From: Candidatus Methanoperedens nitratireducens
GTDB lineage: Archaea > Halobacteriota > Methanosarcinia > Methanosarcinales > Methanoperedenaceae
Direction: 5' to 3'
Length of the DNA stretch: 64,000 bases
Assembly (NCBI RefSeq): GCF_000685155.1
Contig: NZ_JMIY01000004.1
Coordinates: 161,488 to 225,487 of the forward strand
In this document: one piece after another, positions 1 through 64,000 of the stretch
How positions within the stretch are numbered: position 1 is the stretch's first letter
How the letters are laid out: each line of letters starts with the position of its first letter
Translations under genes and position numbers: made by a program
Notes under the pieces: model-generated
What the model saw: the letters and a program-made list of their open reading frames with translations, nothing else
Told to the model about the DNA's origin: nothing
Databases searched by the model: none

Positions 1-214
1 TCAAAAAAGTTTCTCACTTTTAAAAATGTTTATCGGAAAAAACTTATCAAACGCTCCACTAGATCCTTTCAAAATTCGAGTCCATCGGTAATTCCCATAC
101 GTAGCACGTATAATTATAGGTGTTTATTTATATTAAAATCTTTTATAAGGCAAAAATTTCATTGTCCTCGATTTCTAACATATTGAATAGTGATCTATAA
201 GGAGGTGACAATAT

Positions 215-310
215 ATGGCATGGCTAGGAACGGACTATCAATCTCAGATCTATCACGATCCTAAGCAGAGAGGTCCATACGTCGATTGGCGCGATAAAGA
301 AGAAAAGTAA
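215..310 (+). CDS. 31-residue small protein, unknown function
   Basis: A short frame starting MAWLGTDYQ and ending in TAA at 310. It is preceded by a near-perfect ribosome binding site, GGAGGTGA at 201-208, six bases before the ATG, and by a TATA-like run (TTTTATAA) at 141-148. The product is hydrophilic and aromatic, rich in Trp, Tyr, Asp and Lys, with no membrane segment and no cysteine pair. I do not recognise the family. The strong translation signal is the main argument that it is expressed. It lies tail to tail with the regulator at 332-967. Confidence 0.5.
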   Translation: MAWLGTDYQSQIYHDPKQRGPYVDWRDKEEK

Positions 311-345
311 TTTTTCTTCCATTTTTATTTTTTATTCACTAAAAT
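311..345 (+). terminator. T-rich stretch, likely archaeal terminator
   Basis: Runs of T (tttttctt, tttttatttttta) follow directly after the stop codon of the small gene and overlap the end of the convergent regulator. Oligo-T runs are the usual intrinsic stop signal in archaea. No hairpin is needed or seen. Confidence 0.35.
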
Positions 346-967
346 AATCAGTAAATATTTTTCTTTGGCCACTTTTCAAGATGTCAGATGCTGTAGAAGC
401 TGTAATATTGAAAACCTTTGAAATGTCTTTAAGTAGTATCTTTTTTGGATTTTCAAAGTATCCGTGGCAGAATGCATATCGAAGGATGTCCTTCTGTCTA
501 TCTGTTATATTAAAAGTATCCGGGGACGATATTTTTATTAATCGAGCTTCACATCCGTAATTTTTCAGATAATCTAAAAGATCATAAATATCTTTATTTT
601 GTTCACCTGCAACGACCCACTGGATACAATTTAGTTTTGATTGAGCCGATATCATGAAGCATTCCGATTTATTTAATGCGATGCACGCTGAGCATTTCTC
701 AAGGGTAATTTCCCCGATTAATATTTTGTCAGAAATTTGATGGAAATTACTCTTAAGCACATTTTCATGGTTATTTATAAAATTGTATATATCATTTACA
801 TTATTTCCCTTTGATATAATTTTTACAATACCCGTTCCACCCCTGTATTTATAAGGCCTGCAATTTAAAACCTGGATCTTTTCAATCTTAATAGAATCAT
901 TTATAACTAAATCTGTCATCCAATTTTCCGGTATTTTGAGTAACAAAGTTGCCCATCTCATAACCAC
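332..967 (-). CDS. Bat-type helix-turn-helix transcriptional regulator
   Basis: This 211-residue protein ends in a helix-turn-helix (about residues 150-211) with the ITDRQKDILRYAFCHGYFE pattern and a following STASDILKSGQRKI recognition helix, as in the HTH_10 (bat) family of archaeal regulators. The upstream 140 residues would be the sensing domain and include a small cysteine group, with CSAC at about residue 120 and a further Cys ten residues on. Such clusters in this family often sense metals, redox state or small molecules, but that is inference here. It is divergent from the PhaE-like gene, and the palindrome at 1032-1051 lies between them, so self- or neighbour regulation is plausible. 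An alternative start is the second Met, two codons in. Confidence 0.75.
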   Translation of the reverse strand: MVMRWATLLLKIPENWMTDLVINDSIKIEKIQVLNCRPYKYRGGTGIVKIISKGNNVNDIYNFINNHENVLKSNFHQISDKILIGEITLEKCSACIALNKSECFMISAQSKLNCIQWVVAGEQNKDIYDLLDYLKNYGCEARLIKISSPDTFNITDRQKDILRYAFCHGYFENPKKILLKDISKVFNITASTASDILKSGQRKIFTDYFSE

Positions 968-1021
968 ACCATATCCAGTTATTAATCGCTAATCATTTTA
1001 ACTTTTTCTATGAATCATAAC

Positions 1022-1051
1022 CTTTATTTATCGTTAGTATCAATACTAACG
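1022..1051 (+). promoter_or_regulatory. TATA box plus 20-bp palindromic operator before the PhaE-like gene
   Basis: TTTATTTA at 1023-1030 fits an archaeal TATA box. It is followed at once by CGTTAGTAT-CA-ATACTAACG (1032-1051), a perfect 9+2+9 inverted repeat. A start site about 25 bases after the TATA box would fall inside or at the end of the palindrome, so a bound protein should block transcription. The divergent HTH regulator is an obvious but untested candidate. Confidence 0.6.
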
Positions 1052-1083
1052 TTGAGTAAAATAACCAAATGGAGTGTGTGAGT

Positions 1084-2469
1084 ATGACTAGAAGAAGGAG
1101 TACTTCAGAATCTAAACAAACTAAAGAAGAGATCAGGAAAGAACAAACTGATGGGGGATTAGCAACCCCATCTTCGTGGTGGGTAGAGAGGTTAAATATA
1201 GAAAAGCCAATACCTGAAGACCAGGAGAGACATTATAGAGAAGAACAGGAGAGGTATGAACAAATAAGACAGAGAGAAGAATATTATAGACCAATACAAT
1301 TGATGGTGAGACCAAGACCTGAAGATCAGGAGAGGCGTTATAGAGAAGAGCAGGAGAGGTACGAACAGGAGAGACCGATAAAAGTAGAGGGTGGAGAAAA
1401 AAGAGATGCTCTCCAGATATGGGCTGACAGTTACGATGCTGGCTCAAGAGTGCTGGAGGATTCATATACAAACCTGTACAAGCCCTGGTTTGAATCCTCA
1501 GGAGAAGCGTATAGTAAGATGGCTGAACTCTCAAAGAATCCTACACCTGAGAATTACAGGGCATTCTATGATCAATGGATTAAAACATACCAGAACAGCT
1601 TTGGTAAATTCTATCCAGTCCTGACCCGACAGTTCGATAAAGAGACAGTTGAGAAACTGATGAGCAGTGCAGAGGAATCAAGAAAGCTCTTCCAGTCATG
1701 GACTGCCATGCTGGATGAGAATTTCCGCAAGACGCAGGAATTACTCCAGGGTCCACCTGAGCCTGAGAGATTCAGGGAATTCTATGATATGTGGACAAGA
1801 ACGTATGGAAAAATATTAGAGGAATTTGCTGAAATGACAACTAAGGGTAGCACAAGAGAGGCACTTGAGGTTTATGGAGGCATACCGGGAATGTACTTAA
1901 ACAACTTTGTACAGATGTTAAAACTCTGGAATGAGTCCTATATGTATCTATTTCGCCCATGGGCTGATTCCATGCTATCGCTCTCCAGGAGAATGTCAGA
2001 GCTCTCAAGGGGAGAAGCCAGACCAGAAGCCTATACGGAATTCTATAATATATGGATAGATGCATACAGGGATTTCTATAACAGGTTGTTTGATATCCGA
2101 TCTGCCAGATCCGCATCAGAGGAAATGGCTGACAGTTTCGTGAGGAGCATGACTGCTTATAAGAATATATCTAACTCATGGATTGATGCCGTGGAGAAGA
2201 AGATTGCTGCCATGGAAGAGATGTCGCAGAAAACTATGGATATATCAAAGCGTACCACAGAACCGGAGGCATATACAGGATTCTATGATACCTGGGTAAA
2301 TATGTACGAAAGAGCTTTTGATGATTTCTTCAGGTATGTACCCATGGCCGGTCCTATGAGAAGTATGATGGAGCCTGTAAAGAATACGGCCAGGGTTTAT
2401 ACAGATATGTTTGTCAACATGTCGAATATGTGGATGAAAGCTATTCCTGGTTATACAGGCAGGGCTTAA
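1084..2469 (+). CDS. PhaE/phasin-like repeat protein, probably polyhydroxyalkanoate granule related
   Basis: The start is taken at the second ATG (1084), which has GGAG at 1071-1074 nine bases upstream; an in-frame ATG at 1069 overlaps that site. The protein (about 461 residues) has a charged N-terminal part containing two copies of a 16-residue unit beginning EDQER (DNA 1216-1263 and 1321-1368). The rest is helical and has four units with the pattern FYDxWxxxYxxxF at about residues 158, 230, 317 and 397, each preceded by a Met/Ser/Glu-rich helix. This aromatic pattern resembles the subunit PhaE of class III polyhydroxyalkanoate synthases and phasins. No synthase gene (PhaC) is in the window, so the role is inferred. 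It could instead be another helical-bundle scaffold. Confidence 0.55.
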   Translation: MTRRRSTSESKQTKEEIRKEQTDGGLATPSSWWVERLNIEKPIPEDQERHYREEQERYEQIRQREEYYRPIQLMVRPRPEDQERRYREEQERYEQERPIKVEGGEKRDALQIWADSYDAGSRVLEDSYTNLYKPWFESSGEAYSKMAELSKNPTPENYRAFYDQWIKTYQNSFGKFYPVLTRQFDKETVEKLMSSAEESRKLFQSWTAMLDENFRKTQELLQGPPEPERFREFYDMWTRTYGKILEEFAEMTTKGSTREALEVYGGIPGMYLNNFVQMLKLWNESYMYLFRPWADSMLSLSRRMSELSRGEARPEAYTEFYNIWIDAYRDFYNRLFDIRSARSASEEMADSFVRSMTAYKNISNSWIDAVEKKIAAMEEMSQKTMDISKRTTEPEAYTGFYDTWVNMYERAFDDFFRYVPMAGPMRSMMEPVKNTARVYTDMFVNMSNMWMKAIPGYTGRA

Positions 2470-2744
2470 GCCTGGAAAAACTCAAGCGTAATCATCAGTA
2501 GAAAACATAGAGAAGAAAGGTGAGGAGGTTTAAAATACCCGGTTAATCCGCCGGGCTATCCTCTCCATATATCTTCCAGTTTTAGTTCGAATTTTGTTTT
2601 TTACAGGAATTAATACAGGTGCAGGTTTACAACTATGAAAAGATATATAACCTTTTAGAATCATTTCAGCAGAGGATAACTCTGGCTTAGTATAAACGGG
2701 CGGGGCGCTGCATAAGCCGCATGAAATAAGAGTAATACCAACTA
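2470..2744 (+). other. Intergenic region with a short hairpin and a kinase promoter
   Basis: No gene seen. CCCGG (2538-2542) can pair with CCGGG (2551-2555) across an 8-base loop, perhaps the 3' end of the PhaE-like transcript. GATATATAACC near 2643-2653 looks like a TATA box for the downstream kinase, leaving a leader of about 75-100 bases. Confidence 0.35.
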
Positions 2745-5426
2745 TTGCTTAAGATCAGTAACCCACAACCATGTATGCCTGAGACCGTAAAAATAGTAAT
2801 GAATACTACAGGAGATATTAACAGTTCTATTAGCAGTCCTTACAGCAGAATATCACTGGCATGCAGTGCCATAGCAGCAGGTCTCGGTATCCTTGTGATG
2901 ATAGGCTGGATTACTGGTATGCCCAACCTTGCCAGCTTTGTCTCTGACTCAATCCCGCAGGCTCCCGGCGCGGCGCTTGCATTTATACTGCTTGGAAGTG
3001 CATGGTTTTTCCATATATTCTATGTCTCACGCAGGTCAGCCAGGATGTATGTACTTGCTTCAGCGCTTTTTGTTTTGATTATAGCACTCCTGAACCTGAT
3101 CCGGTTTCTCACAGGCTTTGATGCAGGCATTGAAGAGTTTCTGATTCGAAGGGTACTGGCTCTCGATCCAGGTATATACGGCGCAGGACCCATGTCTCCC
3201 ATTACTGCTGCCAACTTTGTCCTTATCTCTACAGCAATGATCCTGCTGCTTACACCCCTGCGTCGTGCCACGGGGTTATATGCAGGTCTGGCATCTATTT
3301 TAGCATCCATTGCGGTATCGGTGAACCTGGTGGTCTTATTGGGGTATCTATACGGTACGCCTGTACTTTACGGTGAGGATATAAGACCGACATCGCTTCC
3401 TTCTGGAGTGACATTTGTATTTCTGGGCGCTGGACTTATAGCTGCAGCAGGTCCGGATCACTTTCCCCTGCGATTGCTGGCCGGTCCATCAGTGCGCGCG
3501 CTCCTGCTGCGCTACTTTTTTCTGGTGATATTTGTTTTTGCCCTGGCTCATGCTGTTATTTATAACCTGTTCTCACAGCTAATTATAAACGTGGCGCTTA
3601 GAACAGCACTGACTGTAGTAATCTCTGCGGTAGTTACCGTCATTGTTGTTTCACAGCTATCACGGACCATAGGCGGTGCTATAGATCGCGCGGAGGCAGA
3701 GCGCAGGAGAGCTGAGGAGTCGCTGCGAAGAGCATACGATGAGCTGGAGATACGGGTTCAGGAACGGACGGCGGAACTGGCAGAGGCTAACGAAGCCTTG
3801 CTGACTGAAATTACAGAGCGCAAGAGAGCAGAGGAGGAGCGTGAGCGGCTGTACCGCGAGGCTCAAGCTGCGCGAGAGCAGGTAATCACAATTCTCGAGA
3901 GCATAACAGATGCGTTCCTGTCTTTCGATCACCAGTGGAAGGTGGTTTACATGAATAAAACGGCCGAGCAGCTCCTTCATAAGAGGCGCAGCGAACTTAC
4001 AGGCAGGGTATACTGGGAGGTATTCCCGGATGCTGTAGATACGATAGGCTACATCGAGCTTCACAGGGCAGTTGCCGGGAATATAACAGTCGAATACGAG
4101 CAATTCTACCCGCCTCTTGATACATGGTTCGAGGCCAGGGGCTACCCTTCCAGGGACGGCATAAATGTTTTCTTCCGAGACATAACAGAGCGCAAACGGA
4201 CTGAGGAAGAGAGACTAAGGGCAAAGGAGCTGAGCGATGCTCTCAATAGCATCAATACTGCCATAAATTCAACGCTTGATTTCGATGAGATAATGCGGCG
4301 GGTTATTGTGGAGTCTGCAAAGGCGATAGGCTGCGAGACGGCCACAATAACCCTTCACGAGGGCGATAGCTGGATAGTACGGTACATCTATGGTTTTCCG
4401 GATGAGTTGATCGGTTCGCGCTATACCGATGAAGAGGTACCGCACGGCGTACTGGCCGCACAATCTAAACAACCTGTTATAATCAACGATGCCTACACCG
4501 ATGAAAGAGTTAACCGCGAGGTAATGGAGAGGTACGGCATTCGCTCCGTTCTGGTAATACCACTGGTAGTGAGAGAAAGGGTTATCGGCCTTATTTATTT
4601 TAACTACCACTCAGTCCCAAAAGCCTTTGCACCTGCGCAGGTTGACTTTGCGAATAAACTTGCTGCATCGACCTCACTTGCCCTTGAGAATGTCCGTCTC
4701 TATGCAGAGCGTGAGCGGTATATAGCCGATTTAGCCCGCTCGAATGCAGAACTTGAGCAGTTCGCATATGTGGCATCCCATGATCTTCAGGAGCCGCTGC
4801 GCATGGTATCGGGCTTTACTCAACTTCTTGAGCGGCGCTATTCTGGCAAGCTGGATAAGAGCGCGGATGAGTTCATCGCCTATATCGTGGATGGGACTAC
4901 CAGGATGCAGAGGATGATCGAGGATCTGCTTGCGTATTCACGTGTTGGCACGCGCGGAAAACCATTTGAGCCTACCAACTTAGAGACTATCTTTGAAGAG
5001 GTTATGACTAACCTTAAGGTTGCTATTGAGGAGAATAAAGCTCAAGTTACGCATGATCCTCTGCCAACTGTAATGGCTGATCCTTCACAGACGGTTCAGT
5101 TACTTCAAAACCTCATAAGTAACGGTATAAAATTCAGAAGAGAAGAGGTGCCACGTGTTCATGTCTCGGTAGAGAGGAAGGGAGATGAATGGGTTTTCTC
5201 AGTAAAAGATAATGGAATAGGTATAGCTCCTGAGTTTTTCGAACGTCTCTTCCAGATATTCCAGCGCCAGTACACAAGAGAAGAATACCCGGGCACAGGC
5301 ATAGGTCTTGCGATCTGTAAAAAGATAGTGGAGCGCCACGATGGCAGGATATGGGCTGAATCAGAAGTAGGCAGGGGTTCGACGTTCTACTTCACGATAC
5401 CAGTGAGAAAAGGTGAAGGAACATGA
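2745..5426 (+). CDS. Membrane sensor histidine kinase (8 TM - PAS - GAF - HisKA - HATPase)
   Basis: The N-terminal third (about residues 30-305) holds eight predicted membrane helices, a MASE-like integral sensor. Then come a long coiled coil (about 310-380) with repeated ERKRAEE patterns, a PAS domain (about 383-485), a GAF domain (about 498-650), a HisKA helix pair with phospho-accepting His679 in SHDLQEP, and a HATPase domain with N box (NLISNGIKF), DNGIGI and GTGIGLAI. It would autophosphorylate and pass phosphate to a receiver, plausibly the one at 7073. The listed start is TTG with no clear ribosome binding site; ATG codons at 2775 and 2799 are alternatives and do not affect any domain. 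Its kinase core is almost identical to that of the next gene. Confidence 0.85.
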   Translation: MLKISNPQPCMPETVKIVMNTTGDINSSISSPYSRISLACSAIAAGLGILVMIGWITGMPNLASFVSDSIPQAPGAALAFILLGSAWFFHIFYVSRRSARMYVLASALFVLIIALLNLIRFLTGFDAGIEEFLIRRVLALDPGIYGAGPMSPITAANFVLISTAMILLLTPLRRATGLYAGLASILASIAVSVNLVVLLGYLYGTPVLYGEDIRPTSLPSGVTFVFLGAGLIAAAGPDHFPLRLLAGPSVRALLLRYFFLVIFVFALAHAVIYNLFSQLIINVALRTALTVVISAVVTVIVVSQLSRTIGGAIDRAEAERRRAEESLRRAYDELEIRVQERTAELAEANEALLTEITERKRAEEERERLYREAQAAREQVITILESITDAFLSFDHQWKVVYMNKTAEQLLHKRRSELTGRVYWEVFPDAVDTIGYIELHRAVAGNITVEYEQFYPPLDTWFEARGYPSRDGINVFFRDITERKRTEEERLRAKELSDALNSINTAINSTLDFDEIMRRVIVESAKAIGCETATITLHEGDSWIVRYIYGFPDELIGSRYTDEEVPHGVLAAQSKQPVIINDAYTDERVNREVMERYGIRSVLVIPLVVRERVIGLIYFNYHSVPKAFAPAQVDFANKLAASTSLALENVRLYAERERYIADLARSNAELEQFAYVASHDLQEPLRMVSGFTQLLERRYSGKLDKSADEFIAYIVDGTTRMQRMIEDLLAYSRVGTRGKPFEPTNLETIFEEVMTNLKVAIEENKAQVTHDPLPTVMADPSQTVQLLQNLISNGIKFRREEVPRVHVSVERKGDEWVFSVKDNGIGIAPEFFERLFQIFQRQYTREEYPGTGIGLAICKKIVERHDGRIWAESEVGRGSTFYFTIPVRKGEGT

Positions 5427-5615
5427 TCATTTATCTGTATCCAGAAGAACCATAAAGATTTAAGTATATCCAATCCACTCTATTATTATGGAAGAATAGG
5501 TCAGGTATGAGATCAAGCACAGGTAGATGAAGTAGCCGCTGCACGAATCGCTGCCATTTAGGTCCTGGTGATATTTTTAATTATACGGTTACTACCATCT
5601 CAGGGGGTAAGCAGG

Positions 5616-7073
5616 GTGAAGGATGAAGATGGAACTAGAGAGCAAATATGGTATCGGGTATTGTATGAGGAGATCCCATCAATATATTTTACCGTGGACA
5701 CAGATGGGAGAGTTCTCTCCATAAGCAGTTTTGGGGCAGAGCAGCTCGGTTACACGATTGAAGAATTGATCAGGCAACCGATACTTAAGGTTATCTACCT
5801 AGATGACAGAAAGGCTATCATGCAGCAAATGATCGCATGCCTGCAAAACCCAGGATATATTGCTACCCTGGAGCTTCGTAAGGTTCGTAAGGATGGGACA
5901 GTATTGTGGATGAAAGATATGGTTCGCGCTGTGAGGCTTACTGATTGTACAGTTGTTCTCATTGTTTGCAATGATATCACACAGAGCAAGCATATAGAGC
6001 AAAGGCTCAGACTGCTCTCCGAGGCTGTTGAAGAGGCCCCGAGCGGGGTTCAGATCGTTGATCTGGATGGCCGCATAGTTTTCTCAAATAAGGCTGTCAA
6101 GGCGATATACGGCTTCTCGCCTGAGGAGTTCAAAGGAAAGCATGTCAATGAACTGAATATAGATCCAGAGTTTGCAAGCAAGGTGATACTTCCCACCATA
6201 AAAGAGATGGGGCGCTGGTCTGGAGAGCTTATTGTCAGACATAAGGATGGAAGGGCATTCCCTATCTGGCTGACCACCTCTATGATTAAGGATGACAGGG
6301 GTGAGCCAATAGCTATGGTCGGAATTATGACAGATATTACAGAGCGCAAGCGGGCAGAGGAGGAACTGGCACAGCGGACGGCAGAGCTAGCCCGCTCAAA
6401 CGCTGAATTAGAGCAGTTTGCTTACATTGCTTCCCATGACCTTCAGGAGCCGCTGCGTATGGTATCAGGCTTCACCCAGCTCCTGGAGAGGCGATACAGA
6501 GGTAAGCTTGACAGGAGTGCTGATGAGTTCATAGCCTATATAATGGACGGCACATCGAGGATGCAGAGGATGATCGAGGATCTGCTTGCGTACTCACGCG
6601 TTGGCACGCGCGGAAAACCGTTTGAGCTGATCGATTGCGAAGATGCATTGAACCAGTCGATGGCTAATCTTAAAGTTGCTATTGAGCACAGCGGCGCTGT
6701 AATAACACGCGATCCCCTGCCTGCTGTAACTGCTGATGCATCTCAGATGATTCAGTTGTTCCAGAACCTGATCAGTAATGCTATCAAGTTCAGAAGAGAG
6801 GAACCGTTGCGTGTTCATATCTCGGACGGGAGGAAAGGAGATGAATGGGTCTTTTCTGTGAAGGATAACGGCATAGGCATAGCCCCTGAGTTCATGGGAC
6901 GTCTTTTCCAGATATTCCAGCGCGAGTATACTAGTGAATACCCTGGTACAGGCATAGGACTTGCGATATGCAAGAGGATTGTGGAACGTCACAGCGGCAG
7001 GATATGGGCTGAATCTGTACAAGGCAGAGGTTCGACGTTCTACTTCACAATACCAGTAAGGGGAGATGGATAA
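5616..7073 (+). CDS. Soluble PAS-PAS histidine kinase
   Basis: I chose the GTG at 5616 because AGGGGGT at 5602-5608 sits seven bases upstream; the frame stays open back to a GTG at 5568. Two PAS domains (about residues 15-130 and 130-250) are followed by a short coiled coil, HisKA with the phospho-accepting His in SHDLQEP (about residue 274) and HATPase with NLISNAIKF, DNGIGI and GTGIGLAI boxes. No membrane helix is present, so it works in the cytoplasm. From ARSNAELEQF onward it closely copies the upstream kinase, which indicates duplication. Its TAA stop overlaps the ATG of the receiver gene (TAATG), so the two are translationally coupled and likely partners. Confidence 0.85.
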   Translation: MKDEDGTREQIWYRVLYEEIPSIYFTVDTDGRVLSISSFGAEQLGYTIEELIRQPILKVIYLDDRKAIMQQMIACLQNPGYIATLELRKVRKDGTVLWMKDMVRAVRLTDCTVVLIVCNDITQSKHIEQRLRLLSEAVEEAPSGVQIVDLDGRIVFSNKAVKAIYGFSPEEFKGKHVNELNIDPEFASKVILPTIKEMGRWSGELIVRHKDGRAFPIWLTTSMIKDDRGEPIAMVGIMTDITERKRAEEELAQRTAELARSNAELEQFAYIASHDLQEPLRMVSGFTQLLERRYRGKLDRSADEFIAYIMDGTSRMQRMIEDLLAYSRVGTRGKPFELIDCEDALNQSMANLKVAIEHSGAVITRDPLPAVTADASQMIQLFQNLISNAIKFRREEPLRVHISDGRKGDEWVFSVKDNGIGIAPEFMGRLFQIFQREYTSEYPGTGIGLAICKRIVERHSGRIWAESVQGRGSTFYFTIPVRGDG

Positions 7074-7504
7074 TGGAAGCCTTTGAGATTCTGCTGGTTG
7101 AGGATAACCCGGGCTATGTACGCCTGATGACCGAAGCCCTGAAAGAAGATAATGTACCCAGTAATCTCTCAGTGGTGATGGATGGTATAGAGGCACTGTC
7201 CTTCCTGCGCAGGGAAAATAGGTATGCTTATGCATCTTTACCTGATCTTATCCTGCTTGATCTGAACATGCCTAAGAAGAACGGCTACGAGGTACTGGCA
7301 GAGATTAAGAATGATCCTGACCTGAGACATATCCCTGTTGTGGTAATGACGACTTCAAATACAGAAGAGGATATCCTCACGTGTTATGACCTTAATGCTA
7401 ACTGCTATATCGTTAAACCGATTGATCTTGACCGGTTCATGGGAACAGTGAGATCTGTCGTGAACTTCTGGTTTGGTGTTGTAAAACTCATGAAGAGTAA
7501 GTAA
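7073..7504 (+). CDS. Stand-alone CheY/Rcp1-like response regulator
   Basis: A 143-residue single receiver domain. It has the acidic pair in LLVEDNPG (residues 10-11), phospho-acceptor Asp63 in LLDLNMPK, the Thr/Ser of VVMTTSN and the Lys of CYIVKP (about 116). The long insert before Asp63 and the LNMPKKNG pattern match Rcp1-type regulators that pair with phytochrome-like PAS/GAF kinases. There is no output domain, so it must act by protein contact or as a phosphate carrier to another kinase. Start coupling to the upstream kinase supports that kinase as its donor. Confidence 0.9.
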   Translation: MEAFEILLVEDNPGYVRLMTEALKEDNVPSNLSVVMDGIEALSFLRRENRYAYASLPDLILLDLNMPKKNGYEVLAEIKNDPDLRHIPVVVMTTSNTEEDILTCYDLNANCYIVKPIDLDRFMGTVRSVVNFWFGVVKLMKSK

Positions 7505-7589
7505 AAGATGTGTTTTGAGAGGCGCTCTCAGTTCTAATATAAGTTCAGATAGACTTTTATAGAGGCAAGAATTACTAATTTATGAACTA

Positions 7590-9599
7590 ATGGAACGCAT
7601 TAAGATATTACTGATAGAAGATAACCCCGGAGATGCCAGGTTGATAAAAGAAATGCTGGCAGAAGCAAAGAACATCTCCTTCAATCTTGAGTGGAGGGAC
7701 AGGCTTTCAAGCGGACTTGAACGCCTTGATAAAGGGGGAATTGATGTAGTCCTGCTTGATTTCATGCTGCCTGACAGCAGGGGTTTTGATACTTTTAACA
7801 GCACAAAGGCCAGAGCACATGAGATACCGATTGTGATACTGACAGGTCTCAGTGATGAGACGCTTGCAGTCATGGCGGTACGTGAGGGCGCGCAGGATTA
7901 TCTTGTCAAGGGGCAGGTAGATAGCAACCTGCTTGAGCGCGCTATTCGTTATGCAATTGAGCGCAAGAGGGTAGAGGAGGCGCTGCGCAAAGCACATGAT
8001 GAGCTTGAGATACGGGTCAGGGAGAGGACAGCAGAGCTGGCAAAAGCAAATGAGGCTTTGCAGGCAGAGATAGCTGAGCGAAAGCGAGCTGAGGAGCAGA
8101 TACGAGAGCAGGCCGCCCTTCTTGATAAAGCGCACGATGCTATTATCGTCCAGGACCTGGGACACCGCATCATCTACTGGAATAAAGGTGCCCAGCACCT
8201 GTATGGCTGGACAGCAGAGGAAGCTCTGGAAAAAGATGAAGATAAGCTTCTGTATAAAGAAGAATCACCCCGACTCATTGAAGCCAGTAAGAGCGTTATT
8301 GAGAAGAAAGAATGGATAGGTGAGCTGTATCAGGTAACAAAAGACGGCAGGGAAATCATTGTTGATAGCCACTGGACTCTTGTACAGGATGGCAATGGAA
8401 AACAAAAATCAATCCTTGTCATCAATACTGATATCACTGAGAGAAAGAAACTTGAAGCACAGTTCCTCCGTGCTCAGCGTATGGAGAGCATAGGTACACT
8501 GGCTGGAGGTATAGCGCATGATCTCAACAACGTTCTGACGCCGATAATGATGGCGCTGCAGATCCTGCAGCAAAAATTTACAGATCAAGAGAGCCAGAGA
8601 CTGCTTGGTATCATGGAAAGAAATGCACAGCGTGGAGCTAATCTGATAAAACAAACATTGTCGTTTGCACGGGGTATAGAAGGTGAACGCATGCCTCTAC
8701 AGGTAGCACACATTATCTCTGAGATCAGGAGGATAGCAAAAGAGACATTCCCAAGATCCATAGATATCAGAACTTATCTACCCAAGGATCTCTGGGTAAT
8801 CAACGGAGATGCCACACAGTTGCACCAGGTACTGATGAACCTGTGCGTGAATTCCAGGGATGCAATGCCGGATGGCGGTACCTTGAGTATCTCTGCTGAA
8901 AACATCTTCATCGATGAGAACTATGCGCGAATCAATATCGAGGCCAGGGTTGGCCCATATGTGATCATTACAGTCGCTGATACTGGATCGGGCATTCCTT
9001 CTAAGATAATGGATAGAATATTTGAGCCGTTTTTTACGACAAAAGAGCCTGGTAAAGGCACAGGTCTTGGTCTTTCTATAGTTCATACAATTGTGAAAAA
9101 CCACGGTGGATTTATAAATGTGTATTCAGAAGTTGGAAGAGGAACTACATTTAAGGTATATCTGCCAGCTATTACAACAACTGAAATACGAAAAGCACAG
9201 GAGCAGAAGCCTGAACTACCCACAGGGAAGGGAGAAGTAATCCTGGTTGTTGATGATGAGACCTCAATTCGTGAGATCACAAGAACGACACTGGAAACAT
9301 ACGGGTACAGGGTAATTACAGCCAGTAACGGAGCAGAGGCTGTTGAATTATATATACAGAACAGAGAAGATATAAAAGTTGTTCTTATGGATATGATTAT
9401 GCCTGTCATGGACGGTCCAACCAGCATTCGGGCGCTATGTAAGATTAATCCTGATGTCAGGATCATTGCAATCAGCGGATTAGCCGAGAGGGATAAGCTC
9501 TCTGGAGTTACAGATATCCGTGTACACGCCTCTTTGCTGAAGCCCTATACTGCCGAGAGGCTATTGAGAACGATACATGAAGTTATAAGTACGCAGTAA
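7590..9599 (+). CDS. Hybrid kinase (REC - PAS - HisKA - HATPase - REC)
   Basis: 669 residues without membrane helices. An N-terminal receiver (Asp57 in LLDFMLPD) leads into a coiled coil, a PAS domain (about 175-285), HisKA with His310 in GGIAHDLNN, a HATPase domain ending near residue 520, and a second receiver with Asp601 in [11 protein letters not shown]. The kinase core is of the nitrogen-regulation-like type ([13 protein letters not shown]) and differs from the two kinases upstream. Input through the first receiver and output through the last makes it a good middle step of a phosphorelay fed by the kinases and the small receiver next to it. A TATA-like GACTTTTATAGAGG at about 7551-7564 may give it its own promoter. 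Confidence 0.87.
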
Positions 9600-10541
9600 A
9601 TGGAAGTCAGAGACCAACCCCTGGTATTTTTCACAGCCATACTTCTTGGTCTTGCTGCAAGTAATACTACGGTTTCTGACGGTATTTCGGTACTGATAAT
9701 CCCATCTCTTGTAGTAATGCTGTATTTTGTTTTTATTGAGATAAAATTTGCTGATATTTCAAAAGCTGCTAAAAATCGTTCTCTTATATCTGCTTCTCTT
9801 GGTCTTAATTTTGTATTCACACCTATACTCGCCTTCGTTCTTGGCTGGATATTCCTCCCTGATATTCCTGACATGTGGATAGGATTGATTATACTTTTAG
9901 TAACCCCATGCACCGACTGGTATCTTGCCTATACAAAGTTTGCCAGAGGTGATGTTCCTGCCTGCCTCACCCTCCTGCCGTGGAATCTTATCCTCCAGCT
10001 GGCTTTATTGCCTATTTATCTGGAATTCTTCACAGGCGCGCTAATAAATATTGAACCCGATATGATCATAAACGCTATGGGACTTGTTCTCGGAGTTCCA
10101 ATTCTCAGCACTGTTTTTTCCAGATGGAAGCTGCCTGATAATCTGAAGAGAAAACTTATATCAAAGAGTTCTTCCTTGCAGACATGGGCTCTGGCTCTTG
10201 CAATATTCGCCATGTTTGCCTCGGAAGGGGATGCACTCCTGAACTCTCCGTTAGTTTTTACCAGGTTCCTGCTCCCGCTTTTACTTTTTTATCCTATCAT
10301 ATTCACTTCAGGGCTTATCATTGGAAAGATCTTGAACTTTGAATTCCGCAGGATTACATGCCTTGTTATGACAACGACTGCCAGAAACTCACCCCTCTCC
10401 CTGGCTATAGTAGTGGCAGCATTTCCGGATAGACCTCAGATCGCTCTGGCTCTGGTACTTGCGCCCCTTATCGAAATCCCTGTACTGGTATTGCTCTCGA
10501 AGGTCTTGCCTTTATGGGAGAAGTATAGATATATAAATTAG
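9600..10541 (+). CDS. BASS/ACR3-family membrane transporter
   Basis: A 313-residue protein with about nine to ten hydrophobic helices. The VTPCTDWYLAY and TTTARNSPLSLAI segments occupy the places of the two discontinuous, substrate-binding helices of the bile acid:sodium symporter / arsenite permease (ACR3) superfamily. The substrate cannot be told from sequence: arsenite, an organic anion or another oxyanion are all possible. The ATG follows directly on the stop of the hybrid kinase (TAAATG), so the two genes are co-transcribed and the kinase may control transport or respond to its substrate. Confidence 0.72.
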   Translation: MEVRDQPLVFFTAILLGLAASNTTVSDGISVLIIPSLVVMLYFVFIEIKFADISKAAKNRSLISASLGLNFVFTPILAFVLGWIFLPDIPDMWIGLIILLVTPCTDWYLAYTKFARGDVPACLTLLPWNLILQLALLPIYLEFFTGALINIEPDMIINAMGLVLGVPILSTVFSRWKLPDNLKRKLISKSSSLQTWALALAIFAMFASEGDALLNSPLVFTRFLLPLLLFYPIIFTSGLIIGKILNFEFRRITCLVMTTTARNSPLSLAIVVAAFPDRPQIALALVLAPLIEIPVLVLLSKVLPLWEKYRYIN

Positions 10542-10603
10542 ACCGAGCACTTGCAGATTATAACATCCTTTATTTTAGCAGGTAAAAGCAGATCCCGTAA
10601 ATA

Positions 10604-10675
10604 TGCGCCGATCGGGATTCGAACCCGAGTCTAAGCGTTGGCAACGCTCAGTGATAACCGCTACACTATCGGCGC
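10604..10675 (-). tRNA. tRNA-Gly (anticodon GCC)
   Basis: Read on the minus strand, acceptor arm GCGCCGA pairs with TCGGCGC, followed by discriminator A at 10604. The anticodon stem GAGCG/CGCTT carries loop TTGCCAA with anticodon GCC. The T arm is TCGGG-TTCGAAT-CCCGA. CCA is not encoded and no intron is seen. A repeat-rich stretch begins about 125 bases away, so the tRNA may have served as an entry point for mobile DNA; no attachment-site duplication was found. Confidence 0.95.
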
Positions 10676-10800
10676 ATCAACCATTCCCTAAATACTCTAA
10701 TCTGTATTACGGGTCTTGAGGTTGATAACATGGTGCCCGACATAAAGACTGATAAACGTATAAATCTTTGGTTCTCCTCCAGTGCAGCATATAGTAAACT

Positions 10801-11049
10801 CACCGCAAAGAACGCAAAGGACGCAAAGGAATTTGCTGCTACGCTTTGCGTTCTTTGCGCTCTGGTATGAAAAAGTTCAATATATATCGCATCTTCGACT
10901 CGGATGTGGTTCAGCTAATATAAACAACGAACTGGTACAAACTCGATACGAACTCAGGCTGATGAGTTCGTTTAAGTTCGTTTTGAGTTCGTTGTTAATC
11001 GTCTTTTTTATTGTTATCTATGAACCAGTTCATAGCCGACTTTGCGGTG
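10801..11049 (+). repeat. Palindromic CGCAAAG repeat, split by a nested element
   Basis: The left arm at 10801-10830 is built of CGCAAAG-type units (CACCGCAAAG AACGCAAAGG ...). The right arm, 10842-10862, is its complement (CTTTGCGTTCTTTGCGCTC) but stops short; its missing end TTTGCGGTG appears at 11041-11049, after about 178 unrelated bases. Rejoining 10862 to 11041 restores the palindrome. The host repeat is the same type of structure as the CACAGAG palindromes at 58040, 59456 and 60213. Confidence 0.7.
10863..11040 (+). mobile_element. MITE-like element, copy 1 (about 178 bp)
   Basis: It begins TGGTATGAA and ends TTCATAGCCGA, imperfect terminal inverted repeats that extend further as GTTCA...TGAAC. 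The interior has a second palindrome of GAACT/AGTTC units (about 10924-10998). A close copy sits at 58089-58268, also inside the right arm of a palindromic repeat. It has no coding capacity; the frame that crosses it is a by-product of the repeat. Mobilisation would need a transposase supplied elsewhere. Confidence 0.55.
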
Positions 11050-11110
11050 TTTAATCCAATCAATCCTGGTGAATTATCGTATAACGCAGGTAAAAATAAT
11101 ACTGCATATC

Positions 11111-11299
11111 TCAGATTTCGTATGCCAATATTATTTTGTTTTCTAAGAACGTGAAATGTAATGTCTTACCTTCCTGCTTTTCCTTCTGAACGAAATGGGG
11201 TGTACTGTATCGGGCTACCAGTGCCTCCAATACCTTCCTCTCAACTATGATTGCATTTTTTTCTATGTTCGGGGCGTTGATTACCAGGTATGCTGGCAT
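11111..11299 (-). CDS. Small protein, paralogue of 11647-11889
   Basis: 62 residues with the pattern VINAPNIxKxAIIVExxVxExLVAxY followed by FVQKExxEGKT and a short hydrophobic strand. The gene at 11647-11889 has the same pattern. The family is unknown to me; the size and position beside a ribbon-helix-helix-like gene suggest a regulatory or toxin-antitoxin role, which is inference only. It is divergent from the gene at 11401, with shared repeats in the gap. Confidence 0.5.
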   Translation of the reverse strand: MPAYLVINAPNIEKNAIIVERKVLEALVARYSTPHFVQKEKQEGKTLHFTFLENKIILAYEI

Positions 11300-11328
11300 G
11301 TTTTCACCTTACTTTTGTTGTTGCGGTA

Positions 11329-11391
11329 TTTGTAACCATTGTAACCTTTATAACGCAATTGTATTTATGTGTTACTTCTCATTATTGTAAC
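11329..11391 (+). promoter_or_regulatory. Divergent promoter with three TTGTAAC repeats
   Basis: TTGTAACC occurs at 11330-11337 and 11339-11346, adjacent copies, and TTGTAAC again at 11385-11391. They bracket TATA-like sequences for both directions (TTTATAA at 11347-11353 and GTATTTATG at about 11361-11369). This looks like an operator for the small HTH or RHH protein encoded next to it. Confidence 0.4.
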
Positions 11392-11400
11392 TGTTGTATT

Positions 11401-11550
11401 ATGGGCGTTATTTCCACAACGATTAGAGATATAGATGAAGACCTTTACCGCAAGTTTAGAAGTGTATGTGTCGAAAAGAACATTAAAACAGGAGAAGGTC
11501 TTAACGAAGCTATAAAATGCTGGCTGGAGAAACAGGGAAGGTTAAAATAA
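11401..11550 (+). CDS. Ribbon-helix-helix / antitoxin-like small protein
   Basis: 49 residues beginning MGVISTTIRDIDEDLYRKF. A short strand (ISTTIRDI) followed by two helices is the layout of ribbon-helix-helix DNA-binding antitoxins. The open frame extends upstream to 11290, but the ATG at 11401 fits the domain better, and the upstream part runs through the promoter repeats. No toxin gene follows. The partner may be either of the flanking paralogous small proteins. Confidence 0.5.
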   Translation: MGVISTTIRDIDEDLYRKFRSVCVEKNIKTGEGLNEAIKCWLEKQGRLK

Positions 11551-11646
11551 ATCTGTTAGGCTGTTATAGTTGCGCCTCTGGCACAGTTTTTATTATAAAT
11601 TTGTTGGAATACGGCGTCATAATCACAGGTAAAAAGAAGTTAGCTG

Positions 11647-11889
11647 TCAAAGTCTTGATCTCTTTGATTCCTTCCCATTTTTCTTAACGTGTATTAATTT
11701 TTCGTCATATGCTATTATGGTTCTGCAGTGTGGCAAAAAAATGAAATACATTGTCTTGCCTTCCATTCCTTCTTTTTGTACGAACATGGGTATGTCGTAG
11801 TGTGCAACCAGTCTCTCCATAACGTCCTTTTCTACTACGATTGCATCTTTTAATATGTTCGGGGCATTGATTACCTGGTATTCTAACAT
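11647..11889 (-). CDS. Small protein, paralogue of 11111-11299
   Basis: 80 residues sharing VINAPN, AIVVE, FVQKE and EGKT blocks with the 62-residue protein at 11111-11299, plus a basic C-terminal tail (KKNGKESKRSRL). Two diverged copies within 800 bases point to a local duplication. The function is unknown. Confidence 0.5.
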   Translation of the reverse strand: MLEYQVINAPNILKDAIVVEKDVMERLVAHYDIPMFVQKEGMEGKTMYFIFLPHCRTIIAYDEKLIHVKKNGKESKRSRL

Positions 11890-12038
11890 ATTTTTACCTT
11901 CCCTTTTATTGTTTCTTCTCTATCGTTCATTGCGGTCTCTATGTTCTTTAAATTCTTTACCGTCTATATGTTCTGTATAAATAATAAAACATAAATACTT
12001 TTCTGCTCACTTAGAACGTATGTTATTGGGAGACGATA

Positions 12039-12191
12039 ATGGCCGTTAAAAAGGTACTGGGAACCACAAAGCTCAGCGGTGATAATAAAATGACCCTTAT
12101 TGAGCCTGTCGCCGAGATACTGAAAGCTAAAAGGGGAGATCTTATCGTGTTTTACCTGGTTGATGGTAAAATATGCATTGAAGTGGCTTAA
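12039..12191 (+). CDS. AbrB/SpoVT-like small DNA-binding protein
   Basis: 50 residues beginning MAVKKVLGTTKLS, too short for most gene finders. The swapped-hairpin layout (a TKLS strand, VAEILKAKRGDLIVFYLVDGK, then a final strand IEVA) matches archaeal AbrB-like transcription factors and VapB-type antitoxins. GGGAGA lies eight bases before the ATG. No PIN-domain toxin follows; the next gene is the erythromycin-esterase-like one. Confidence 0.6.
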   Translation: MAVKKVLGTTKLSGDNKMTLIEPVAEILKAKRGDLIVFYLVDGKICIEVA

Positions 12192-12263
12192 AAATTGGGT
12201 TATTTATGGCAATCAACGCTGTAAATGTATGGATTGGTCTAATTACTAGGAGGTCTTGAGAAA

Positions 12264-13592
12264 ATGAAAAAAAGTTTATTTCTTCAGAGAAGTTCCGACC
12301 CGGTGTATACCACCCTCAACGATTGGATTCTACACGAAGCGATTCCGTTCTCCGTCGATTCGTCCGAAACCTTCAACGCCTCCATCAACAAGGTCATCGC
12401 CTCACTTGGTGACTCGGTGGAATTGCTTGGCTTCGGAGAAGCGCTCCACGGCGGCGAGGATATTCTCATCCTCCGCAACCGGCTCTTCCAGCGCTTGGTG
12501 GAGGTGCATGGCTACAGCGCCATTGCCATCGAGAGCAGTTTCCCTCGGGCGCGCGTAGTGAACGAGTACGTGGCCGGTCGCGGCCCGGCATCGTATGAGG
12601 CTGTGCAGGACACCGGATTTAGCCACGGCTTCGGCCGGCTCGATGCAAATCGAGAACTCGTGGAGTGGATGCGGCGATACAATGCCGATCCTTCCCATCG
12701 CGTTAAACTCCAGTTCTACGGCTTCGATAGTCCGACCGAAATGATCGGTACTGATAGTCCAAGCCAGATCCTGCATTTTGTTCTCGATTACCTATCCTCG
12801 ATTGATAGTGCCAGCGGGCAAGAGCATCACCAGCGCATCGACCCGCTTCTTGGCCAAGACTCCGATTGGGAGAACTCCGCTGCAATAATGGATCCGACAA
12901 AGTCCATAGGTCTATCACCAGAGGCAACCGCGCTGCGGATTGAAACGGAGGATCTCATTACAGAACTGCGCGTACGCCGTCCCGAATTGGTGGCTAAAAG
13001 CGATGAAAGCCGCTATTTGGAAGCTGCGCAGTATGCTTCAGTGGCACGGCAGTTACTTAACTATCATGCCGAGTTGGCGCGAAAGTCGGGCGAACGGGTT
13101 GTCAGACTTCTCGGCATTCGCGACGCGTTGATGGCGGATAATCTGGCGTACATGGTGTCCCATGAGCGTGGCCGGGGGAAAGTGCTTGCCTTCGCGCATA
13201 ACGCCCACTTGCAACGCGGGAAAACAAAAATGCAATTGGGCACTGACGTATACACATGGTGGCCGGCGGGATCGCACCTCAATGAGATGTTCGGCCCGTG
13301 CTATGCCGTCATCGGTTCGGCAGTGGGCGAATCTTCCGCCAATGGCATCGGCCAGCCCGAAGCCGGCACTCTTGAGGCGCGGCTGACTGCCGTGCCGGGG
13401 CCGGCGCGGTTCATTCCAACCTTCAGCGGCCAGGGACTTCCAACCTCGGCAATCGCAGCTCTTCCGACTCGCTCGGGCAGTATGAAGAACCCGACCTACT
13501 TCGCATTAACTCCTCAAAGCTTCACCGATTTCGACTGGCTGGCTATCCTGGATTCAACGGCATATAACCGCGGTGGGCCGCCGCTGCAATAA
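12264..13592 (+). CDS. Erythromycin esterase-like protein
   Basis: 442 residues of the erythromycin esterase (EreA/EreB-like) superfamily. It has GEALHGGED at about residue 58, the IAIESSFP segment, FDSPTE, and FAHNAHLQR near residue 312, which carry the conserved Glu and His positions of this metal-independent hydrolase fold. AGGAGGT lies about nine bases before the ATG. Many family members do not act on macrolides, so resistance should not be assumed. The gene is clearly richer in G and C, with more C-ending codons than its neighbours, suggesting transfer from a bacterium. Confidence 0.8.
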   Translation: MKKSLFLQRSSDPVYTTLNDWILHEAIPFSVDSSETFNASINKVIASLGDSVELLGFGEALHGGEDILILRNRLFQRLVEVHGYSAIAIESSFPRARVVNEYVAGRGPASYEAVQDTGFSHGFGRLDANRELVEWMRRYNADPSHRVKLQFYGFDSPTEMIGTDSPSQILHFVLDYLSSIDSASGQEHHQRIDPLLGQDSDWENSAAIMDPTKSIGLSPEATALRIETEDLITELRVRRPELVAKSDESRYLEAAQYASVARQLLNYHAELARKSGERVVRLLGIRDALMADNLAYMVSHERGRGKVLAFAHNAHLQRGKTKMQLGTDVYTWWPAGSHLNEMFGPCYAVIGSAVGESSANGIGQPEAGTLEARLTAVPGPARFIPTFSGQGLPTSAIAALPTRSGSMKNPTYFALTPQSFTDFDWLAILDSTAYNRGGPPLQ

Positions 13593-14159
13593 TGAGACGC
13601 TAACCCCAAGCAGTAAAACTCTTAGACGTTCTGGCAGCCGTCAGTACAGCGGAACATTCGGGTCGATGAGATAAGCGAGTGAAACGGGGACGCAGCGGCT
13701 CTGTTGAAATACTTGAAGATTTTATTACCAAATTTCTTACTCACCTCAAAACTCTGGGCGGGCTCGCTTGGATGCGCACCGTCCAGGCAATAGGCTTTGC
13801 ACTAGGGGTTGGTGTGGGTACTCCACAGTGAGACTTCTTAAGCCTTAATCGTCATCTCTCGCATTGGGTGATGTTATCAAGTTATTGGGGAAACAAGACA
13901 TTAAATGAAAAATAATCTAGACATATAATATTCTAAGGGCAGAGGCTCATGGAAGGAGAGACAACATGAGCCATTTTTCGCCCTTCTAACCGTTTTTCCC
14001 CAACCTGCAATCTGTCAGGTCTATATGTACAATCTACATGTACGACTTACATAGATAAATATTTTTTCTATATTATTATAATGGCGCTAATGATTGTAAT
14101 TATCATGTAACGACATGCGGAGATTCTGGTATTAGGATTTACTAATTTTTGTTAATAGT
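13593..14159. other. 567-base stretch without a confident gene
   Basis: The first part keeps the GC-rich character of the esterase gene and probably came with it. A GTG-started frame at 13679-13831 (+, 50 residues, beginning VKRGRSGSVEILED) is possible but has no recognisable family. At 13944-13972 GGCTCATG pairs with CATGAGCC across a 13-base loop and is followed by ATTTTT, a possible terminator. The rest up to 14159 is AT-rich and shows nothing I can name. Confidence 0.4.
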
Positions 14160-14573
14160 TTATCTCACTATTATCAATCTCTCAATCGTCGTAACTTCCT
14201 CTTTTGCCAGTGAGATCATGGCGCTTATATTCTTGAATTCGGGTATGCCCCTTCCTCCTGTATCCCCTGATACAAGGGCGTTTGACCATGGACTGTTTAC
14301 CATGAATGCAACCCCACCCGGTTCTTCTCTTTTTGATTCCCGAAGCTCGACAACAATGCTCCCATTGTCGTTGGTTAACTTCACCCTGTCCCCCGGTTTA
14401 AATCCCATTCTCTTCATGTCATTCTTGCTCATCATAATAGCTGCGGACAATTTTCTATATTCCTCGCCAAACCTGTCACGTTCAAGCGCTTCTGCCTGGA
14501 AAATATCCCGATATGTGGTGATTTTAATTTCATACTCCGGGTTTTTTAGAAACTTCCCGATATCAATTCCCAT
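14160..14573 (-). CDS. fwdD: Formylmethanofuran dehydrogenase subunit D (molybdopterin-binding)
   Basis: 137 residues forming the molydopterin dinucleotide-binding beta-barrel domain (a FKPGDRVKLTNDNGS core, then AFMVNSPWSNALVSGDTGGRGIPEF). In Fwd/Fmd this subunit completes the tungsten or molybdenum pterin site of subunit B, which reduces CO2 to formate that is then attached to methanofuran, or the reverse when C1 is oxidised. Its ATG shares a base with the stop of fwdB (TGATG), so it is translationally coupled. The N-terminal 30 residues are an extension beyond the core barrel. Confidence 0.85.
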   Translation of the reverse strand: MGIDIGKFLKNPEYEIKITTYRDIFQAEALERDRFGEEYRKLSAAIMMSKNDMKRMGFKPGDRVKLTNDNGSIVVELRESKREEPGGVAFMVNSPWSNALVSGDTGGRGIPEFKNISAMISLAKEEVTTIERLIIVR

Positions 14574-15796
14574 CAGAGTGCCTCCATTAACCCTGTCATG
14601 ATCTCCTGATCAGACAGATGATTATTCTCAATGATCCCTGGTAGTTCAACCACCCTGCCGTCCATTCTCACAGCACTGCCGCCTGACTCAACGCCTGAGA
14701 CAGCACACGGGATCGTTACTGCCGCTATCCTTGAGGTAAGGGTAACGCATGGATCGATGCAGATTACCGGTATATCCGCAAGATGAGATACTATAGATCC
14801 TGGAAGGCTTGATAGAGGGTCAGAACCAATAACAAGCAGCGCATCTATGCTCTTTTGCCGCAGCGCTTCAACAACAGCGTATCCATCATTATGAACAGGC
14901 CTGCCCTCGAATCTGATGCGGTTCACAAAGCCTGTTTCTTTGAACAGGTTCTCATTAAACCCGCGCATATTGTAGTGTCCCACCATTGGCATTATATTGA
15001 AATTCGGAAGCTTATCTGCCAGTGCGACGAGAATATCAGGATCATCCTTTATCGAATAGGTAAGTCCTATACCTGCGAAAATTGCCCCGCACTCTGCTTT
15101 TTTCATTATGCCTGCAAGCTCCAGTACTCTTTTATCATACTTTGGCACTTTGCCTGAGAGAGCATCCATCAGGGCAAGGATAAGCTCTCTGTCACCTCCA
15201 GTGGGTATCCTGTAGAAGTGCCCTTTGCATATCTTTGCAGTGCTGGATTCACGCACATCGATTACGGCTGCAGTCCTGTCCTCTTCGTATCCGTGCTGGC
15301 GGTGTTCGCCACGGGGAAAATACGAGAACCTTGAGAGGTGGCGGGGCTGCGAATCCTGGGCATCAGAGCCCCAGTATATAAGCACATCCGCTCTGTTCCT
15401 GATATCCTCAAGCGAGCATGTCCTGAACTTCTTCTTAAGAATTCTTTCGATCAGGAGTCCCTGGCAAAAAGATGAGTTATCATCGATGATCGCATTCAAT
15501 CTTTTAGCAAGCTCTATCCCTTTTACCTGTGCCTCGCATGTAGAGTTACCCCATCCGAAGAGCATGGGTGATCTGGCATTTTTTAGAATCTCTGCCGCTT
15601 TCTTTATGGAAGTATCAATATCTGCCTGCTTTTTATTAACAGAGGGCTCAAGCCTGTTTACACAGCCCCTTATCCTTGCAGCTCCTCGCCTGCATGCATT
15701 TTTTACCTCTTTTACTCTGTTGTTCTCGATGATGACATCAATATCCTCGCATAACAGTGCGCATCCTGTGCATGTGCATGTGACCATACGGATCAC
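14573..15796 (-). CDS. fwdB: Formylmethanofuran dehydrogenase subunit B
   Basis: 407 residues. An N-terminal cysteine set (CTGCALLCEDI, then a Cys about 25 residues on) binds a 4Fe-4S cluster. The body is the molybdopterin oxidoreductase fold. The conserved WGNSTCEAQ near residue 80 holds the Cys that ligates Mo/W, so this is the Cys rather than the selenocysteine form. The GHYNMRGFNE and GSDPLSSLPGS blocks are typical of FwdB. It lies between an iron-sulfur subunit and fwdD. Subunits A and C, which handle formate transfer to methanofuran, are not in the window. Confidence 0.88.
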   Translation of the reverse strand: MIRMVTCTCTGCALLCEDIDVIIENNRVKEVKNACRRGAARIRGCVNRLEPSVNKKQADIDTSIKKAAEILKNARSPMLFGWGNSTCEAQVKGIELAKRLNAIIDDNSSFCQGLLIERILKKKFRTCSLEDIRNRADVLIYWGSDAQDSQPRHLSRFSYFPRGEHRQHGYEEDRTAAVIDVRESSTAKICKGHFYRIPTGGDRELILALMDALSGKVPKYDKRVLELAGIMKKAECGAIFAGIGLTYSIKDDPDILVALADKLPNFNIMPMVGHYNMRGFNENLFKETGFVNRIRFEGRPVHNDGYAVVEALRQKSIDALLVIGSDPLSSLPGSIVSHLADIPVICIDPCVTLTSRIAAVTIPCAVSGVESGGSAVRMDGRVVELPGIIENNHLSDQEIMTGLMEAL

Positions 15797-16288
15797 CTAA
15801 ACGAACTCAATTGCGCCAGTAGGGCAGGGATCGATACAGGCATAACAGAGTACCCTGTTCATTCCAAAGCGGCGGCACTCCTTTATGTTCGATGCCACCA
15901 CTTTACCGTCCAGTACCCTGAATATCACTTTGTCGTTGGTAGGAGCGCCTCCTATACCTGCGCCCTTCGGGTCATTTGCCACATCCACAGGGCACGCAAC
16001 AACGCAATTACCGCAGCCTGTACATAATTCAGGATGGACTATCAAACCTGTTTCCTCTGCACCTGCAGCAGGTAAAAGAAGTGATTCGAGTTTATCCTTC
16101 TGTTCTTTAAATTTCCCCTCAAGTACAGGGGGACATTCTTGTATATTCTTTTTTCTTGATAGTAACGCAACTGCAAAAGCCATACATGTAGATTCGCCGC
16201 ATTTCTTACAGTTGGTTTTTGGTAAGAGCTGATAGAGCTCCATCACTGTAGGCATAAAGGGAGGGATTGATTTTATACTGTATAACAC
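15797..16288 (-). CDS. Iron-sulfur subunit of formylmethanofuran dehydrogenase (FwdG-like)
   Basis: 163 residues. An N-terminal Fe-S domain has TNCKKCGESTCMAFA and a later ECPP (about residues 25-55), as in corrinoid/CODH and Fwd accessory subunits. It is followed by a ferredoxin part with CTGCGNCVVACP and a second, spread-out cluster motif ending CYACIDPCPTG. It would pass electrons to or from FwdB, which starts one base after its stop. The first Met is 11 codons before another (MPTVMEL); the shorter start fits the domain equally well. Assignment to FwdG rather than FwdF or an accessory ferredoxin is by context. Confidence 0.7.
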   Translation of the reverse strand: MLYSIKSIPPFMPTVMELYQLLPKTNCKKCGESTCMAFAVALLSRKKNIQECPPVLEGKFKEQKDKLESLLLPAAGAEETGLIVHPELCTGCGNCVVACPVDVANDPKGAGIGGAPTNDKVIFRVLDGKVVASNIKECRRFGMNRVLCYACIDPCPTGAIEFV

Positions 16289-16319
16289 TTATGCTTGTGC
16301 CGATGCAAGCCTTTTCTCA

Positions 16320-16892
16320 TCACACGATCTTAGCCCATAAGAAGTTCTCCATCACCTTCAACCCCTGCGGTGTGAGAACAGATTCAGGATGGAACTGTAA
16401 TCCAAATATAGGTCTTTTCCTGTGCTTTATTCCCATTATTATATTATCATCAGTCCTTGCCGTCACCGCGAGCTCGCGCGGCAGCCCTGTTATGGCAAGG
16501 GAGTGATACCGCCCTCCAACAATCGGACTGGGCAGTCCCTGGTATATGCTGTTGCCATTGTGGTATATCTGTGCTGCCTTTCCGTGTACTGGTCCTGAGG
16601 GTGAATGGCTCACCTCTCCTCCAAAGGCCACTGCTATCGCCTGGTGTCCAAGACATACGCCAAGGAGCGGGACGGTCGATTCCCTGATGATCTCAAGGCA
16701 GGTTCCTATATCTTTAGGGTTTGCTGGATGTCCCGGGCCAGGGGATATGATTATGGCATCGGGATTAATTTCTTTAACTTCATTGAGTGAAATGGTATTC
16801 GGGACAACGATGGTCTCTGGCTCGAATATGGACACGTAATCCACCAGGTTCCAGACAAAGGAATCCCTGTTATTCACGAATAAGACTTTCAT
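16320..16892 (-). CDS. trpG: Anthranilate synthase glutamine amidotransferase subunit
   Basis: 190 residues, class I glutamine amidotransferase. The nucleophile Cys lies in GVCLGHQAI (about residue 80), with the His and Glu of the triad in QFHPES (about 170). It releases ammonia from glutamine for TrpE. The conserved PGPGHP oxyanion loop is present. Its start overlaps the trpE stop by four bases (ATGA). Confidence 0.92.
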   Translation of the reverse strand: MKVLFVNNRDSFVWNLVDYVSIFEPETIVVPNTISLNEVKEINPDAIIISPGPGHPANPKDIGTCLEIIRESTVPLLGVCLGHQAIAVAFGGEVSHSPSGPVHGKAAQIYHNGNSIYQGLPSPIVGGRYHSLAITGLPRELAVTARTDDNIIMGIKHRKRPIFGLQFHPESVLTPQGLKVMENFLWAKIV

Positions 16893-18424
16893 ATTCCTCC
16901 AATAGCCTTTATCATGGCTGCCATCTTTCGCTCTGTCTCGTTATACTCATACTCTGGATCTGAATCCGCAACTATCCCTGCGCCTGCCTGTACTATCGCC
17001 TTCCTGCCGTTCTTGATTATTGTTCTTATCACTATAGCGAAATCAGCATCCCCGTTCCATGAGTAGTAGCCCACGCCTCCGCCGTATATGCCTCTTGCCT
17101 CCTTCTCAAGATCATGTATGATCTCCATGGCGCGGATCTTGGGCGCGCCTGATAGCGTGCCTGCGGGAAATATCGCCCTTGTCGCATCGAACTGGTCGCA
17201 CTCATCGCGCAGCATGCCTGATACAGTGCTCTCTATATGCTGGACATGGGAATATTTCAAGACTGACATGAAATCATCCACCCTGACAGAACCCCCTTTT
17301 GAGACCATCCGCACATCATTGCGCCCAAGGTCAACGAGCATCACATGTTCAGCCCGCTCTTTTTCACTGCCAAGCATCTCTTTTGCGAACTCTTCATCCT
17401 CCTCCTGTGTTTTTCCGCGCGGGCAGGTTCCTGCAATCGGGTTGATGATAACCTTCCGATCATGCACAGAGAGCAGGGTCTCAGGGCTTGCACCTATAAT
17501 GCCTGTGCCGTTGAACTCAAAAAGGTACATGTAGGGGCTCGGGTTAACGCTTCTGAGCACGGTATAAAGCTCAAGCGGGGTCTGGTCTGTAGTTACATCA
17601 TACCTGCGTGAGAGTACCACCTGGAAGATATCTCCATCGATTATATGTTTTTTTGCCCTTCTGACTGCGTCTTCATACTCCTCTTTATTCATGTTGCATG
17701 TTATCTGTGCAGGTCTGTTCTTCTGCACTGCGAGCGGTTTTGCGGATTTGATTGTAGATGCAAGTTTATCAGCATCTGCCTGTGCAGCCCTGTACACTTC
17801 TTCTGCATTATCCCTGCTCAGAACAGGCGGTGTCATGACTATATACGTCTCATCAGCAAGGTGATCGAATACCACGGTCTTTGTGGTGAGGGCAAACTGC
17901 ACATCTGGAACCTGGCTTTTTTTAGCAGGAATATCAAGCCAGCAGTCATACACCATATCATAGGCACAAAAACCGATCGCTCCCCCGAGGAACGTCTGCC
18001 GATCAAAACCCCTGCCTGTATATTTTATATTTTCAACAGGAAAGGCTGATCTCAGGGCATCCATGGTATCAAAACCTGCTCTTATCCTGCCTTCCCTTCC
18101 ATTTCTAATATCGCAGACTTTCAGGAGAGATGATTCGATAAGCTCAATTAGATTCGTCCTGCGTGTGTAATCAAGCGTTAAAATGCGGTTCTTGATCGTG
18201 ACGACTGCATCGGGATCTGTCCCCACGAATGAGAAGCGCGCATGTCTTTTCTCTTTCTCCACCGACTCAAGGAGATATGCGCATTTTTTATCCATTAAGG
18301 CATAAAGATCAAGAGGGGAGCATTCTGTTTCAACTGCTGCCATAAGCTGTATTATCGCGGGTCTTTCTTCTGCAAGACTCTTGAACTCCTTCTCATCAAT
18401 ATCAAATTCCATGCATCCTCGCAT
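16889..18424 (-). CDS. trpE: Anthranilate synthase component I
   Basis: 511 residues converting chorismate and ammonia to anthranilate. The C-terminal chorismate-binding domain shows NPSPYMYLFEF, IAGTCPRGKT, HVMLVDLGRNDV, FPAGTLSGAPK and YGGGVGYYSW. The N-terminal domain has LLESVEKEKRHARFSF, the feedback-inhibition region that in other TrpE proteins binds tryptophan. The first ATG overlaps trpF by 23 bases; an ATG four codons later (MEFDIDEK) is an alternative. Confidence 0.93.
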   Translation of the reverse strand: MRGCMEFDIDEKEFKSLAEERPAIIQLMAAVETECSPLDLYALMDKKCAYLLESVEKEKRHARFSFVGTDPDAVVTIKNRILTLDYTRRTNLIELIESSLLKVCDIRNGREGRIRAGFDTMDALRSAFPVENIKYTGRGFDRQTFLGGAIGFCAYDMVYDCWLDIPAKKSQVPDVQFALTTKTVVFDHLADETYIVMTPPVLSRDNAEEVYRAAQADADKLASTIKSAKPLAVQKNRPAQITCNMNKEEYEDAVRRAKKHIIDGDIFQVVLSRRYDVTTDQTPLELYTVLRSVNPSPYMYLFEFNGTGIIGASPETLLSVHDRKVIINPIAGTCPRGKTQEEDEEFAKEMLGSEKERAEHVMLVDLGRNDVRMVSKGGSVRVDDFMSVLKYSHVQHIESTVSGMLRDECDQFDATRAIFPAGTLSGAPKIRAMEIIHDLEKEARGIYGGGVGYYSWNGDADFAIVIRTIIKNGRKAIVQAGAGIVADSDPEYEYNETERKMAAMIKAIGGI

Positions 18425-19052
18425 TGTTGATAAAAGCTACCACTTTCTTCTGGTCTTTTATACCATCGGTCTCCACGCCCGAGGCAGTATCGACAGCATA
18501 CGGGCGCACGCTCATTACCGCATCACCGACATTCTCTGGATTTAACCCGCCTGCCAGTATCACAGGCATACCTGCATGAAGAACAACTTCAGAGCTTACC
18601 TTCCAGTTATGTACTGCTCCTGTCCCGCCTGTTCTCCCATCCAGCACGGTATCGAGAAGAACAGCATCCGCTATCCCTTTCAGTTCATTTACCTGTTCTA
18701 TGAGCATCTCAGGATCAGCGTTCCCGGGTACAGGGATTGTTTTGATGAGCTTTACACCTGCTTCCTTGATTTTCTTTAGTTCTGAGAGCGCCAGGGCATT
18801 ATGAACCTGGACAGCAGTCGGTCTTGCAGTACCGATCATGCGTATTGCCCGCTCTGCGTTCTCTGGCATAATAACAAGCACCGAAGTAATAAAAACAGGA
18901 ACCTTTGAGATTAATCTTGAGGCTTCAACAAGGCTTATTTTTCTTGGAGAGTCCACAGGTACCTCGGTGATAAAGCCCACGGCGTCTGCACCAGAATCTA
19001 TCGCAGTAACAAGGTCTCGCTCGGTCTTGATGCCGCAGATTTTAACTTTCAT
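18402..19052 (-). CDS. trpF: Phosphoribosylanthranilate isomerase
   Basis: 216 residues, a TIM barrel. KICGIKT at the start carries the catalytic Cys, and LLDTVLDGRTGGTGAVHNW the catalytic Asp and the phosphate-binding loop. AGGLNPENV near residue 170 is the second phosphate loop. It lies between trpD and trpE; trpC, trpB and trpA are not in this window. Confidence 0.92.
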   Translation of the reverse strand: MKVKICGIKTERDLVTAIDSGADAVGFITEVPVDSPRKISLVEASRLISKVPVFITSVLVIMPENAERAIRMIGTARPTAVQVHNALALSELKKIKEAGVKLIKTIPVPGNADPEMLIEQVNELKGIADAVLLDTVLDGRTGGTGAVHNWKVSSEVVLHAGMPVILAGGLNPENVGDAVMSVRPYAVDTASGVETDGIKDQKKVVAFINNARMHGI

Positions 19053-19085
19053 GTTATCACCATCATTTCGTTTCCATTCTACAAA

Positions 19086-20114
19086 CTACAAAAATCTCGC
19101 AAGCTTATCTGATTCTCCTGCAGTGCTCACGAAGTCTTTCAGCTTATTTAAAGCAGTGCCGCTGTCGATAGATTCATTTGCAATCGCTATCCCTGAAACC
19201 AGGTTCTCTGCCTTCCCGCCAACAAGCAGGGCAGCACCGGCATTGATAGCTATGATATCCCGTTTTGCCCCTTTTTTCCCTTTTAGCACCTCTACTATAT
19301 CCCTGGCATTCTCTTCAGGGGTCCCACCTGCGATCTCACCCATCAAAGCGCGCCTTACGCCAAGCTCTTCAGGGGTTACGGTATATCGTGTGATCCTGCC
19401 GTTCTGGAGTTCAGCTATCTGTGTCCTGTCGGTATTTGATATCTCATCCATTCCGCTCCCATGCACGACCAGAGCTCTTCTGGTTCCAAGAATACTCAGA
19501 ACCGATGCCACGGGTTCACACAGAGATTCATCAAAAACACCGATTACCTGCGCCTGTGCACTGGCAGGGTTGGTGAGCGGCCCCAGGATATTGAACACAG
19601 TCCGAAAACCAAGATCTCGCCTTACCTGTGCCACCCGCTTCATTGAGGGATGGAATACAGGGGCAAGCATGAACCCGATACCCGCTTTCTCTATTACCTT
19701 CTCTACCTGCCGGGGTGGAAGATCTATCTTAACTCCAAGTTCTCTGAGCACATCAGCACTTCCGGATTTTGATGTTATGGAGTAGTTCCCGTGCTTGGCA
19801 ACATGGACTCCAGCGCCAGCAGCTACAAGAGCTGCGCCTGTGCTTACATTAATGGTACCTGTTGAATCACCCCCTGTCCCACAGGTATCCACAAGAGTCC
19901 CATTGATCTTCGGTGAGATCCTGTTAGCAGCTTTTTTCATACCGCGTGCCAGCCCTGCAATCTCAGCAGGTGCCTCGCCTTTTACTTTCAGTGCTGTTAA
20001 GAATGCAGCTATCTGTGCATCAGTCGCATCATTGAATATCTTAGATATTGCATCTTCAGCCTCCTCTGATGTCAGATCCTGGTTCTGGATGAGTTTCTGG
20101 ATATACTCTTTCAT
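19086..20114 (-). CDS. trpD: Anthranilate phosphoribosyltransferase
   Basis: 342 residues from the ATG at 20114; three further codons back is a GTG at 20123, but that one nearly touches the operator. The phosphoribosyl-pyrophosphate loop DTCGTGGDSTGTINVS and KHGNYSITSKSGSADVL are intact, as are the FGFMLAP-type and NILGPLTNP segments. It is the first gene of the trp operon on this strand. The usual archaeal length (about 340) is kept. Confidence 0.93.
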   Translation of the reverse strand: MKEYIQKLIQNQDLTSEEAEDAISKIFNDATDAQIAAFLTALKVKGEAPAEIAGLARGMKKAANRISPKINGTLVDTCGTGGDSTGTINVSTGAALVAAGAGVHVAKHGNYSITSKSGSADVLRELGVKIDLPPRQVEKVIEKAGIGFMLAPVFHPSMKRVAQVRRDLGFRTVFNILGPLTNPASAQAQVIGVFDESLCEPVASVLSILGTRRALVVHGSGMDEISNTDRTQIAELQNGRITRYTVTPEELGVRRALMGEIAGGTPEENARDIVEVLKGKKGAKRDIIAINAGAALLVGGKAENLVSGIAIANESIDSGTALNKLKDFVSTAGESDKLARFL

Positions 20115-20124
20115 AATTATCACT

Positions 20125-20170
20125 GTACAAAATTGTACTATAACGTGTATATGAGTACGTTGTATATAAA
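20125..20170 (-). promoter_or_regulatory. trp promoter with TRP-box-like operator
   Basis: GTACAA-AA-TTGTAC (20125-20138) is a perfect inverted repeat containing TGTACA, the core of the TRP box bound by the archaeal repressor TrpY in Methanothermobacter. On the minus strand TTTATATA at about 20162-20169 is a TATA box, and the start expected 25 bases later falls on the repeat. The same TATA sequence may also serve the divergent gene at 20214. Recognition by a TrpY homologue is inference. Confidence 0.6.
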
Positions 20171-20213
20171 CGTTGCGTGATGCTTTAATATTATAAAATG
20201 AATAGGTAGGAGC

Positions 20214-21119
20214 ATGAAGCAGCAGAATGCATTCAAATTACTCGCAGCATTCATGATCGTCACAATGATAGTCGTGCCTGTTGCATATGTAGTAACAAGC
20301 CCGAGAAGCGATACCATACAGCGAACAAATGGGCAAGAGACACAGAAAAATAATTATGATCCTTACCTCTGGAGAATCAACGAACCGTTCAATTCAATTT
20401 CTGATGCTCTTAATATGACACCTTACGGTACAGTAACTGCGAATTATATGGATACTGAAAGTATGACACTGCAGATGATACAACTGACAAGTCAAACAAA
20501 AGTCGATCTAATAGATTATCCAATAATTAGTTGGATGGATTTTATTTATAAATCGAATACCACTCAGGTCTATTATAGTCATCTGAGTGACGGTAAGAAC
20601 GAATCATTCCTGTTGTTAAGTAAGATGTCTCCTGAGAGAAATGATTTTGAGTATATTGTATCCCCCTATACACACGGAAACCACTATCTGCTCATAAGAC
20701 AGGATCAGGGATTAAATGGGTTATATAATGTTATGGGAACTCCTGTTATTTTTGCGCCACCGCAAACAGCAATCGATACACTGGATATCATTACAAGCCT
20801 GAATAAAACAACTACAGCCTACGACCAGTATGAGGGGTTGCTCAGCAGAGTAGAACCTGCGCCTTACCAGACAATAGATTCTGGTGTAGATTTCGCTGAT
20901 CAGTTCTACATGGGCATCAGAGACATAAACGGAGATTACGAGAGAACCACAGCCTACCTGAATGTAAATTCAAGCACTCTGGAAAAACTCAGACAATTAG
21001 AAGCCAACAGCACACAGAGAGGTTTTGCACAATACAACATAACCCAGGATGGGAACTATACAATAATCAAAATACTTGGGCCTGACCTGTTCAAAGTATC
21101 GAGTGAGGAAATCTCCTAG
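20214..21119 (+). CDS. Exported or membrane-anchored protein, unknown function
   Basis: 301 residues. A basic start (MKQQ), then a hydrophobic helix at about residues 8-28, then a long soluble part with many Asn-X-Ser/Thr sites. This is a signal anchor or signal peptide with an extracytoplasmic domain. AGGTAGGAG sits just before the ATG. The body has no cysteines and no catalytic motif I can name. It separates the trp operon from the ribosomal block; nothing in the context defines its function. Confidence 0.65.
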   Translation: MKQQNAFKLLAAFMIVTMIVVPVAYVVTSPRSDTIQRTNGQETQKNNYDPYLWRINEPFNSISDALNMTPYGTVTANYMDTESMTLQMIQLTSQTKVDLIDYPIISWMDFIYKSNTTQVYYSHLSDGKNESFLLLSKMSPERNDFEYIVSPYTHGNHYLLIRQDQGLNGLYNVMGTPVIFAPPQTAIDTLDIITSLNKTTTAYDQYEGLLSRVEPAPYQTIDSGVDFADQFYMGIRDINGDYERTTAYLNVNSSTLEKLRQLEANSTQRGFAQYNITQDGNYTIIKILGPDLFKVSSEEIS

Positions 21120-21213
21120 GCGCAAAATATATACCACATCATGCTGTAGAGGAGCCGATACTTTTAATCAAATGAATGATGAAGGATAATATATCCTGAA
21201 GGAGTTAATCAAT

Positions 21214-21582
21214 ATGGCACAAACGTATATTAAATTTGAAGTTCCTGCAGATTTAGCCAATAAAGCACTGGAAGCTTTAGAGATGGCGCGAGACACAGGA
21301 AAGATTAGAAAAGGAACAAACGAGACCACAAAAGCGATTGAACGTGGAATTGCAAAACTGGTAATAATAGGCGAGGATGTGAACCCGCCTGAGATCGTTG
21401 CCCATATGCCTGCGCTATGCGATGAGAAGAATACACCATACATCTTTGTCAAAAAGCAGGTAGAACTTGGTGCAGCCTGCGGGTTGACCGTTGGCAGTGG
21501 TGCGGCGGCGATAGTAGAACCAGGAAAGGGCAAGGAACTGGTCGAAGAAGTGGCACAAAAGGTTCAGGCGCTTAAGAAGTGA
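21214..21582 (+). CDS. rpl7ae: Ribosomal protein L7Ae (eL8)
   Basis: 122 residues. [37 protein letters not shown] is split over the K-turn RNA-binding surface of L7Ae. In archaea it binds 23S rRNA and also box C/D and H/ACA guide RNAs and RNase P RNA. GAAGGAGTTAATC precedes the ATG. It is the first gene of the L7Ae-S28e-L24e-Ndk set, with four bases to the next gene. Confidence 0.96.
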
Positions 21583-21586
21583 GAAT

Positions 21587-21802
21587 ATGGCAGATGAAGA
21601 AACAGGCTATCCTGCTGAAGTAATTGAAGTAATAGGCAAGACAGGTATGCATGGTGAGGCCATGCAGGTACAGTGCAGGATACTCGAGGGCAGGGATAAA
21701 GGAAGGATTATAACACGCAATGTAATCGGACCTATAAAGAATGGTGATATCCTGATGCTGCTTGAGACCTCACGTGAAGCAAAGAAATTAATGTCAAGGT
21801 AA
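21587..21802 (+). CDS. rps28e: Ribosomal protein S28e
   Basis: 71 residues of small-subunit protein eS28. [19 protein letters not shown] and [23 protein letters not shown] match the conserved OB-fold. Gene order with L7Ae and L24e is the standard archaeal one. Confidence 0.96.
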
Positions 21803-21823
21803 TATCAAGATTAAGGTGAAGCC

Positions 21824-22018
21824 ATGGAGAAAAGGAAGTGCTCTTTCTGCGGAGTTGCAATAGAACAAGGTACAGGCAAGCTCTACGCCAGGAAGGATGG
21901 GACTGTATTCTACTTTTGCTCATCCAAATGCCAGAGGAATTTAAATCTGGGCAGAATCCCACGTAAGGTCAGATGGACCGAGGCAGGACGCAAAGCCAGA
22001 GGAAAAGCTGCAAAATAG
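21824..22018 (+). CDS. rpl24e: Ribosomal protein L24e
   Basis: 64 residues with a zinc ribbon: CSFCG near the start and CSSKC at about residue 32, then a basic tail ([18 protein letters not shown]). It is the short archaeal form of eL24. AAGGTGA precedes the ATG. Confidence 0.95.
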
Positions 22019-22027
22019 GGTGAGACC

Positions 22028-22489
22028 TTGGAGCGCACGTATGTTATGGTCAAACCCGATGGCGTACAGCGCGGGCTTGTAGGAGAGGTAATGAGCAGGA
22101 TTGAGCGGCGCGGACTTAAAATAGTCGCCCTGCGGATGAGCACAATTTCAAGGGAGCTAGCAAAAGAACATTATGCTGAACATGTCGAGAAACCTTTTTT
22201 TAATTCGCTGGTTGATTTTATAACATCAGGACCATCGGTCTCTATGGTTGTTGAGGGAAAAAATGCAGTCTCGGTTATGCGTGCAATAAACGGCGCTACA
22301 AACCCCGCAAATGCGGCGACGGGAAGCATACGAGGAGACTTTGCTCTGGATACAGGACGGAATATTGTCCATGCCAGCGATTCACCTGAATCTGCCAGAA
22401 GGGAGATCGATATCCATTTTGAGGAATCTGAGATCATACAGTACTCGCGGGTAGATGAGAACTGGCTGTACGAGCAGGCCAACCCCTAA
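22028..22489 (+). CDS. ndk: Nucleoside diphosphate kinase
   Basis: 153 residues. The active-site His lies in [13 protein letters not shown] (about residue 117), with the KPDGVQRGL start and the [17 protein letters not shown] loop. It balances NTP pools. The start is TTG at 22028, with GGTGA (22019-22023) four bases upstream; an ATG at 22046 would remove the first strand. In many archaea infB comes next, but here 9.6 kb of unrelated genes intervene. Confidence 0.95.
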
Positions 22490-22514
22490 TCTGATTCACA
22501 GAACAAGTGTGAGA

Positions 22515-24047
22515 TCAGATTCCACTCAGTTCCCCGATGGCATTTTCCACAGCTAAAATCACTTCTCTTTTGAGAACCATATCTCTGGCTTTATTTATGT
22601 CATAGTGCAGTATCCTATCATTTTTTAGATGCGGAATCTTAGACCGTACAAGTTTGTATACAGCTTCCGCACCTGCCCCCGCTCTTAGCGGTTTTCTAAA
22701 ATCAAGACCCTGCGCTGAACATATAAGTTCAATTGCCACCACGTACGAGGCGTTCTCAAAGATTTTCCGGGCTTTTAATGCGGCTGCCATGCCCATGCTC
22801 ACATGATCCTCCTTATTTGCAGAAGTGGGTATGGAATCTACACTGGCTGGATGGGCGAATACCTTATTTTCAGAGACTAAAGCTGCTGCCGTGTACTGCG
22901 CGACCATAAACCCTGAATCGAGTCCCTCTATCTCTGTTAAAAATGCGGGCAGTTCACTGAGATAAGGATTGACCAGTCGTTCAATCCGCCGTTCGCTAAC
23001 ACTGGCTATCTCAGATAGAGCGATACCCATGAGATCAAGGGATATGGCAATAATCTGGCCATGAAAATTGCCGCAGGATATAACTTCATCTTCATCAGGG
23101 AACAGCAATGGGTTATCAGTGGCAGAGTTGATTTCGATTTCAACTTTCTCTTTAACGAACGATAATGCATCCCTTGTGGCACCGATTATCTGGGGTATGC
23201 ATCGTAATGAGTATGCATCCTGTACTTTCTTGTCATACCTGTGGGATTCCATGATCTCGCTCTGTGCCGTAAGACGTCTCAGATTATCGGCACAGGTTAC
23301 CTGCCCTTTATGGGGTCTGACCTTGCCAACCTTTTCATCAAAGGCCCTTGCAGTCCCTTTCAGTGCTTCAAGGCTCATGCTTGCTGTTATTTCCGATGTC
23401 TTGATTAATATCTCCGAATCATGTATCAGCAAAGCCGCAATAGCCGTGATGACCTGAGTACCGTTTATCAGTGCAAGCCCTTCCTTTGATGAAAGTTTTA
23501 TTAACGGTATCCCTGCCCGCTCCATAGCATCTTTACCGCTCATCTTTTCCCCTTTATAGAAGGCTTCACCTTTTCCCAGCATTACAAGCACCATATGGGC
23601 AAGATTGGCAAGGTCGCCGCTGGCGCCCAGTGAGCCTTTCTCAGGGATTACAGGATGTACCCCCATGTTCAACATACCGATTAAGGTCTCGATGATCTGC
23701 ACCCTGACTCCGGAATATCCTTTGGACAGCGAATTTGCACGCAGCAACACTATCGCCCTTACGACATCCTCTGGAAGAGGGTCCCCTACTCCTGTGGAGT
23801 GGCTGAGTATAAGGTTCTCCTGAAGTCTATCTGATTGTTCTTTTGAGATGAAGATATTGTCGAATGCTCCAAAACCCGTAGTAACACCATACACAACTTT
23901 TTCAGACGCCACAAGCGACTCAACGAACTCGCGACATTTCACGACTTTTTGTTTAGCATCTGCTGAGAGTTCCACTTTTTCAAAATTGCGGGCAACTGAA
24001 ACGATGTCTTTAATGGAAAGGGTTTCACCATCTATAATTACTGGCAT
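22515..24047 (-). CDS. hutH: Histidine ammonia-lyase
   Basis: 510 residues. Ala142-Ser143-Gly144 within GSLGASGDLANLAH form the MIO cofactor that removes ammonia from histidine to give urocanate. SSVTDNPL-like SATDNPLLF, EDHVSMG and the early YGVTTGFG motif are all present, so it is a complete enzyme of normal length. It is convergent with ndk and divergent from hutG, hutU and hutI, sharing an AT-rich promoter gap at 24048-24158. Confidence 0.93.
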   Translation of the reverse strand: MPVIIDGETLSIKDIVSVARNFEKVELSADAKQKVVKCREFVESLVASEKVVYGVTTGFGAFDNIFISKEQSDRLQENLILSHSTGVGDPLPEDVVRAIVLLRANSLSKGYSGVRVQIIETLIGMLNMGVHPVIPEKGSLGASGDLANLAHMVLVMLGKGEAFYKGEKMSGKDAMERAGIPLIKLSSKEGLALINGTQVITAIAALLIHDSEILIKTSEITASMSLEALKGTARAFDEKVGKVRPHKGQVTCADNLRRLTAQSEIMESHRYDKKVQDAYSLRCIPQIIGATRDALSFVKEKVEIEINSATDNPLLFPDEDEVISCGNFHGQIIAISLDLMGIALSEIASVSERRIERLVNPYLSELPAFLTEIEGLDSGFMVAQYTAAALVSENKVFAHPASVDSIPTSANKEDHVSMGMAAALKARKIFENASYVVAIELICSAQGLDFRKPLRAGAGAEAVYKLVRSKIPHLKNDRILHYDINKARDMVLKREVILAVENAIGELSGI

Positions 24048-24170
24048 AATGATTCCATCACCATACTCAAGTTTATCACTTTAGTTTAGAGTTTTTTACA
24101 TTTAAATTGTCCTGATTAAGTATTTACTTATAGTGGGAGATATAAAGAAAAGATAGGGTTGGTCATTAAA

Positions 24171-25136
24171 ATGAATTTCCTCCAAAAACCCTCTGTCCAG
24201 ATATATGAACCACAGCATGATCCAAATGATCTCCGAGTAAAAAACATAATTATGCCGAGTTCCAAAGATCGGCCTATAGAAATCGGAATTATTGGAGTTC
24301 CCTTCGATAAAGCAGTCTCACTTGGAGGTGGACGTGAGGGCTCAAGATTTGCTCCTGATGTTTTAAGGAAGGCTTTAAAGAAATATGGAACCACCTTCAA
24401 TATAGAGCAGAAGATCGATATCAGCGATTTGAATATTGTGGATTTTGGAGACGTATCCGTCACGGAAGACATAGCAGAGACGCACGAAAGAATAACGGCA
24501 GCAGTTAATCATTTATTGACAAAAGGAATACTTCCCATTGTAATAGGGGGTGGACATGATACATCAATCGGAACGGTCAGGGCATTATCTGAATTCCATT
24601 CCAGGGAAATTGGTGGGATAAACATCGATGCACACTTCGATGTGCGTGAGATCATTGATAACAGAATTACCAGCGGGACCCCGTTTCGGAAACTTCTGGA
24701 GACGGGGTTACTTAAAGGGGAAAATTTTGTTGAAATGGGAGCCCACGATAATTTAAATTCAAGAACTTATTACGATTATCTTATGTTCAAAAAAGTGTCT
24801 GTATTTATACTTCCAGATGTCGTAGCCGGAATTCCAACAATAATGGAAAAGGCACTGAAAATTGCAGGTTCAAATACAAGGTCTGTATTTATCAGCATTG
24901 ATATTGATTCTGTTGCCCAGTGTTTTGCACCCGGAAGCAGTGCACCCGATGCATGGGGATTCGATCCGGAGCAGATAAGAGAACTGGCTTTTCTGGCAGG
25001 GGCCTCAAAAGCTGTAAAACTTCTTGATATTGTAGAAATAAATCCCAGGTTTGATGTGGATAATAGAACTGCAAGATTGGGCGCATCCATTATTATTAGT
25101 TTTTTAAACGGGTTTAAAATGAGAAGGGGTGTTTAA
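24171..25136 (+). CDS. hutG: Formimidoylglutamase (arginase/agmatinase family)
   Basis: 322 residues with the two-manganese site of the ureohydrolase fold: His of GGGHDTS, the DAHFD triad and the paired Asp of SIDIDS, followed by [12 protein letters not shown]. Family members include agmatinase and arginase; its place between hutH and hutU makes N-formimidoyl-glutamate the likely substrate, giving glutamate and formamide. I use the ATG at 24171; a TTG four codons upstream is possible. It overlaps the frame of hutU slightly. Confidence 0.8.
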
Positions 25137-25137
25137 G

Positions 25138-26823
25138 ATGGCAAGACCGATGTATTATGAAGAAAAACCAAAAGGAAGTATTAAGGCGTATACCGGTGGG
25201 GAACTTCACTGCAAGAACTGGGACGCAGAGGCAGCGCTGCGAATGCTCATGAACAATCTTGACCCGCATGTAGCGGTCAATCCTGATGAGCTTATAGTCT
25301 ATGGAGGCTCGGGAAGAGCAGCAAGAAACTGGAGAGAATATAATAGAATCGTTAAGGCATTGCAAACACTGGAAAACAATGAAACGCTGTGCATCCAGTC
25401 AGGAAAGCCAGTATATATTGCGCCTACCCATAAAGAAGCTCCAAGAGTGATAATCGCTAACTCCAATATAGTTCCGAAGTGGGCAACCCAGGAAAACTTT
25501 GATAGATACGATGAACTGGGCCTGACCATGTACGGGCAGATGACGGCAGGTAGCTGGATCTATATCGGCACACAGGGAATACTTCAGGGAACATATGAAA
25601 CACTTGCTGCGGTTGCAAAAACACACTTTAATTCAGATTCTTTAAAAGATAAATTCGTATTGACTGCAGGAATGGGCGGCATGAGCGGTGCACAACCAAT
25701 GGCTGCAACCATGAACGAGGCAGTTATACTCGATGTCGAGGTCCGCGAAGAAAGAATCAGAAGGAAAGTGGAGGAAGGCTATTGCGACAGAATCACATCA
25801 AGAATAGACGAGGCAATAAAATGGGTTATGGAAGCTAAACGGGAGGAAACGCCCTTATCTGTTGGATTAGTTGGAAACGCTGCAAAAGTGCATCCTGAGC
25901 TTGTTAACCGGAATATAACTCCAGATATTGTTACGGATCAGACCCCTGCCCACGACCTGTCCAGTTATGTTCCCATTGGAGACCTGAAAGAACTGGATGA
26001 GTTGAGAGAGGCAGATCGAGAAGAATATCATCGCAGGGCATTGAGTTCTATTAGACTGCATGTTGAAGCGATACTGGAGATGCAAAGGCGCGGTGCCATT
26101 GTATTTGATTATGGAAACAACCTTCGTGAACAGGCGGAACGCGCAGGTGTAGATATACGGGATGAAAAGGATGGGTTTAAATACAAAGGTTTTGTGTTGG
26201 AATACATCCGTCCTCTGTTTTGTGTTGGTAAAGGGCCTTTCAGATGGGCTGCACTCTCTGGAGATCCGGAAGATATAGAAGCTATAGATGCTAAAATCCT
26301 CAAGATGTTTCCAGAGGATAAGGCATTAGCGCGCTGGATCAAATTGGCATCAAAGAAAGTACCGACATTGGGTTTGCCTTCAAGGGTATGCTGGCTTGGA
26401 TACGGAAACCGCGCAAAACTGGGCGTTGAGATTAACAGAATGGTCGCATCGGGTGAAATCAAAGCTCCAGTGGTAATTGGAAGAGATCATCTGGATTGCG
26501 GATCCGCTGCATCACCCTATAGAGAAACCGAAGGAATGATGGACGGCAGTGATGCAATTGCAGATTGGCCACTGCTTAATTTTGCCCTGAATGCCATAAA
26601 TGGCGCAAGCTGGGTGAGCTTCCATCATGGAGGTGGGGTTGGAATTGGAAATTCCCTTCATGCCGGGTTAGTCATAGTTGCAGATGGAACTGATGAGCGC
26701 GAAGAGCGATTGAAAAGAGTATTAACTGTAGACCCGGGAATCGGAATCGCAAGGCATGTGGACGCAGGTTATCAAATTGCAATGGATATTGCAAAGCAGA
26801 AAATGGTAAAAATACCGCAATAG
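25138..26823 (+). CDS. hutU: Urocanate hydratase
   Basis: 561 residues. It binds NAD tightly to hydrate urocanate to imidazolonepropionate. [58 protein letters not shown] (in parts) and [11 protein letters not shown] are family hallmarks; the catalytic Cys is in [21 protein letters not shown] lies nine bases before the ATG at 25138, so this start is preferred to the GTG at 25129. Confidence 0.95.
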
Positions 26824-26852
26824 TATATCTGGAGTTATAGAATCACATTAAT

Positions 26853-28118
26853 ATGAAACCAATAGCAGACCTGATAATAATCAATGCAAATGAATTATTG
26901 ACATTATCCGGAAACTCATCCAGGCCAAGAACAAATAAACAAATGGATGATCTTGGAATTATCCCGAATGGTTCCCTGGCCATTTCAAAGGATAAAATAA
27001 TTGCCTGTGGGAATTCAGATGATGTTATAAAAGAAGTGTCAAAAACCCCTCACACCGTGGAAATTGATGCCTCCGATAAAGTTGTAATGCCTGGTTTTAT
27101 TGACTGCCACACACACTTGGTATTTGCAGGCTCAAGAGAAAATGAATTTGAACAAAGAATTAAAGGTGCAAGCTATCTGGACATTTTAAAGTCAGGAGGT
27201 GGGATATTTAACACCGTTCGAGCTACAAGGGCTGCAGGCAAAGAGGAACTAATCAAAAAATCACTGAAGCATCTGGACACGATGTTAAAGTTCGGAACAA
27301 CTACCATCGAGGCAAAAAGCGGGTATGGATTGACAATAGAGGATGAATCAAAGCAACTGCAGGTTATGAAAGAATTAAATAAAATACATCCTATCGATAT
27401 AATACCTACTTTTTTGGTGCACGTTACACCGCCTGAATTTAATAGTAGAGAAGATTACATTGATTTTGTCATCAATGACATGCTTCCGAAAATGCGGGGT
27501 ATGGCGGAATTTTGTGACATTTTCTGCGAACATAATGTGTTTAATCTTGATCAGTCGCGGCAAGTTCTAGCTGCCGCAGAGAAACAGGGTTTTAAATTAA
27601 AAATTCATGCCGACCAATTAACTGATACTGGCGGTGCACAACTTGCGGCAAAGCTGCACGCAACCTCAGCAGGCCATTTGGATCATATATCGATAGAAGG
27701 TATCGATGCGATGGCAAACAGCAAAACCATTGCTGTATTGCTTCCTGGCGCATCGTTCTTTCTTGGATCGGATACATACGCACCAGCATCTGAAATGATC
27801 TCAAAGGGCATAGCAGTTGCGCTGAGTACGGATTTTAATCCTGGCTCGTGTCCAACTGAATCTATGCAAATTATTTTAACGCTGGCATGTATAAAAATGA
27901 AAATGTCGCCCGCACAGGCAATCAATGCCGCTACAATAAATGCAGCTCATGCAATAAATAGAGCAGATATCATTGGAAGTCTGGAAGTGGGAAAGAGAGC
28001 AGATATAATAATCTTAGATGTACCAAATTACAAATGTATACCGTATCATTTTGGAGTAAATCTCGTCTACAATGTAGTAAAAAAAGGAAAGATTGTAATT
28101 GGGAAGAGGATAACTTAA
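26853..28118 (+). CDS. hutI: Imidazolonepropionase
   Basis: 421 residues of the amidohydrolase superfamily. The metal-binding DCHTHLVFAGSRENEF, EAKSGYGL, KIHADQ and STDFNPGSCPTESM are characteristic of HutI, which opens the imidazolone ring to N-formimidoyl-glutamate. It completes the four-step route. This gene is more AT-rich than hutU. It follows hutU by 29 bases in the same direction. Confidence 0.94.
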   Translation: MKPIADLIIINANELLTLSGNSSRPRTNKQMDDLGIIPNGSLAISKDKIIACGNSDDVIKEVSKTPHTVEIDASDKVVMPGFIDCHTHLVFAGSRENEFEQRIKGASYLDILKSGGGIFNTVRATRAAGKEELIKKSLKHLDTMLKFGTTTIEAKSGYGLTIEDESKQLQVMKELNKIHPIDIIPTFLVHVTPPEFNSREDYIDFVINDMLPKMRGMAEFCDIFCEHNVFNLDQSRQVLAAAEKQGFKLKIHADQLTDTGGAQLAAKLHATSAGHLDHISIEGIDAMANSKTIAVLLPGASFFLGSDTYAPASEMISKGIAVALSTDFNPGSCPTESMQIILTLACIKMKMSPAQAINAATINAAHAINRADIIGSLEVGKRADIIILDVPNYKCIPYHFGVNLVYNVVKKGKIVIGKRIT

Positions 28119-28153
28119 TTAACAATCAAGGAAATAACATAAAATGGGGAACC

Positions 28154-29353
28154 ATGGATTTTTCCTTCACAGAAGAACAAAAACTTTTCAGAAAGTCTGT
28201 AAGAGAGTTCTGCGAGAAAAAGCTTGCTCCTCGTGCGAGTGAAATCGACGAGAAAGGAGAAATTCCTCATGAAGTTCTGGCTGATATGGCAACTTTTGGG
28301 CTTCTTGGAATAACTATTTCAGAGGAATATGGTGGCTCAGGGGCAGACTTTGTTACAGCGGCAATAGCGGCTGAGGAAATAGCCAGAGCTGATATAAGCA
28401 TGGCTACTGCCGTTTATTATCTGGTAGAAGCCGGCTGGGGTTTCCTGATGGATAGATATGGGAACAAGAGAGCTAAAGAGGAAATTCTTCCTGATGTAAC
28501 GAAAGGAAAAAAATTTCTGGGCATAGCTTCGACCGAGGCTGGCGGAGGCTCGGATATTGCGTCTATATCTACTACAATGGAAAAAAATGACGGAAAACTG
28601 GTAGTAAATGGCGCAAAGACTTTCATAAGCGGGGTCAGGGAAGCTGCTAAATACGGAGGAGGTTATGTAACAATTGTAAAAACAAGCCCGGAACTCAAGC
28701 ATAAAGGTCTATCTCTCTGCTACCTTCCGGTAAAAGATATAGCAGGAATAACTACCAGTATTTTTAAACAGATGGGGAGAGAAGGAATATCTACCGGTAC
28801 CATAAACATAAACAATGTAGGAATACCTTCACATTATCTAATAGGGGAATGGGATAATGGATTTTATTATGCCATGGAAGGTTTTAACTGCGCCAGAACA
28901 TTGGTAGCTGCAGCATGTATAGGTGCCGCCGAGAAGGCGTTAGAATCCGGAATTGAGTATATAAAGGAAAGACATGCTTTCGGCACTTCTCTTGCCAGGT
29001 TTGAAGGAATACAGTTTCAACTGGCAGAGGATTATATAAAACTTGAATCTGCAAGATTGCTTGTCTATAAAGCAGCCTGGATGCTTGATCAAATGTACAC
29101 TGAAAACAGGTTCAATCATAAAGAAATAAATAAAGCCGTAGCTTGCGCTAAACTTATTGCGCCGACAGTAGCTTTTGATATCATTAAGGATGTATTGACA
29201 TGGCATGGAGCATACGGCTATACCAAAGAAGCAGGGCTGGAGCGAGGTTTAAGGGGCGTAGCTTCTTATATAATTGGGGCAGAAGGAGCCCAGAATATCA
29301 TGAAGATTATAATTGGCAGAGAAATTTTGGGGAAAGAGTTTGCCCCTTACTGA
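28154..29353 (+). CDS. Acyl-CoA dehydrogenase (short-chain type)
   Basis: 399 residues from the ATG at 28154, where FSFTEEQKLFRKSVREFCEK begins the family fold; the open frame runs back into hutI but that part is not homologous. FAD- and substrate-binding blocks GIASTEAGGGSDIASI and MGREGISTGTI are intact, and Glu of IGAEGAQNIMK is in the catalytic-base position. It needs ETF and an ETF oxidoreductase; only a fragment of the latter lies next to it. It is tail to tail with the fixC fragment. Confidence 0.88.
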   Translation: MDFSFTEEQKLFRKSVREFCEKKLAPRASEIDEKGEIPHEVLADMATFGLLGITISEEYGGSGADFVTAAIAAEEIARADISMATAVYYLVEAGWGFLMDRYGNKRAKEEILPDVTKGKKFLGIASTEAGGGSDIASISTTMEKNDGKLVVNGAKTFISGVREAAKYGGGYVTIVKTSPELKHKGLSLCYLPVKDIAGITTSIFKQMGREGISTGTININNVGIPSHYLIGEWDNGFYYAMEGFNCARTLVAAACIGAAEKALESGIEYIKERHAFGTSLARFEGIQFQLAEDYIKLESARLLVYKAAWMLDQMYTENRFNHKEINKAVACAKLIAPTVAFDIIKDVLTWHGAYGYTKEAGLERGLRGVASYIIGAEGAQNIMKIIIGREILGKEFAPY

Positions 29354-29645
29354 ATCCTTCAGATCCGAATAATAAACCAATAATGGAGAGAAGTGATTGT
29401 GGATATTGTTGTGGATTGCGTCTCCTCACTTCTCGATCAGTACAAACCAGAGCTTCTTTCCAAAAGCCTGGGATGAGCCTATTTAAAGCATGTGCATACA
29501 TCCTGCCGCCCATCACATTTTTTGCTCCCGGATACTTGCCTCTCTCTAATATCAATACATTGAATCCCATCTTTGCAAGTGAATAGGCTGCTGCACAGCC
29601 TCCCGGACCTGCGCCAACGATTATGACGTCAAATTTTTCGGCCAT
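29307..29645 (-). pseudogene. Truncated FixC-like ETF:quinone oxidoreductase
   Basis: The first 70 residues match FixC-type flavoproteins well: the FAD-binding VIIVGAGPGGCAAAYSLAK, then LERGKYPGAKNVMGG and IPGFWKEA. After that the reading frame loses similarity and stops about 40 codons later, where the complete protein would be over 400 residues. It therefore is a 5' remnant created by deletion. It starts nine bases after the enoyl-CoA hydratase stop, showing the original operon order. Confidence 0.75.
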
Positions 29646-29653
29646 TTTAAAAA

Positions 29654-30430
29654 TCAATCGCCTTTAAACCTGGGCTTTCTCTTCTCCAGAAATGCATTTA
29701 TACCTTCCATATGATCATTCGAAGCAAAGCACTCTGAAAACGAAACAATCTCCATCTCAAGCCCTTTCTTAATCTCCTGATTTTTATTTATCAAACCTTT
29801 AGCTATTCTAACGGCTATCGGGCTTTTTTCAGCAAGAACCTGTGCCATCTCCTCTGCTTTCTCTATCAGCTCTTCATCTCCTACCACCTTATTTATAAGC
29901 CCGATATATTCTGCCTCTTTCGCATCTATAATTCTGCCAGTCAGTATCATTTCCTTTGCTCTCCCTATGCCAACCAGCCTGGTAAGCCGCTGCGTACCTC
30001 CAAAACCCGGAATAAGACCGAGGTTCACCTCAGGCTGACCGAATTTTGCATTCTTACATGCTATTCTTATATCACAGGCAAGAGCCAACTCGCATCCTGC
30101 GCCCAGGGCATATCCGTTAACTGCCGCAATCACAGGTTTTTCCATATTCTCCACCTGACTGAATATCTTATGACCCAGTCTGGAAAAAACCTCGGCTTCC
30201 GCTGGATGTTTCTCTTTCAGCTCTTTAATGTTAGCCCCAGTACAGAAATTTTTATTCCCGGTTATAATTACAGCCCTTACCTGTTCGTCCTTCTCAAGTT
30301 GTGTCATAGAATCGTCGAGTTCTTGAAGCATTCCTGTATTCAGGGCATTCATAGTTTCAGGCATGTTTAAAATGATAACCCCAATTTCTTCTTTTTTCTC
30401 TATCTTAATAGATTTATTTTCTGTATTCAT
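29654..30430 (-). CDS. Enoyl-CoA hydratase (crotonase family)
   Basis: 258 residues. NFCTGANIKEL and GYALGAGCELALACDIRIA form the oxyanion hole and CoA pocket; Glu of QPEVNLGLIPGFGGTQRL is a catalytic residue. Both catalytic Glu positions of hydratases look present. It probably hydrates crotonyl-CoA or another short enoyl-CoA, between the acyl-CoA dehydrogenase and the now deleted 3-hydroxyacyl-CoA dehydrogenase. Confidence 0.88.
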   Translation of the reverse strand: MNTENKSIKIEKKEEIGVIILNMPETMNALNTGMLQELDDSMTQLEKDEQVRAVIITGNKNFCTGANIKELKEKHPAEAEVFSRLGHKIFSQVENMEKPVIAAVNGYALGAGCELALACDIRIACKNAKFGQPEVNLGLIPGFGGTQRLTRLVGIGRAKEMILTGRIIDAKEAEYIGLINKVVGDEELIEKAEEMAQVLAEKSPIAVRIAKGLINKNQEIKKGLEMEIVSFSECFASNDHMEGINAFLEKRKPRFKGD

Positions 30431-30600
30431 AGAATCCTTCTCCGCTTTTTCTCCCGAACTTCCCTCCTGCTACCATTTTTCGCAGAAGCGGACAGTATCT
30501 CTTTCTCAGCGAAATCTCCAATCGATTCCAGGATTAAATTATAGTCCCCTGCAGGAAAAAGCATCTCAATTACGTTTTTTTGCTCCTGTATGTAAAACAT
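30414..30600 (-). pseudogene. Deletion scar: acyl-CoA dehydrogenase 5' end joined to 3-hydroxyacyl-CoA dehydrogenase 3' end
   Basis: Between thiolase and enoyl-CoA hydratase, an ATG frame at 30600 begins like an acyl-CoA dehydrogenase (EQKNVIEML, then ILESIGDFAEKEIL). About 35 codons in, another frame takes over that reads LRKMVAGGKFGRKSGEGFYEY and stops at 30414, which is the usual C terminus of 3-hydroxybutyryl-CoA dehydrogenase. Two unrelated gene ends thus meet inside 190 bases. The simplest reading is one deletion that removed most of both genes. Confidence 0.65.
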
Positions 30601-30603
30601 GGT

Positions 30604-31770
30604 CTATCTCTCCACGATTATTGCCACAGCATTCCCCCCACCCAGGCAGAGAGTTGCCAGTCCTCTTTTAAGTCCCCGTTCCTTCAAAGCATAAAGCAGC
30701 GTTACAAGTATTCTTGCGCCGCTGCACCCTATCGGGTGACCCAGTGCAATAGCTCCACCATTTACATTCAACTTCTCCGCGTCAATACCTAGTTCTCTGG
30801 CTATTGCAATTGAAGCAGAGGCATAGGCTTCGTTATGCTCAACTAAATCCATATCATCTATAGTAAAGCTTGTCTTTTTTAGCAGTTTCTTGACAGTTGG
30901 AATAGGGGCTTCCATAACATCCTCTGGCTTTGTTCCTCCAGTTGCGTAATCAGTTACTCTGACAAGTGGTTTTACTCCCAATTCCTCTGCTTTTCTTGCT
31001 GAAGTTACTACAAGTGCGGAAGCACCATCACTGAGCTGGGAACTGTTGCCTGCAGTTAGAATTCCGTCTTCTTTGAAAACAGGCGGAAGTTTTGTCAGTT
31101 TCTCTAAAGAAGTATCTTTTCTTACGCCTTCGTCTATCTCGATCTCAACGCCCTGAACTTCAACAGGTATTATTTCGTCTTTGAATTTTCCGCCCTTTAT
31201 CGCCTGCAAGGCTTTTTGATGGCTCCTTAGAGCGAACTCATCTGCATCATCTCTGGTTATGCCGTATTTTTCAGCTATTCTTTCTCCTGTAATACCCATG
31301 TGGTAGTTATTATATACATCCCATAAACCATCGAAAACAAGCGCATCTGTAATTGAAGTATCTCCAATCTTCACACCCCACCGAAGATTTCTCTGCAAAT
31401 GGGGAGCAGCGCTCATATTTTCCATTCCACCCGCAACTATTATTTCGTAGTCGCCTGCTTTTATCGCCTGAGCAGCAAGCATGACCGCTTTAAGTCCTGA
31501 GCCGCATACTTTATTTACAGTGAACGAACCTATTTCAGGTGGAACTCCAGCATAGATCGCAGCCTGTCTGGCAGGATTCTGACCTAAGCCAGCGGAAATT
31601 ACATTGCCCATAATAACTTCCTCCACGTCTTGCATCTGGATACCCGCCCTTTTTACAGCCTCTTTTATCACAGTGGCTCCCAGCTTCACAGCAGAGACAT
31701 CCTTAAATGCACGACCAAACTTACCAACAGCAGTCCTTACACCGCTAATCAGAACAGCTTCTTCAGGCAT
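30604..31770 (-). CDS. Acetyl-CoA C-acetyltransferase (thiolase)
   Basis: 388 residues with the nucleophile Cys89 in NKVCGSGLKA, the NEAYASASIA block (NEAFA in most), His of GGAIALGHPIG and the second Cys in CSGAR. It condenses two acetyl-CoA to acetoacetyl-CoA or cleaves it in beta-oxidation. It is the first gene of the minus-strand cluster. Given the PhaE-like gene elsewhere in the window, a role in making 3-hydroxybutyryl units is also possible. Confidence 0.93.
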   Translation of the reverse strand: MPEEAVLISGVRTAVGKFGRAFKDVSAVKLGATVIKEAVKRAGIQMQDVEEVIMGNVISAGLGQNPARQAAIYAGVPPEIGSFTVNKVCGSGLKAVMLAAQAIKAGDYEIIVAGGMENMSAAPHLQRNLRWGVKIGDTSITDALVFDGLWDVYNNYHMGITGERIAEKYGITRDDADEFALRSHQKALQAIKGGKFKDEIIPVEVQGVEIEIDEGVRKDTSLEKLTKLPPVFKEDGILTAGNSSQLSDGASALVVTSARKAEELGVKPLVRVTDYATGGTKPEDVMEAPIPTVKKLLKKTSFTIDDMDLVEHNEAYASASIAIARELGIDAEKLNVNGGAIALGHPIGCSGARILVTLLYALKERGLKRGLATLCLGGGNAVAIIVER

Positions 31771-32127
31771 GAATTATCATTGTTATTCATTATACATAAA
31801 TTTTAGCCAACAATATTGCTCTGAATCCAAGCTTTTTCATCGCTTTAAATGCGCCATAAACAAGATCCTGGATGAGTCGTTGGAGGTCTCGGCAAAAAGA
31901 TATGATACTAGAAAAATCCAGATGCCAGCGAAGTAATAATACCTCTTATGTTTTCAATTCTGTCAGCCAGACTTCGCCAGTGCCTATAAAAATCAATATA
32001 CATAGATAGACTTATGATAGTTATATATGTTTTAAAGATACATAAAGCGCTATTGCAAATGCAATAGCTATTATAACATAGAAAAACAAATAAAAAGTAG
32101 TATAAAATTGGAGTTTAGTATAATCTA
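31771..32127. promoter_or_regulatory. Intergenic promoter region between thiolase and infB
   Basis: No gene seen. Near thiolase the minus strand has TTTATGTATAATG (about 31782-31794), suiting a TATA element. Toward infB, GCTATTGCA-AA-TGCAATAGC (32049-32068) is a perfect 9+2+9 inverted repeat. TATAAAA at 32101-32107 lies only 27 bases from the infB ATG, which predicts a leaderless or nearly leaderless transcript. Confidence 0.5.
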
Positions 32128-33897
32128 ATGAATATGGCACAGAATCTGCGCACCCCCATAGTATGCGTTATGGGACATGTCGATCATGGTAAAACATCGC
32201 TTCTTGATAAGATAAGAGGCACTACAATAGCGGAGCGGGAGGCTGGCCTGATAACGCAGCATATCGGTGCAACTGAAGTACCGCTTGATGTAATAAAACG
32301 TGTATGCGGACCTATCTTTAGGGGAGAGACAAATGTACCCGGGCTGCTCTTTATCGATACACCGGGACACAGGGCGTTTACCACACTCAGGGCAAGGGGA
32401 GGAGCACTGGCAGATCTTGCAGTACTTGTTGTTGATATAAACGAGGGATTCCAGCCCCAGACCACTGAGGCAGTGGAAATACTGAAGAGATTTAAAACGC
32501 CGTTTGTGGTTGCTGCAAATAAGATCGATAGGATCTCAGGCTGGAACCCACAACCCGGAAAGCCGTTCATATTATCATACCCAGAACAGGCAGAGCATGT
32601 TAAAACTGCGCTGGATGAAAAATTATACGTGGTTATAGGCAAGCTCTATGAAATGGGATTCAGCTCTGATCGGTACGACAGGGTGCGCGATTTCCAGCGA
32701 AATATAGGCGTGATACCGCTCAGTGCAAAGACTGGCGAGGGCATACCTGATCTCCTCATGGTGTTGATGGGGCTTGCCAAGAGGTTCCTTGAAAAAGATC
32801 TTGAGTACAGGGCTGTTGGACCAGGTACAGGGACTGTTCTTGAGGTAAAAGAGGAGGTGGGTCTTGGCACAACCCTGGATGTTATATTATACGACGGTGA
32901 ATTAGATGTTGGAGATACTATAGTTGTGGGAAGTCTGGGAGGCCCTATAGTTACTAAGGTACGGGCTCTTTTGAAACCCAGGCCGCTTTCTGAGATGCGC
33001 GCTGAGGAGAAATTCAAGCGTGTAAAGAAAGTGGTTGCCGCATCGGGCGTTAAAATTTCGGCACCAAATCTTGAAGATGCACTTGCAGGCTCACAGATAA
33101 GGGTAGCAGTGGGCAATGTCGATGAACTGGCAAATCAGATAAAATCCGAGATAGATGCTGTAAGGATCGAGACCCAGACAAGCGGGATATTGATTAAAGC
33201 AGATACCATCGGCTCACTTGAAGCTATTGTGAACGAATTGAAGAAAGAGAATATACAGATACACAGGGCAGATATAGGCGATATATCAAAACGCGATGTC
33301 ACAGAGGTAAAGACCATAAAAGACCCGCTTCTATCAGTGATCGTCGGGTTCAATGTGGATATCCTCCCGGATGCCAGAGATGAGCTGGCTGGTTCAGATA
33401 TCAAGGTGTTCATAGATGATGTTATCTACAAGCTTATCGAGGATTATAATAAGTGGGTAACAGAACAAAAACAGCTCATTGAGAAGAAGCGCTATGAGAC
33501 CATCATAAAGCCAGGCAGGTTTATGATACTGCCTAACTGTACGTTCAGGCAGAGCAAGCCTGCTGTCGTGGGTGTGCGCGTAATGGGCGGGGTGATAAGA
33601 ACTAACCTTGGAGTTATGAAAGAGGATGGTACGGCTGTAGGAAGGATAAAGGGCATCCAGGAGCACAATGAGAATATCAGCGAGGCTGCAAAAGGCAAGG
33701 AAGTGGCTGTTGCTATAGACGGGCCGATTGTGGGGCGCCATATAAAGGAAGGGGATATACTCTATATTGATGTGCCTGAGAAACATGCGAAGATCGCTGA
33801 GCAGGAACTCTTTGAATCGATGTCGGTTGAGGATAAAGAGGCGCTCATGGCATTCATGGAGATAAAGAGGAGAGAGAATCCGTTCTGGGGGAAGTAA
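32128..33897 (+). CDS. infB: Translation initiation factor IF5B (archaeal IF2)
   Basis: 589 residues, the usual archaeal length without the long bacterial N-terminal part. GTPase motifs: GHVDHGKTS, the switch 2 DTPGH, and NKIDR. The beta-barrel and C-terminal domains (GILIKADTIGSLEAIV, VVGVRVMGGV) follow. It joins ribosomal subunits at initiation. ATG codons exist at 32128 and 32134. It normally follows ndk; here the hut and acyl-CoA genes lie between. Confidence 0.95.
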   Translation: MNMAQNLRTPIVCVMGHVDHGKTSLLDKIRGTTIAEREAGLITQHIGATEVPLDVIKRVCGPIFRGETNVPGLLFIDTPGHRAFTTLRARGGALADLAVLVVDINEGFQPQTTEAVEILKRFKTPFVVAANKIDRISGWNPQPGKPFILSYPEQAEHVKTALDEKLYVVIGKLYEMGFSSDRYDRVRDFQRNIGVIPLSAKTGEGIPDLLMVLMGLAKRFLEKDLEYRAVGPGTGTVLEVKEEVGLGTTLDVILYDGELDVGDTIVVGSLGGPIVTKVRALLKPRPLSEMRAEEKFKRVKKVVAASGVKISAPNLEDALAGSQIRVAVGNVDELANQIKSEIDAVRIETQTSGILIKADTIGSLEAIVNELKKENIQIHRADIGDISKRDVTEVKTIKDPLLSVIVGFNVDILPDARDELAGSDIKVFIDDVIYKLIEDYNKWVTEQKQLIEKKRYETIIKPGRFMILPNCTFRQSKPAVVGVRVMGGVIRTNLGVMKEDGTAVGRIKGIQEHNENISEAAKGKEVAVAIDGPIVGRHIKEGDILYIDVPEKHAKIAEQELFESMSVEDKEALMAFMEIKRRENPFWGK

Positions 33898-33975
33898 CAA
33901 GAGATATAGAGATAAAGCTTTTTAAGGTTAAAAGTATAGTTAGTTCTTACCAGATAAACATGATTAAACATTAAC

Positions 33976-33993
33976 TATATTGGTACCAATATA
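33976..33993. promoter_or_regulatory. 18-bp perfect palindrome upstream of the zinc-ribbon gene
   Basis: TATATTGGTACCAATATA is fully self-complementary, and its outer half doubles as a possible TATA box. It lies 43 bases before the ATG at 34037. The position fits a repressor or activator site for the two-gene unit that follows. Confidence 0.55.
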
Positions 33994-34036
33994 TTAACGA
34001 TGTATGATCATAATATTACGGAGGTGAAAAATAAAC

Positions 34037-34198
34037 ATGTGCAGTGTTGGTGATGCGTTCAATATTGAGATTACATCACTTGAGGCAAAGTTCTATAAGT
34101 GTGGCGACTGCAGTAACGAGTTCAGAGGCGTTGGAAAAAAAGTGGTGTGCCCCTCATGCCATTCAGGTAATGTAAACCTTATGTTTAAGGAAGAATGA
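34037..34198 (+). CDS. 53-residue zinc-ribbon protein
   Basis: A small protein beginning MCSVGDAFN, with CGDC (about residue 24) and CPSC (about 41) spaced as a rubredoxin-like zinc ribbon. The ribosome binding site GGAGGTGA lies nine bases before the ATG. Its stop overlaps the next start (ATGA), so the two products are made together and may act as a complex. It is below the usual length cut-off for gene finders. Confidence 0.7.
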   Translation: MCSVGDAFNIEITSLEAKFYKCGDCSNEFRGVGKKVVCPSCHSGNVNLMFKEE

Positions 34199-34656
34199 TC
34201 CCTCTAAATAATAATGAGATGCTCCTCCTGCGAGGAGATAAAGGTACCCTTGGTATTATTAAAGCAGGAGAGAACGGGCAATTTTTCCTGGAAACAGAAA
34301 AAGAGGAGATACTGTTAGCGCTTGATCCTGATGACCTGCTTGTAGCATCAGGTTTTGGGACTGATAAAAAGACCATAAATGGCCTCAAATGCGTACTTTA
34401 TATGATTCGTGAGGTAGGTTCGCCTTTTATTGTCCTGCCAAAAAACCATCCTGCATCGAAACGGCTTAAAATTGTGGTTTCTGTAGGAGATAAAACACGG
34501 CTAAGCTGCAGCATAACACCCGGGACGCACCCTGAGCAGGATATATTATGCGGTGCTGATGAATTCGATGGTGTTGAGATTTACGGGGTTAAGGGAGGCG
34601 TAGAGTTCAATAACCTCACAGGAGGTTTGATTGAACGCATCCCTTTTGATATATAA
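34195..34656 (+). CDS. Conserved-looking archaeal protein, unknown function
   Basis: 153 residues, mostly short beta strands, with two cysteines, no membrane helix and no catalytic motif I recognise. It is translationally coupled to the zinc-ribbon protein by a 4-base overlap. The segment beginning FIVLPKNHPASKRLKI and the closing GGVEFNNLTGGLIERIPF look like core structure rather than a random frame. No function can be assigned. Confidence 0.65.
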   Translation: MIPLNNNEMLLLRGDKGTLGIIKAGENGQFFLETEKEEILLALDPDDLLVASGFGTDKKTINGLKCVLYMIREVGSPFIVLPKNHPASKRLKIVVSVGDKTRLSCSITPGTHPEQDILCGADEFDGVEIYGVKGGVEFNNLTGGLIERIPFDI

Positions 34657-34690
34657 CGTTCCAGCAGTTTTATGAGCCCTGGGCTCATAA
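34648..34690 (+). promoter_or_regulatory. Copper ATPase promoter with 21-bp inverted repeat
   Basis: GATATATAACG (34648-34658) is a TATA box at the end of the preceding gene. TTATGAGCCC-T-GGGCTCATAA (34670-34690) is a perfect 10+1+10 inverted repeat centred where the start site is expected, 31 bases before the GTG. This suits a metal-responsive repressor. It could also fold as a hairpin in RNA. Confidence 0.6.
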
Positions 34691-34710
34691 GTTTATGATA
34701 GGGGTTAGAC

Positions 34711-37671
34711 GTGACACTGGCTGATGTAATAGTGGCCCTTGTCGGCCTTGGTATAATTGTTTTTATGGGCTGGTGGTTCTTCGGCCCAAAGACAGCAGTG
34801 GTGGCCCGCTTAACGCGAGGCGTACAGGAGATCGATATCCTCGTCAAGGAGACCTACCAGCCAAACGTGATTCGTGTGCGCCAGGGAATACCTGTGCGCC
34901 TCAAGTTCAACCGGCAGGAGGGTATCGACTGCTCAAACCGCGTCCTCATCCCTGATTTTGGAATCAGCAAGGCACTTCCGGCTTTCAGGACGACAGTCAT
35001 CGAGTTCACGCCGCAGACCCCGGGTGAGTACCCTTTCACGTGCTGGATGAACATGTACCGCGGAACCATTATCGTGGAGCCGGGGGAACGAGCGGCTGCA
35101 GCGCCGACAGAACCTGTGCCGCAGGAAGTAGCTCCGCGTGCAGATACAGCACCGGCACGGGCGGAGTTCGCCATCAAGCGTGCTGATTGTCCCGGCTGTT
35201 TTGATGCCATACAGGATTACCTTGAGCGCATGCGCGGGATTGAGGCGATACAGATGAACTTCAGCACAGAGCGTCTCACCGCAGCCTATAACCCTCAGCT
35301 TGTCTCTCCAGAGGATATCAGCAAGGCAGTTAGTGATCTTGGCTACGAGGCGAAATTACTGAGTGAAGAGGAAGAGACAAGAGATCTGGGCGTCGTCACC
35401 CGCAGTGACGAGGTGGCGGATGTGACCCGGCGCTTTATCGTAGCCGCCGTGCTCGCAGTGCCCGTGGTGCTGGGCGCGATGCGGGAATTTTTTCCTGCCC
35501 TGGCCTTTGTCCCTACTATCCTCCACAACCCGCTGGTTCAGTTCCTCCTGACGACCCCGGTCGTGGCCTATTCAGGTGCAAATTTCTACCGGGGGATGTG
35601 GGGCACTCTGCGGCGCCGTACTGCAGATATGAATACACTTATCGGTCTTGGCACTGGCGCAGCCTATGTCTACAGTGTGGCAAACACCTTCTTCGCAGGC
35701 TTCTTCATCGCTCTGGGCATCCCTGTGGCAGTTTACTACGAGGTAGTCGTCGCCATCATCGCCCTCGTCCTTCTTGGCAGACTGCTGGAGGCGCGGGCAA
35801 AGGCAGGCACCTCGGCAGCCATACAGCGGCTGATCGGTCTTCAGGCAAGGACAGCCCGCGTGGTGCGCAATGGGCAGGAGATGGATGTGCCAGTGGAAGA
35901 TGTACGGGTGGACGATGTGGTTATCGTACGCCCTGGAGAGAAGATCCCGGTCGACGGGGTGATCAGGGAGGGAAGCTCGACCATCGATGAGTCGATGATC
36001 ACAGGCGAGAGCATCCCGGTCGATAAAGGACCGGGGGATGAGGTGATCGGTGCGACCATCAATAAGACTGGCTCTTTCCGCTTCAAGGCCACTAAAGTGG
36101 GTAAGGATACTGCCCTGGCACAGATCATCCGTCTTGTCCAGGAGGCGCAGGGCTCAAAGGCCCCGATCCAGCGCCTTGTTGATGTGGTCTCGAGCTACTT
36201 TGTGCCAGTCGTTCTTATGGCTGCCGTGGCAACCTTTGTCATCTGGTTCATCCTCGGCCCTGAGCCCGGGATCGTCTTTGCGCTCCTGACGAGTGTGGCC
36301 GTGCTGATCATCGCCTGTCCCTGTGCCCTCGGGCTTGCAACCCCGACCTCAATTACGGTCGGTACTGGCAAGGGGGCAGAATACGGGGTGCTCATCAAGG
36401 GCGGCGAGGCACTGGAGGTGGCGGGAAAGGTGAATGCCATCGTCATGGATAAGACCGGAACACTCACAAAAGGAGAGCCGGCGCTGACCGACGTTGCGCC
36501 TGCTCTGGGCTTTGGGCGGGACGAGGTCCTGTATCTGGCTGCATCGGCAGAGCGGGCTTCCGAGCACCCCCTGGGACAGGCTATTGTCAGGGCAGCGCAG
36601 GCACAGGATATGTCCCTGGCAGAGCCGAAGGATTTCAGGGCAGTCCCTGGCCGCGGTCTTGAGGCTGTGGTTGATGAGCGGCGCGTGCTCGTGGGCACCC
36701 CGCAGCTTCTGGCTGAGCGGGATATTTTCATGCGCGAGCTGGAAGCGCGGGGCGCTGAACTTGCGCTGCAGGGCAAGACGCCGATGTATGTGGCAGTTGA
36801 TGATCAGGCGGCCGGAGTCATTGCCGTTGCAGACACCATGAAGCCCAATGCAGCCGCAGTGGTACAGCGCCTGCGGGATCTTGGCCTTGAGGTCTGGATG
36901 CTGACAGGCGATAACAGGCGAACTGCCGAGGCTATCGCGCGCCAGGTGAGCATTGCTTCTGATAAGGTGCTGGCAGAAGTGCTCCCGGAGCACAAGGCGC
37001 AGAAGGTGGCGGAGCTGCAGCGCCAGGGCAAGGTGGTGGCCATGGTCGGAGATGGAATAAACGATGCCCCGGCACTCGTCCAGGCTGATCTTGGCATAGC
37101 CATAGGCACGGGTACAGATGTGGCCATTGAGTCGGGCGATATCACCCTGATCTCAGGGGATGTGCAGGGCGTGCTGATTGCGGTCGAGCTCTCAAGGGCA
37201 ACGATGAGCAACATCAAGGGAAACCTCTTCTTTGCCTTCGTCTACAACACCCTGGGCATCCCCATCGCCGCAGGAGTGCTCTACCCTTTCTTTGGTATTC
37301 TGCTAAGTCCAATAGTCGCTGCCGCGGCCATGGCCCTATCCTCTGTTTCAGTGGTCACCAATGCCCTGCGCCTGAGAGGCTTCCAGCCGCGCCGTGAGCC
37401 GGTAGCGCACAGGGAGGTGACCGCGGTCAGCCACGGGGAGCCAGCCGAACTCCCGGAGGGGGAATTACCCAGGGGACCTGTACCAGAGGAGCGCGGAGGC
37501 TGGCGGCCAAAGCAGGCACAGGTTGAAGATCCGGTCTGCCACCGCACGGCCAACCCACGGGACATGGCAGCCTATATGCATCACAGGGGCAGGGTATATT
37601 ACTTCTGCTCCCAGGAGTGCAAGACGAAGTTCGAGAGCAATCCTGATAGGTATACCACCAGGGCAGCCTAG
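34711..37671 (+). CDS. Copper P1B-type ATPase with cupredoxin, HMA and YHS domains
   Basis: 986 residues, GTG start. Order: one membrane helix (residues 4-24); a cupredoxin-like domain (about 40-125) with paired Cys ([22 protein letters not shown]); an Ala/Pro-rich linker; an HMA metal-binding domain with ADCPGC (about 160); then the P-type ATPase with eight membrane helices, the CPC metal site (about 535), phosphorylated DKTGT (about 578), TGES, and GDGIND (about 780). It ends in a YHS domain ([14 protein letters not shown], about 938-986). It should pump Cu(I) outward. Codon use is richer in GC than flanking genes. The four-part layout is unusual; copper rather than silver or another metal is inferred from CPC. 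Confidence 0.9.
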
Positions 37672-38075
37672 AGGAAAACCAGAGAATATCCAATGTACAA
37701 ATTGGATGAGTTTCGTGACGATCTGAGGATTACATATACTTACTGAAAGTATTTAGTATTTCAGTGAAAATCGGTATCAGAGGGTAGATAATATTAACAT
37801 CGAACTAAACGAACTTGTACGAACTCTGGAAGTTCGTTTTGAGTTAGTTTTAAGTTCGTTGTTTAGTTTTCTATATCTTGAAACTGGTTTGTTTGAAATA
37901 GAATGTTTCGATAGAGGTTGTTTTTCTCTTTGTCTTTAGGGTTTTTCAAACCAGAAGATAACCAATTCATGTTAACCCCGCCCTCGGCGGCGCATCCTCC
38001 GGGGTCTGGGGTCGCAACCCCAGCGCCACAAGGCCAGTATTGACCGAACGTGTTAATAGTACGCTCATCTGGTGG
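37672..38075. other. Intergenic repeat-bearing stretch
   Basis: No gene seen. It contains a GAACT/AGTTC palindrome (next entry) related to the core of the MITE-like elements. It also has a GC-rich part at about 37979-38033 with the hairpin CTGGGGT-CGCA-ACCCCAG (38006-38023), which may end the convergent transcripts. Confidence 0.4.
37802..37868. repeat. GAACT/AGTTC palindrome, related to the MITE-like core
   Basis: GAACTAAACGAACTT on the left pairs with AAGTTCGTTGTTTAGTT on the right. The interior repeats GTACGAACT and AGTTCGTTTTGAGTT as in copies at 10924-10998 and 58152-58224. The TATGAA/TTCATA ends are not recognisable here, so this is a diverged or partial copy. Confidence 0.5.
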
Positions 38076-38420
38076 TCAGGTCTGGCGTATAAACTGCCGC
38101 AGCGCCTCGATAGAAGGCGGAGCGCCCGTGAAAGCGCGCTTTCCATTGATAAATATGGTGGGAACAGCCTGAACCCCGTACAGGGCTGCTTTTGCGTAAC
38201 CCTGCGGTGTATCTGTTGAGAGCTCGATTACCTGAATACCCGGCATCTGCACAGCAAGCTGCCTTGCCATCATAAGCGCCCTGGGGCAGTGCGGGCATGT
38301 GGGTGATGTGAATACTTCAACAATAGTTTGCGGTTTTGGCGCTGAACTTTCCTGCTGTCGTTTCATTAGCTCTTCGATCTTCTTCTTTCTTATCCTTGCA
38401 AGTTCATCGTCTTCTGTCAT
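38076..38420 (-). CDS. Thioredoxin/glutaredoxin-fold protein with charged N-terminal helix
   Basis: 114 residues. The start at 38420 is chosen because GGAGAGGAG directly precedes it; the open frame extends 20 codons upstream. The active site is Cys42-Pro-His-Cys45, the cis-Pro is in AVPTIFINGK, and the fold is like the small archaeal redoxins. An N-terminal helix (DDELARIRKKKIEEL), not part of the redoxin fold, resembles the start of PDCD5/TFAR19-type proteins. It may reduce protein disulfides or serve the neighbouring copper system, both being inference. Confidence 0.8.
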   Translation of the reverse strand: MTEDDELARIRKKKIEELMKRQQESSAPKPQTIVEVFTSPTCPHCPRALMMARQLAVQMPGIQVIELSTDTPQGYAKAALYGVQAVPTIFINGKRAFTGAPPSIEALRQFIRQT

Positions 38421-38818
38421 ATCTCCTCTCCTTATCGCGGGATGGATGATATTCTCCTCTATTCTGATATCTTTTATCACGGTTCGGCTGGACAGGGCCG
38501 GGATGTGGTGGAAGGATATATTTCTGCCCGGAGATGTGTGGAAGTAGAAAAGGCTTTACAGGCGAAAAACGATAACAAGAGCTGTACCTTTTAAGTATGG
38601 GGTTATGGTGAATTGAAGTTACCTTAATCCAGTTTCATTATTTAATTTTCATTCACCAACATGAATTTCAATTTGCGTTGGTGATTATGTACGCAATAAT
38701 TATAACTTAAAAAAGGTTGCAAAACCAGTTGAGGCAAAAAGAGCTTAATTATTTGTTCATTTCATTCTGCTCATTAGAAAGATTTATTGTTTCTATAGAA
38801 TATAATAAACAAAAAGTT

Positions 38819-40042
38819 ATGAATAATCCAATAAAAGTTTTATTAATAGGATTTGAAGAATCACCAAAAGCAGAATCTGGTATGCAAATTGAGTTATGTA
38901 GAATAACATTTGAAAAACATGGTTTTAATTATGATTTTAAGGGAAAGCATATAATCCCTTCATTACTTGATTACAATGTTGTATTTGTCAATCTTCCAAA
39001 AATAGGATATAATTCAGCTTCGATTTCTTATTTTTTTGCTAAATACAATGAAATTCCTCTTTTTTTAACGGGAGGAGGAATAATTGTACTAATTTGTCCT
39101 TCAGAAAAAACATATGCAAATACGATTGGGATAGGACCTTATAGTAGTATTAATACTTATTCATTTCTTCCCTTTAAATTAAATAATTTTAACACGCACG
39201 GAGAAACGATAGAACCCAATCTCCAACATCCCCTAAGCACTATCTTAAAAAAATACAAAGTTAGATGGGAATGCTATTTCAATTATGGTAATGCTGAACA
39301 TGTAATTGGACGAAATATGGTAAAATTGCCTGTATCTTTATCAATTCCTTATTCTAATGGATATGTAATTCTAATGCCCCTATTCGAAGAAGATAAATTT
39401 GTACAAGTTCTAAACGACTTATTGGATATAATCAAAAAAAATTATTTTCAAAAGAATATAATCTCAAGTTCTACTCAAACTCCTCTATGGGTAAACAAAT
39501 ATCAGATAAATAAAGAAATTAATCTAATCAAACAGTTTGAGGAAATTAAATCAGAACTTCATCGCTATAACGAGATTAGAAAAATCTTATACACTACTGG
39601 AATAGAATTAACTAAAGCAGTTGCATATGTATTTTCTGAGTTGGGTTTTAAAGTTATTGAAAAAGAACATGAAGGACTTCATGATATTGAAGCTGAGACG
39701 GACAAATTTTTTTCCATAATAGAAGTAAAAGGTCTTAAAGGACATGCTAATGTAGATGACCTAAGACAACTCTTAGATCATCATATAGAAGCATCAAAGC
39801 AAAATGAAGATGTTAAGGGTATCTTTATCCTAAATCATTATAAAGAAGATGAACCATCAAATAGAAAAGAACCTTTCTCGAAAGACGCTATTAGGTTAGG
39901 AACTAAGAATGAATTTTGTATGATGACAACTATAGATTTATTTAAAATTTATTCTCAATACATCGAAGGTAAAATAAAAATTGAAACAATTATTTCCCGT
40001 ATTAAAGAAACTAAGGGACCTCTAAAGAATACATCGATCTAA
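38819..40042 (+). CDS. Amidotransferase-like domain fused to PD-(D/E)XK nuclease, candidate defence protein
   Basis: 408 residues from the ATG at 38819; the open frame runs further back. The N-terminal half (1 to about 225) alternates strands and helices with VLLIGFEESPKAESG, VVFVNLP, FLTGGG and GYVILMPLF, reminiscent of class I glutamine amidotransferase-like (ThuA-type) folds, with no clear catalytic Cys. The C-terminal part has a nuclease-like core: ELTKAVAYVFSELGFKV, then Asp at about 288 (HDIEAE), and EVKG at about 302, as in Mrr-like restriction endonucleases. The gene is strikingly AT-rich against its surroundings, a sign of transfer. The function is inferred, not shown. Confidence 0.55.
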   Translation: MNNPIKVLLIGFEESPKAESGMQIELCRITFEKHGFNYDFKGKHIIPSLLDYNVVFVNLPKIGYNSASISYFFAKYNEIPLFLTGGGIIVLICPSEKTYANTIGIGPYSSINTYSFLPFKLNNFNTHGETIEPNLQHPLSTILKKYKVRWECYFNYGNAEHVIGRNMVKLPVSLSIPYSNGYVILMPLFEEDKFVQVLNDLLDIIKKNYFQKNIISSSTQTPLWVNKYQINKEINLIKQFEEIKSELHRYNEIRKILYTTGIELTKAVAYVFSELGFKVIEKEHEGLHDIEAETDKFFSIIEVKGLKGHANVDDLRQLLDHHIEASKQNEDVKGIFILNHYKEDEPSNRKEPFSKDAIRLGTKNEFCMMTTIDLFKIYSQYIEGKIKIETIISRIKETKGPLKNTSI

Positions 40043-40282
40043 TCCAGGCAAAAATATTTATTGTAATTGAGTAGAGATGTTGTAATGATAATTCCTTAGA
40101 AAATAAACCTATTTTGAAAACTGCATATAATTTTTTGTTACGCATGTTTAAGAAAGACGTCTGAAAGCTTTTCAGATGCATTAGAATACACAAACTTAGT
40201 AGGCATGGTAGTTTTCTTAAGGTAGGTTGTTCGTTTAATAAAAGATTTTAAATAAAATGGGTGCTGTAATTAAAGCTAAACT
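40043..40282. other. AT-rich gap between the nuclease-like and HEPN-like genes
   Basis: No gene seen. TTTAATAAAAGATTTTAAATAAAA near 40234-40257 may supply a TATA box for the next gene, given here only as an approximate region. Confidence 0.25.
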
Positions 40283-40795
40283 ATGATTTGGGATGCGGCT
40301 ATTTGGAAAGAAGAATTACAAAAAGAATTAAATGATTTTTATAAGTTTTCAGTTGCTACAGCAATATCTGAAGATGAATATATTAATTTGAGAGTTGAAA
40401 AATTCTTTTTTGTTTGTGCATTTATAGCTCGCAAGTTAAGTGAAGCAAATAAATTATCAGACGAATTAATCTCCAAAGATTTCAGTTGTATTAAATATCA
40501 AAGAATAAAAGACGATAATATCATTGATTTTCTAAATTGGCATCATTTTGAAAGATTTTATAATCTGGAGGAAGGAGAAAAATCTCTGCTAAAATTAAAA
40601 GAACTTTGCAATATTCTTATTCATAGTTTGATTTTTTGCATTACCACTGATAATAATAACAAGCTATGTGGTGTTTTTATAAACTCTGATTGGAAAAAAG
40701 ATAAATGTTATTATATAGAGCTTAACACTTTTATTGAGTTAATAAATGATATTATTAATGATGTTGTTAGTAAGCATTATAGTCGCTACCATTAG
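40283..40795 (+). CDS. HEPN-like helical protein, candidate partner of the nuclease gene
   Basis: 170 residues, almost all helix, AT-rich like the gene before it. ELCNILIHSL near residues 108-117 resembles the HEPN ribonuclease motif (polar-N-xxx-H), though the Arg that usually starts it is Cys here. The final ELNTFIELINDIINDVVSKHY helix also suits HEPN. No ribosome binding site is visible. It may be an RNA-cutting effector or an inactive HEPN relative. The family is not recognised with confidence. Confidence 0.4.
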   Translation: MIWDAAIWKEELQKELNDFYKFSVATAISEDEYINLRVEKFFFVCAFIARKLSEANKLSDELISKDFSCIKYQRIKDDNIIDFLNWHHFERFYNLEEGEKSLLKLKELCNILIHSLIFCITTDNNNKLCGVFINSDWKKDKCYYIELNTFIELINDIINDVVSKHYSRYH

Positions 40796-40826
40796 AGCCT
40801 TAATCCCACAACATCTCTATCTTTTC

Positions 40827-41017
40827 GGTCAAATATCATACATGCGCCAATCCGCGGGCGCCCCGCCTCCAGGCGCGCGCCGCCAGAGATGCAGTACAAG
40901 CCCGCATCCCCTGATGGGGACGGCACGCCCCGAAGCTTAAGGAGGCGACACTGCGAACTGCGCAGCGTGTGTCCGCCGGGTTAAAATCCCGCTGCGCAGG
41001 TCTGCTCCTCCTGTGTA
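40827..41017 (+). repeat. GC-rich repeat, copy 1
   Basis: It starts GGTCAAATATCATACATGCG, followed by a GC-rich body with CGCCCCGCCTCCAGGCGCGC, GTACAAGCCCGCATCCCCTG and GGGGAC, and ends GGTCTGCTCCTCCTGTGTA. It carries an extra 35 bases near 40966-41000 bounded by CTGCGCAG direct repeats, lacking in copy 3. The reading frame is not kept between copies, so it is non-coding. It stands directly before the radical SAM gene. Confidence 0.75.
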
Positions 41018-41102
41018 AAGACCAAAACAAGTAAGGGATTGAAAGCCGTAGTTCAAGTTAAGTGCAAAAAGAATATAACGATTCAGATGCTTTAGCCCGG
41101 CG

Positions 41103-42602
41103 ATGCGTGTAATTCTTGCCACACCGCCGGAGTACAGGCAATTGACCACCCCAGCCCAGGTGCTTGGTCCTCCGATAGGTCTCCTGTATATAGCCTCTTA
41201 TGCAAGGCATTACGGGTATTTAAGCCGCACAAAAAGTGTACTTGAGGTATTCGATGCCTTCACTCTCCATATGAAACATGAGAGATTTGTTAAGAATATT
41301 GTCATGAAGAAGCCGGATGTTCTGGGAGTCTCAGTAACTTCAAGGATGTTCCCTGTAACAATGGCAAGCCTGGAAAAGATTCACGCCGCTTTGCCCGAAA
41401 CCAGGATTGTTCTCGGTGGAATACACCCTACCTTCATGGCTGAAAATATAGTTAAGACATTCCCGTTTGTCGATTGTGTGATCAAAGGAGAGGCTGAGCG
41501 CTCCTTCTCAGAACTTCTCATTTCTTACTCAGATAACGACCAAGATATTTCGCATATTAGGGGAATTACTGCCTTAAGGGACGATAAGATCATAGACAGC
41601 GAGCCTGACACAATAATGGATATTGACGAGATTCCATTCCCTGCACGGGACCTCGTAGAAGATATCAGCTACGGGTACACATGGAACGGGCTTGATCTTA
41701 CATTTGGAAAATTCACCTCAATAGTGACGGGGAGAGGCTGCCCTTTTGCATGCAACTTTTGTACCAACTGGAGATTCTCTAACAGGCAGCTAAGAATAAG
41801 GTCTGTCGAAAATGTAGTTTCCGAGCTTGAACTCCTCAAAACCCAGGGATACGGGTCATGCGTAATACTCGATGACATTTTTACAGCCGACAAGGAACGT
41901 GTAAAGAAAATATGCGAGGAAATCAAGAGAAGGGATATAGATATCGTACTGTACTGTGAGGGGAGAGTTGATACAGCCGACCCTGAAATGTTCAGGAACA
42001 TGAAAGAGGCTGGTTTCTCTTCAATACTGTTCGGAGTGGAGAGTGGGTCACAAAAAATACTGGATTATTATCAAAAGCATACCACTCCAGCCCAGGCAAA
42101 AATCGCAGTCGCTAATGCAAAAGCAGCAGACCTTCTCGTTATCGGGGCGTTCATTATCGGAGCGCCTGTAGAGACGATAGATGACCTGAAAGAAACACTT
42201 GCACACATATCTGAGCTGGACTTCGATGCACTCGAGGTCAATGCACTTGGAATAGCACCATGGGATATGCTGTATGTAAAAGCCATGAATGCCGGAAAAG
42301 TCGGCAGGGAAGACTGGATGAGGGACCACTTAGTTTCAGATTATTATGATAACCTGACAAAAGAAGATATAGCAAAATGGGTAGAAAAAGCATATTATGC
42401 GTTCTTTAGGACGGATTTTGTTCACATCCTCAGGAGAACTATCAAATTCATTAGCAGTCGTGATGGCAGGAATGCAATAGTAAAGAATCTCATGAATCCT
42501 TATTTATGGCGCCTTGTTCTGGAGCGCGGAAAACCGAGACATAAGATTGAGGAGATTTTAATGCTGGGGACTGAAACAATGCATTCCATCTCGGTGAAAT
42601 AA
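41103..42602 (+). CDS. B12-binding-domain radical SAM protein
   Basis: 499 residues. The N-terminal third (to about 145) is a cobalamin-binding Rossmann domain (PPEYRQLTTPAQVLGPPIG, VLGGIHPTFMAE). The radical SAM core has CPFACNFC (about residues 213-220) for the 4Fe-4S cluster, then LDDIFT, EGRVD and FGVESGSQ. The C-terminal domain, about 130 residues, is of the type that sets substrate choice. Such enzymes methylate or rearrange unactivated carbons in lipids, cofactors or peptides; the substrate is unknown. It lies between GC-rich repeat copies 1 and 2. Confidence 0.85.
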   Translation: MRVILATPPEYRQLTTPAQVLGPPIGLLYIASYARHYGYLSRTKSVLEVFDAFTLHMKHERFVKNIVMKKPDVLGVSVTSRMFPVTMASLEKIHAALPETRIVLGGIHPTFMAENIVKTFPFVDCVIKGEAERSFSELLISYSDNDQDISHIRGITALRDDKIIDSEPDTIMDIDEIPFPARDLVEDISYGYTWNGLDLTFGKFTSIVTGRGCPFACNFCTNWRFSNRQLRIRSVENVVSELELLKTQGYGSCVILDDIFTADKERVKKICEEIKRRDIDIVLYCEGRVDTADPEMFRNMKEAGFSSILFGVESGSQKILDYYQKHTTPAQAKIAVANAKAADLLVIGAFIIGAPVETIDDLKETLAHISELDFDALEVNALGIAPWDMLYVKAMNAGKVGREDWMRDHLVSDYYDNLTKEDIAKWVEKAYYAFFRTDFVHILRRTIKFISSRDGRNAIVKNLMNPYLWRLVLERGKPRHKIEEILMLGTETMHSISVK

Positions 42603-42646
42603 TGCATAGAGTAATACTCTCATAAAAAACATCTCCCCATATCAAT

Positions 42647-42750
42647 GGTCAATTATCGTACATGCGCCAATCCGCGAGCGCCCCGCCTCCAGGCGCGCCG
42701 CCAGAGGTGCAGTACAAGCCCGCATCCCCTGATGGGGATGGCGCGCCAGG
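42647..42750 (+). repeat. GC-rich repeat, copy 2 (short form)
   Basis: It shares the GGTCAATTATCGTACATGCG start and the GC-rich body with copies 1 and 3. It holds a perfect hairpin, ATCCCC-TGAT-GGGGAT, but lacks the later CTGCTCCTCCTGTGTA end. It has two fewer bases in the GCGCGC run, which changes the frame. It lies immediately before the first vapBC pair. Confidence 0.75.
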
Positions 42751-42821
42751 GAGCGACGAAGCGGAGAACAAGAAAGAAATAAACCTATTTAAGCCATTAA
42801 GATCATTGGATTTGTGAGAAT

Positions 42822-43046
42822 ATGAACTCTGAATTAGATTCAACTATGGTTGATGACATGCCGCAAGGCGTTGTAAAGGCAACAATTCAGCTTGCAGTTT
42901 TCAAAGCCAAAAAATCTCCTCTCATCGAGTATATGCAGAAAAACATAAAGAGGGAAGTTGATATTAATGAGGTCAGAAGCAGGCTTGCAAAAATAAGTGG
43001 TTCTCTTTCACAAGAAATAATCGAAGGCAGAGCTGAAAGAACATGA
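42822..43046 (+). CDS. VapB-like antitoxin (module 1)
   Basis: 74 residues, short and charged, whose stop overlaps the start of a PIN-domain toxin (ATGA). The N-terminal half has strand-like PQGVVKATIQLAVFKAKKS; the C-terminal half is a helix (EVRSRLAKISGSLSQEI) of the kind that wraps around the toxin. The family is not one of the best known VapB types, so the call rests on coupling to the PIN gene. Confidence 0.7.
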   Translation: MNSELDSTMVDDMPQGVVKATIQLAVFKAKKSPLIEYMQKNIKREVDINEVRSRLAKISGSLSQEIIEGRAERT

Positions 43047-43477
43047 AGTTCTATTTTCTTGATACAAGCGCGCTTGTGAAGAGGTATCATTATGAAAAAG
43101 GAACGGACAAGATAGATAAGATTTTTTCTGAAGACGATAGGGCAATAGTTATCTCAAGCATATCCCTAATCGAGATGGTCTCCGCGCTTAACAGGAAGAA
43201 GGAAGAGAAAATAATATTGAAGAAAGATCTGGAGATCGTGCTATCAAAATTTTTCCATGATGCAATAAAGGATTTTCTCGTTCTTGAGCTTGATGGAGAA
43301 CATATACAAGATAGCATAACGCTGGTATTGAAAAGAAACATAAGAACTCTGGATTCATTGCAACTTGCGGTTGCTCTCAGCATGAAGGAGCTTAAAGTTA
43401 CTTTTGTCTGCGCTGATAAAAAACTTGTTTCTGTTGCGAAAAAGGAAGGATTGCAGACTATAAATCCAGAAATATAG
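43043..43477 (+). CDS. VapC-like PIN-domain toxin (module 1)
   Basis: 144 residues with the PIN acidic set: Asp of YFLDTSALVKRY near residue 6, Glu of SLIEMVSALNRK (about 39), Asp of RTLDSLQLAVALS (about 112) and Asp of FVCADKKLV (about 129). This is a ribonuclease toxin of the VapC family. It is translationally coupled to the antitoxin upstream. Confidence 0.87.
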   Translation: MKFYFLDTSALVKRYHYEKGTDKIDKIFSEDDRAIVISSISLIEMVSALNRKKEEKIILKKDLEIVLSKFFHDAIKDFLVLELDGEHIQDSITLVLKRNIRTLDSLQLAVALSMKELKVTFVCADKKLVSVAKKEGLQTINPEI

Positions 43478-43520
43478 AGATTTTCTTCTTCATCATTTGC
43501 AGTATACCTTCCGACTTGAC

Positions 43521-43677
43521 GGTCAATTATCGTACCTGCGCCAATTCGCGAGCGCCCCACTTCCAGCCGCGCGCCGCCAGCGGTGCAGTACAAGCCCGCA
43601 TCCCATGATGGGGACGGCGCGCCCCGAAGTGTGGGGAGGCGACACTGCGAACTGCGCAGGTCTGCTCCTCCTGTGTA
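43521..43677 (+). repeat. GC-rich repeat, copy 3
   Basis: It runs from GGTCAATTATCGTACCTGCG to GGTCTGCTCCTCCTGTGTA and matches copy 1 along its length apart from the 35-base extra segment and scattered changes. It is in the same orientation as copies 1 and 2 and lies before the second vapBC pair. Confidence 0.75.
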
Positions 43678-43855
43678 TAATCAACAACAGGCACTTTTCT
43701 TATGTGGTTTTTACCTTTCTAATGCAATTTCGGCAGAAAGTAAACTGATAGAGGAAAAGTGACACTTCAGGTGTAAAGCTGTGGGAGAGGGAAATGTTAT
43801 ATGCTAATTTTACACGACAAAACTTTTAAGTATTACCATTTGGTAATACTCATTT
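43678..43855. other. Promoter region of the second toxin-antitoxin module
   Basis: No gene seen. ACTTTTAAGTATTACCATTTGGTAATACTC (in parts) before 43856 holds GTATTACC-ATTT-GGTAATAC (43829-43848), a perfect 8+4+8 inverted repeat eight bases before the ATG. This fits an operator for autoregulation by the AbrB-type antitoxin. Confidence 0.5.
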
Positions 43856-44089
43856 ATGGAATATAGCAGGATGACAAAAAAAGGGCAGATAACTATACCA
43901 CAGAAATTCAGAGAAATTCTTGGAATTAAAGCTGGCGAGAAGGTACTTTTTGATTTAGAAGATGAAAAGCTGGTACTTAAAAAAGCCCCCCATAACCCTG
44001 TGGCTAATCTCGTAGGTCTTGGAAAAGGCATTTTTGGTGCGGGTTTGGAGTACCAGCATAAAATACGAAGCGAGTGGGAAGAGAAATGA
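43856..44089 (+). CDS. AbrB-type VapB antitoxin (module 2)
   Basis: 77 residues. SRMTKKGQITIPQKFREILGI and GEKVLFDLEDEKLVLKK are the classic SpoVT/AbrB swapped-hairpin DNA-binding domain, followed by a toxin-binding tail with a Gly-rich segment. It likely represses its own promoter through the inverted repeat just upstream. It overlaps the toxin start by four bases. Confidence 0.88.
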   Translation: MEYSRMTKKGQITIPQKFREILGIKAGEKVLFDLEDEKLVLKKAPHNPVANLVGLGKGIFGAGLEYQHKIRSEWEEK

Positions 44090-44490
44090 AAATCTTCCTT
44101 GATACAAACATTTTTCTTGCTATTTTGAACGAGGAGGAAAACTGGGAACTTGTTGAAAAACTTCTTCTAGATGTTCATAATGGGAAACATACAGGCTATA
44201 CTTCAGTGATTTGCATTTCGGAGATCTTAAGTGGATTTTATGCAGAGGACGAATCTGAGAAAGGTGAGATGTTCCTTACAGATATAAAAGCTATAAACAA
44301 TCTCACAATAACCGATGTAGACCTCATCATCGCAAAAGATGCTGCTAGAATACGAGCAAAATATAAAATAAAGCTTCCTGATGCTATGATCGCTGCATCC
44401 TGTATAGTTCACAAATGCAAATTAATAACACAAGATGAAAATCTCAAGAAATTGAAAGAGATCGAAGTTAAATCAATAGATAAAATTTAA
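44086..44490 (+). CDS. VapC PIN-domain toxin (module 2)
   Basis: 134 residues from the ATG at 44086, coupled to the antitoxin by ATGA. PIN residues: Asp of IFLDTNIFLAIL (about 5), Glu of ICISEILSG (about 43), Asp of KLPDAMIAASCI (about 102) and Asp of LITQDENLKKL (about 120). It is a predicted RNA-cutting toxin. An ATG four codons further upstream is less likely. Confidence 0.9.
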   Translation: MKIFLDTNIFLAILNEEENWELVEKLLLDVHNGKHTGYTSVICISEILSGFYAEDESEKGEMFLTDIKAINNLTITDVDLIIAKDAARIRAKYKIKLPDAMIAASCIVHKCKLITQDENLKKLKEIEVKSIDKI

Positions 44491-44706
44491 GAATACGGAT
44501 CTGGGATGCAAACACATCGTTAGACGAGAGGATTGGGGTGAACAGAAGTGGGAGAATCCCGGTCGGGGCATGAATTTACTCATTGGATTATATGATCCGC
44601 GCCCGGAATCCCTGCGTTATTGATTTGCTGTACCATCCTTATTCAAATCTTTAGGCGATCTTCAGGCTTTATGTACAAGAAGATACGAAATATAAAATGA
44701 ATAAGC
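44491..44706. other. Gap before the CDC48 gene
   Basis: No gene seen. GAAATATAAAATGAATAAGC just before the start includes a TATA-like element (about 44689-44697), which would give a short leader of the CDC48 transcript. Confidence 0.35.
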
Positions 44707-46920
44707 ATGAATGAAAAAATAATGCTTCGTGTGGCAGAAGCACACCATAGAGATGCGGGAAGGGATATTGCAAGGATAGAACGCGACCTGATGGAAAAGC
44801 TTGGAGTCCTGAGCGGCGACGTTATTCTGGTGATCGGCAAGGAAAAGGCGTGCGCCATCGCAGGGCCGGGCTATCCTGAGGATCAGGGGCGTGGATTGAT
44901 AAGGATCGACGGGAACATCCGAGCCAATGCCCGTGTGGGAATAGACGATAAGGTATACGTACAGAAATCTGCTGTTCTTCAGGCTAGCAGGATCGTGCTG
45001 GCACCGGTACAGCAAATCCGCCTGGTCGGGGGACCGCAGTATCTGCATCGTATTCTTGAGGGACGGCCTCTCATGAAAGGGCAGCGTCTTCGGGTCGAGA
45101 CAGTGAGTAACCCATTAGCGTTCGTTGTAGTATCAACGCAGCCTCCAGGGCCTGTAGTCGTGGCAAGAAATACCAACATAGTTGTAAAGGAGCAGGTTAT
45201 AGAAGAACTGGAAATTCGCCCTACACATCTCACCTATGAGGATATAGGGGGGTTAAGGCGGGAGATCGGCCTGATAAGGGAGATGATCGAGCTTCCTCTT
45301 CGACATCCTGAGCTTTTTCAAAAGCTGGGTATAGACCCGCCAAAAGGCGTTCTGCTTCATGGCCCGCCAGGAACAGGTAAAACCATGATCGCCAAGGCTG
45401 TTGCAAACGAGACAGATGCCAATTTTGTTTCAATAAGCGGCCCTGAGATAATGAGTAAATATTATGGTGAGAGCGAGAAACAGATCAGGGAGATCTTTGA
45501 AGAAGCAGAAAAGACCGCCCCGACTATTATATTCATTGATGAGATAGACAGCATCGCCCCGAAGAGAGAGGATGTCACAGGTGAAGTAGAGCGGCGTGTT
45601 GTAGCGCAATTGTTGTCATTGATGGACGGCCTGAAAGCCAGGGGTCAGGTGATAGTCATTGCAGCAACGAACAGGCCTAACGCAATAGACCCGGCCCTGC
45701 GCCGTGGAGGAAGGTTTGATCGCGAGATAGAGATTGGAATTCCTGACCGGCTTGGCAGGCTTGAGGTCCTTCAGATCCATACAAGAGGTATGCCACTGGC
45801 AGAAGATCTATTAGATGAAAAAGGTATGCGTGCAATCGCTGATATGACCCATGGTTTTGTGGGTGCTGATATATCATCGCTCTGCAAGGAAGCCGCAATG
45901 CATGCGATTCGCCTTATCCTGCCAAAGATCAATATCCAGGAGGAGATCCCACCCGAGATCATGGAGAAACTCGTTGTAACAAAGGATGATTTCTATGATG
46001 CGTTCCGAAATATTGAACCATCTGCTATGCGTGAGGTCTTTATAGAGGTACCTGAGGTGAGGTGGATGGATATAGGAGGGCTTGATCTAGTAAAACAGGA
46101 ACTCATTGAAGTAGTTGAATGGCCGCTAAAGTATCCTGAGGCCTTTGAAACTATAAACACAAGACCTCCAAAGGGAGTGCTGCTGTTCGGGCCTCCAGGA
46201 ACAGGAAAGACACTGCTTGCAAAAGCCATAGCTACCGAGGGTGAAGCCAATTTCTTAAGCATTAAAGGCCCTGAACTTCTAAGTAAATATATAGGTGAAT
46301 CTGAGCGCATCGTAAGGGAGACATTCAGGAAAGCCCGCCAGGCAGCGCCTGCTATCATTTTCTTTGATGAGATCGATTCTATCGTACCGACACGTGGCAC
46401 AGCTTTTGACAACGGGGTCACCGAGAGAGTAGTGAGCCAGATACTCACCGAACTTGATGGGCTTGAAGAACTCAAGAATGTTGTGGTAGTAGCTGCAACA
46501 AACCGCCCTGATATGGTAGATCCTGCTCTGCTAAGACCCGGCAGGCTTGATCGGCTTATCTATATAAGGCCTCCTGATCTAATAGAAAGGGAGAAGATAT
46601 TTAGCATCCATCTAAAAGGCAAACCATTATCCCCTGAGGTTACTATTAATGATCTTGCCCGAAGGACAGATGGGTATGTTGGCGCCGATATCGAGGCTAT
46701 ATGCCGGGAAGCTGCCATGCTCGCTCTGAGGGCATCTATTAAACCTGGCATGACTAGAGAAGAAGTAAAAGAGATATCACGCGCAGTCAGAATTGGAAAT
46801 GAGCATTTTGAGAAAGCTTTTAATATAGTAAGACCTACACCGTGGGATTTAAAGGAGTATGAAGCAATGATGGATTTTTCAAAGGCTATCAGCAAAGATA
46901 AAAAGAAAAAGGACAAATGA
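44707..46920 (+). CDS. CDC48/VAT family AAA ATPase
   Basis: 737 residues. The N domain (1 to about 185) has the double-psi barrel pattern, then D1 with Walker A GPPGTGKT at about 219 and [14 protein letters not shown], and D2 with Walker A at about 495 and [15 protein letters not shown]. Arg fingers appear in [13 protein letters not shown] and [10 protein letters not shown]. The C-terminal tail is Lys-rich (KDKKKKDK). It unfolds substrates for the archaeal proteasome. It is followed by Hsp20 and a membrane protein at gaps of 3 and 6 bases, a likely protein quality-control operon. Confidence 0.95.
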
Positions 46921-46923
46921 GCA

Positions 46924-47382
46924 ATGACAATGAAAAAAAATAAAGATTTCGATGAATTCATAAGACGATTAGAAGAAGCTATTGAGAATATGATGGACGG
47001 GAGCGATATATCAAATAGGCCCATATTCGTTGATATCTCAATTAATATATGCCCGAATATGGGCATTATCCCTGTAAATCCTGATATCCAGATGGAGAGA
47101 AAAGCGCCTGTGGATATCCTTGAGACTGAAAAAAATATCTACGCAGTAATCGGGCTTCCTGGAATGGAAAAGGAAGATATTAAACTCTCATGCACAGGAT
47201 GGACACTTGAAGTAACAGCCAGTAATGCTGTAAATACCCTGAGAGAAGAGATCGAGCTTCCATCAAGAGTTAATAAGAAAGGCATGAAGACCAAATACGA
47301 GAACGGGATTCTTGAAGTAGTATTTAACAAATCAAGGAAAGGCGCTTCAAAGACTAATACCAACACTAACGATAATACATAG
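46924..47382 (+). CDS. Hsp20 / GvpH-like small heat shock protein
   Basis: 152 residues. The alpha-crystallin-like half starts at about residue 60 (VDILETEKNIYAVIGLPGMEKEDIKLS) and closes with NGILEVVF, the conserved end of Hsp20. A charged N-terminal helix (FDEFIRRLEEAIENMM) may drive assembly. The tail is Ser/Thr/Asn-rich. Three bases separate it from CDC48, suggesting it holds misfolded clients for the ATPase. Confidence 0.85.
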   Translation: MTMKKNKDFDEFIRRLEEAIENMMDGSDISNRPIFVDISINICPNMGIIPVNPDIQMERKAPVDILETEKNIYAVIGLPGMEKEDIKLSCTGWTLEVTASNAVNTLREEIELPSRVNKKGMKTKYENGILEVVFNKSRKGASKTNTNTNDNT

Positions 47383-47388
47383 TAGAAC

Positions 47389-47763
47389 ATGGTAAAAGTA
47401 GAAGTCCTGATGGATGAGAGGGCGCTTGGCGCTAAGCGGCAGCTTAACCTGAGGCTCGTAAAACTATCCTGGGCATTGTTCTTTATACTGTTAGGCGTAA
47501 GCTGGATTCTTGAGAGCGCCAATCAGATAGATAACGATCAAAAATGGCTTCTTATATATGTAGGGACAGGAGCAATCCTGCTGTCGTTAAACCTGGTTAG
47601 GCTGATCTGGAATATCAGGATAAGCAGGCTAACAGTCGGGATTGGCGCCCTGGCATTATTGCTCGGGATAGCGAGATACTTTGCTCAGGTTTATCTACCG
47701 ATCTGGGCGGCCGTAGTGCTGATCATTGGTATTTTTCTGCTTTTTGAGGCTCTTAGGAGATGA
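47389..47763 (+). CDS. Small membrane protein, unknown
   Basis: 124 residues with four hydrophobic segments (about 27-44, 56-72, 79-95, 100-118) after a soluble basic start. No catalytic motif is seen. It follows Hsp20 closely and shares its promoter, so it may act in envelope stress, which is inference. A terminal LFEALRR is cytoplasmic by the positive-inside rule. Confidence 0.7.
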   Translation: MVKVEVLMDERALGAKRQLNLRLVKLSWALFFILLGVSWILESANQIDNDQKWLLIYVGTGAILLSLNLVRLIWNIRISRLTVGIGALALLLGIARYFAQVYLPIWAAVVLIIGIFLLFEALRR

Positions 47764-47842
47764 CCGCAGCTAATCATCTGTGAACCTCAAAAATACTTGA
47801 TATCTTCCTCCTTGATATCAGTCATGCTCATTAACTTCAGAT

Positions 47843-49138
47843 TTAACCGCTCTCTTGTCTTGCTTTCTCCAGAATCTTTACCACTTCCTCATCAGTTACC
47901 TGAGTGAAATCCTGATAATATGCCCCGACTGCCATGAAATCATAAGGGGTCTCAAGACAGATCAATTCATCCACCATCTGGCGCAGTTCCTCAACAGTAT
48001 CAGGGGGAGCGACTGGAAGGGCTACGATCAGCCTCTCTATACTTTCGGCCTTCAATGTTGAGATAGCTGCTTTTATTGTAGCACCTGTGGCAACTCCATC
48101 ATCAACGAGTATAATGGTTTTCCCTTTCAGATCAGGTATCCCCTTTCCTTTTCGGTATAGATTAATTCTCCTTTCGATCTCTGCTTTTTGATGGGAGATC
48201 TCACTTTCAATGTATCCCTCCTGCACCTCATAGGTTGATATTATGTATTTATTTAAAGCGACCGTACCGGTCTCTGAGATAGCACCGATGGCAAGCTCTG
48301 GCTGCCCTGGAAAACCTATCTTCCTGACAATGATGATATCAAGAGGACAGTTAAGATAAGAGGCGATCTCATGGCCTGTAACCACACCTCCCCTTGGAAG
48401 TGCCAGTACTATGACTCCTTTTCTGTCCTTATAATCCTTTAGCCTGGATACGAGCCTGGCTCCTGCATCCCTCCTGTCCTTAAAGATGCCGGGCTCGGGA
48501 TCATCTGAACCCAGCTTCCCGGCAAACCACTGTGCTATGATCTGCCGTGCCTCTTTGAGATGCTCCTCTTTTGAGTACAGATGATCTGCCCCCTTAACAA
48601 AAGCAAGCTTTTTCTCTCCAGCAAGATACTCAAAAAGAATGAGGCTTTGCCCCATGATCGGATCTGCATCACCCTGAACTATCAATGCAGGGATGCGTAC
48701 CTGACTGGCGTACTGGTAGTATCCCTCGGCTGGAGCAGAGCGCAGAGCCAGAGCCCTGATGCGGCTATCAGTGGCCGCCCTGACGATAGCAGCTATTCCC
48801 CCCATACTTGAGCCGCATACTCCTATCTTCGCAGGGTCAATACCTTTTATATGGCTGATGCAGTCAAGCGATGCGCCCAGATCCTGAGCAAATTGCTCAA
48901 CAGTGGCATCAGAGATCTCCCCCTCGCTCTCTCCATGCCCTGTAAAATCGGGAAGGAAACAGCAGATCCCTTTTTCCACCAGTCCCCCGGCAATATATAT
49001 GTTCCGCGGGCTATCCTTACCGCTTTCTAATCCATGTGCAAAGATCACAACAGGTCGGGCTATTCCTTCCTTAAGACCTATAATATTGGCAACTAATCTA
49101 AATCCCTTATTATTTTCGAAAGTTACTCTCTCTTTCAT
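47843..49138 (-). CDS. Alpha/beta hydrolase fused to phosphoribosyltransferase
   Basis: 431 residues. Residues 1-200 are an alpha/beta hydrolase of the dienelactone-hydrolase type: GxSxG nucleophile in VCGSSMGGI (about 110), Asp in VQGDADPI and His in GADHLYS. Residues 215-425 are a type I phosphoribosyltransferase with VLALPRGGVVTG and the PRPP loop ILVDDGVATGATI (about 345). The two enzyme types are often adjacent or fused, more commonly with the transferase first. The substrates are unknown. The product is expected in the cytoplasm. Confidence 0.87.
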   Translation of the reverse strand: MKERVTFENNKGFRLVANIIGLKEGIARPVVIFAHGLESGKDSPRNIYIAGGLVEKGICCFLPDFTGHGESEGEISDATVEQFAQDLGASLDCISHIKGIDPAKIGVCGSSMGGIAAIVRAATDSRIRALALRSAPAEGYYQYASQVRIPALIVQGDADPIMGQSLILFEYLAGEKKLAFVKGADHLYSKEEHLKEARQIIAQWFAGKLGSDDPEPGIFKDRRDAGARLVSRLKDYKDRKGVIVLALPRGGVVTGHEIASYLNCPLDIIIVRKIGFPGQPELAIGAISETGTVALNKYIISTYEVQEGYIESEISHQKAEIERRINLYRKGKGIPDLKGKTIILVDDGVATGATIKAAISTLKAESIERLIVALPVAPPDTVEELRQMVDELICLETPYDFMAVGAYYQDFTQVTDEEVVKILEKARQESG

Positions 49139-49273
49139 CTATTCCACCCCTCATACCACTGCCTGAATCGATGATCAGCGAGCCATTGAAACGGATAATT
49201 AAGTTTCAATATTCTGCTTTATCAGAAACACACATGATACATTTGGAGGATAACAGATAAAAGCTTTCGGTGA

Positions 49274-50842
49274 TTACACCCCGATATCCATCTCCCTGTC
49301 CGCCCTCACTTCCTGCGCCTGATGCTTTTCCTCGTATTTTCTCTGTGCCTGCCATATCATCGGTGCATCCTTGCTCCTGCCTTTTATATCGCTTGTGAGC
49401 CTCTTCCTGATCCTGACCAGCGTCGGGGTATTTATTGCCACACCTGAGATGATCGCCTGGCCTTTTGCGAGTGAGGGAAGCTCTGATATCAGGTCTCTGC
49501 TCGCTGTTTCAATACTCTGTGCGATCTGCTGCTGATCACCGGGGTTGATTATGCGCATAGTGATCTGGGTCATGCACTGCGAGAGCGAGTCGGCATCAAG
49601 TTTGCTCGGCCTCTGTGAGACCATACATATCCCGATCCCGAATTTCCTGCCTTCTGAGAGTATGGTCTTAAGGATACTTTTTGATTTTGCCTCGCCGCTA
49701 TGGGGTGCGAACCTGTGCGCCTCCTCGATAATAACAAACACAGGGTAAGGCAGGAACTTATCGATATGTGATTCGTTATACCTGTTATTCTCGGTTCCTT
49801 CCTTTGCATCGAATAACCGCCGCAGCATGATAGAGGCGATCAATTGCTGGTATGTTTCCTCGATCCCTGAAACATCCATAACCGTAAGCTGCCCGACCAT
49901 GAAGTACCCGGCAAGCGGTATGGTCTGGAAATCATCAAATATAGGAGCATATAATTTCCCGAACCTCCAGAGTATCCCCTCTATTGTTGGATCATTATTT
50001 GAGTCCCGCAGCGCCTCAATCTCCTGCTTAAGCTCATTGCGCATGAACTGTTTCTTGTGGTTGTTCTTAAGGTTATTATATGCAGACCGAAACAGGGTCT
50101 TCATCTTATCAGACATGGTCCCATCATCCATTATGCTGATAAAATCACTGATCAGGAGATCGCCCACCCTTATTTTTATATGCTCTGGCTTTACGATCTT
50201 AACCCTGGGACGATAAGAGGAAGTAATGAATTCAGGCATATTTGATATCTCATTAAGAGAAGAATATTCGCCGTGGGGATCAAAGATCAGAACAGGTGCC
50301 ATGTTACAGGGCTTCAGAAGCTCCTCAACAAGAACACCCACAGTATATGATTTCCCTGCGCCTGTGGATGCTATGACCGATATGTGCTGGCTTACCATAT
50401 CCCGCACAGATAATACGATATCAGCCTCAGCCCCGAGAACAGTCCCTATAAATGCCGAACCGCTCTCACCTTTTTCTAATTTGCTTATATCTTTCAGGAT
50501 ATCCGATCCAGCATGTTCTATCCTCTGCCCGCATGCAGGGTTTGTCCTAGGGTTTATGAACTCACCTAATATGGCATCAAAGTAACCTATTGCAGCGGCT
50601 GAGTAAGAATAGTATTTAAAGTCAGCAGGATCAAGGCCATAGAATCCAGATACCTCATCCGCTTCTATATTCATATCCAGAAGGAACTCCTGTGGATACT
50701 GGTTGAGCGGCTCGCTGCACTTCACCCTGCAGAGGATCTTTTTCCCGGCGTCTGTGTAGCACACAAACATACCTCTGGGGAGGCGTTCGCGTGAGATAAA
50801 AGTAAAACCCTCTTCATCAGAGGATCTTACAGTTCCTATCAT
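49274..50842 (-). CDS. herA: HerA DNA-translocating ATPase
   Basis: 522 residues. The N-terminal beta-barrel (HAS barrel, about 1-90) is followed by the FtsK/HerA-like ATPase with Walker A in ASTGAGKSYTVG (about 158-168), Walker B VFVIIEEAHRFAP (about 370) and the conserved QRPSKLD/ISQC region. With NurA it forms the machine that resects DNA ends after Mre11-Rad50. It is the last gene of the five-gene minus-strand operon and overlaps its upstream neighbour by 4 bases. Confidence 0.93.
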   Translation of the reverse strand: MIGTVRSSDEEGFTFISRERLPRGMFVCYTDAGKKILCRVKCSEPLNQYPQEFLLDMNIEADEVSGFYGLDPADFKYYSYSAAAIGYFDAILGEFINPRTNPACGQRIEHAGSDILKDISKLEKGESGSAFIGTVLGAEADIVLSVRDMVSQHISVIASTGAGKSYTVGVLVEELLKPCNMAPVLIFDPHGEYSSLNEISNMPEFITSSYRPRVKIVKPEHIKIRVGDLLISDFISIMDDGTMSDKMKTLFRSAYNNLKNNHKKQFMRNELKQEIEALRDSNNDPTIEGILWRFGKLYAPIFDDFQTIPLAGYFMVGQLTVMDVSGIEETYQQLIASIMLRRLFDAKEGTENNRYNESHIDKFLPYPVFVIIEEAHRFAPHSGEAKSKSILKTILSEGRKFGIGICMVSQRPSKLDADSLSQCMTQITMRIINPGDQQQIAQSIETASRDLISELPSLAKGQAIISGVAINTPTLVRIRKRLTSDIKGRSKDAPMIWQAQRKYEEKHQAQEVRADREMDIGV

Positions 50843-51357
50843 TTGCCCCTCTCAATATACTTTCGAACCAGTCTTAGCATCGCGCTGCATTCCGTATAAT
50901 GCATCTCTACCTGTTCCACCATGCCAAGAAGAACTGCCCTATCAAGTGCATCTCTGTTTGACTGGAGATACGCTATACTTGGTTTGCCGTTAATGGTATG
51001 GAATTCCCTTAGCTCATCTGGACCCAGCAGCGATAGTTTATCCCCGATATCTGGCGGTGAATCTATACTGTATTTCACTACCCCGTTGCGGATTATCCCC
51101 AGTCCATGAACGGTGTAATAGCTGTTCCTGAAATCCTCGTTAAAAGGAGCATACTTTGGCTGCATGCCAGGATCAATATAAGGAATGAGCTCCTCGCGTA
51201 TTATATGCGCGATGTTTTTTATGACACCCACTATGATCCCGTAATCTTTTTTTATCTTCACCAGCCTTCCAATACACTCCTTTTGAGCATCGGGCGGTAT
51301 TTTTACCAGGTAGGTATTCGCATCTTCCACCCTGATTATGTCTCCTAATACCATCAT
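50839..51357 (-). CDS. HAS-barrel-like protein between NurA and HerA
   Basis: 172 residues. The start (VLGDIIRVEDANTYLVKIP, then IGRLVKIKKDYGIIVGVI) is a small beta barrel like the one at the N terminus of HerA; the C-terminal 60 residues are helical (AYLQSNRDALDRAVLLGMVEQVEMHY). It overlaps both nurA and herA by 4 bases, so it is made in step with them and is probably a subunit or loading factor of the resection complex. It has no enzymatic motif. Confidence 0.7.
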   Translation of the reverse strand: MMVLGDIIRVEDANTYLVKIPPDAQKECIGRLVKIKKDYGIIVGVIKNIAHIIREELIPYIDPGMQPKYAPFNEDFRNSYYTVHGLGIIRNGVVKYSIDSPPDIGDKLSLLGPDELREFHTINGKPSIAYLQSNRDALDRAVLLGMVEQVEMHYTECSAMLRLVRKYIERGK

Positions 51358-52508
51358 ATCCTCCTGTTCATCAGTTTATGGAAATGTTTTGCGCTCTTAT
51401 TTATCTTAATACCATGCACCTTGCAGAAATTATCAAGCATTCCATAAAAAAGGGTATGCTCATTCAACCGTATAAGTGCAACATCATGCGCTCGCATCAG
51501 GATATCGGGATAATTGCCGCGGATCACGCATTCAGCCCTGATAATATCGGCGATCTTATCGATCAGCCCCTCTTCATGTACCCATGAAGGAAATTCCACC
51601 CGCGCAGGAAGGCCATTACTTACCCTTATATAAAAAAATGCTATGCTGTCCTTGAATTTACCATAGCAGTCAAGTACACATTTTGAAGCTCTATCTCTTC
51701 TATCGTCCCTGTCGCACAGAAAAGCTGCTGTCCGTTCTCCCCAGAGTAGATTTGAAAAAAGATGCGTATCAGATAGCTTGCTCTTCTTTAGTCTGAAGAG
51801 AAAATGCATCATGAGGGTGATATCGCGCGGCGCTGTTGTATCAATAAAACCAATAACCGGGTTTTTCGTGGTCTCTGAGACTTCAAGCAGCTCTGTGATG
51901 GCACTGATGTATATCGATCTGATATTCCTGTTCAGGGCATTTATATGGGAGAGAATGAGCGACCCATCAAGCAGGATATAGATCTTCTGGTATTGCCTCA
52001 TGAGCCGCATGATGCTTTCGCATTCCATAGCAAACCTGCGCGCATCAATATATTCTCTGCCGAAGGAGTACACACTTGCAGTATCGAACTCATCAGGGGT
52101 GATGATCGTGGCCTCAGTATCCTGGTTATAATCGCAGTTACAGGTATGCCTGTTGAATATGCGCGAGGTCTGTATGACTGCTAAAGGGATCTCGTAACTC
52201 TTATCAGGGTATATCTGGCTGCCGTCGACAGCGCCAAGCGGTACGCCTGAGAGCACAGAATCGATCCATTCAACAGCATCATGCCTGTTCTTCCAGTTGA
52301 AATGAAAAGGTCGGATGAGCTTCCCTGGCTCAAGAAGCCTCGCCCCGCTGTAGGGAGGCAGCATCCTGTTCATTGTAAGGTCTATAACCTTCAATTTTTC
52401 AAGTTCGCCTCTGTACTCATCCGATAGTGCAGACCGCTCTGCATCATATGATTTTATTGCCTCAAGTCTTGAATCGAACTGAAGTGAGATGCTTTTTAGG
52501 TCGAGCAT
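51354..52508 (-). CDS. nurA: NurA 5'-3' nuclease
   Basis: 384 residues. The NurA active-site acids lie in AVDGSQIYPDKS (about residue 98) and ILLDGSLILS (about 178), with further conserved Asp in VIGFIDTTAPRD and a C-terminal VALIRLNE. It degrades the 5' strand while HerA moves along DNA. It overlaps the rad50 stop by 13 bases and the next gene by 4. Confidence 0.9.
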   Translation of the reverse strand: MLDLKSISLQFDSRLEAIKSYDAERSALSDEYRGELEKLKVIDLTMNRMLPPYSGARLLEPGKLIRPFHFNWKNRHDAVEWIDSVLSGVPLGAVDGSQIYPDKSYEIPLAVIQTSRIFNRHTCNCDYNQDTEATIITPDEFDTASVYSFGREYIDARRFAMECESIMRLMRQYQKIYILLDGSLILSHINALNRNIRSIYISAITELLEVSETTKNPVIGFIDTTAPRDITLMMHFLFRLKKSKLSDTHLFSNLLWGERTAAFLCDRDDRRDRASKCVLDCYGKFKDSIAFFYIRVSNGLPARVEFPSWVHEEGLIDKIADIIRAECVIRGNYPDILMRAHDVALIRLNEHTLFYGMLDNFCKVHGIKINKSAKHFHKLMNRRI

Positions 52509-55500
52509 GATACTACCCTGCTTTCACCATCAATCTTCTGTATTCTGACTACATGTTCATATTTCTCATTGAAAGTGTCGTCATGGGATATAACAAAGAC
52601 CTGTTTGAAGCCGCGGATTCTTAAGATCTCATCAGAGAGCTTTTCCCGCCTTATCTCATCCATGTTCTGCGTGGGCTCGTCCAGGAACATGAAATCGCAG
52701 TTTGAGAGCACTTTTAAAAGTGCAAGGCGAACAGCAAGAGCAGCACCCATACGTTCACCCCCGCTTAACTGCTTAAACGATTTAACCTGTCCCTCTGATT
52801 CGATCTCGATATCATAATCATTCGCCCACTTAAGTGCTGAAGTAAAACCATCCATTATCTCACAGTAGATACCGCTGGCCTCGCTGCTTATCTCACCGAT
52901 AAATTCATTGACGATATGCTCGGAAGAATTTTTTATTGTATCACGGATAAAATTTGAAAAAGATAAGAACTGCTTCTCATCTTCCAGTTCTTTCTCAATC
53001 TCTTTTATTCTAAGAAGCCAGGACTCCATATTTTCCAGATCCCGCACAAGTCTTTGCAGGTTCTTGCTCTTCTCATTCACTGCTTCTGCCCTGCCGCTTG
53101 CTGCTCTCCCGAGTTCCTCAAGCTTCAGGATCGTATCATCCAGAAGAGGCCCATTAAACTCTTTTAAAAGTGCCTCCTGTTTTTTGGTGTACTCATTCAG
53201 AGCAGCGTTGATCAGTACAATACTCTCTTCGATCTCCCCTGCCTCTTTTGAATATTCATCCACCTTAATAGCCAGGGGAAGGTGCTGTAAGTATTTGTTA
53301 TGCTCAGGCTCAAGCTCTGTAATTGCCTCCTGCACGGATGCTATCGACTCATCAAGTCCCTTGAACCTCAAGAACCTGGACATTAGATCCTCGCGCTCAT
53401 GCCTGCATGATTCAAGCGATTCAGGGACATGCCCGAGTGCTTCAAGTTCTTTTAAGTTTTTCCTGATGATCTCGCCCAATGCCTCGTATTCTTTCTCAGG
53501 CGAGTTCAATGCTTTAAGCTCTGTGGTCTTATTTTTTATGATCTCATCCACCAGCCTGAGTTCTTCCTGATTCCCATCCAGTCTGTCCTTCAGGTGGAAC
53601 CTGTTATTGAGCAGGGCAAGTTGCTCAAGACAGCCCTTAATCAGGGAAGGGACTTCCTTTAAAGCATTAAGGTCCCTCTGTTTGCACAGTATCAGGGATT
53701 CATTCTTATCTATCTGTTTTGAGGGATCATTTAAGTCCTTTAAGCTCTCATCCAGCGATTTTATATCAAGATTGATCTTATCAAGATGGGCTTTGGTATT
53801 ATTGAGTCCGATATTCAAATTAAATCTGCTATTGAGAAGACCTATCTGCTCTTCGCATCTGGCAATGGCAGCAGTAATATTAAAAAAGTCTTCCATGTCT
53901 TTATTTTTTGACTGGATCAGTGCTTCCACACTATCCAGTTCCTTGATAATGTTTTTTATTTTATCATACTCTGATCTTTTGGACTCAAGCATCTTAAAAA
54001 TTTTACTTCTCTCTTCCTCGCTTCCTGTAAGATCTCCAGATCCTGGCAGCGGATGCAATATTGCCAGCTCTTTAAGTCTGGTCCTGCATGACTCAACCTC
54101 ATCCGATGCACCACTATAGGCGTCGAGATCCTTCTTCTTTGAGGCAATTAGCACAGCGATCTCTTCACGCTGTTTTTTGGGGTTATTAAGCCTGATTAGC
54201 TCATTTGATATATGGTTTAACCTGCTCTCTGTTTCCTCTAACTCTTTTGTGCGTGAGTTTAACTCATCATTAAAGTACTTAGTAAAATCACTTACAGACC
54301 TGCATTTAACTCCATTCAAAACAGGGCATAACCCCCCTGCTCCAGCAAGCCTCATGTTATTTCTGGTCTGCTCCAGCATGGATTTTACAGCGGCACGGCG
54401 CTGGTTCAGGTCCTGCTCTTCTTTTTCAAGTACTGTTTGCTGCTCGATCAGGGGGGCAAGATCGGCTACCTTATTTCCAAGCTGCCTGACTTCTGATATG
54501 AGCAGATTTGCCCGTTTTTCCTTTTCTACTGCCTGTCTCAGTTCAAAGCCAAGCCGGGTGAGCGACTCCATGAGCGATGAGAGATTTTTAATCTCATCCT
54601 CCATTATCCTCTGTTTCTCAAGTACAGGCATAAGCTTGTTTTTCCTTTCTGTGAGTGAGAAGATCTCCTGGCGCAATCTCTCAGCCTGGCCTTCCTTTTC
54701 TTTTAACACTGAGATCTCAGATGAGAGTGTGCGAAGGGGAGCCTCAAGGTTCTCTTTTAAGTCCTTTATTTTAGCCTCAAGCTCAAGCTGCCTGTTTTTA
54801 AATGGTAAAAGATGGGATATTTTTATCCTGAGGTTCTCGATCTCCTGATCCAATTCTTTCATGCGCTGCTCTTTTTCCCTCAGGTTCGCAAGATTTGAGA
54901 TTATGCCTGCCATCGGATCTCTTAAGTCTTTTTGAAGCTCATGTATCGATTCTTCAAGCCTGCGCGCTGCCTCTATCCTGGGAATAAGCAGTTTCTTGCG
55001 TTCTTCTAGCTCTATATTCTCGGATGAGAGCTTTGATGAACGCTCAAGCTTTTCCATAAGACTGCTTATTTTAGAATCAACTCTTGCGATCTCATCTTTT
55101 AACTTATCCCGCTCCACACGATCCGAATTCAGTTCTTTGAGCCTGAGATTCTCTTTTTTGAAAGCTTCCTCAGATGGCAGCAGTTCGTCCACGACTTTCC
55201 TTGCAGATTCAGCGCGGCTGAGATCAAATCTTGCTCTCTCAAGCTGGCCTGTTCGTCCATCAAGACGTACATTCTCATTGGTTATCTGCGCTGAGAGAGC
55301 GTCAATTTGAGCTTTTTTGCTCGTCAGTTCTTCTTTTTTCTTTGTTAGAATTGAGATGCTGGTATTTATTTCTTTGATCTCATTTTTTAGTCCATCAATC
55401 TCTATCTGCAGGGTTTCTTTTTCTTTTTTAACATCCTGGTACTTCTCGGTACGGGTGCGAAGCGGCAGCAGCTCCTTATCCATAGAATCAATGTTTTTTT

Positions 55501-56029
55501 TAATAGAATTGATCACAGGAAGTAGATTAGCATACGCTGCCTGGTACTCTTCCACTCTCAGGATATTGTCAAAGATCATCTTCCGTGTTCTCGGGGTCTG
55601 GAGAAATGCGGTTGTGAACGTACCCTGGGGAACACCCACAGCGTTCTCAAAGATAGAGGGCAGATCATCAGGAGATCTGACGCTATAGAAAAGATTGCCT
55701 GCGATCCAGTCAAGTACATCCTTTTTTCCTTTTATTTCATCAACAGGTGTTTTAATATAGTAGTCGCTTCCTATCTTCCTGTAGATCGTATACTCGATCT
55801 CATCATTACCTTCCACTGTAATTGCCACATAGCCTGATTTTTCCCCGTGGCGCAGGAGGTCAGAGGCATTGTAGGGTAGAAAATCGAACAATACATAGCC
55901 TATGGATTCAAGAATAGTGGTCTTCCCATGCCCGTTCTGACCATATATCCCGTTTATACCCTCCATGAATTCGATAGTCTCATGGCTGTAGGATTTGATA
56001 TTTTTTAATTCCACTGATTTGATCAGCAT
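52496..56029 (-). CDS. rad50: Rad50 SMC-like ATPase with an atypical zinc-hook
   Basis: 1177 residues, longer than the 850-1000 common in archaea. Walker A GQNGHGKTTI is at about residue 33, the ABC signature KQLSGGERMGAALAVRLAL and Walker B FMFLDEPTQNMD at the C terminus. Between them lie two very long coiled coils. At the apex, where Rad50 has a CxxC hook, the sequence is Cys568-PVLNGVK-Cys576, with seven residues between the cysteines. It starts one base after the mre11 stop. It tethers and processes broken DNA ends with Mre11. Confidence 0.92.
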   Translation of the reverse strand: MLIKSVELKNIKSYSHETIEFMEGINGIYGQNGHGKTTILESIGYVLFDFLPYNASDLLRHGEKSGYVAITVEGNDEIEYTIYRKIGSDYYIKTPVDEIKGKKDVLDWIAGNLFYSVRSPDDLPSIFENAVGVPQGTFTTAFLQTPRTRKMIFDNILRVEEYQAAYANLLPVINSIKKNIDSMDKELLPLRTRTEKYQDVKKEKETLQIEIDGLKNEIKEINTSISILTKKKEELTSKKAQIDALSAQITNENVRLDGRTGQLERARFDLSRAESARKVVDELLPSEEAFKKENLRLKELNSDRVERDKLKDEIARVDSKISSLMEKLERSSKLSSENIELEERKKLLIPRIEAARRLEESIHELQKDLRDPMAGIISNLANLREKEQRMKELDQEIENLRIKISHLLPFKNRQLELEAKIKDLKENLEAPLRTLSSEISVLKEKEGQAERLRQEIFSLTERKNKLMPVLEKQRIMEDEIKNLSSLMESLTRLGFELRQAVEKEKRANLLISEVRQLGNKVADLAPLIEQQTVLEKEEQDLNQRRAAVKSMLEQTRNNMRLAGAGGLCPVLNGVKCRSVSDFTKYFNDELNSRTKELEETESRLNHISNELIRLNNPKKQREEIAVLIASKKKDLDAYSGASDEVESCRTRLKELAILHPLPGSGDLTGSEEERSKIFKMLESKRSEYDKIKNIIKELDSVEALIQSKNKDMEDFFNITAAIARCEEQIGLLNSRFNLNIGLNNTKAHLDKINLDIKSLDESLKDLNDPSKQIDKNESLILCKQRDLNALKEVPSLIKGCLEQLALLNNRFHLKDRLDGNQEELRLVDEIIKNKTTELKALNSPEKEYEALGEIIRKNLKELEALGHVPESLESCRHEREDLMSRFLRFKGLDESIASVQEAITELEPEHNKYLQHLPLAIKVDEYSKEAGEIEESIVLINAALNEYTKKQEALLKEFNGPLLDDTILKLEELGRAASGRAEAVNEKSKNLQRLVRDLENMESWLLRIKEIEKELEDEKQFLSFSNFIRDTIKNSSEHIVNEFIGEISSEASGIYCEIMDGFTSALKWANDYDIEIESEGQVKSFKQLSGGERMGAALAVRLALLKVLSNCDFMFLDEPTQNMDEIRREKLSDEILRIRGFKQVFVISHDDTFNEKYEHVVRIQKIDGESRVVSCST

Positions 56030-57349
56030 TTAAATATCTCCCATATGCGAAAGAAGGGTCTGGCGGGTATTTGGTTCTTGATTTTTAACCTGATTTTTAA
56101 CTTCCTTCTTATCTCTGTTATCTGATAGCGAAGTCTTCATTTTTTCAAAGCACCATCTCAGCTCTTTCTGGATTGCTGTCTCCTCGATCCCTGCAGCAGC
56201 CATCTTTTTTACCTCGATCATGGTCTTTACGATCTCTTCAACATTGTCCTGGTATCTTCCATCAAGCTTTACCTGGTCAGAGAAAACACGAAGCTCTATC
56301 TGCTCGCGCGTCAGCCCGCGCACATCCCCCTCATTGATGGTGTACTGCAGATTGCTCCTTATGATCTTGACCTCTGACCACAGCGGCTTGAAGCGGTCAG
56401 CCAGCATATCCTTTATGCGGTCTATGTTCACTTCCGATTTTGGAAAATTCATCTCGCCATAGAGCACAAGCTCGATGAGCGGGCTCATATCCGATCGGAT
56501 TATCTGCTCCCTGTCCAGCTTTGATTCTATCCTTGTGTACAGCTCAGCAGGGATTTTGATACTGCTTATGTCAAGCTTGATACGCCTGACAGGGCGCGTT
56601 AACGGGGTTATAAGTTTTCTATCGCTCTGGTTGATATGATAGAAACCTTTTGATAAGCCGTATTCGCTCATTGCTATCATCTCAACACTGCCAGGATTGA
56701 AGATCCAGTCGTCCAGTTCATACTGTATATGGTAGTGCCCGAGCGCAAGGTAATCCACCACTTCTTTTAATGGCAAAAGGGAATTATAAGGGATCTCCCC
56801 TGAAGCCTCCTGCCTTATCTGCCCTTCCATGCCAAAGTGCATCATCAGGATAGTGTATTTCTCCCCCTGCTCAGCATTTATTTTTTTTATCTCATCCGCT
56901 ATCCGGGGAATTATGGAGACCGTGCCTGAGCCAAGGTATCTCACACCAAAGATACGGGCGTTATCAAGTTCAACAAAATCCCCCATAAGTTTAGCACCGT
57001 TAGCCTCTTTTAGCCTTATGAGCTTAAGCAGACTCTGGGAATCAAGGATCTGAAGCCAGCTCTTGCCGTCCTGATGGAATGCAAGGTCATGGTTCCCCTC
57101 AATGGCATAAACAGCGGTGGATGGGCTTTTTTGTCTTAGAAGAGAGAGCACTTTATATGCCTGTTCATACGTGGGCGCGTTTATATTCCTTTTATGGAAG
57201 AGATCACCAGAGATCAGGATGAAATCTGTCTTATTATCAATGGCATATGTTATGACAGAATGAAAAGCCCGGGCATAATCACGAAAGCGCTCGGAGAGCC
57301 CGTATTGGGCATAACCAAGATGAAAATCGCTCGCATGGATGAAGTTCAT
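56030..57349 (-). CDS. mre11: Mre11 nuclease
   Basis: 439 residues. The five phosphoesterase motifs are present: ASDFHLG (8-14), SGDLFHKRN, EGNHDLAF, MMHFGMEG and LGHYHIQ. The capping domain follows, and the C-terminal 100 residues include the Rad50-binding helices and a Lys/Glu-rich tail. It is the first gene of the mre11-rad50-nurA-barrel-herA operon, with dedicated end-resection function. Confidence 0.93.
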   Translation of the reverse strand: MNFIHASDFHLGYAQYGLSERFRDYARAFHSVITYAIDNKTDFILISGDLFHKRNINAPTYEQAYKVLSLLRQKSPSTAVYAIEGNHDLAFHQDGKSWLQILDSQSLLKLIRLKEANGAKLMGDFVELDNARIFGVRYLGSGTVSIIPRIADEIKKINAEQGEKYTILMMHFGMEGQIRQEASGEIPYNSLLPLKEVVDYLALGHYHIQYELDDWIFNPGSVEMIAMSEYGLSKGFYHINQSDRKLITPLTRPVRRIKLDISSIKIPAELYTRIESKLDREQIIRSDMSPLIELVLYGEMNFPKSEVNIDRIKDMLADRFKPLWSEVKIIRSNLQYTINEGDVRGLTREQIELRVFSDQVKLDGRYQDNVEEIVKTMIEVKKMAAAGIEETAIQKELRWCFEKMKTSLSDNRDKKEVKNQVKNQEPNTRQTLLSHMGDI

Positions 57350-57405
57350 AGACGCTTAGAAGCGCTACAGATTAAAATCTGTTGCGCCCGGAGGATAGGT
57401 TCATC

Positions 57406-57900
57406 TTATCTATAACTTCTCAGGATCTCAAGCCCTTCCCCCGGAAGCTCAAGGATGCTCTTGTAAAGATTATCAGTATTATTGGATATTTTTTTATCTT
57501 TTAAGAAATTCAGATGCTCGTTATAGACTTCTTCAGTTGTTTTTTTAAGGTTATCAGGGAAATATGCATTTATAATAAAATTACTTAAATCCACGTTCTC
57601 ACTAAAGGTCGGTTCTTTCTCGAACAGGGCCGGGACAGTGATAAGTTTCTTCCCATCGTCAAGAAGGGATAAGAAAATAAGAACAGCCCTTCCAACATAA
57701 ACCTTTGTCGCTGCTGATTCTACTTTTCCCCTCAAACCTTTTCCTTTAACTCCATCAATTAACAGCACACAATAGCCTATCCCGGATTGGCTGATGAAAT
57801 ACCTCACCTTAATGGATAGTTCTACATGCATTACAGATATTTTGATCTCAGCATGCTGTTTATCGGCTGCTATCTCCTCAAAATCTTCCAGTACGTCCAT
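57406..57900 (-). CDS. Unknown protein upstream of mre11
   Basis: 164 residues, mixed strands and helices, no cysteine pair or enzyme motif I can name. VELSIKVRYFISQSGIGYCVLLIDG looks like a core beta sheet. It lies 56 bases upstream of mre11 on the same strand and could be the leading gene of that operon or an independent one at the border of the repeat-rich island. ATG at 57900. Confidence 0.5.
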   Translation of the reverse strand: MDVLEDFEEIAADKQHAEIKISVMHVELSIKVRYFISQSGIGYCVLLIDGVKGKGLRGKVESAATKVYVGRAVLIFLSLLDDGKKLITVPALFEKEPTFSENVDLSNFIINAYFPDNLKKTTEEVYNEHLNFLKDKKISNNTDNLYKSILELPGEGLEILRSYR

Positions 57901-58039
57901 ATATCCCTGAATACATTATTGATTTCGTTCTTAATACATTTAAATTATGCCCTGATTTGCAGCAGATCAGGAAGGGAAGGACGACGAAATCTCCTCTTAC
58001 AGATCTTGCCATGATTCATCTTCTTCGATGCAAAAAATC
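57901..58039. other. Gap at the island border
   Basis: No confident gene. A minus-strand frame at 57878-58012 opens with a MazF-like RGDFVVLPF but then departs from the family and overlaps the gene before mre11. Confidence 0.3.
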
Positions 58040-58287
58040 AACCGCAGAGGACACAGAGTTCACAGAGAACTGTTGTTCTATCTCTGTGTCTTGGTATGAA
58101 TAAGTTAAATTATATCGCATCTTAGACCCGTATGTGGTTCAGATAATATAAACAACGAACTGGTACTAACTCGATACGAACTCGGACTTATGAGTTCGTT
58201 TAAGTTCGTTTTGAGTTCGTTGTTAATTGTCTTTTTCATTGTTATCTATGAACCAAGTTCATAGCCGACTCTGTGAACTCTGTAGTT
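58040..58287 (+). repeat. CACAGAG palindrome split by a nested element
   Basis: The left arm (58040-58070) reads AACCGCAGAGGACACAGAG and TTCACAGAGAAC; the right arm begins TCTCTGTG at 58081 and resumes CTCTGTGAACTCTG at about 58269. The 180 bases between are the MITE-like element. Flanking sequence to the right (to about 58380) is a copy of that right of the uninterrupted repeat at 59456. Confidence 0.7.
58089..58268 (+). mobile_element. MITE-like element, copy 2 (about 180 bp)
   Basis: It has the same ends (TTGGTATGAA ... TTCATAGCCGA) and interior GAACT/AGTTC palindrome as copy 1 at 10863-11040, with high identity across the whole length. The insertion is again inside the right arm of a palindromic host repeat. 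Short CTCTGTG copies on both sides could be a target duplication or simply repeat units. Confidence 0.55.
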
Positions 58288-58380
58288 TTAAATTATCTGC
58301 CCCTGGTAATCAGCATTCAGCGGCGTATAAGCAAAATCCAGCCTGTTGCGCGCCACCACGACAGCAGTGGGGTTTATGCC
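58288..58380 (-). pseudogene. Fragment of a DNA methyltransferase (second copy)
   Basis: About 30 codons reading NPTAVVVARNRLDFAYTPL and then ADYQGQII, clearly homologous to the longer methyltransferase remnant at 59265-59938. The DNA around it is a copy of 59508-59600. The frame extends to 58473 into unrelated residues. Truncated at both ends, so not functional. Confidence 0.65.
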
Positions 58381-58910
58381 CGCATCGTCAAAGATATCCC
58401 CGCATCTGCTTTGAATGTCCTCAGGTAGCTCCGTAAAATTTTTCTTGGCTTTTATTTTTTGACACACAAACAAGAATAAAAACCAATGAAATCAATTTAT
58501 CGATTTTGGCTTATATTGATTCAGCCAGCAGATAATGATACGATTTTATACTTTCCTATTCGTCAAGCAAGCCTGTGTGTGTTATTTGACTTATACTATG
58601 AGGCTGCTATCTTTATTGTTCTTCTTATCGTACTGCATTCCTTTTTGTGTAAAAGTTCGATTGCCAGTTTTATCAATTCGCTTATTTTTGTTCTTATATT
58701 TCATTTCTTACTTCCTTTAATAGATGACATGGTTAATGGTGCTTATAGTTATCGATTCCACAATAATGAGAATGTGTATATTCAACATGAAACAATAACG
58801 CAGAGCGGTTGTTCTGATTGCTTGATCAGAATATCTAATTGTCTAATAAAGTTCACCACTTTCAGCTTATGGGTACAAAATCTTCACTCACTTTCAACTA
58901 TCTGATCAGT
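58381..58910. other. 530-base stretch without a confident gene
   Basis: A plus-strand frame at 58486-58905 (139 residues, hydrophobic) exists but has no ribosome binding site and no recognisable domain. The region is AT-rich and lies between pseudogene fragments, so I treat it as decayed sequence. Confidence 0.4.
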
Positions 58911-59147
58911 TCATGTCCTGATAGAACGGGTAGTTTCCCCATGTGGGAACACCTCAAAATGAGCGATAAGTGTATCACTCCGCTTTATTTCTTCAGGTAA
59001 GCCCATCTCTTCGATGTAAACTTCTACAGCCTCCTTAAGATTATCCAGCGCCTCTTCAACAGAAAAGCCCTGGCTGACAGCATCTATTTCAGGACACAGA
59101 GCGACAAATTGCTTTTCGCCTTCTTTGATTATTGCGGTTAGTTCCAT
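58911..59147 (-). CDS. HicB-like antitoxin, no HicA partner seen
   Basis: 78 residues with the HicB half-RNase-H pattern: FVALCPEIDAVSQGFSVEEALDNLKEAV is its core in shortened form, followed by a short tail without a DNA-binding domain. TATATAAAG-like sequence precedes it on the minus strand (about 59190-59200). No HicA-sized gene with the GSH motif lies on either side, so it is an orphan, possibly an HicB relative with another role. Confidence 0.65.
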   Translation of the reverse strand: MELTAIIKEGEKQFVALCPEIDAVSQGFSVEEALDNLKEAVEVYIEEMGLPEEIKRSDTLIAHFEVFPHGETTRSIRT

Positions 59148-59264
59148 AATACCATTTTACGATTGTATATCATATAATTCAACTCTTTATATATCTTGAT
59201 TCAGTGAGGTTCATAACCTCTATTTTCGAGCATCAATATCCCTTCTCTCGAATATCTCGCATTA

Positions 59265-59938
59265 TTCCTACCACCACCTCATGCTCTCCTGCGCTATCTT
59301 GCGCATCTCCGCGGCAAATTCAGTAATGTTATGAACGCTTGACAGGTCGCCCTCACGGTCATGGGAATAAGGGATGATGCTGGCATAAGAGAAATGGGTG
59401 GCTATGATGATTTTTTCAATATGTTCTGGATAAAAATAGTTCAATGCAAAAAATCAACCACAGAGGACACAGAGTTCACAGAGAACTGTTGTTTTATCTC
59501 TGTGGTTTTTAATCATCTTCCCCTGGTAATCAGCATCCAGCGGTGTATAAGCAAAATCCAGCCTGTTTCGCGCTACCATGACAGCATCGGGATTGATGTC
59601 TACAGCCACGGCGCGCCGCCCCAGGAGCTTGCATTCCACAACTGTGGTGCCAGAGCCGGTCATCTGATCAAGAACAATCTCACCCGGCGCGGTATAACTA
59701 AGGATGAGGTTTCGCGGGATGTATGGCTACCAGTTGCCCCTGTAGTTTCCGACGTGCGTAGCCCAGTCGCCGCGGTCGGGGAAGCTACAGATTGTGGTGG
59801 TTTCGGGGGTGAAGGTGGAGGGGGGGCGAATTGCGAAATCTTCCACTTGGGGTGGAGTTTTATTTTGGTTTCTCCGATTTCCACTTCCGGGTGGGATTGG
59901 AGGAATTGTTTGTAGTCGGTCCTTGTGATTTCGAGCAA
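59265..59938 (-). pseudogene. Decayed DNA methyltransferase (N4/N6 family), interrupted by a palindromic repeat
   Basis: Read from 59938 down: ITRTDYKQFLQSHPEVEIG, then KWKISQFAP; a frame change at a run of seven C (about 59822-59830); then FPDRGDWATHVGNYRGNW, an in-frame TAG, PYIPRNLILSYTAPGEIVLD and the AdoMet motif MTGSGTTVVECK, then RNRLDFAYTPL. After DADYQGKMIK the palindrome at 59456-59507 intervenes. Beyond it (59268-59430) ATHFSYASIIPYSHDREGD and HNITEFAAEMRKIAQESMR continue the enzyme, then a stop. One frameshift, one stop and one insertion make it a clear pseudogene. Confidence 0.8.
59456..59507. repeat. CACAGAG palindrome without nested element
   Basis: AACCACAGAGGACACAGAG with TTCACAGAGAACTG on the left and ATCTCTGTGGTT on the right. 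It is nearly the same as the repeat at 58040 except that the 180-base element and part of the right arm are absent, so it serves as an empty-site comparison. It lies within the methyltransferase pseudogene. Confidence 0.7.
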
Positions 59939-60612
59939 GGATCAATATTGATCTAATTATTAATATATACATTAATATGATCTAATTTTGTGAAATATAA
60001 TTAAGTTGGAAGTAAGTTGTAACCCACATTCCGTACCCTTTGATTTTTCTATTTTATATTTCTCCTGGTTGCGATTTTATTAATTACTGAAATTAAATCT
60101 TATACTTTAAATTGTTTATTAGAATCAATATGCTGCGAGGTATATAGTTATCTGCAAAACTTAATATAAAAAATTCTATCACCTTTATTAAAATGGCCAA
60201 GACAAGATAATCAACCACAGAGGACACAGAGAGCACAGAGAGTTGTGGCTTTTGCTCTGTGTCCTCTGTGCACTCTGTGGTTTATATACTATTGTCAGAT
60301 GTTATGCGAGATACTATAATTTACCTATACAGACGTAAAAAAATTAATTAAGATATATACTCTCTAAAAGGTACGGAACGTCCGTTGTAAGCAAGTTGTA
60401 ACTATAGAAAAATTAAAAAAATATTTAAAAAAGATACTACGATAGTTGATACCACTTACTTTTATGATTTTAATCAAGTTAAGATTCCTTATATTATATA
60501 AACGATATGCGCTATCTTTTTGAGTTTTAAAATTTCATAGCATAGTTATTTTTACTGAGTTTCATTAAAACGCTACAAAAGATTTATCAGATACCTAAAT
60601 TATTTAATTAAT
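59939..60612. other. AT-rich stretch with repeats before the DUF262 gene
   Basis: No gene seen. Apart from the palindrome at 60213-60282 it holds an inverted pair: ACATTCCGTACCCTTT (60026-60041) and AAAAGGTACGGAACGT (60366-60381), 14 of 16 positions matching, placed either side of the palindrome. AGTTGTAAC occurs near both. The last 200 bases are AT-rich promoter-like DNA. Confidence 0.4.
60213..60282. repeat. CACAGAG palindrome, intact copy
   Basis: 70 bases: AACCACAGAGGACACAGAGA on the left and CTCTGTGTCCTCTGTG then CACTCTGTGGTT on the right. It folds on itself along almost its full length. It is the cleanest copy of this family in the window and carries no insertion. Confidence 0.75.
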
Positions 60613-61731
60613 ATGTTATTGCAAGATGAAATAGATGAAAAAGCAAAGGAAATTTATACAGACGGATATCCAATGTCCATCGGTGAATTGATCAGTTTAT
60701 ATAAAGATAATGAATTAGATATCCATCCAGAATTTCAGCGTTTTTTTAGATGGACGCCACTTCAAAAAACTAAACTGATAGAGTCTATTCTTTTAGGTAT
60801 ACCTATACCACCTATTTTTGTTTCTCAAAGAGAGGATGGAGTTTGGGATGTAGTTGATGGTCTGCAAAGGTTGTCAACAATATTTGAATTTGTTGGTATT
60901 TTGAAAGATGAAAATAATAATATTTTTCCTCCAAGTAGGCTAATAAAAACTAAATATCTTCCTTCACTTGAAGGAAAAATGTGGGAATCTAGTGATGCAG
61001 AAAACTCACTTACTTCGTCTCAAAGGTTGGAATTTAAAAGAGAAAAAATCGGTGTCCAAATTGTAAAAAAAGAAAGCGACCCAAATATAAAATATGAACT
61101 TTTTCAGAGATTGAATACATTAGGTACAAAGCTATCTGATCAAGAGTTAAGAAATTGCTTACTCATTATGATAAACAAAGATTTCTATTATTGGCTATAT
61201 GACTTGGGAGCCTATGAACCTTTCTTAAATTGCATTGGTTTAAGTGAAAAATCTATAAGTGAGCAGTACAATTTAGAATTAGCTTTAAGGTTCATAATTT
61301 TTAAAAATGTGGACATAAGGGACATGAAAGGGTTTATATTTTTAGCAGAATTTATTACTGAAAAAATGACTGAGTTTGCAGAATCTTCAACATTTGATAA
61401 AGAAAAAGAAAAACAAATTTTTAAAGATACCTTTGATTTTTTAGATAAGACGTTATCGGATGATGCATTTAAAAGATATAATTTCGAAAGAAATCGTTTT
61501 GAAGGAAAATTTCTTTTATCTTCATTTGAAGCAATTGGTATTGGTGTAGGTTCAAACATTGATGAATGGAATAAACGAACAATAGATGAAAATTTGAAAG
61601 AAGAAGTTAAAAATAGAGCAAAATCTCTATGGTCTGATCGAAATTATCTGGATTATATCGGAAGTGGTAGCAACTTTAATACACGAATCCCTGTAATTGT
61701 CCCACTGGGAAAGAAGATATTCAAACCATGA
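60613..61731 (+). CDS. DUF262-domain protein (ParB/GmrS-like nuclease family)
   Basis: 372 residues. The N-terminal DUF262 domain has PMSIGELISLY, HPEFQRFFRW, ESILLGIPIPPIFVSQ and the signature DGLQRLSTI (about 79-87), the DGQQR-type motif of the ParB/Srx-like NTP-dependent nuclease domain also found in GmrS and other restriction proteins. The C-terminal 200 residues are helical with no second nuclease motif, so this lacks the DUF1524 (GmrD) half. Its stop overlaps the HEPN gene by four bases. Strongly AT-rich, as is its partner. Confidence 0.82.
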   Translation: MLLQDEIDEKAKEIYTDGYPMSIGELISLYKDNELDIHPEFQRFFRWTPLQKTKLIESILLGIPIPPIFVSQREDGVWDVVDGLQRLSTIFEFVGILKDENNNIFPPSRLIKTKYLPSLEGKMWESSDAENSLTSSQRLEFKREKIGVQIVKKESDPNIKYELFQRLNTLGTKLSDQELRNCLLIMINKDFYYWLYDLGAYEPFLNCIGLSEKSISEQYNLELALRFIIFKNVDIRDMKGFIFLAEFITEKMTEFAESSTFDKEKEKQIFKDTFDFLDKTLSDDAFKRYNFERNRFEGKFLLSSFEAIGIGVGSNIDEWNKRTIDENLKEEVKNRAKSLWSDRNYLDYIGSGSNFNTRIPVIVPLGKKIFKP

Positions 61732-62369
61732 AAATTCAAAATGTTGAAGTGTTAGCCAATTATCTCGATTCTGATTTAGGATGGAGAAAAAAGGAACTTA
61801 CCTTTATTGTGAGTTCTATGAGTTCTACGAATAAAAGAAACATCGACATCCATCTAAGAATTGGTATTGCTATCCTTTATGCACATTGGGAAGGTTATAT
61901 TAAAAATGCAGGGACATATTATGTTATATATATAAAACAACTTGGATTAAGATATGACGAGCTTAGAGAAAATTTTATCGCTCTCGCATTAAGAAATACA
62001 TTTTGTACATGTTTAGAAACAAACAAAACTAGCACTCATACAAAATTAGTGAACATTTTAGTTAATAACCTATCAACTATAGCAAATATTCCATATTATG
62101 ACGTCATTGATACACAATCAAATCTACGTTGGAAGGTTTTTAAAGAAATATTAGACACATTGGGATTAGAAGATTCATTTTATATAACTAAAGATAAGCA
62201 AATTAACAAATTAGTAGATAATAGAAATGATGTCGCACATGGACAACGTGTTTATTTTGATGAAGATGAGTTTCTTAATTTGTATAATGAAGTAACGAAT
62301 ATGCTTGATTGTTTTAAAGAACAAATTATTCAAGCCGCTTCCGAAGAGACATTTAAACGAAATTTTTAA
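61728..62369 (+). CDS. MAE_28990/MAE_18760-like HEPN protein
   Basis: 213 residues. YAHWEGYIKNAGTYYV (about 44-59) and the HEPN ribonuclease motif RNDVAHG (about 165-171) with a following FLNLYNEVTNMLDCFKEQI helix are marks of this HEPN family. HEPN proteins of this class are predicted RNA-cutting effectors in toxin-antitoxin and abortive-infection systems. Translational coupling (ATGA) to the DUF262 gene indicates a two-gene system. It is intact, unlike the surrounding genes. Confidence 0.8.
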   Translation: MKIQNVEVLANYLDSDLGWRKKELTFIVSSMSSTNKRNIDIHLRIGIAILYAHWEGYIKNAGTYYVIYIKQLGLRYDELRENFIALALRNTFCTCLETNKTSTHTKLVNILVNNLSTIANIPYYDVIDTQSNLRWKVFKEILDTLGLEDSFYITKDKQINKLVDNRNDVAHGQRVYFDEDEFLNLYNEVTNMLDCFKEQIIQAASEETFKRNF

Positions 62370-62420
62370 AAAATCCTTTTTCTAAAGATAAACCAAAAAT
62401 TGATTCTGCGCCGTGCTGCT

Positions 62421-62737
62421 TTACTCCTCAAAAAATTTCTTCTTCTGTAAATCATGTTCAAGCGCCAGAACGTAAAGATCAATCAGTGGCATATACGTTT
62501 TTACTTTACAGATCTCCTTGATTTCGCTAAATAGGCTGCGCTCGATTTCTGTATTGAATTTATCCAATTTTTTATCAGGCAATACAATAAACAGCTTGGT
62601 CCTTAACCCGGCTTTATAAAGGTTAAACAGCCTGCCAAGCCCTTTAGTCACTTCAGTGCTCCACCTCAAAAGCAAATTCGGGCACAAGAGCATCTGTGTC
62701 ACCTGTAAACCAGATCACATCAATACAGCCCTACGCA
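62421..62737 (-). pseudogene. Restriction-endonuclease-like fragment with a frameshift
   Basis: Reading from 62737: IDVIWFTGDTDALVPEFAFEVEH, given here as adjoining pieces IDVIWF and PEFAFEVEH, is a PD-(D/E)XK-type core (Asp, then Glu-x-Glu). At about 62663-62668 the frame shifts, and STEVTKGLGRLFNLYKAG continues in another frame to the stop at 62421. An in-frame TAG lies just before the fragment, so the N terminus is missing. This is a decayed restriction-like gene. Confidence 0.55.
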
Positions 62738-62950
62738 AATGGGTTTTACAGTACCTCGCCCCCGTTCATAACTTTGATCGCCTTTGAATGTGAGTTCGTA
62801 AGAGGTCGCTGTTTATCTTACATGGTTCTCGATTCAAGGCGCTTGCCTGGGAAGCTATCGGCGCCAGAAAATTAATTTTTACAATGTAATAATATGTGTT
62901 AACCCTTTTTGTTTATGCCACATATCAAGCGACTCATTCACTTTGCATCA
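62738..62950. other. Gap without a gene
   Basis: 213 bases with no supported gene or repeat; probably the lost 5' part of the restriction-like pseudogene and flanking sequence. Confidence 0.3.
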
Positions 62951-63271
62951 TTAATCTATCTCAAAAAGATAGTCAAAATATTTCCATGCTCTGCAAAGCG
63001 GGCAGTTCTCTTCAAAATCAGGACAGCGAGTACCCCAGTTTTTATTCATCCATTCTATCATCCTCTCTTTCATGTATCCACTGCAATGTTCACACTCCCA
63101 GTATTCTGTTTCGTTATCTGTCAGAGCTTTTCCCAGTTGTTTTGAATAGAAGTACTGGACAGGGATTATATTGCCCGGTTCAAGTTTTACATCGAACTTG
63201 CATCCGCATACTGCGCAGAATACAGACTCATTCCGTTTGTTTGGTGAACCTCCCAGAAGTAAAAATCGCAT
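62951..63271 (-). CDS. Small zinc-binding protein with four cysteine pairs
   Basis: 106 residues. CAVCGC (about 19), CEHC (about 60), a Cys at about 83 and CPLC (about 90) could bind two zinc ions as two ribbons. The Trp-rich middle (EWMNKNWG) and the lack of an enzyme motif leave the function open. The neighbours are a short antitoxin-like gene and a restriction-like fragment. Confidence 0.55.
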   Translation of the reverse strand: MRFLLLGGSPNKRNESVFCAVCGCKFDVKLEPGNIIPVQYFYSKQLGKALTDNETEYWECEHCSGYMKERMIEWMNKNWGTRCPDFEENCPLCRAWKYFDYLFEID

Positions 63272-63355
63272 GACCGGGCTTTTTCTTAGCGTGTGTGAAA
63301 ATGTTAGCTACTGAGATCAGAGCCAAAAAAATGATGTTAGAATCCAGTACTAATT

Positions 63356-63574
63356 TTATTCATCTGCCTTTATTTTATTGTAAAGAGCACGCTTTATGAT
63401 ATGATCGAGTTCATCTATGTCTTCTTTTCTCAACTCGCTCTTCTCGGCAAGAAGATTTCCAATTTTTATCTCAGTAAGTCTACTTATAACGGCTGACTCT
63501 ACCCATTTCAAGCCCTCTTTATTCTTCGTTATCCAACTGAAATCGTTGGGGAGCTTTAATATAACATCGACCAT
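63356..63574 (-). CDS. Short antitoxin-like protein
   Basis: 72 residues beginning MVDVILKLPNDFSW. A short strand followed by helices (GLKWVESAVISRLTEIK, then EDIDELDHIIKRALY) resembles the antitoxins that sit before PIN toxins, but no PIN gene follows. AAGGTGA precedes the ATG. Likely an orphan antitoxin. Confidence 0.5.
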   Translation of the reverse strand: MVDVILKLPNDFSWITKNKEGLKWVESAVISRLTEIKIGNLLAEKSELRKEDIDELDHIIKRALYNKIKADE

Positions 63575-63740
63575 TTTTCACCTTATATAATCTGAAATTT
63601 AATTGTTATATTCGTTCAGGAGGTTTTAAGGTTTCTCTTCCCTGAAATATCCGCTTCCTTTCTCTTTCTGATCAAGCGCCTCCTCCTCATCACAAGACCA
63701 GCGCCGACTGGCAGGATTTTAAGCACCAAACTAATTCAGG

Positions 63741-63941
63741 CTAAACTGCAACTTCAGCGATCTCAGCACTCTTCCCTATAACTAACTTTTCGGTTGGCTC
63801 CAGATAAAGTTCTATAGCCTCTTTTATGTTCATCAATGCCTCTTCTCTTGTATTACCCTCAGAAATGCATCCTGGAAGTGAAGGCACGTATACGACATAG
63901 CCGCCCTCCTCGGCAGGCTCCAGGACTACTTTAAACTTCAT
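63741..63941 (-). CDS. HicB-like antitoxin domain protein
   Basis: 66 residues from the ATG at 63941, which is followed by the canonical KFKVVLEPAEEGGYVVY and PSLPGCISEGNTREEALMNI. The frame extends 12 codons upstream, but this shorter start fits the family. The short tail has no DNA-binding domain. No convincing HicA gene lies next to it in the window; a partner could lie beyond the right edge. Confidence 0.75.
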   Translation of the reverse strand: MKFKVVLEPAEEGGYVVYVPSLPGCISEGNTREEALMNIKEAIELYLEPTEKLVIGKSAEIAEVAV

Positions 63942-64000
63942 GATTTTCACCTTGAAGTCGAATGTAGTTTGAGACATATAAACCTGATGATTTCGTATAT

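What the first reader, a model, noticed from the sequence alone, without database searches (positions are those of the whole stretch)
10801..11049. Small MITE-like element inserted within the arm of a palindromic repeat
Removing 10863-11040 restores a clean CGCAAAG palindrome. The element has imperfect terminal inverted repeats (TGGTATGAA / TTCATAGCCGA) and an inner palindrome. A nearly identical element lies inside a different palindrome family at 58040. Two independent hits at the same place of a hairpin suggest that the element targets hairpin arms.
Basis: partly seen in the sequence, partly recalled or inferred. Interest (0 to 1): 0.68.

Follow-up and report, generated by a model that had tools for sequence, protein, structure and literature searches.

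The report
RNA-guided mini-element inside archaeal hairpin repeats
In a methane-eating archaeon, a tiny DNA element with no gene of its own sits in about 50 places, almost always at the same point of short repeated hairpin sequences; its ends match those of a larger mobile element (IS110 family) whose RNA guide spells out that same insertion point, so it is best read as a miniature hitch-hiker placed by RNA guidance.

Summary
The 178-bp element at 10863-11040 splits a CGCAAAG heptamer hairpin. A 92% identical copy at 58092-58269 splits a CACAGAG hairpin. The genome (Ca. Methanoperedens) has about 47 copies. Removing the element with one CT restores the target: CTYTGYG-NN-CT|element|CT-YTGYG. 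In the window's genome 26 of 28 exact left ends follow such a heptamer, and 43 right ends precede one.

The element is nested. A minimal two-hairpin unit (48-63 bp elsewhere in the genus) carries a second heptamer hairpin (ACGAACT) in its loop. The unit's ends are those of an IS110-family insertion sequence found in other Methanoperedens genomes. The noncoding region upstream of that transposase folds like a bridge RNA. Its two guides spell the heptamer target, and they differ between IS copies that use different targets. The element is therefore best explained as a non-autonomous IS110 derivative placed at heptamers by a bridge RNA acting in trans.

Hairpin arms are hit because they carry the guide's sequence: at least two copies lie outside hairpins but keep a heptamer-like right half-site. 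The window's genome has no IS110 transposase today, so these copies are probably relics. IS110 insertion into palindromic repeats is known; I found no report of IS110 miniature elements. Movement was not tested.

The parts
10804..10828 (+). left arm of host hairpin: CGCAAAG x3 (heptamers with 2-nt spacers)
   Evidence: sequence
10844..10859 (+). right arm of host hairpin, heptamers 1 and 2 (CTTTGCG TT CTTTGCG); heptamer 2 plus its spacer is the left target half-site
   Evidence: sequence; aligned with 26 of 28 exact left ends in the genome
10862..10863 (+). CT core dinucleotide, left copy
   Evidence: same position in almost all copies and in full-length IS110 copies L158/L159/L161
10864..11039 (+). 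non-autonomous IS110-family derivative (176 bp without cores)
   Evidence: about 47 copies in genome; ends match the IS110 ends
10864..10876 (+). IS110 right-end donor half-site GGTATGAAAAAGT (RD GG, then TAT)
   Evidence: 13-14 identical bases, core included, with RE of L158-L161
10923..10996 (+). inner heptamer hairpin (ACGAACT x3 / AGTTCGT x3) lodged in loop A of the element; an independent genus-wide repeat
   Evidence: absent from short forms L083, L093, L095 and 14 short forms elsewhere
11018..11039 (+). hairpin B CTATGAAC-CA-GTTCATAG plus CCGA: IS110 left-end donor half-site (ATA-GCCGA)
   Evidence: same end in IS110 L158, L159, L163 and in more than 50 right ends in sister genomes
11040..11046 (+). 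CT core (right copy) and third CTTTGCG heptamer = right target half-site
   Evidence: 43 right ends in the genome followed by such a heptamer
58041..58088 (+). second host hairpin, CACAGAG/CTCTGTG family, part before the element
58093..58268 (+). second copy of the element (left core mutated to TT)
58269..58286 (+). remaining heptamers CTCTGTG AA CTCTGTA of the second host hairpin
59440..59598 (+). paralogue of the 58 kb site without the element (3' arm reduced to one heptamer)
60209..60280 (+). complete empty heptamer hairpin of the CACAGAG family

Best explanation
The element is a non-autonomous, miniature derivative of an IS110-family insertion sequence of Methanoperedens. It keeps only the two donor half-sites (left end ...CATAGCCGA-CT, right end CT-GGTATGAAAAA). 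An IS110 recombinase and its bridge RNA, supplied in trans, recombined these ends with the target CTYTGYG-NN-CT-YTGYG, leaving a CT on each side. The heptamer hairpins are hit because each arm repeats that target sequence. A separate heptamer hairpin (ACGAACT) lodged in the element's loop, and the composite then spread to about 47 loci in this genome. Shown: copy number, junctions, target preference, matching ends, guide-target agreement in the IS110s, and absence of the transposase here. Inferred: the expression, activity and trans-mobilisation of the bridge RNA.
For: About 47 copies. Junction heptamer-NN-CT|GG...GA|CT-YTGYG: 26 of 28 exact left ends and 43 right ends. Left/right heptamer concordance p = 7e-5. 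Minimal 48-63 bp forms with the same ends and target in sister genomes. Full IS110 elements with the same ends in the same target: L158/L110, L159, L161, with PF01548 and PF02371 and sequence homology to IS621 8wt6. The noncoding region upstream of the transposase folds into an outer stem plus a loop with two facing variable segments that spell the target. Guide-flank agreement beats permutation (p about 0.001 for each guide). L162, at an unrelated target, carries the matching different guide. The donor guide tracks the donor in three clades. Bridge RNA supplied in trans with a 22-bp donor works in E. coli for IS621 (PMC11208160).
Against: The window's genome has no IS110 transposase (PF01548 0 hits), and the element carries no guide of its own, so no active source is visible there. 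The 5' guide of these IS110s matches the flank on the transposase's 3' side, opposite to the layout I understand for IS621; the left donor guide could not be identified. Guide-target pairs were read by eye from 10 elements, some closely related, so the permutation p-values are optimistic.
Confidence: 0.84

Rival explanations
1. The element recognises the hairpin as a folded (single-stranded) structure, like IS200/IS605 or REP-associated tyrosine transposases, and inserts into arms because they fold.
For: Most copies are next to heptamers that belong to hairpins; the element itself is full of hairpins.
Against: Only 23 of 39 heptamer-flanked left ends have a recognisable opposite arm within 77 nt; L010 and L021 lie outside hairpins yet keep the CT core and right half-site; a CT is present on both sides; ends match an IS110, not a Y1 element.
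Confidence: 0.07
2. Palindrome and element are one composite repeat that spreads as a unit; no targeting is needed.
For: Right-end fragments nearly always retain a heptamer, even when the left part is lost.
Against: Host hairpins differ in loop, heptamer family, orientation relative to the element (L001 versus L032) and spacer used (L004, L013 versus others); empty hairpins exist; heptamer types on both sides agree; the same junction occurs with full-length IS110.
Confidence: 0.04
3. The element is IS110-derived but the present 178-bp form spread by another route (recombination or another transposase using the inner hairpin), with IS110 only explaining the ancestral insertion site.
For: No IS110 transposase in this genome; the interior is long and uniform between copies; truncated copies keep the inner hairpin (biased by the search core).
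Against: Intact copies at different loci all have the IS110 junctions.
Confidence: 0.12

Closest known systems
IS110 family / IS621 bridge-RNA recombinases (PMC11208160, PMC11208158) and seekRNA IS1111/IS110 (PMC11187229)
   Same: DEDD/Tnp transposase domains, long noncoding end upstream of the gene, loop with two guides, CT core, ATA/TAT near the donor core, site-specific oriented insertion
   Different: The element here has no gene and no RNA guide of its own; in the autonomous relatives the guides appear to face the flanks in the opposite order from IS621
IS110-type ISs inserted in REP palindromes (ISPa11, ISPpu9/10, ISRm19; PMC1525189)
   Same: IS110-family insertion at a fixed point of repeated extragenic palindromes
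   Different: Those are full ISs in bacteria; here miniature elements in archaeal heptamer hairpins, with a guide that spells the heptamer
Prokaryotic MITEs (review PMC10969869)
   Same: Short, multicopy, gene-less, ends shared with a full IS
   Different: MITEs described there rest on terminal inverted repeats of a transposase; the text of the review does not contain the word IS110
Double-hairpin elements of fungal mitochondria (from memory)
   Same: Two-hairpin unit nested in other hairpins
   Different: No homology tested; the mechanism here points to IS110

Membership tests
IS110 family (autonomous partner L158-L163) | DEDD RuvC-like and Tnp (IS116/IS110/IS902) domains | tested here: met
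   PF01548 E 3e-23 and PF02371 E 7e-23; IS621 chain 8wt6 E 6e-14
IS110 family (autonomous partner L158-L163) | structured noncoding RNA region upstream of transposase with target-binding loop whose guides match the insertion site | tested here: met
   consensus fold; guide-flank agreement
IS110 family (autonomous partner L158-L163) | donor-binding loop pairing with both donor sides | tested here: inconclusive
   right donor guide found and covaries in three clades; left donor guide not identified
IS110 family (autonomous partner L158-L163) | recombination by circular intermediate | not testable with these tools
   needs cells or reads
IS110-derived non-autonomous element (this finding) | ends and core of the same kind as the autonomous IS | tested here: met
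   13-14 identical bases at the right end; 27-column alignment at 93% identity at the left end of L163; identical target junctions
IS110-derived non-autonomous element (this finding) | no own transposase or guide | tested here: met
   176 bp without a transposase gene or heptamer guide
IS110-derived non-autonomous element (this finding) | mobilised in trans | not testable with these tools
   inferred from copy number and distinct loci
classical MITE | perfect or near-perfect terminal inverted repeats and target-site duplication | tested here: not met
   only short subterminal TATGAAAAAG/CTTTTTCAT; duplication is the 2-bp core
IS200/IS605-type or REP/RAYT element | Y1 transposase with matching ends | not tested
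   not searched; the IS110 match was sufficient

The most novel reading that the evidence does not exclude
Nature uses IS110 bridge RNAs in trans: gene-less donors as short as 48-63 bp form an RNA-guided class of miniature elements that spread by tracking whatever repeat the guide reads, with guides in the genus already specialised to different targets and with the transposase/guide cassette inverted relative to IS621.
Probability: 0.5. Interest if true: 0.72.

Novelty: new variant of a known kind. Interest (0 to 1): 0.62.

Why it matters
Bridge RNAs have been shown to work in trans on very short donors in the laboratory; these elements suggest that this also happens in nature and at scale. 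They give natural minimal donors, natural re-targeting (CTYTGYG, GAATAC-TT, others) and many insertion sites to measure guide tolerance. They also explain part of the nested hairpin repeats that clutter Methanoperedens genomes.

Tried and rejected
Rfam gave only a tRNA in the window. The exact right-end pattern gave no hit in viral contigs. Some left-end hits (for example C3:292511 and C3:294321) lie in coding-like sequence and were judged chance matches. Automatic typing of the loop filling mislabels some CACGGAT fillings as ACGAACT and calls false left ends in L105, L118, L137 and L141, so only the short forms are quoted from it. A reading as HUH or REP-type hairpin targeting was dropped once IS110 ends and guides were found. 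Distant Methanosarcina-like IS110s were used only for the guide-flank check.

Full report
What is there. The window belongs to a near-complete Candidatus Methanoperedens genome: G000, 3.2 Mb, 10 contigs. It is unnamed itself; identity is inferred from the exact core matches, which are named Ca. Methanoperedens or an uncultured archaeon. At 10804-11046 a hairpin made of CGCAAAG x3 and CTTTGCG x3 is split before its last heptamer by the 178-bp element. At 58041-58286 a CACAGAG/CTCTGTG hairpin is split by a 92% identical copy. The genome search and a 32-nt core pattern give about 47 copies.

Junctions. Across loci the join is CTYTGYG-NN-CT|GGTATGAAAAA...GTTCATAGCCGA|CT-YTGYG. Of the 28 exact matches to the left end, 26 follow a heptamer with at most one mismatch; 43 right ends precede one. 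Tandem heptamer pairs number only 145 in the genome with at most one mismatch, so random insertion cannot explain this. The heptamer type on the left agrees with that on the right (10 and 11 concordant, 2 discordant, p = 7e-5). The same hairpin family is entered with its loop in either orientation (L001, L032), and two different spacers are used. The repeats are therefore hosts, not part of the element. L010 and L021 lie outside hairpins but keep CT and a heptamer-like right half. L084 does too, but it carries an extra interior insertion and is less clear.

Anatomy. Copies without the inner hairpin (L083, L093, L095, and 14 copies of 48-63 bp in sister genomes) show the minimal unit: hairpin A (TATGAAAAAG/CTTTTTCAT) and hairpin B (ATGAAC-n-GTTCAT). 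Loop A can hold an ACGAACT heptamer hairpin, as in this window, or a CACGGAT heptamer hairpin (L088, L103, L117, L138, L142). A group II intron with a reverse-transcriptase-like reading frame lies in the inner hairpin at L081 (identified by sequence features, not by a family search).

The partner. In L110/L158, L159 and L161 an IS110-family transposase (for L110) lies next to the same ends. In L158 and L159 both flanks are CTCTGTG; in L161 the right-end flank is CTTTGCG and the left end is lost. In L163 and several remnants the left end is intact and followed by CTCTGTGG or CTTTGCGG. The window's own genome has no PF01548 match while control genomes do; intact partners at 72% identity or more occur in 5 of 31 genus genomes, whereas the right end occurs in 21.

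The guide. The noncoding region upstream of the transposase has an outer stem, a target loop (stem columns 20-24/60-64, inner stem 35-39/45-49) and a second loop. The columns that vary most are the two strands of the target loop. They read CACAG-AG or CGCAA-AG on one side and TTGCGCC-CT and the like on the other, which is the target with its core. L162, 61% identical, sits at GCGAATAC-TT...TT-TCACC and its guides read CGAATAC-TT and GTGA-AA. Over ten elements, guide-flank agreement exceeds permuted pairing (p about 0.001 for each guide; small and partly related set). The right donor guide reads AATACC-AG, AATACG-AA or TATAGG-AA in three clades whose ends are CT-GGTATG, TT-CGTATG and TT-CCTATG. 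These features are those of IS110 bridge RNAs (PMC11208160), including the ATA/TAT bases beside the donor core.

Interpretation. The element is best seen as an IS110 derivative reduced to its donor half-sites and placed by a recombinase and guide acting in trans. Trans action with a 22-bp donor is established for IS621 (PMC11208160) and with a separate noncoding region for ISEc11 and ISEc21 (PMC11187229). In this genome the system appears extinct or its source is outside the assembly; truncated and diverged copies fit that. Preference for hairpin arms follows from sequence. IS110 elements in REP palindromes are known (PMC1525189). I found no IS110 miniature element in the searches made, which cover only the open library.

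Limits. No movement, RNA or circle was observed. Guides were read by eye. The order of guides relative to the transposase appears opposite to IS621 and needs an independent check.

Noticed in passing
L088, L103, L117, L123, L138, L142, L150, L154: A different heptamer hairpin (CACGGAT family) occupies the same loop of the mini-element in place of the ACGAACT hairpin; how heptamer hairpins enter this loop is unexplained.
   Followed up: partly
L081:330-2890; L083:844-1371; L086 near 2063-2260: Group II intron-like insertions inside the inner heptamer hairpin (429-aa reverse-transcriptase-like frame in L081).
   Followed up: no
L082:311-2391: About 2 kb insertion with two 260-290 aa frames inside the inner hairpin of another copy; possibly a further mobile element.
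   Followed up: no
L166, L168, L170: More distant IS110-family genes next to or inside CACGGAT hairpins, with CTCCGTG- or CTCTGTG-like text in the noncoding region of L168/L170; suggests that other IS110 clades target other heptamer families.
   Followed up: no
L164, upstream region: What looks like a second mini-element with L162-type ends (TT-CGTATGAAAAA...GATTAG-TT) next to a TCAC target.
   Followed up: no
L159-L163, L195, L199, L211: In these archaeal IS110s the 5' guide matches the flank on the 3' side of the transposase, the reverse of the order I understand for IS621.
   Followed up: partly
window 4725-7060 and 40821-43682: Diverged direct duplications of 50-280 nt blocks, probably repeated gene segments.
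   Followed up: no
G000 versus 31 genus genomes: Mini-element right ends occur in 21 of 31 genomes but close, intact IS110 partners in only 5, so most copies may be orphaned.
   Followed up: partly
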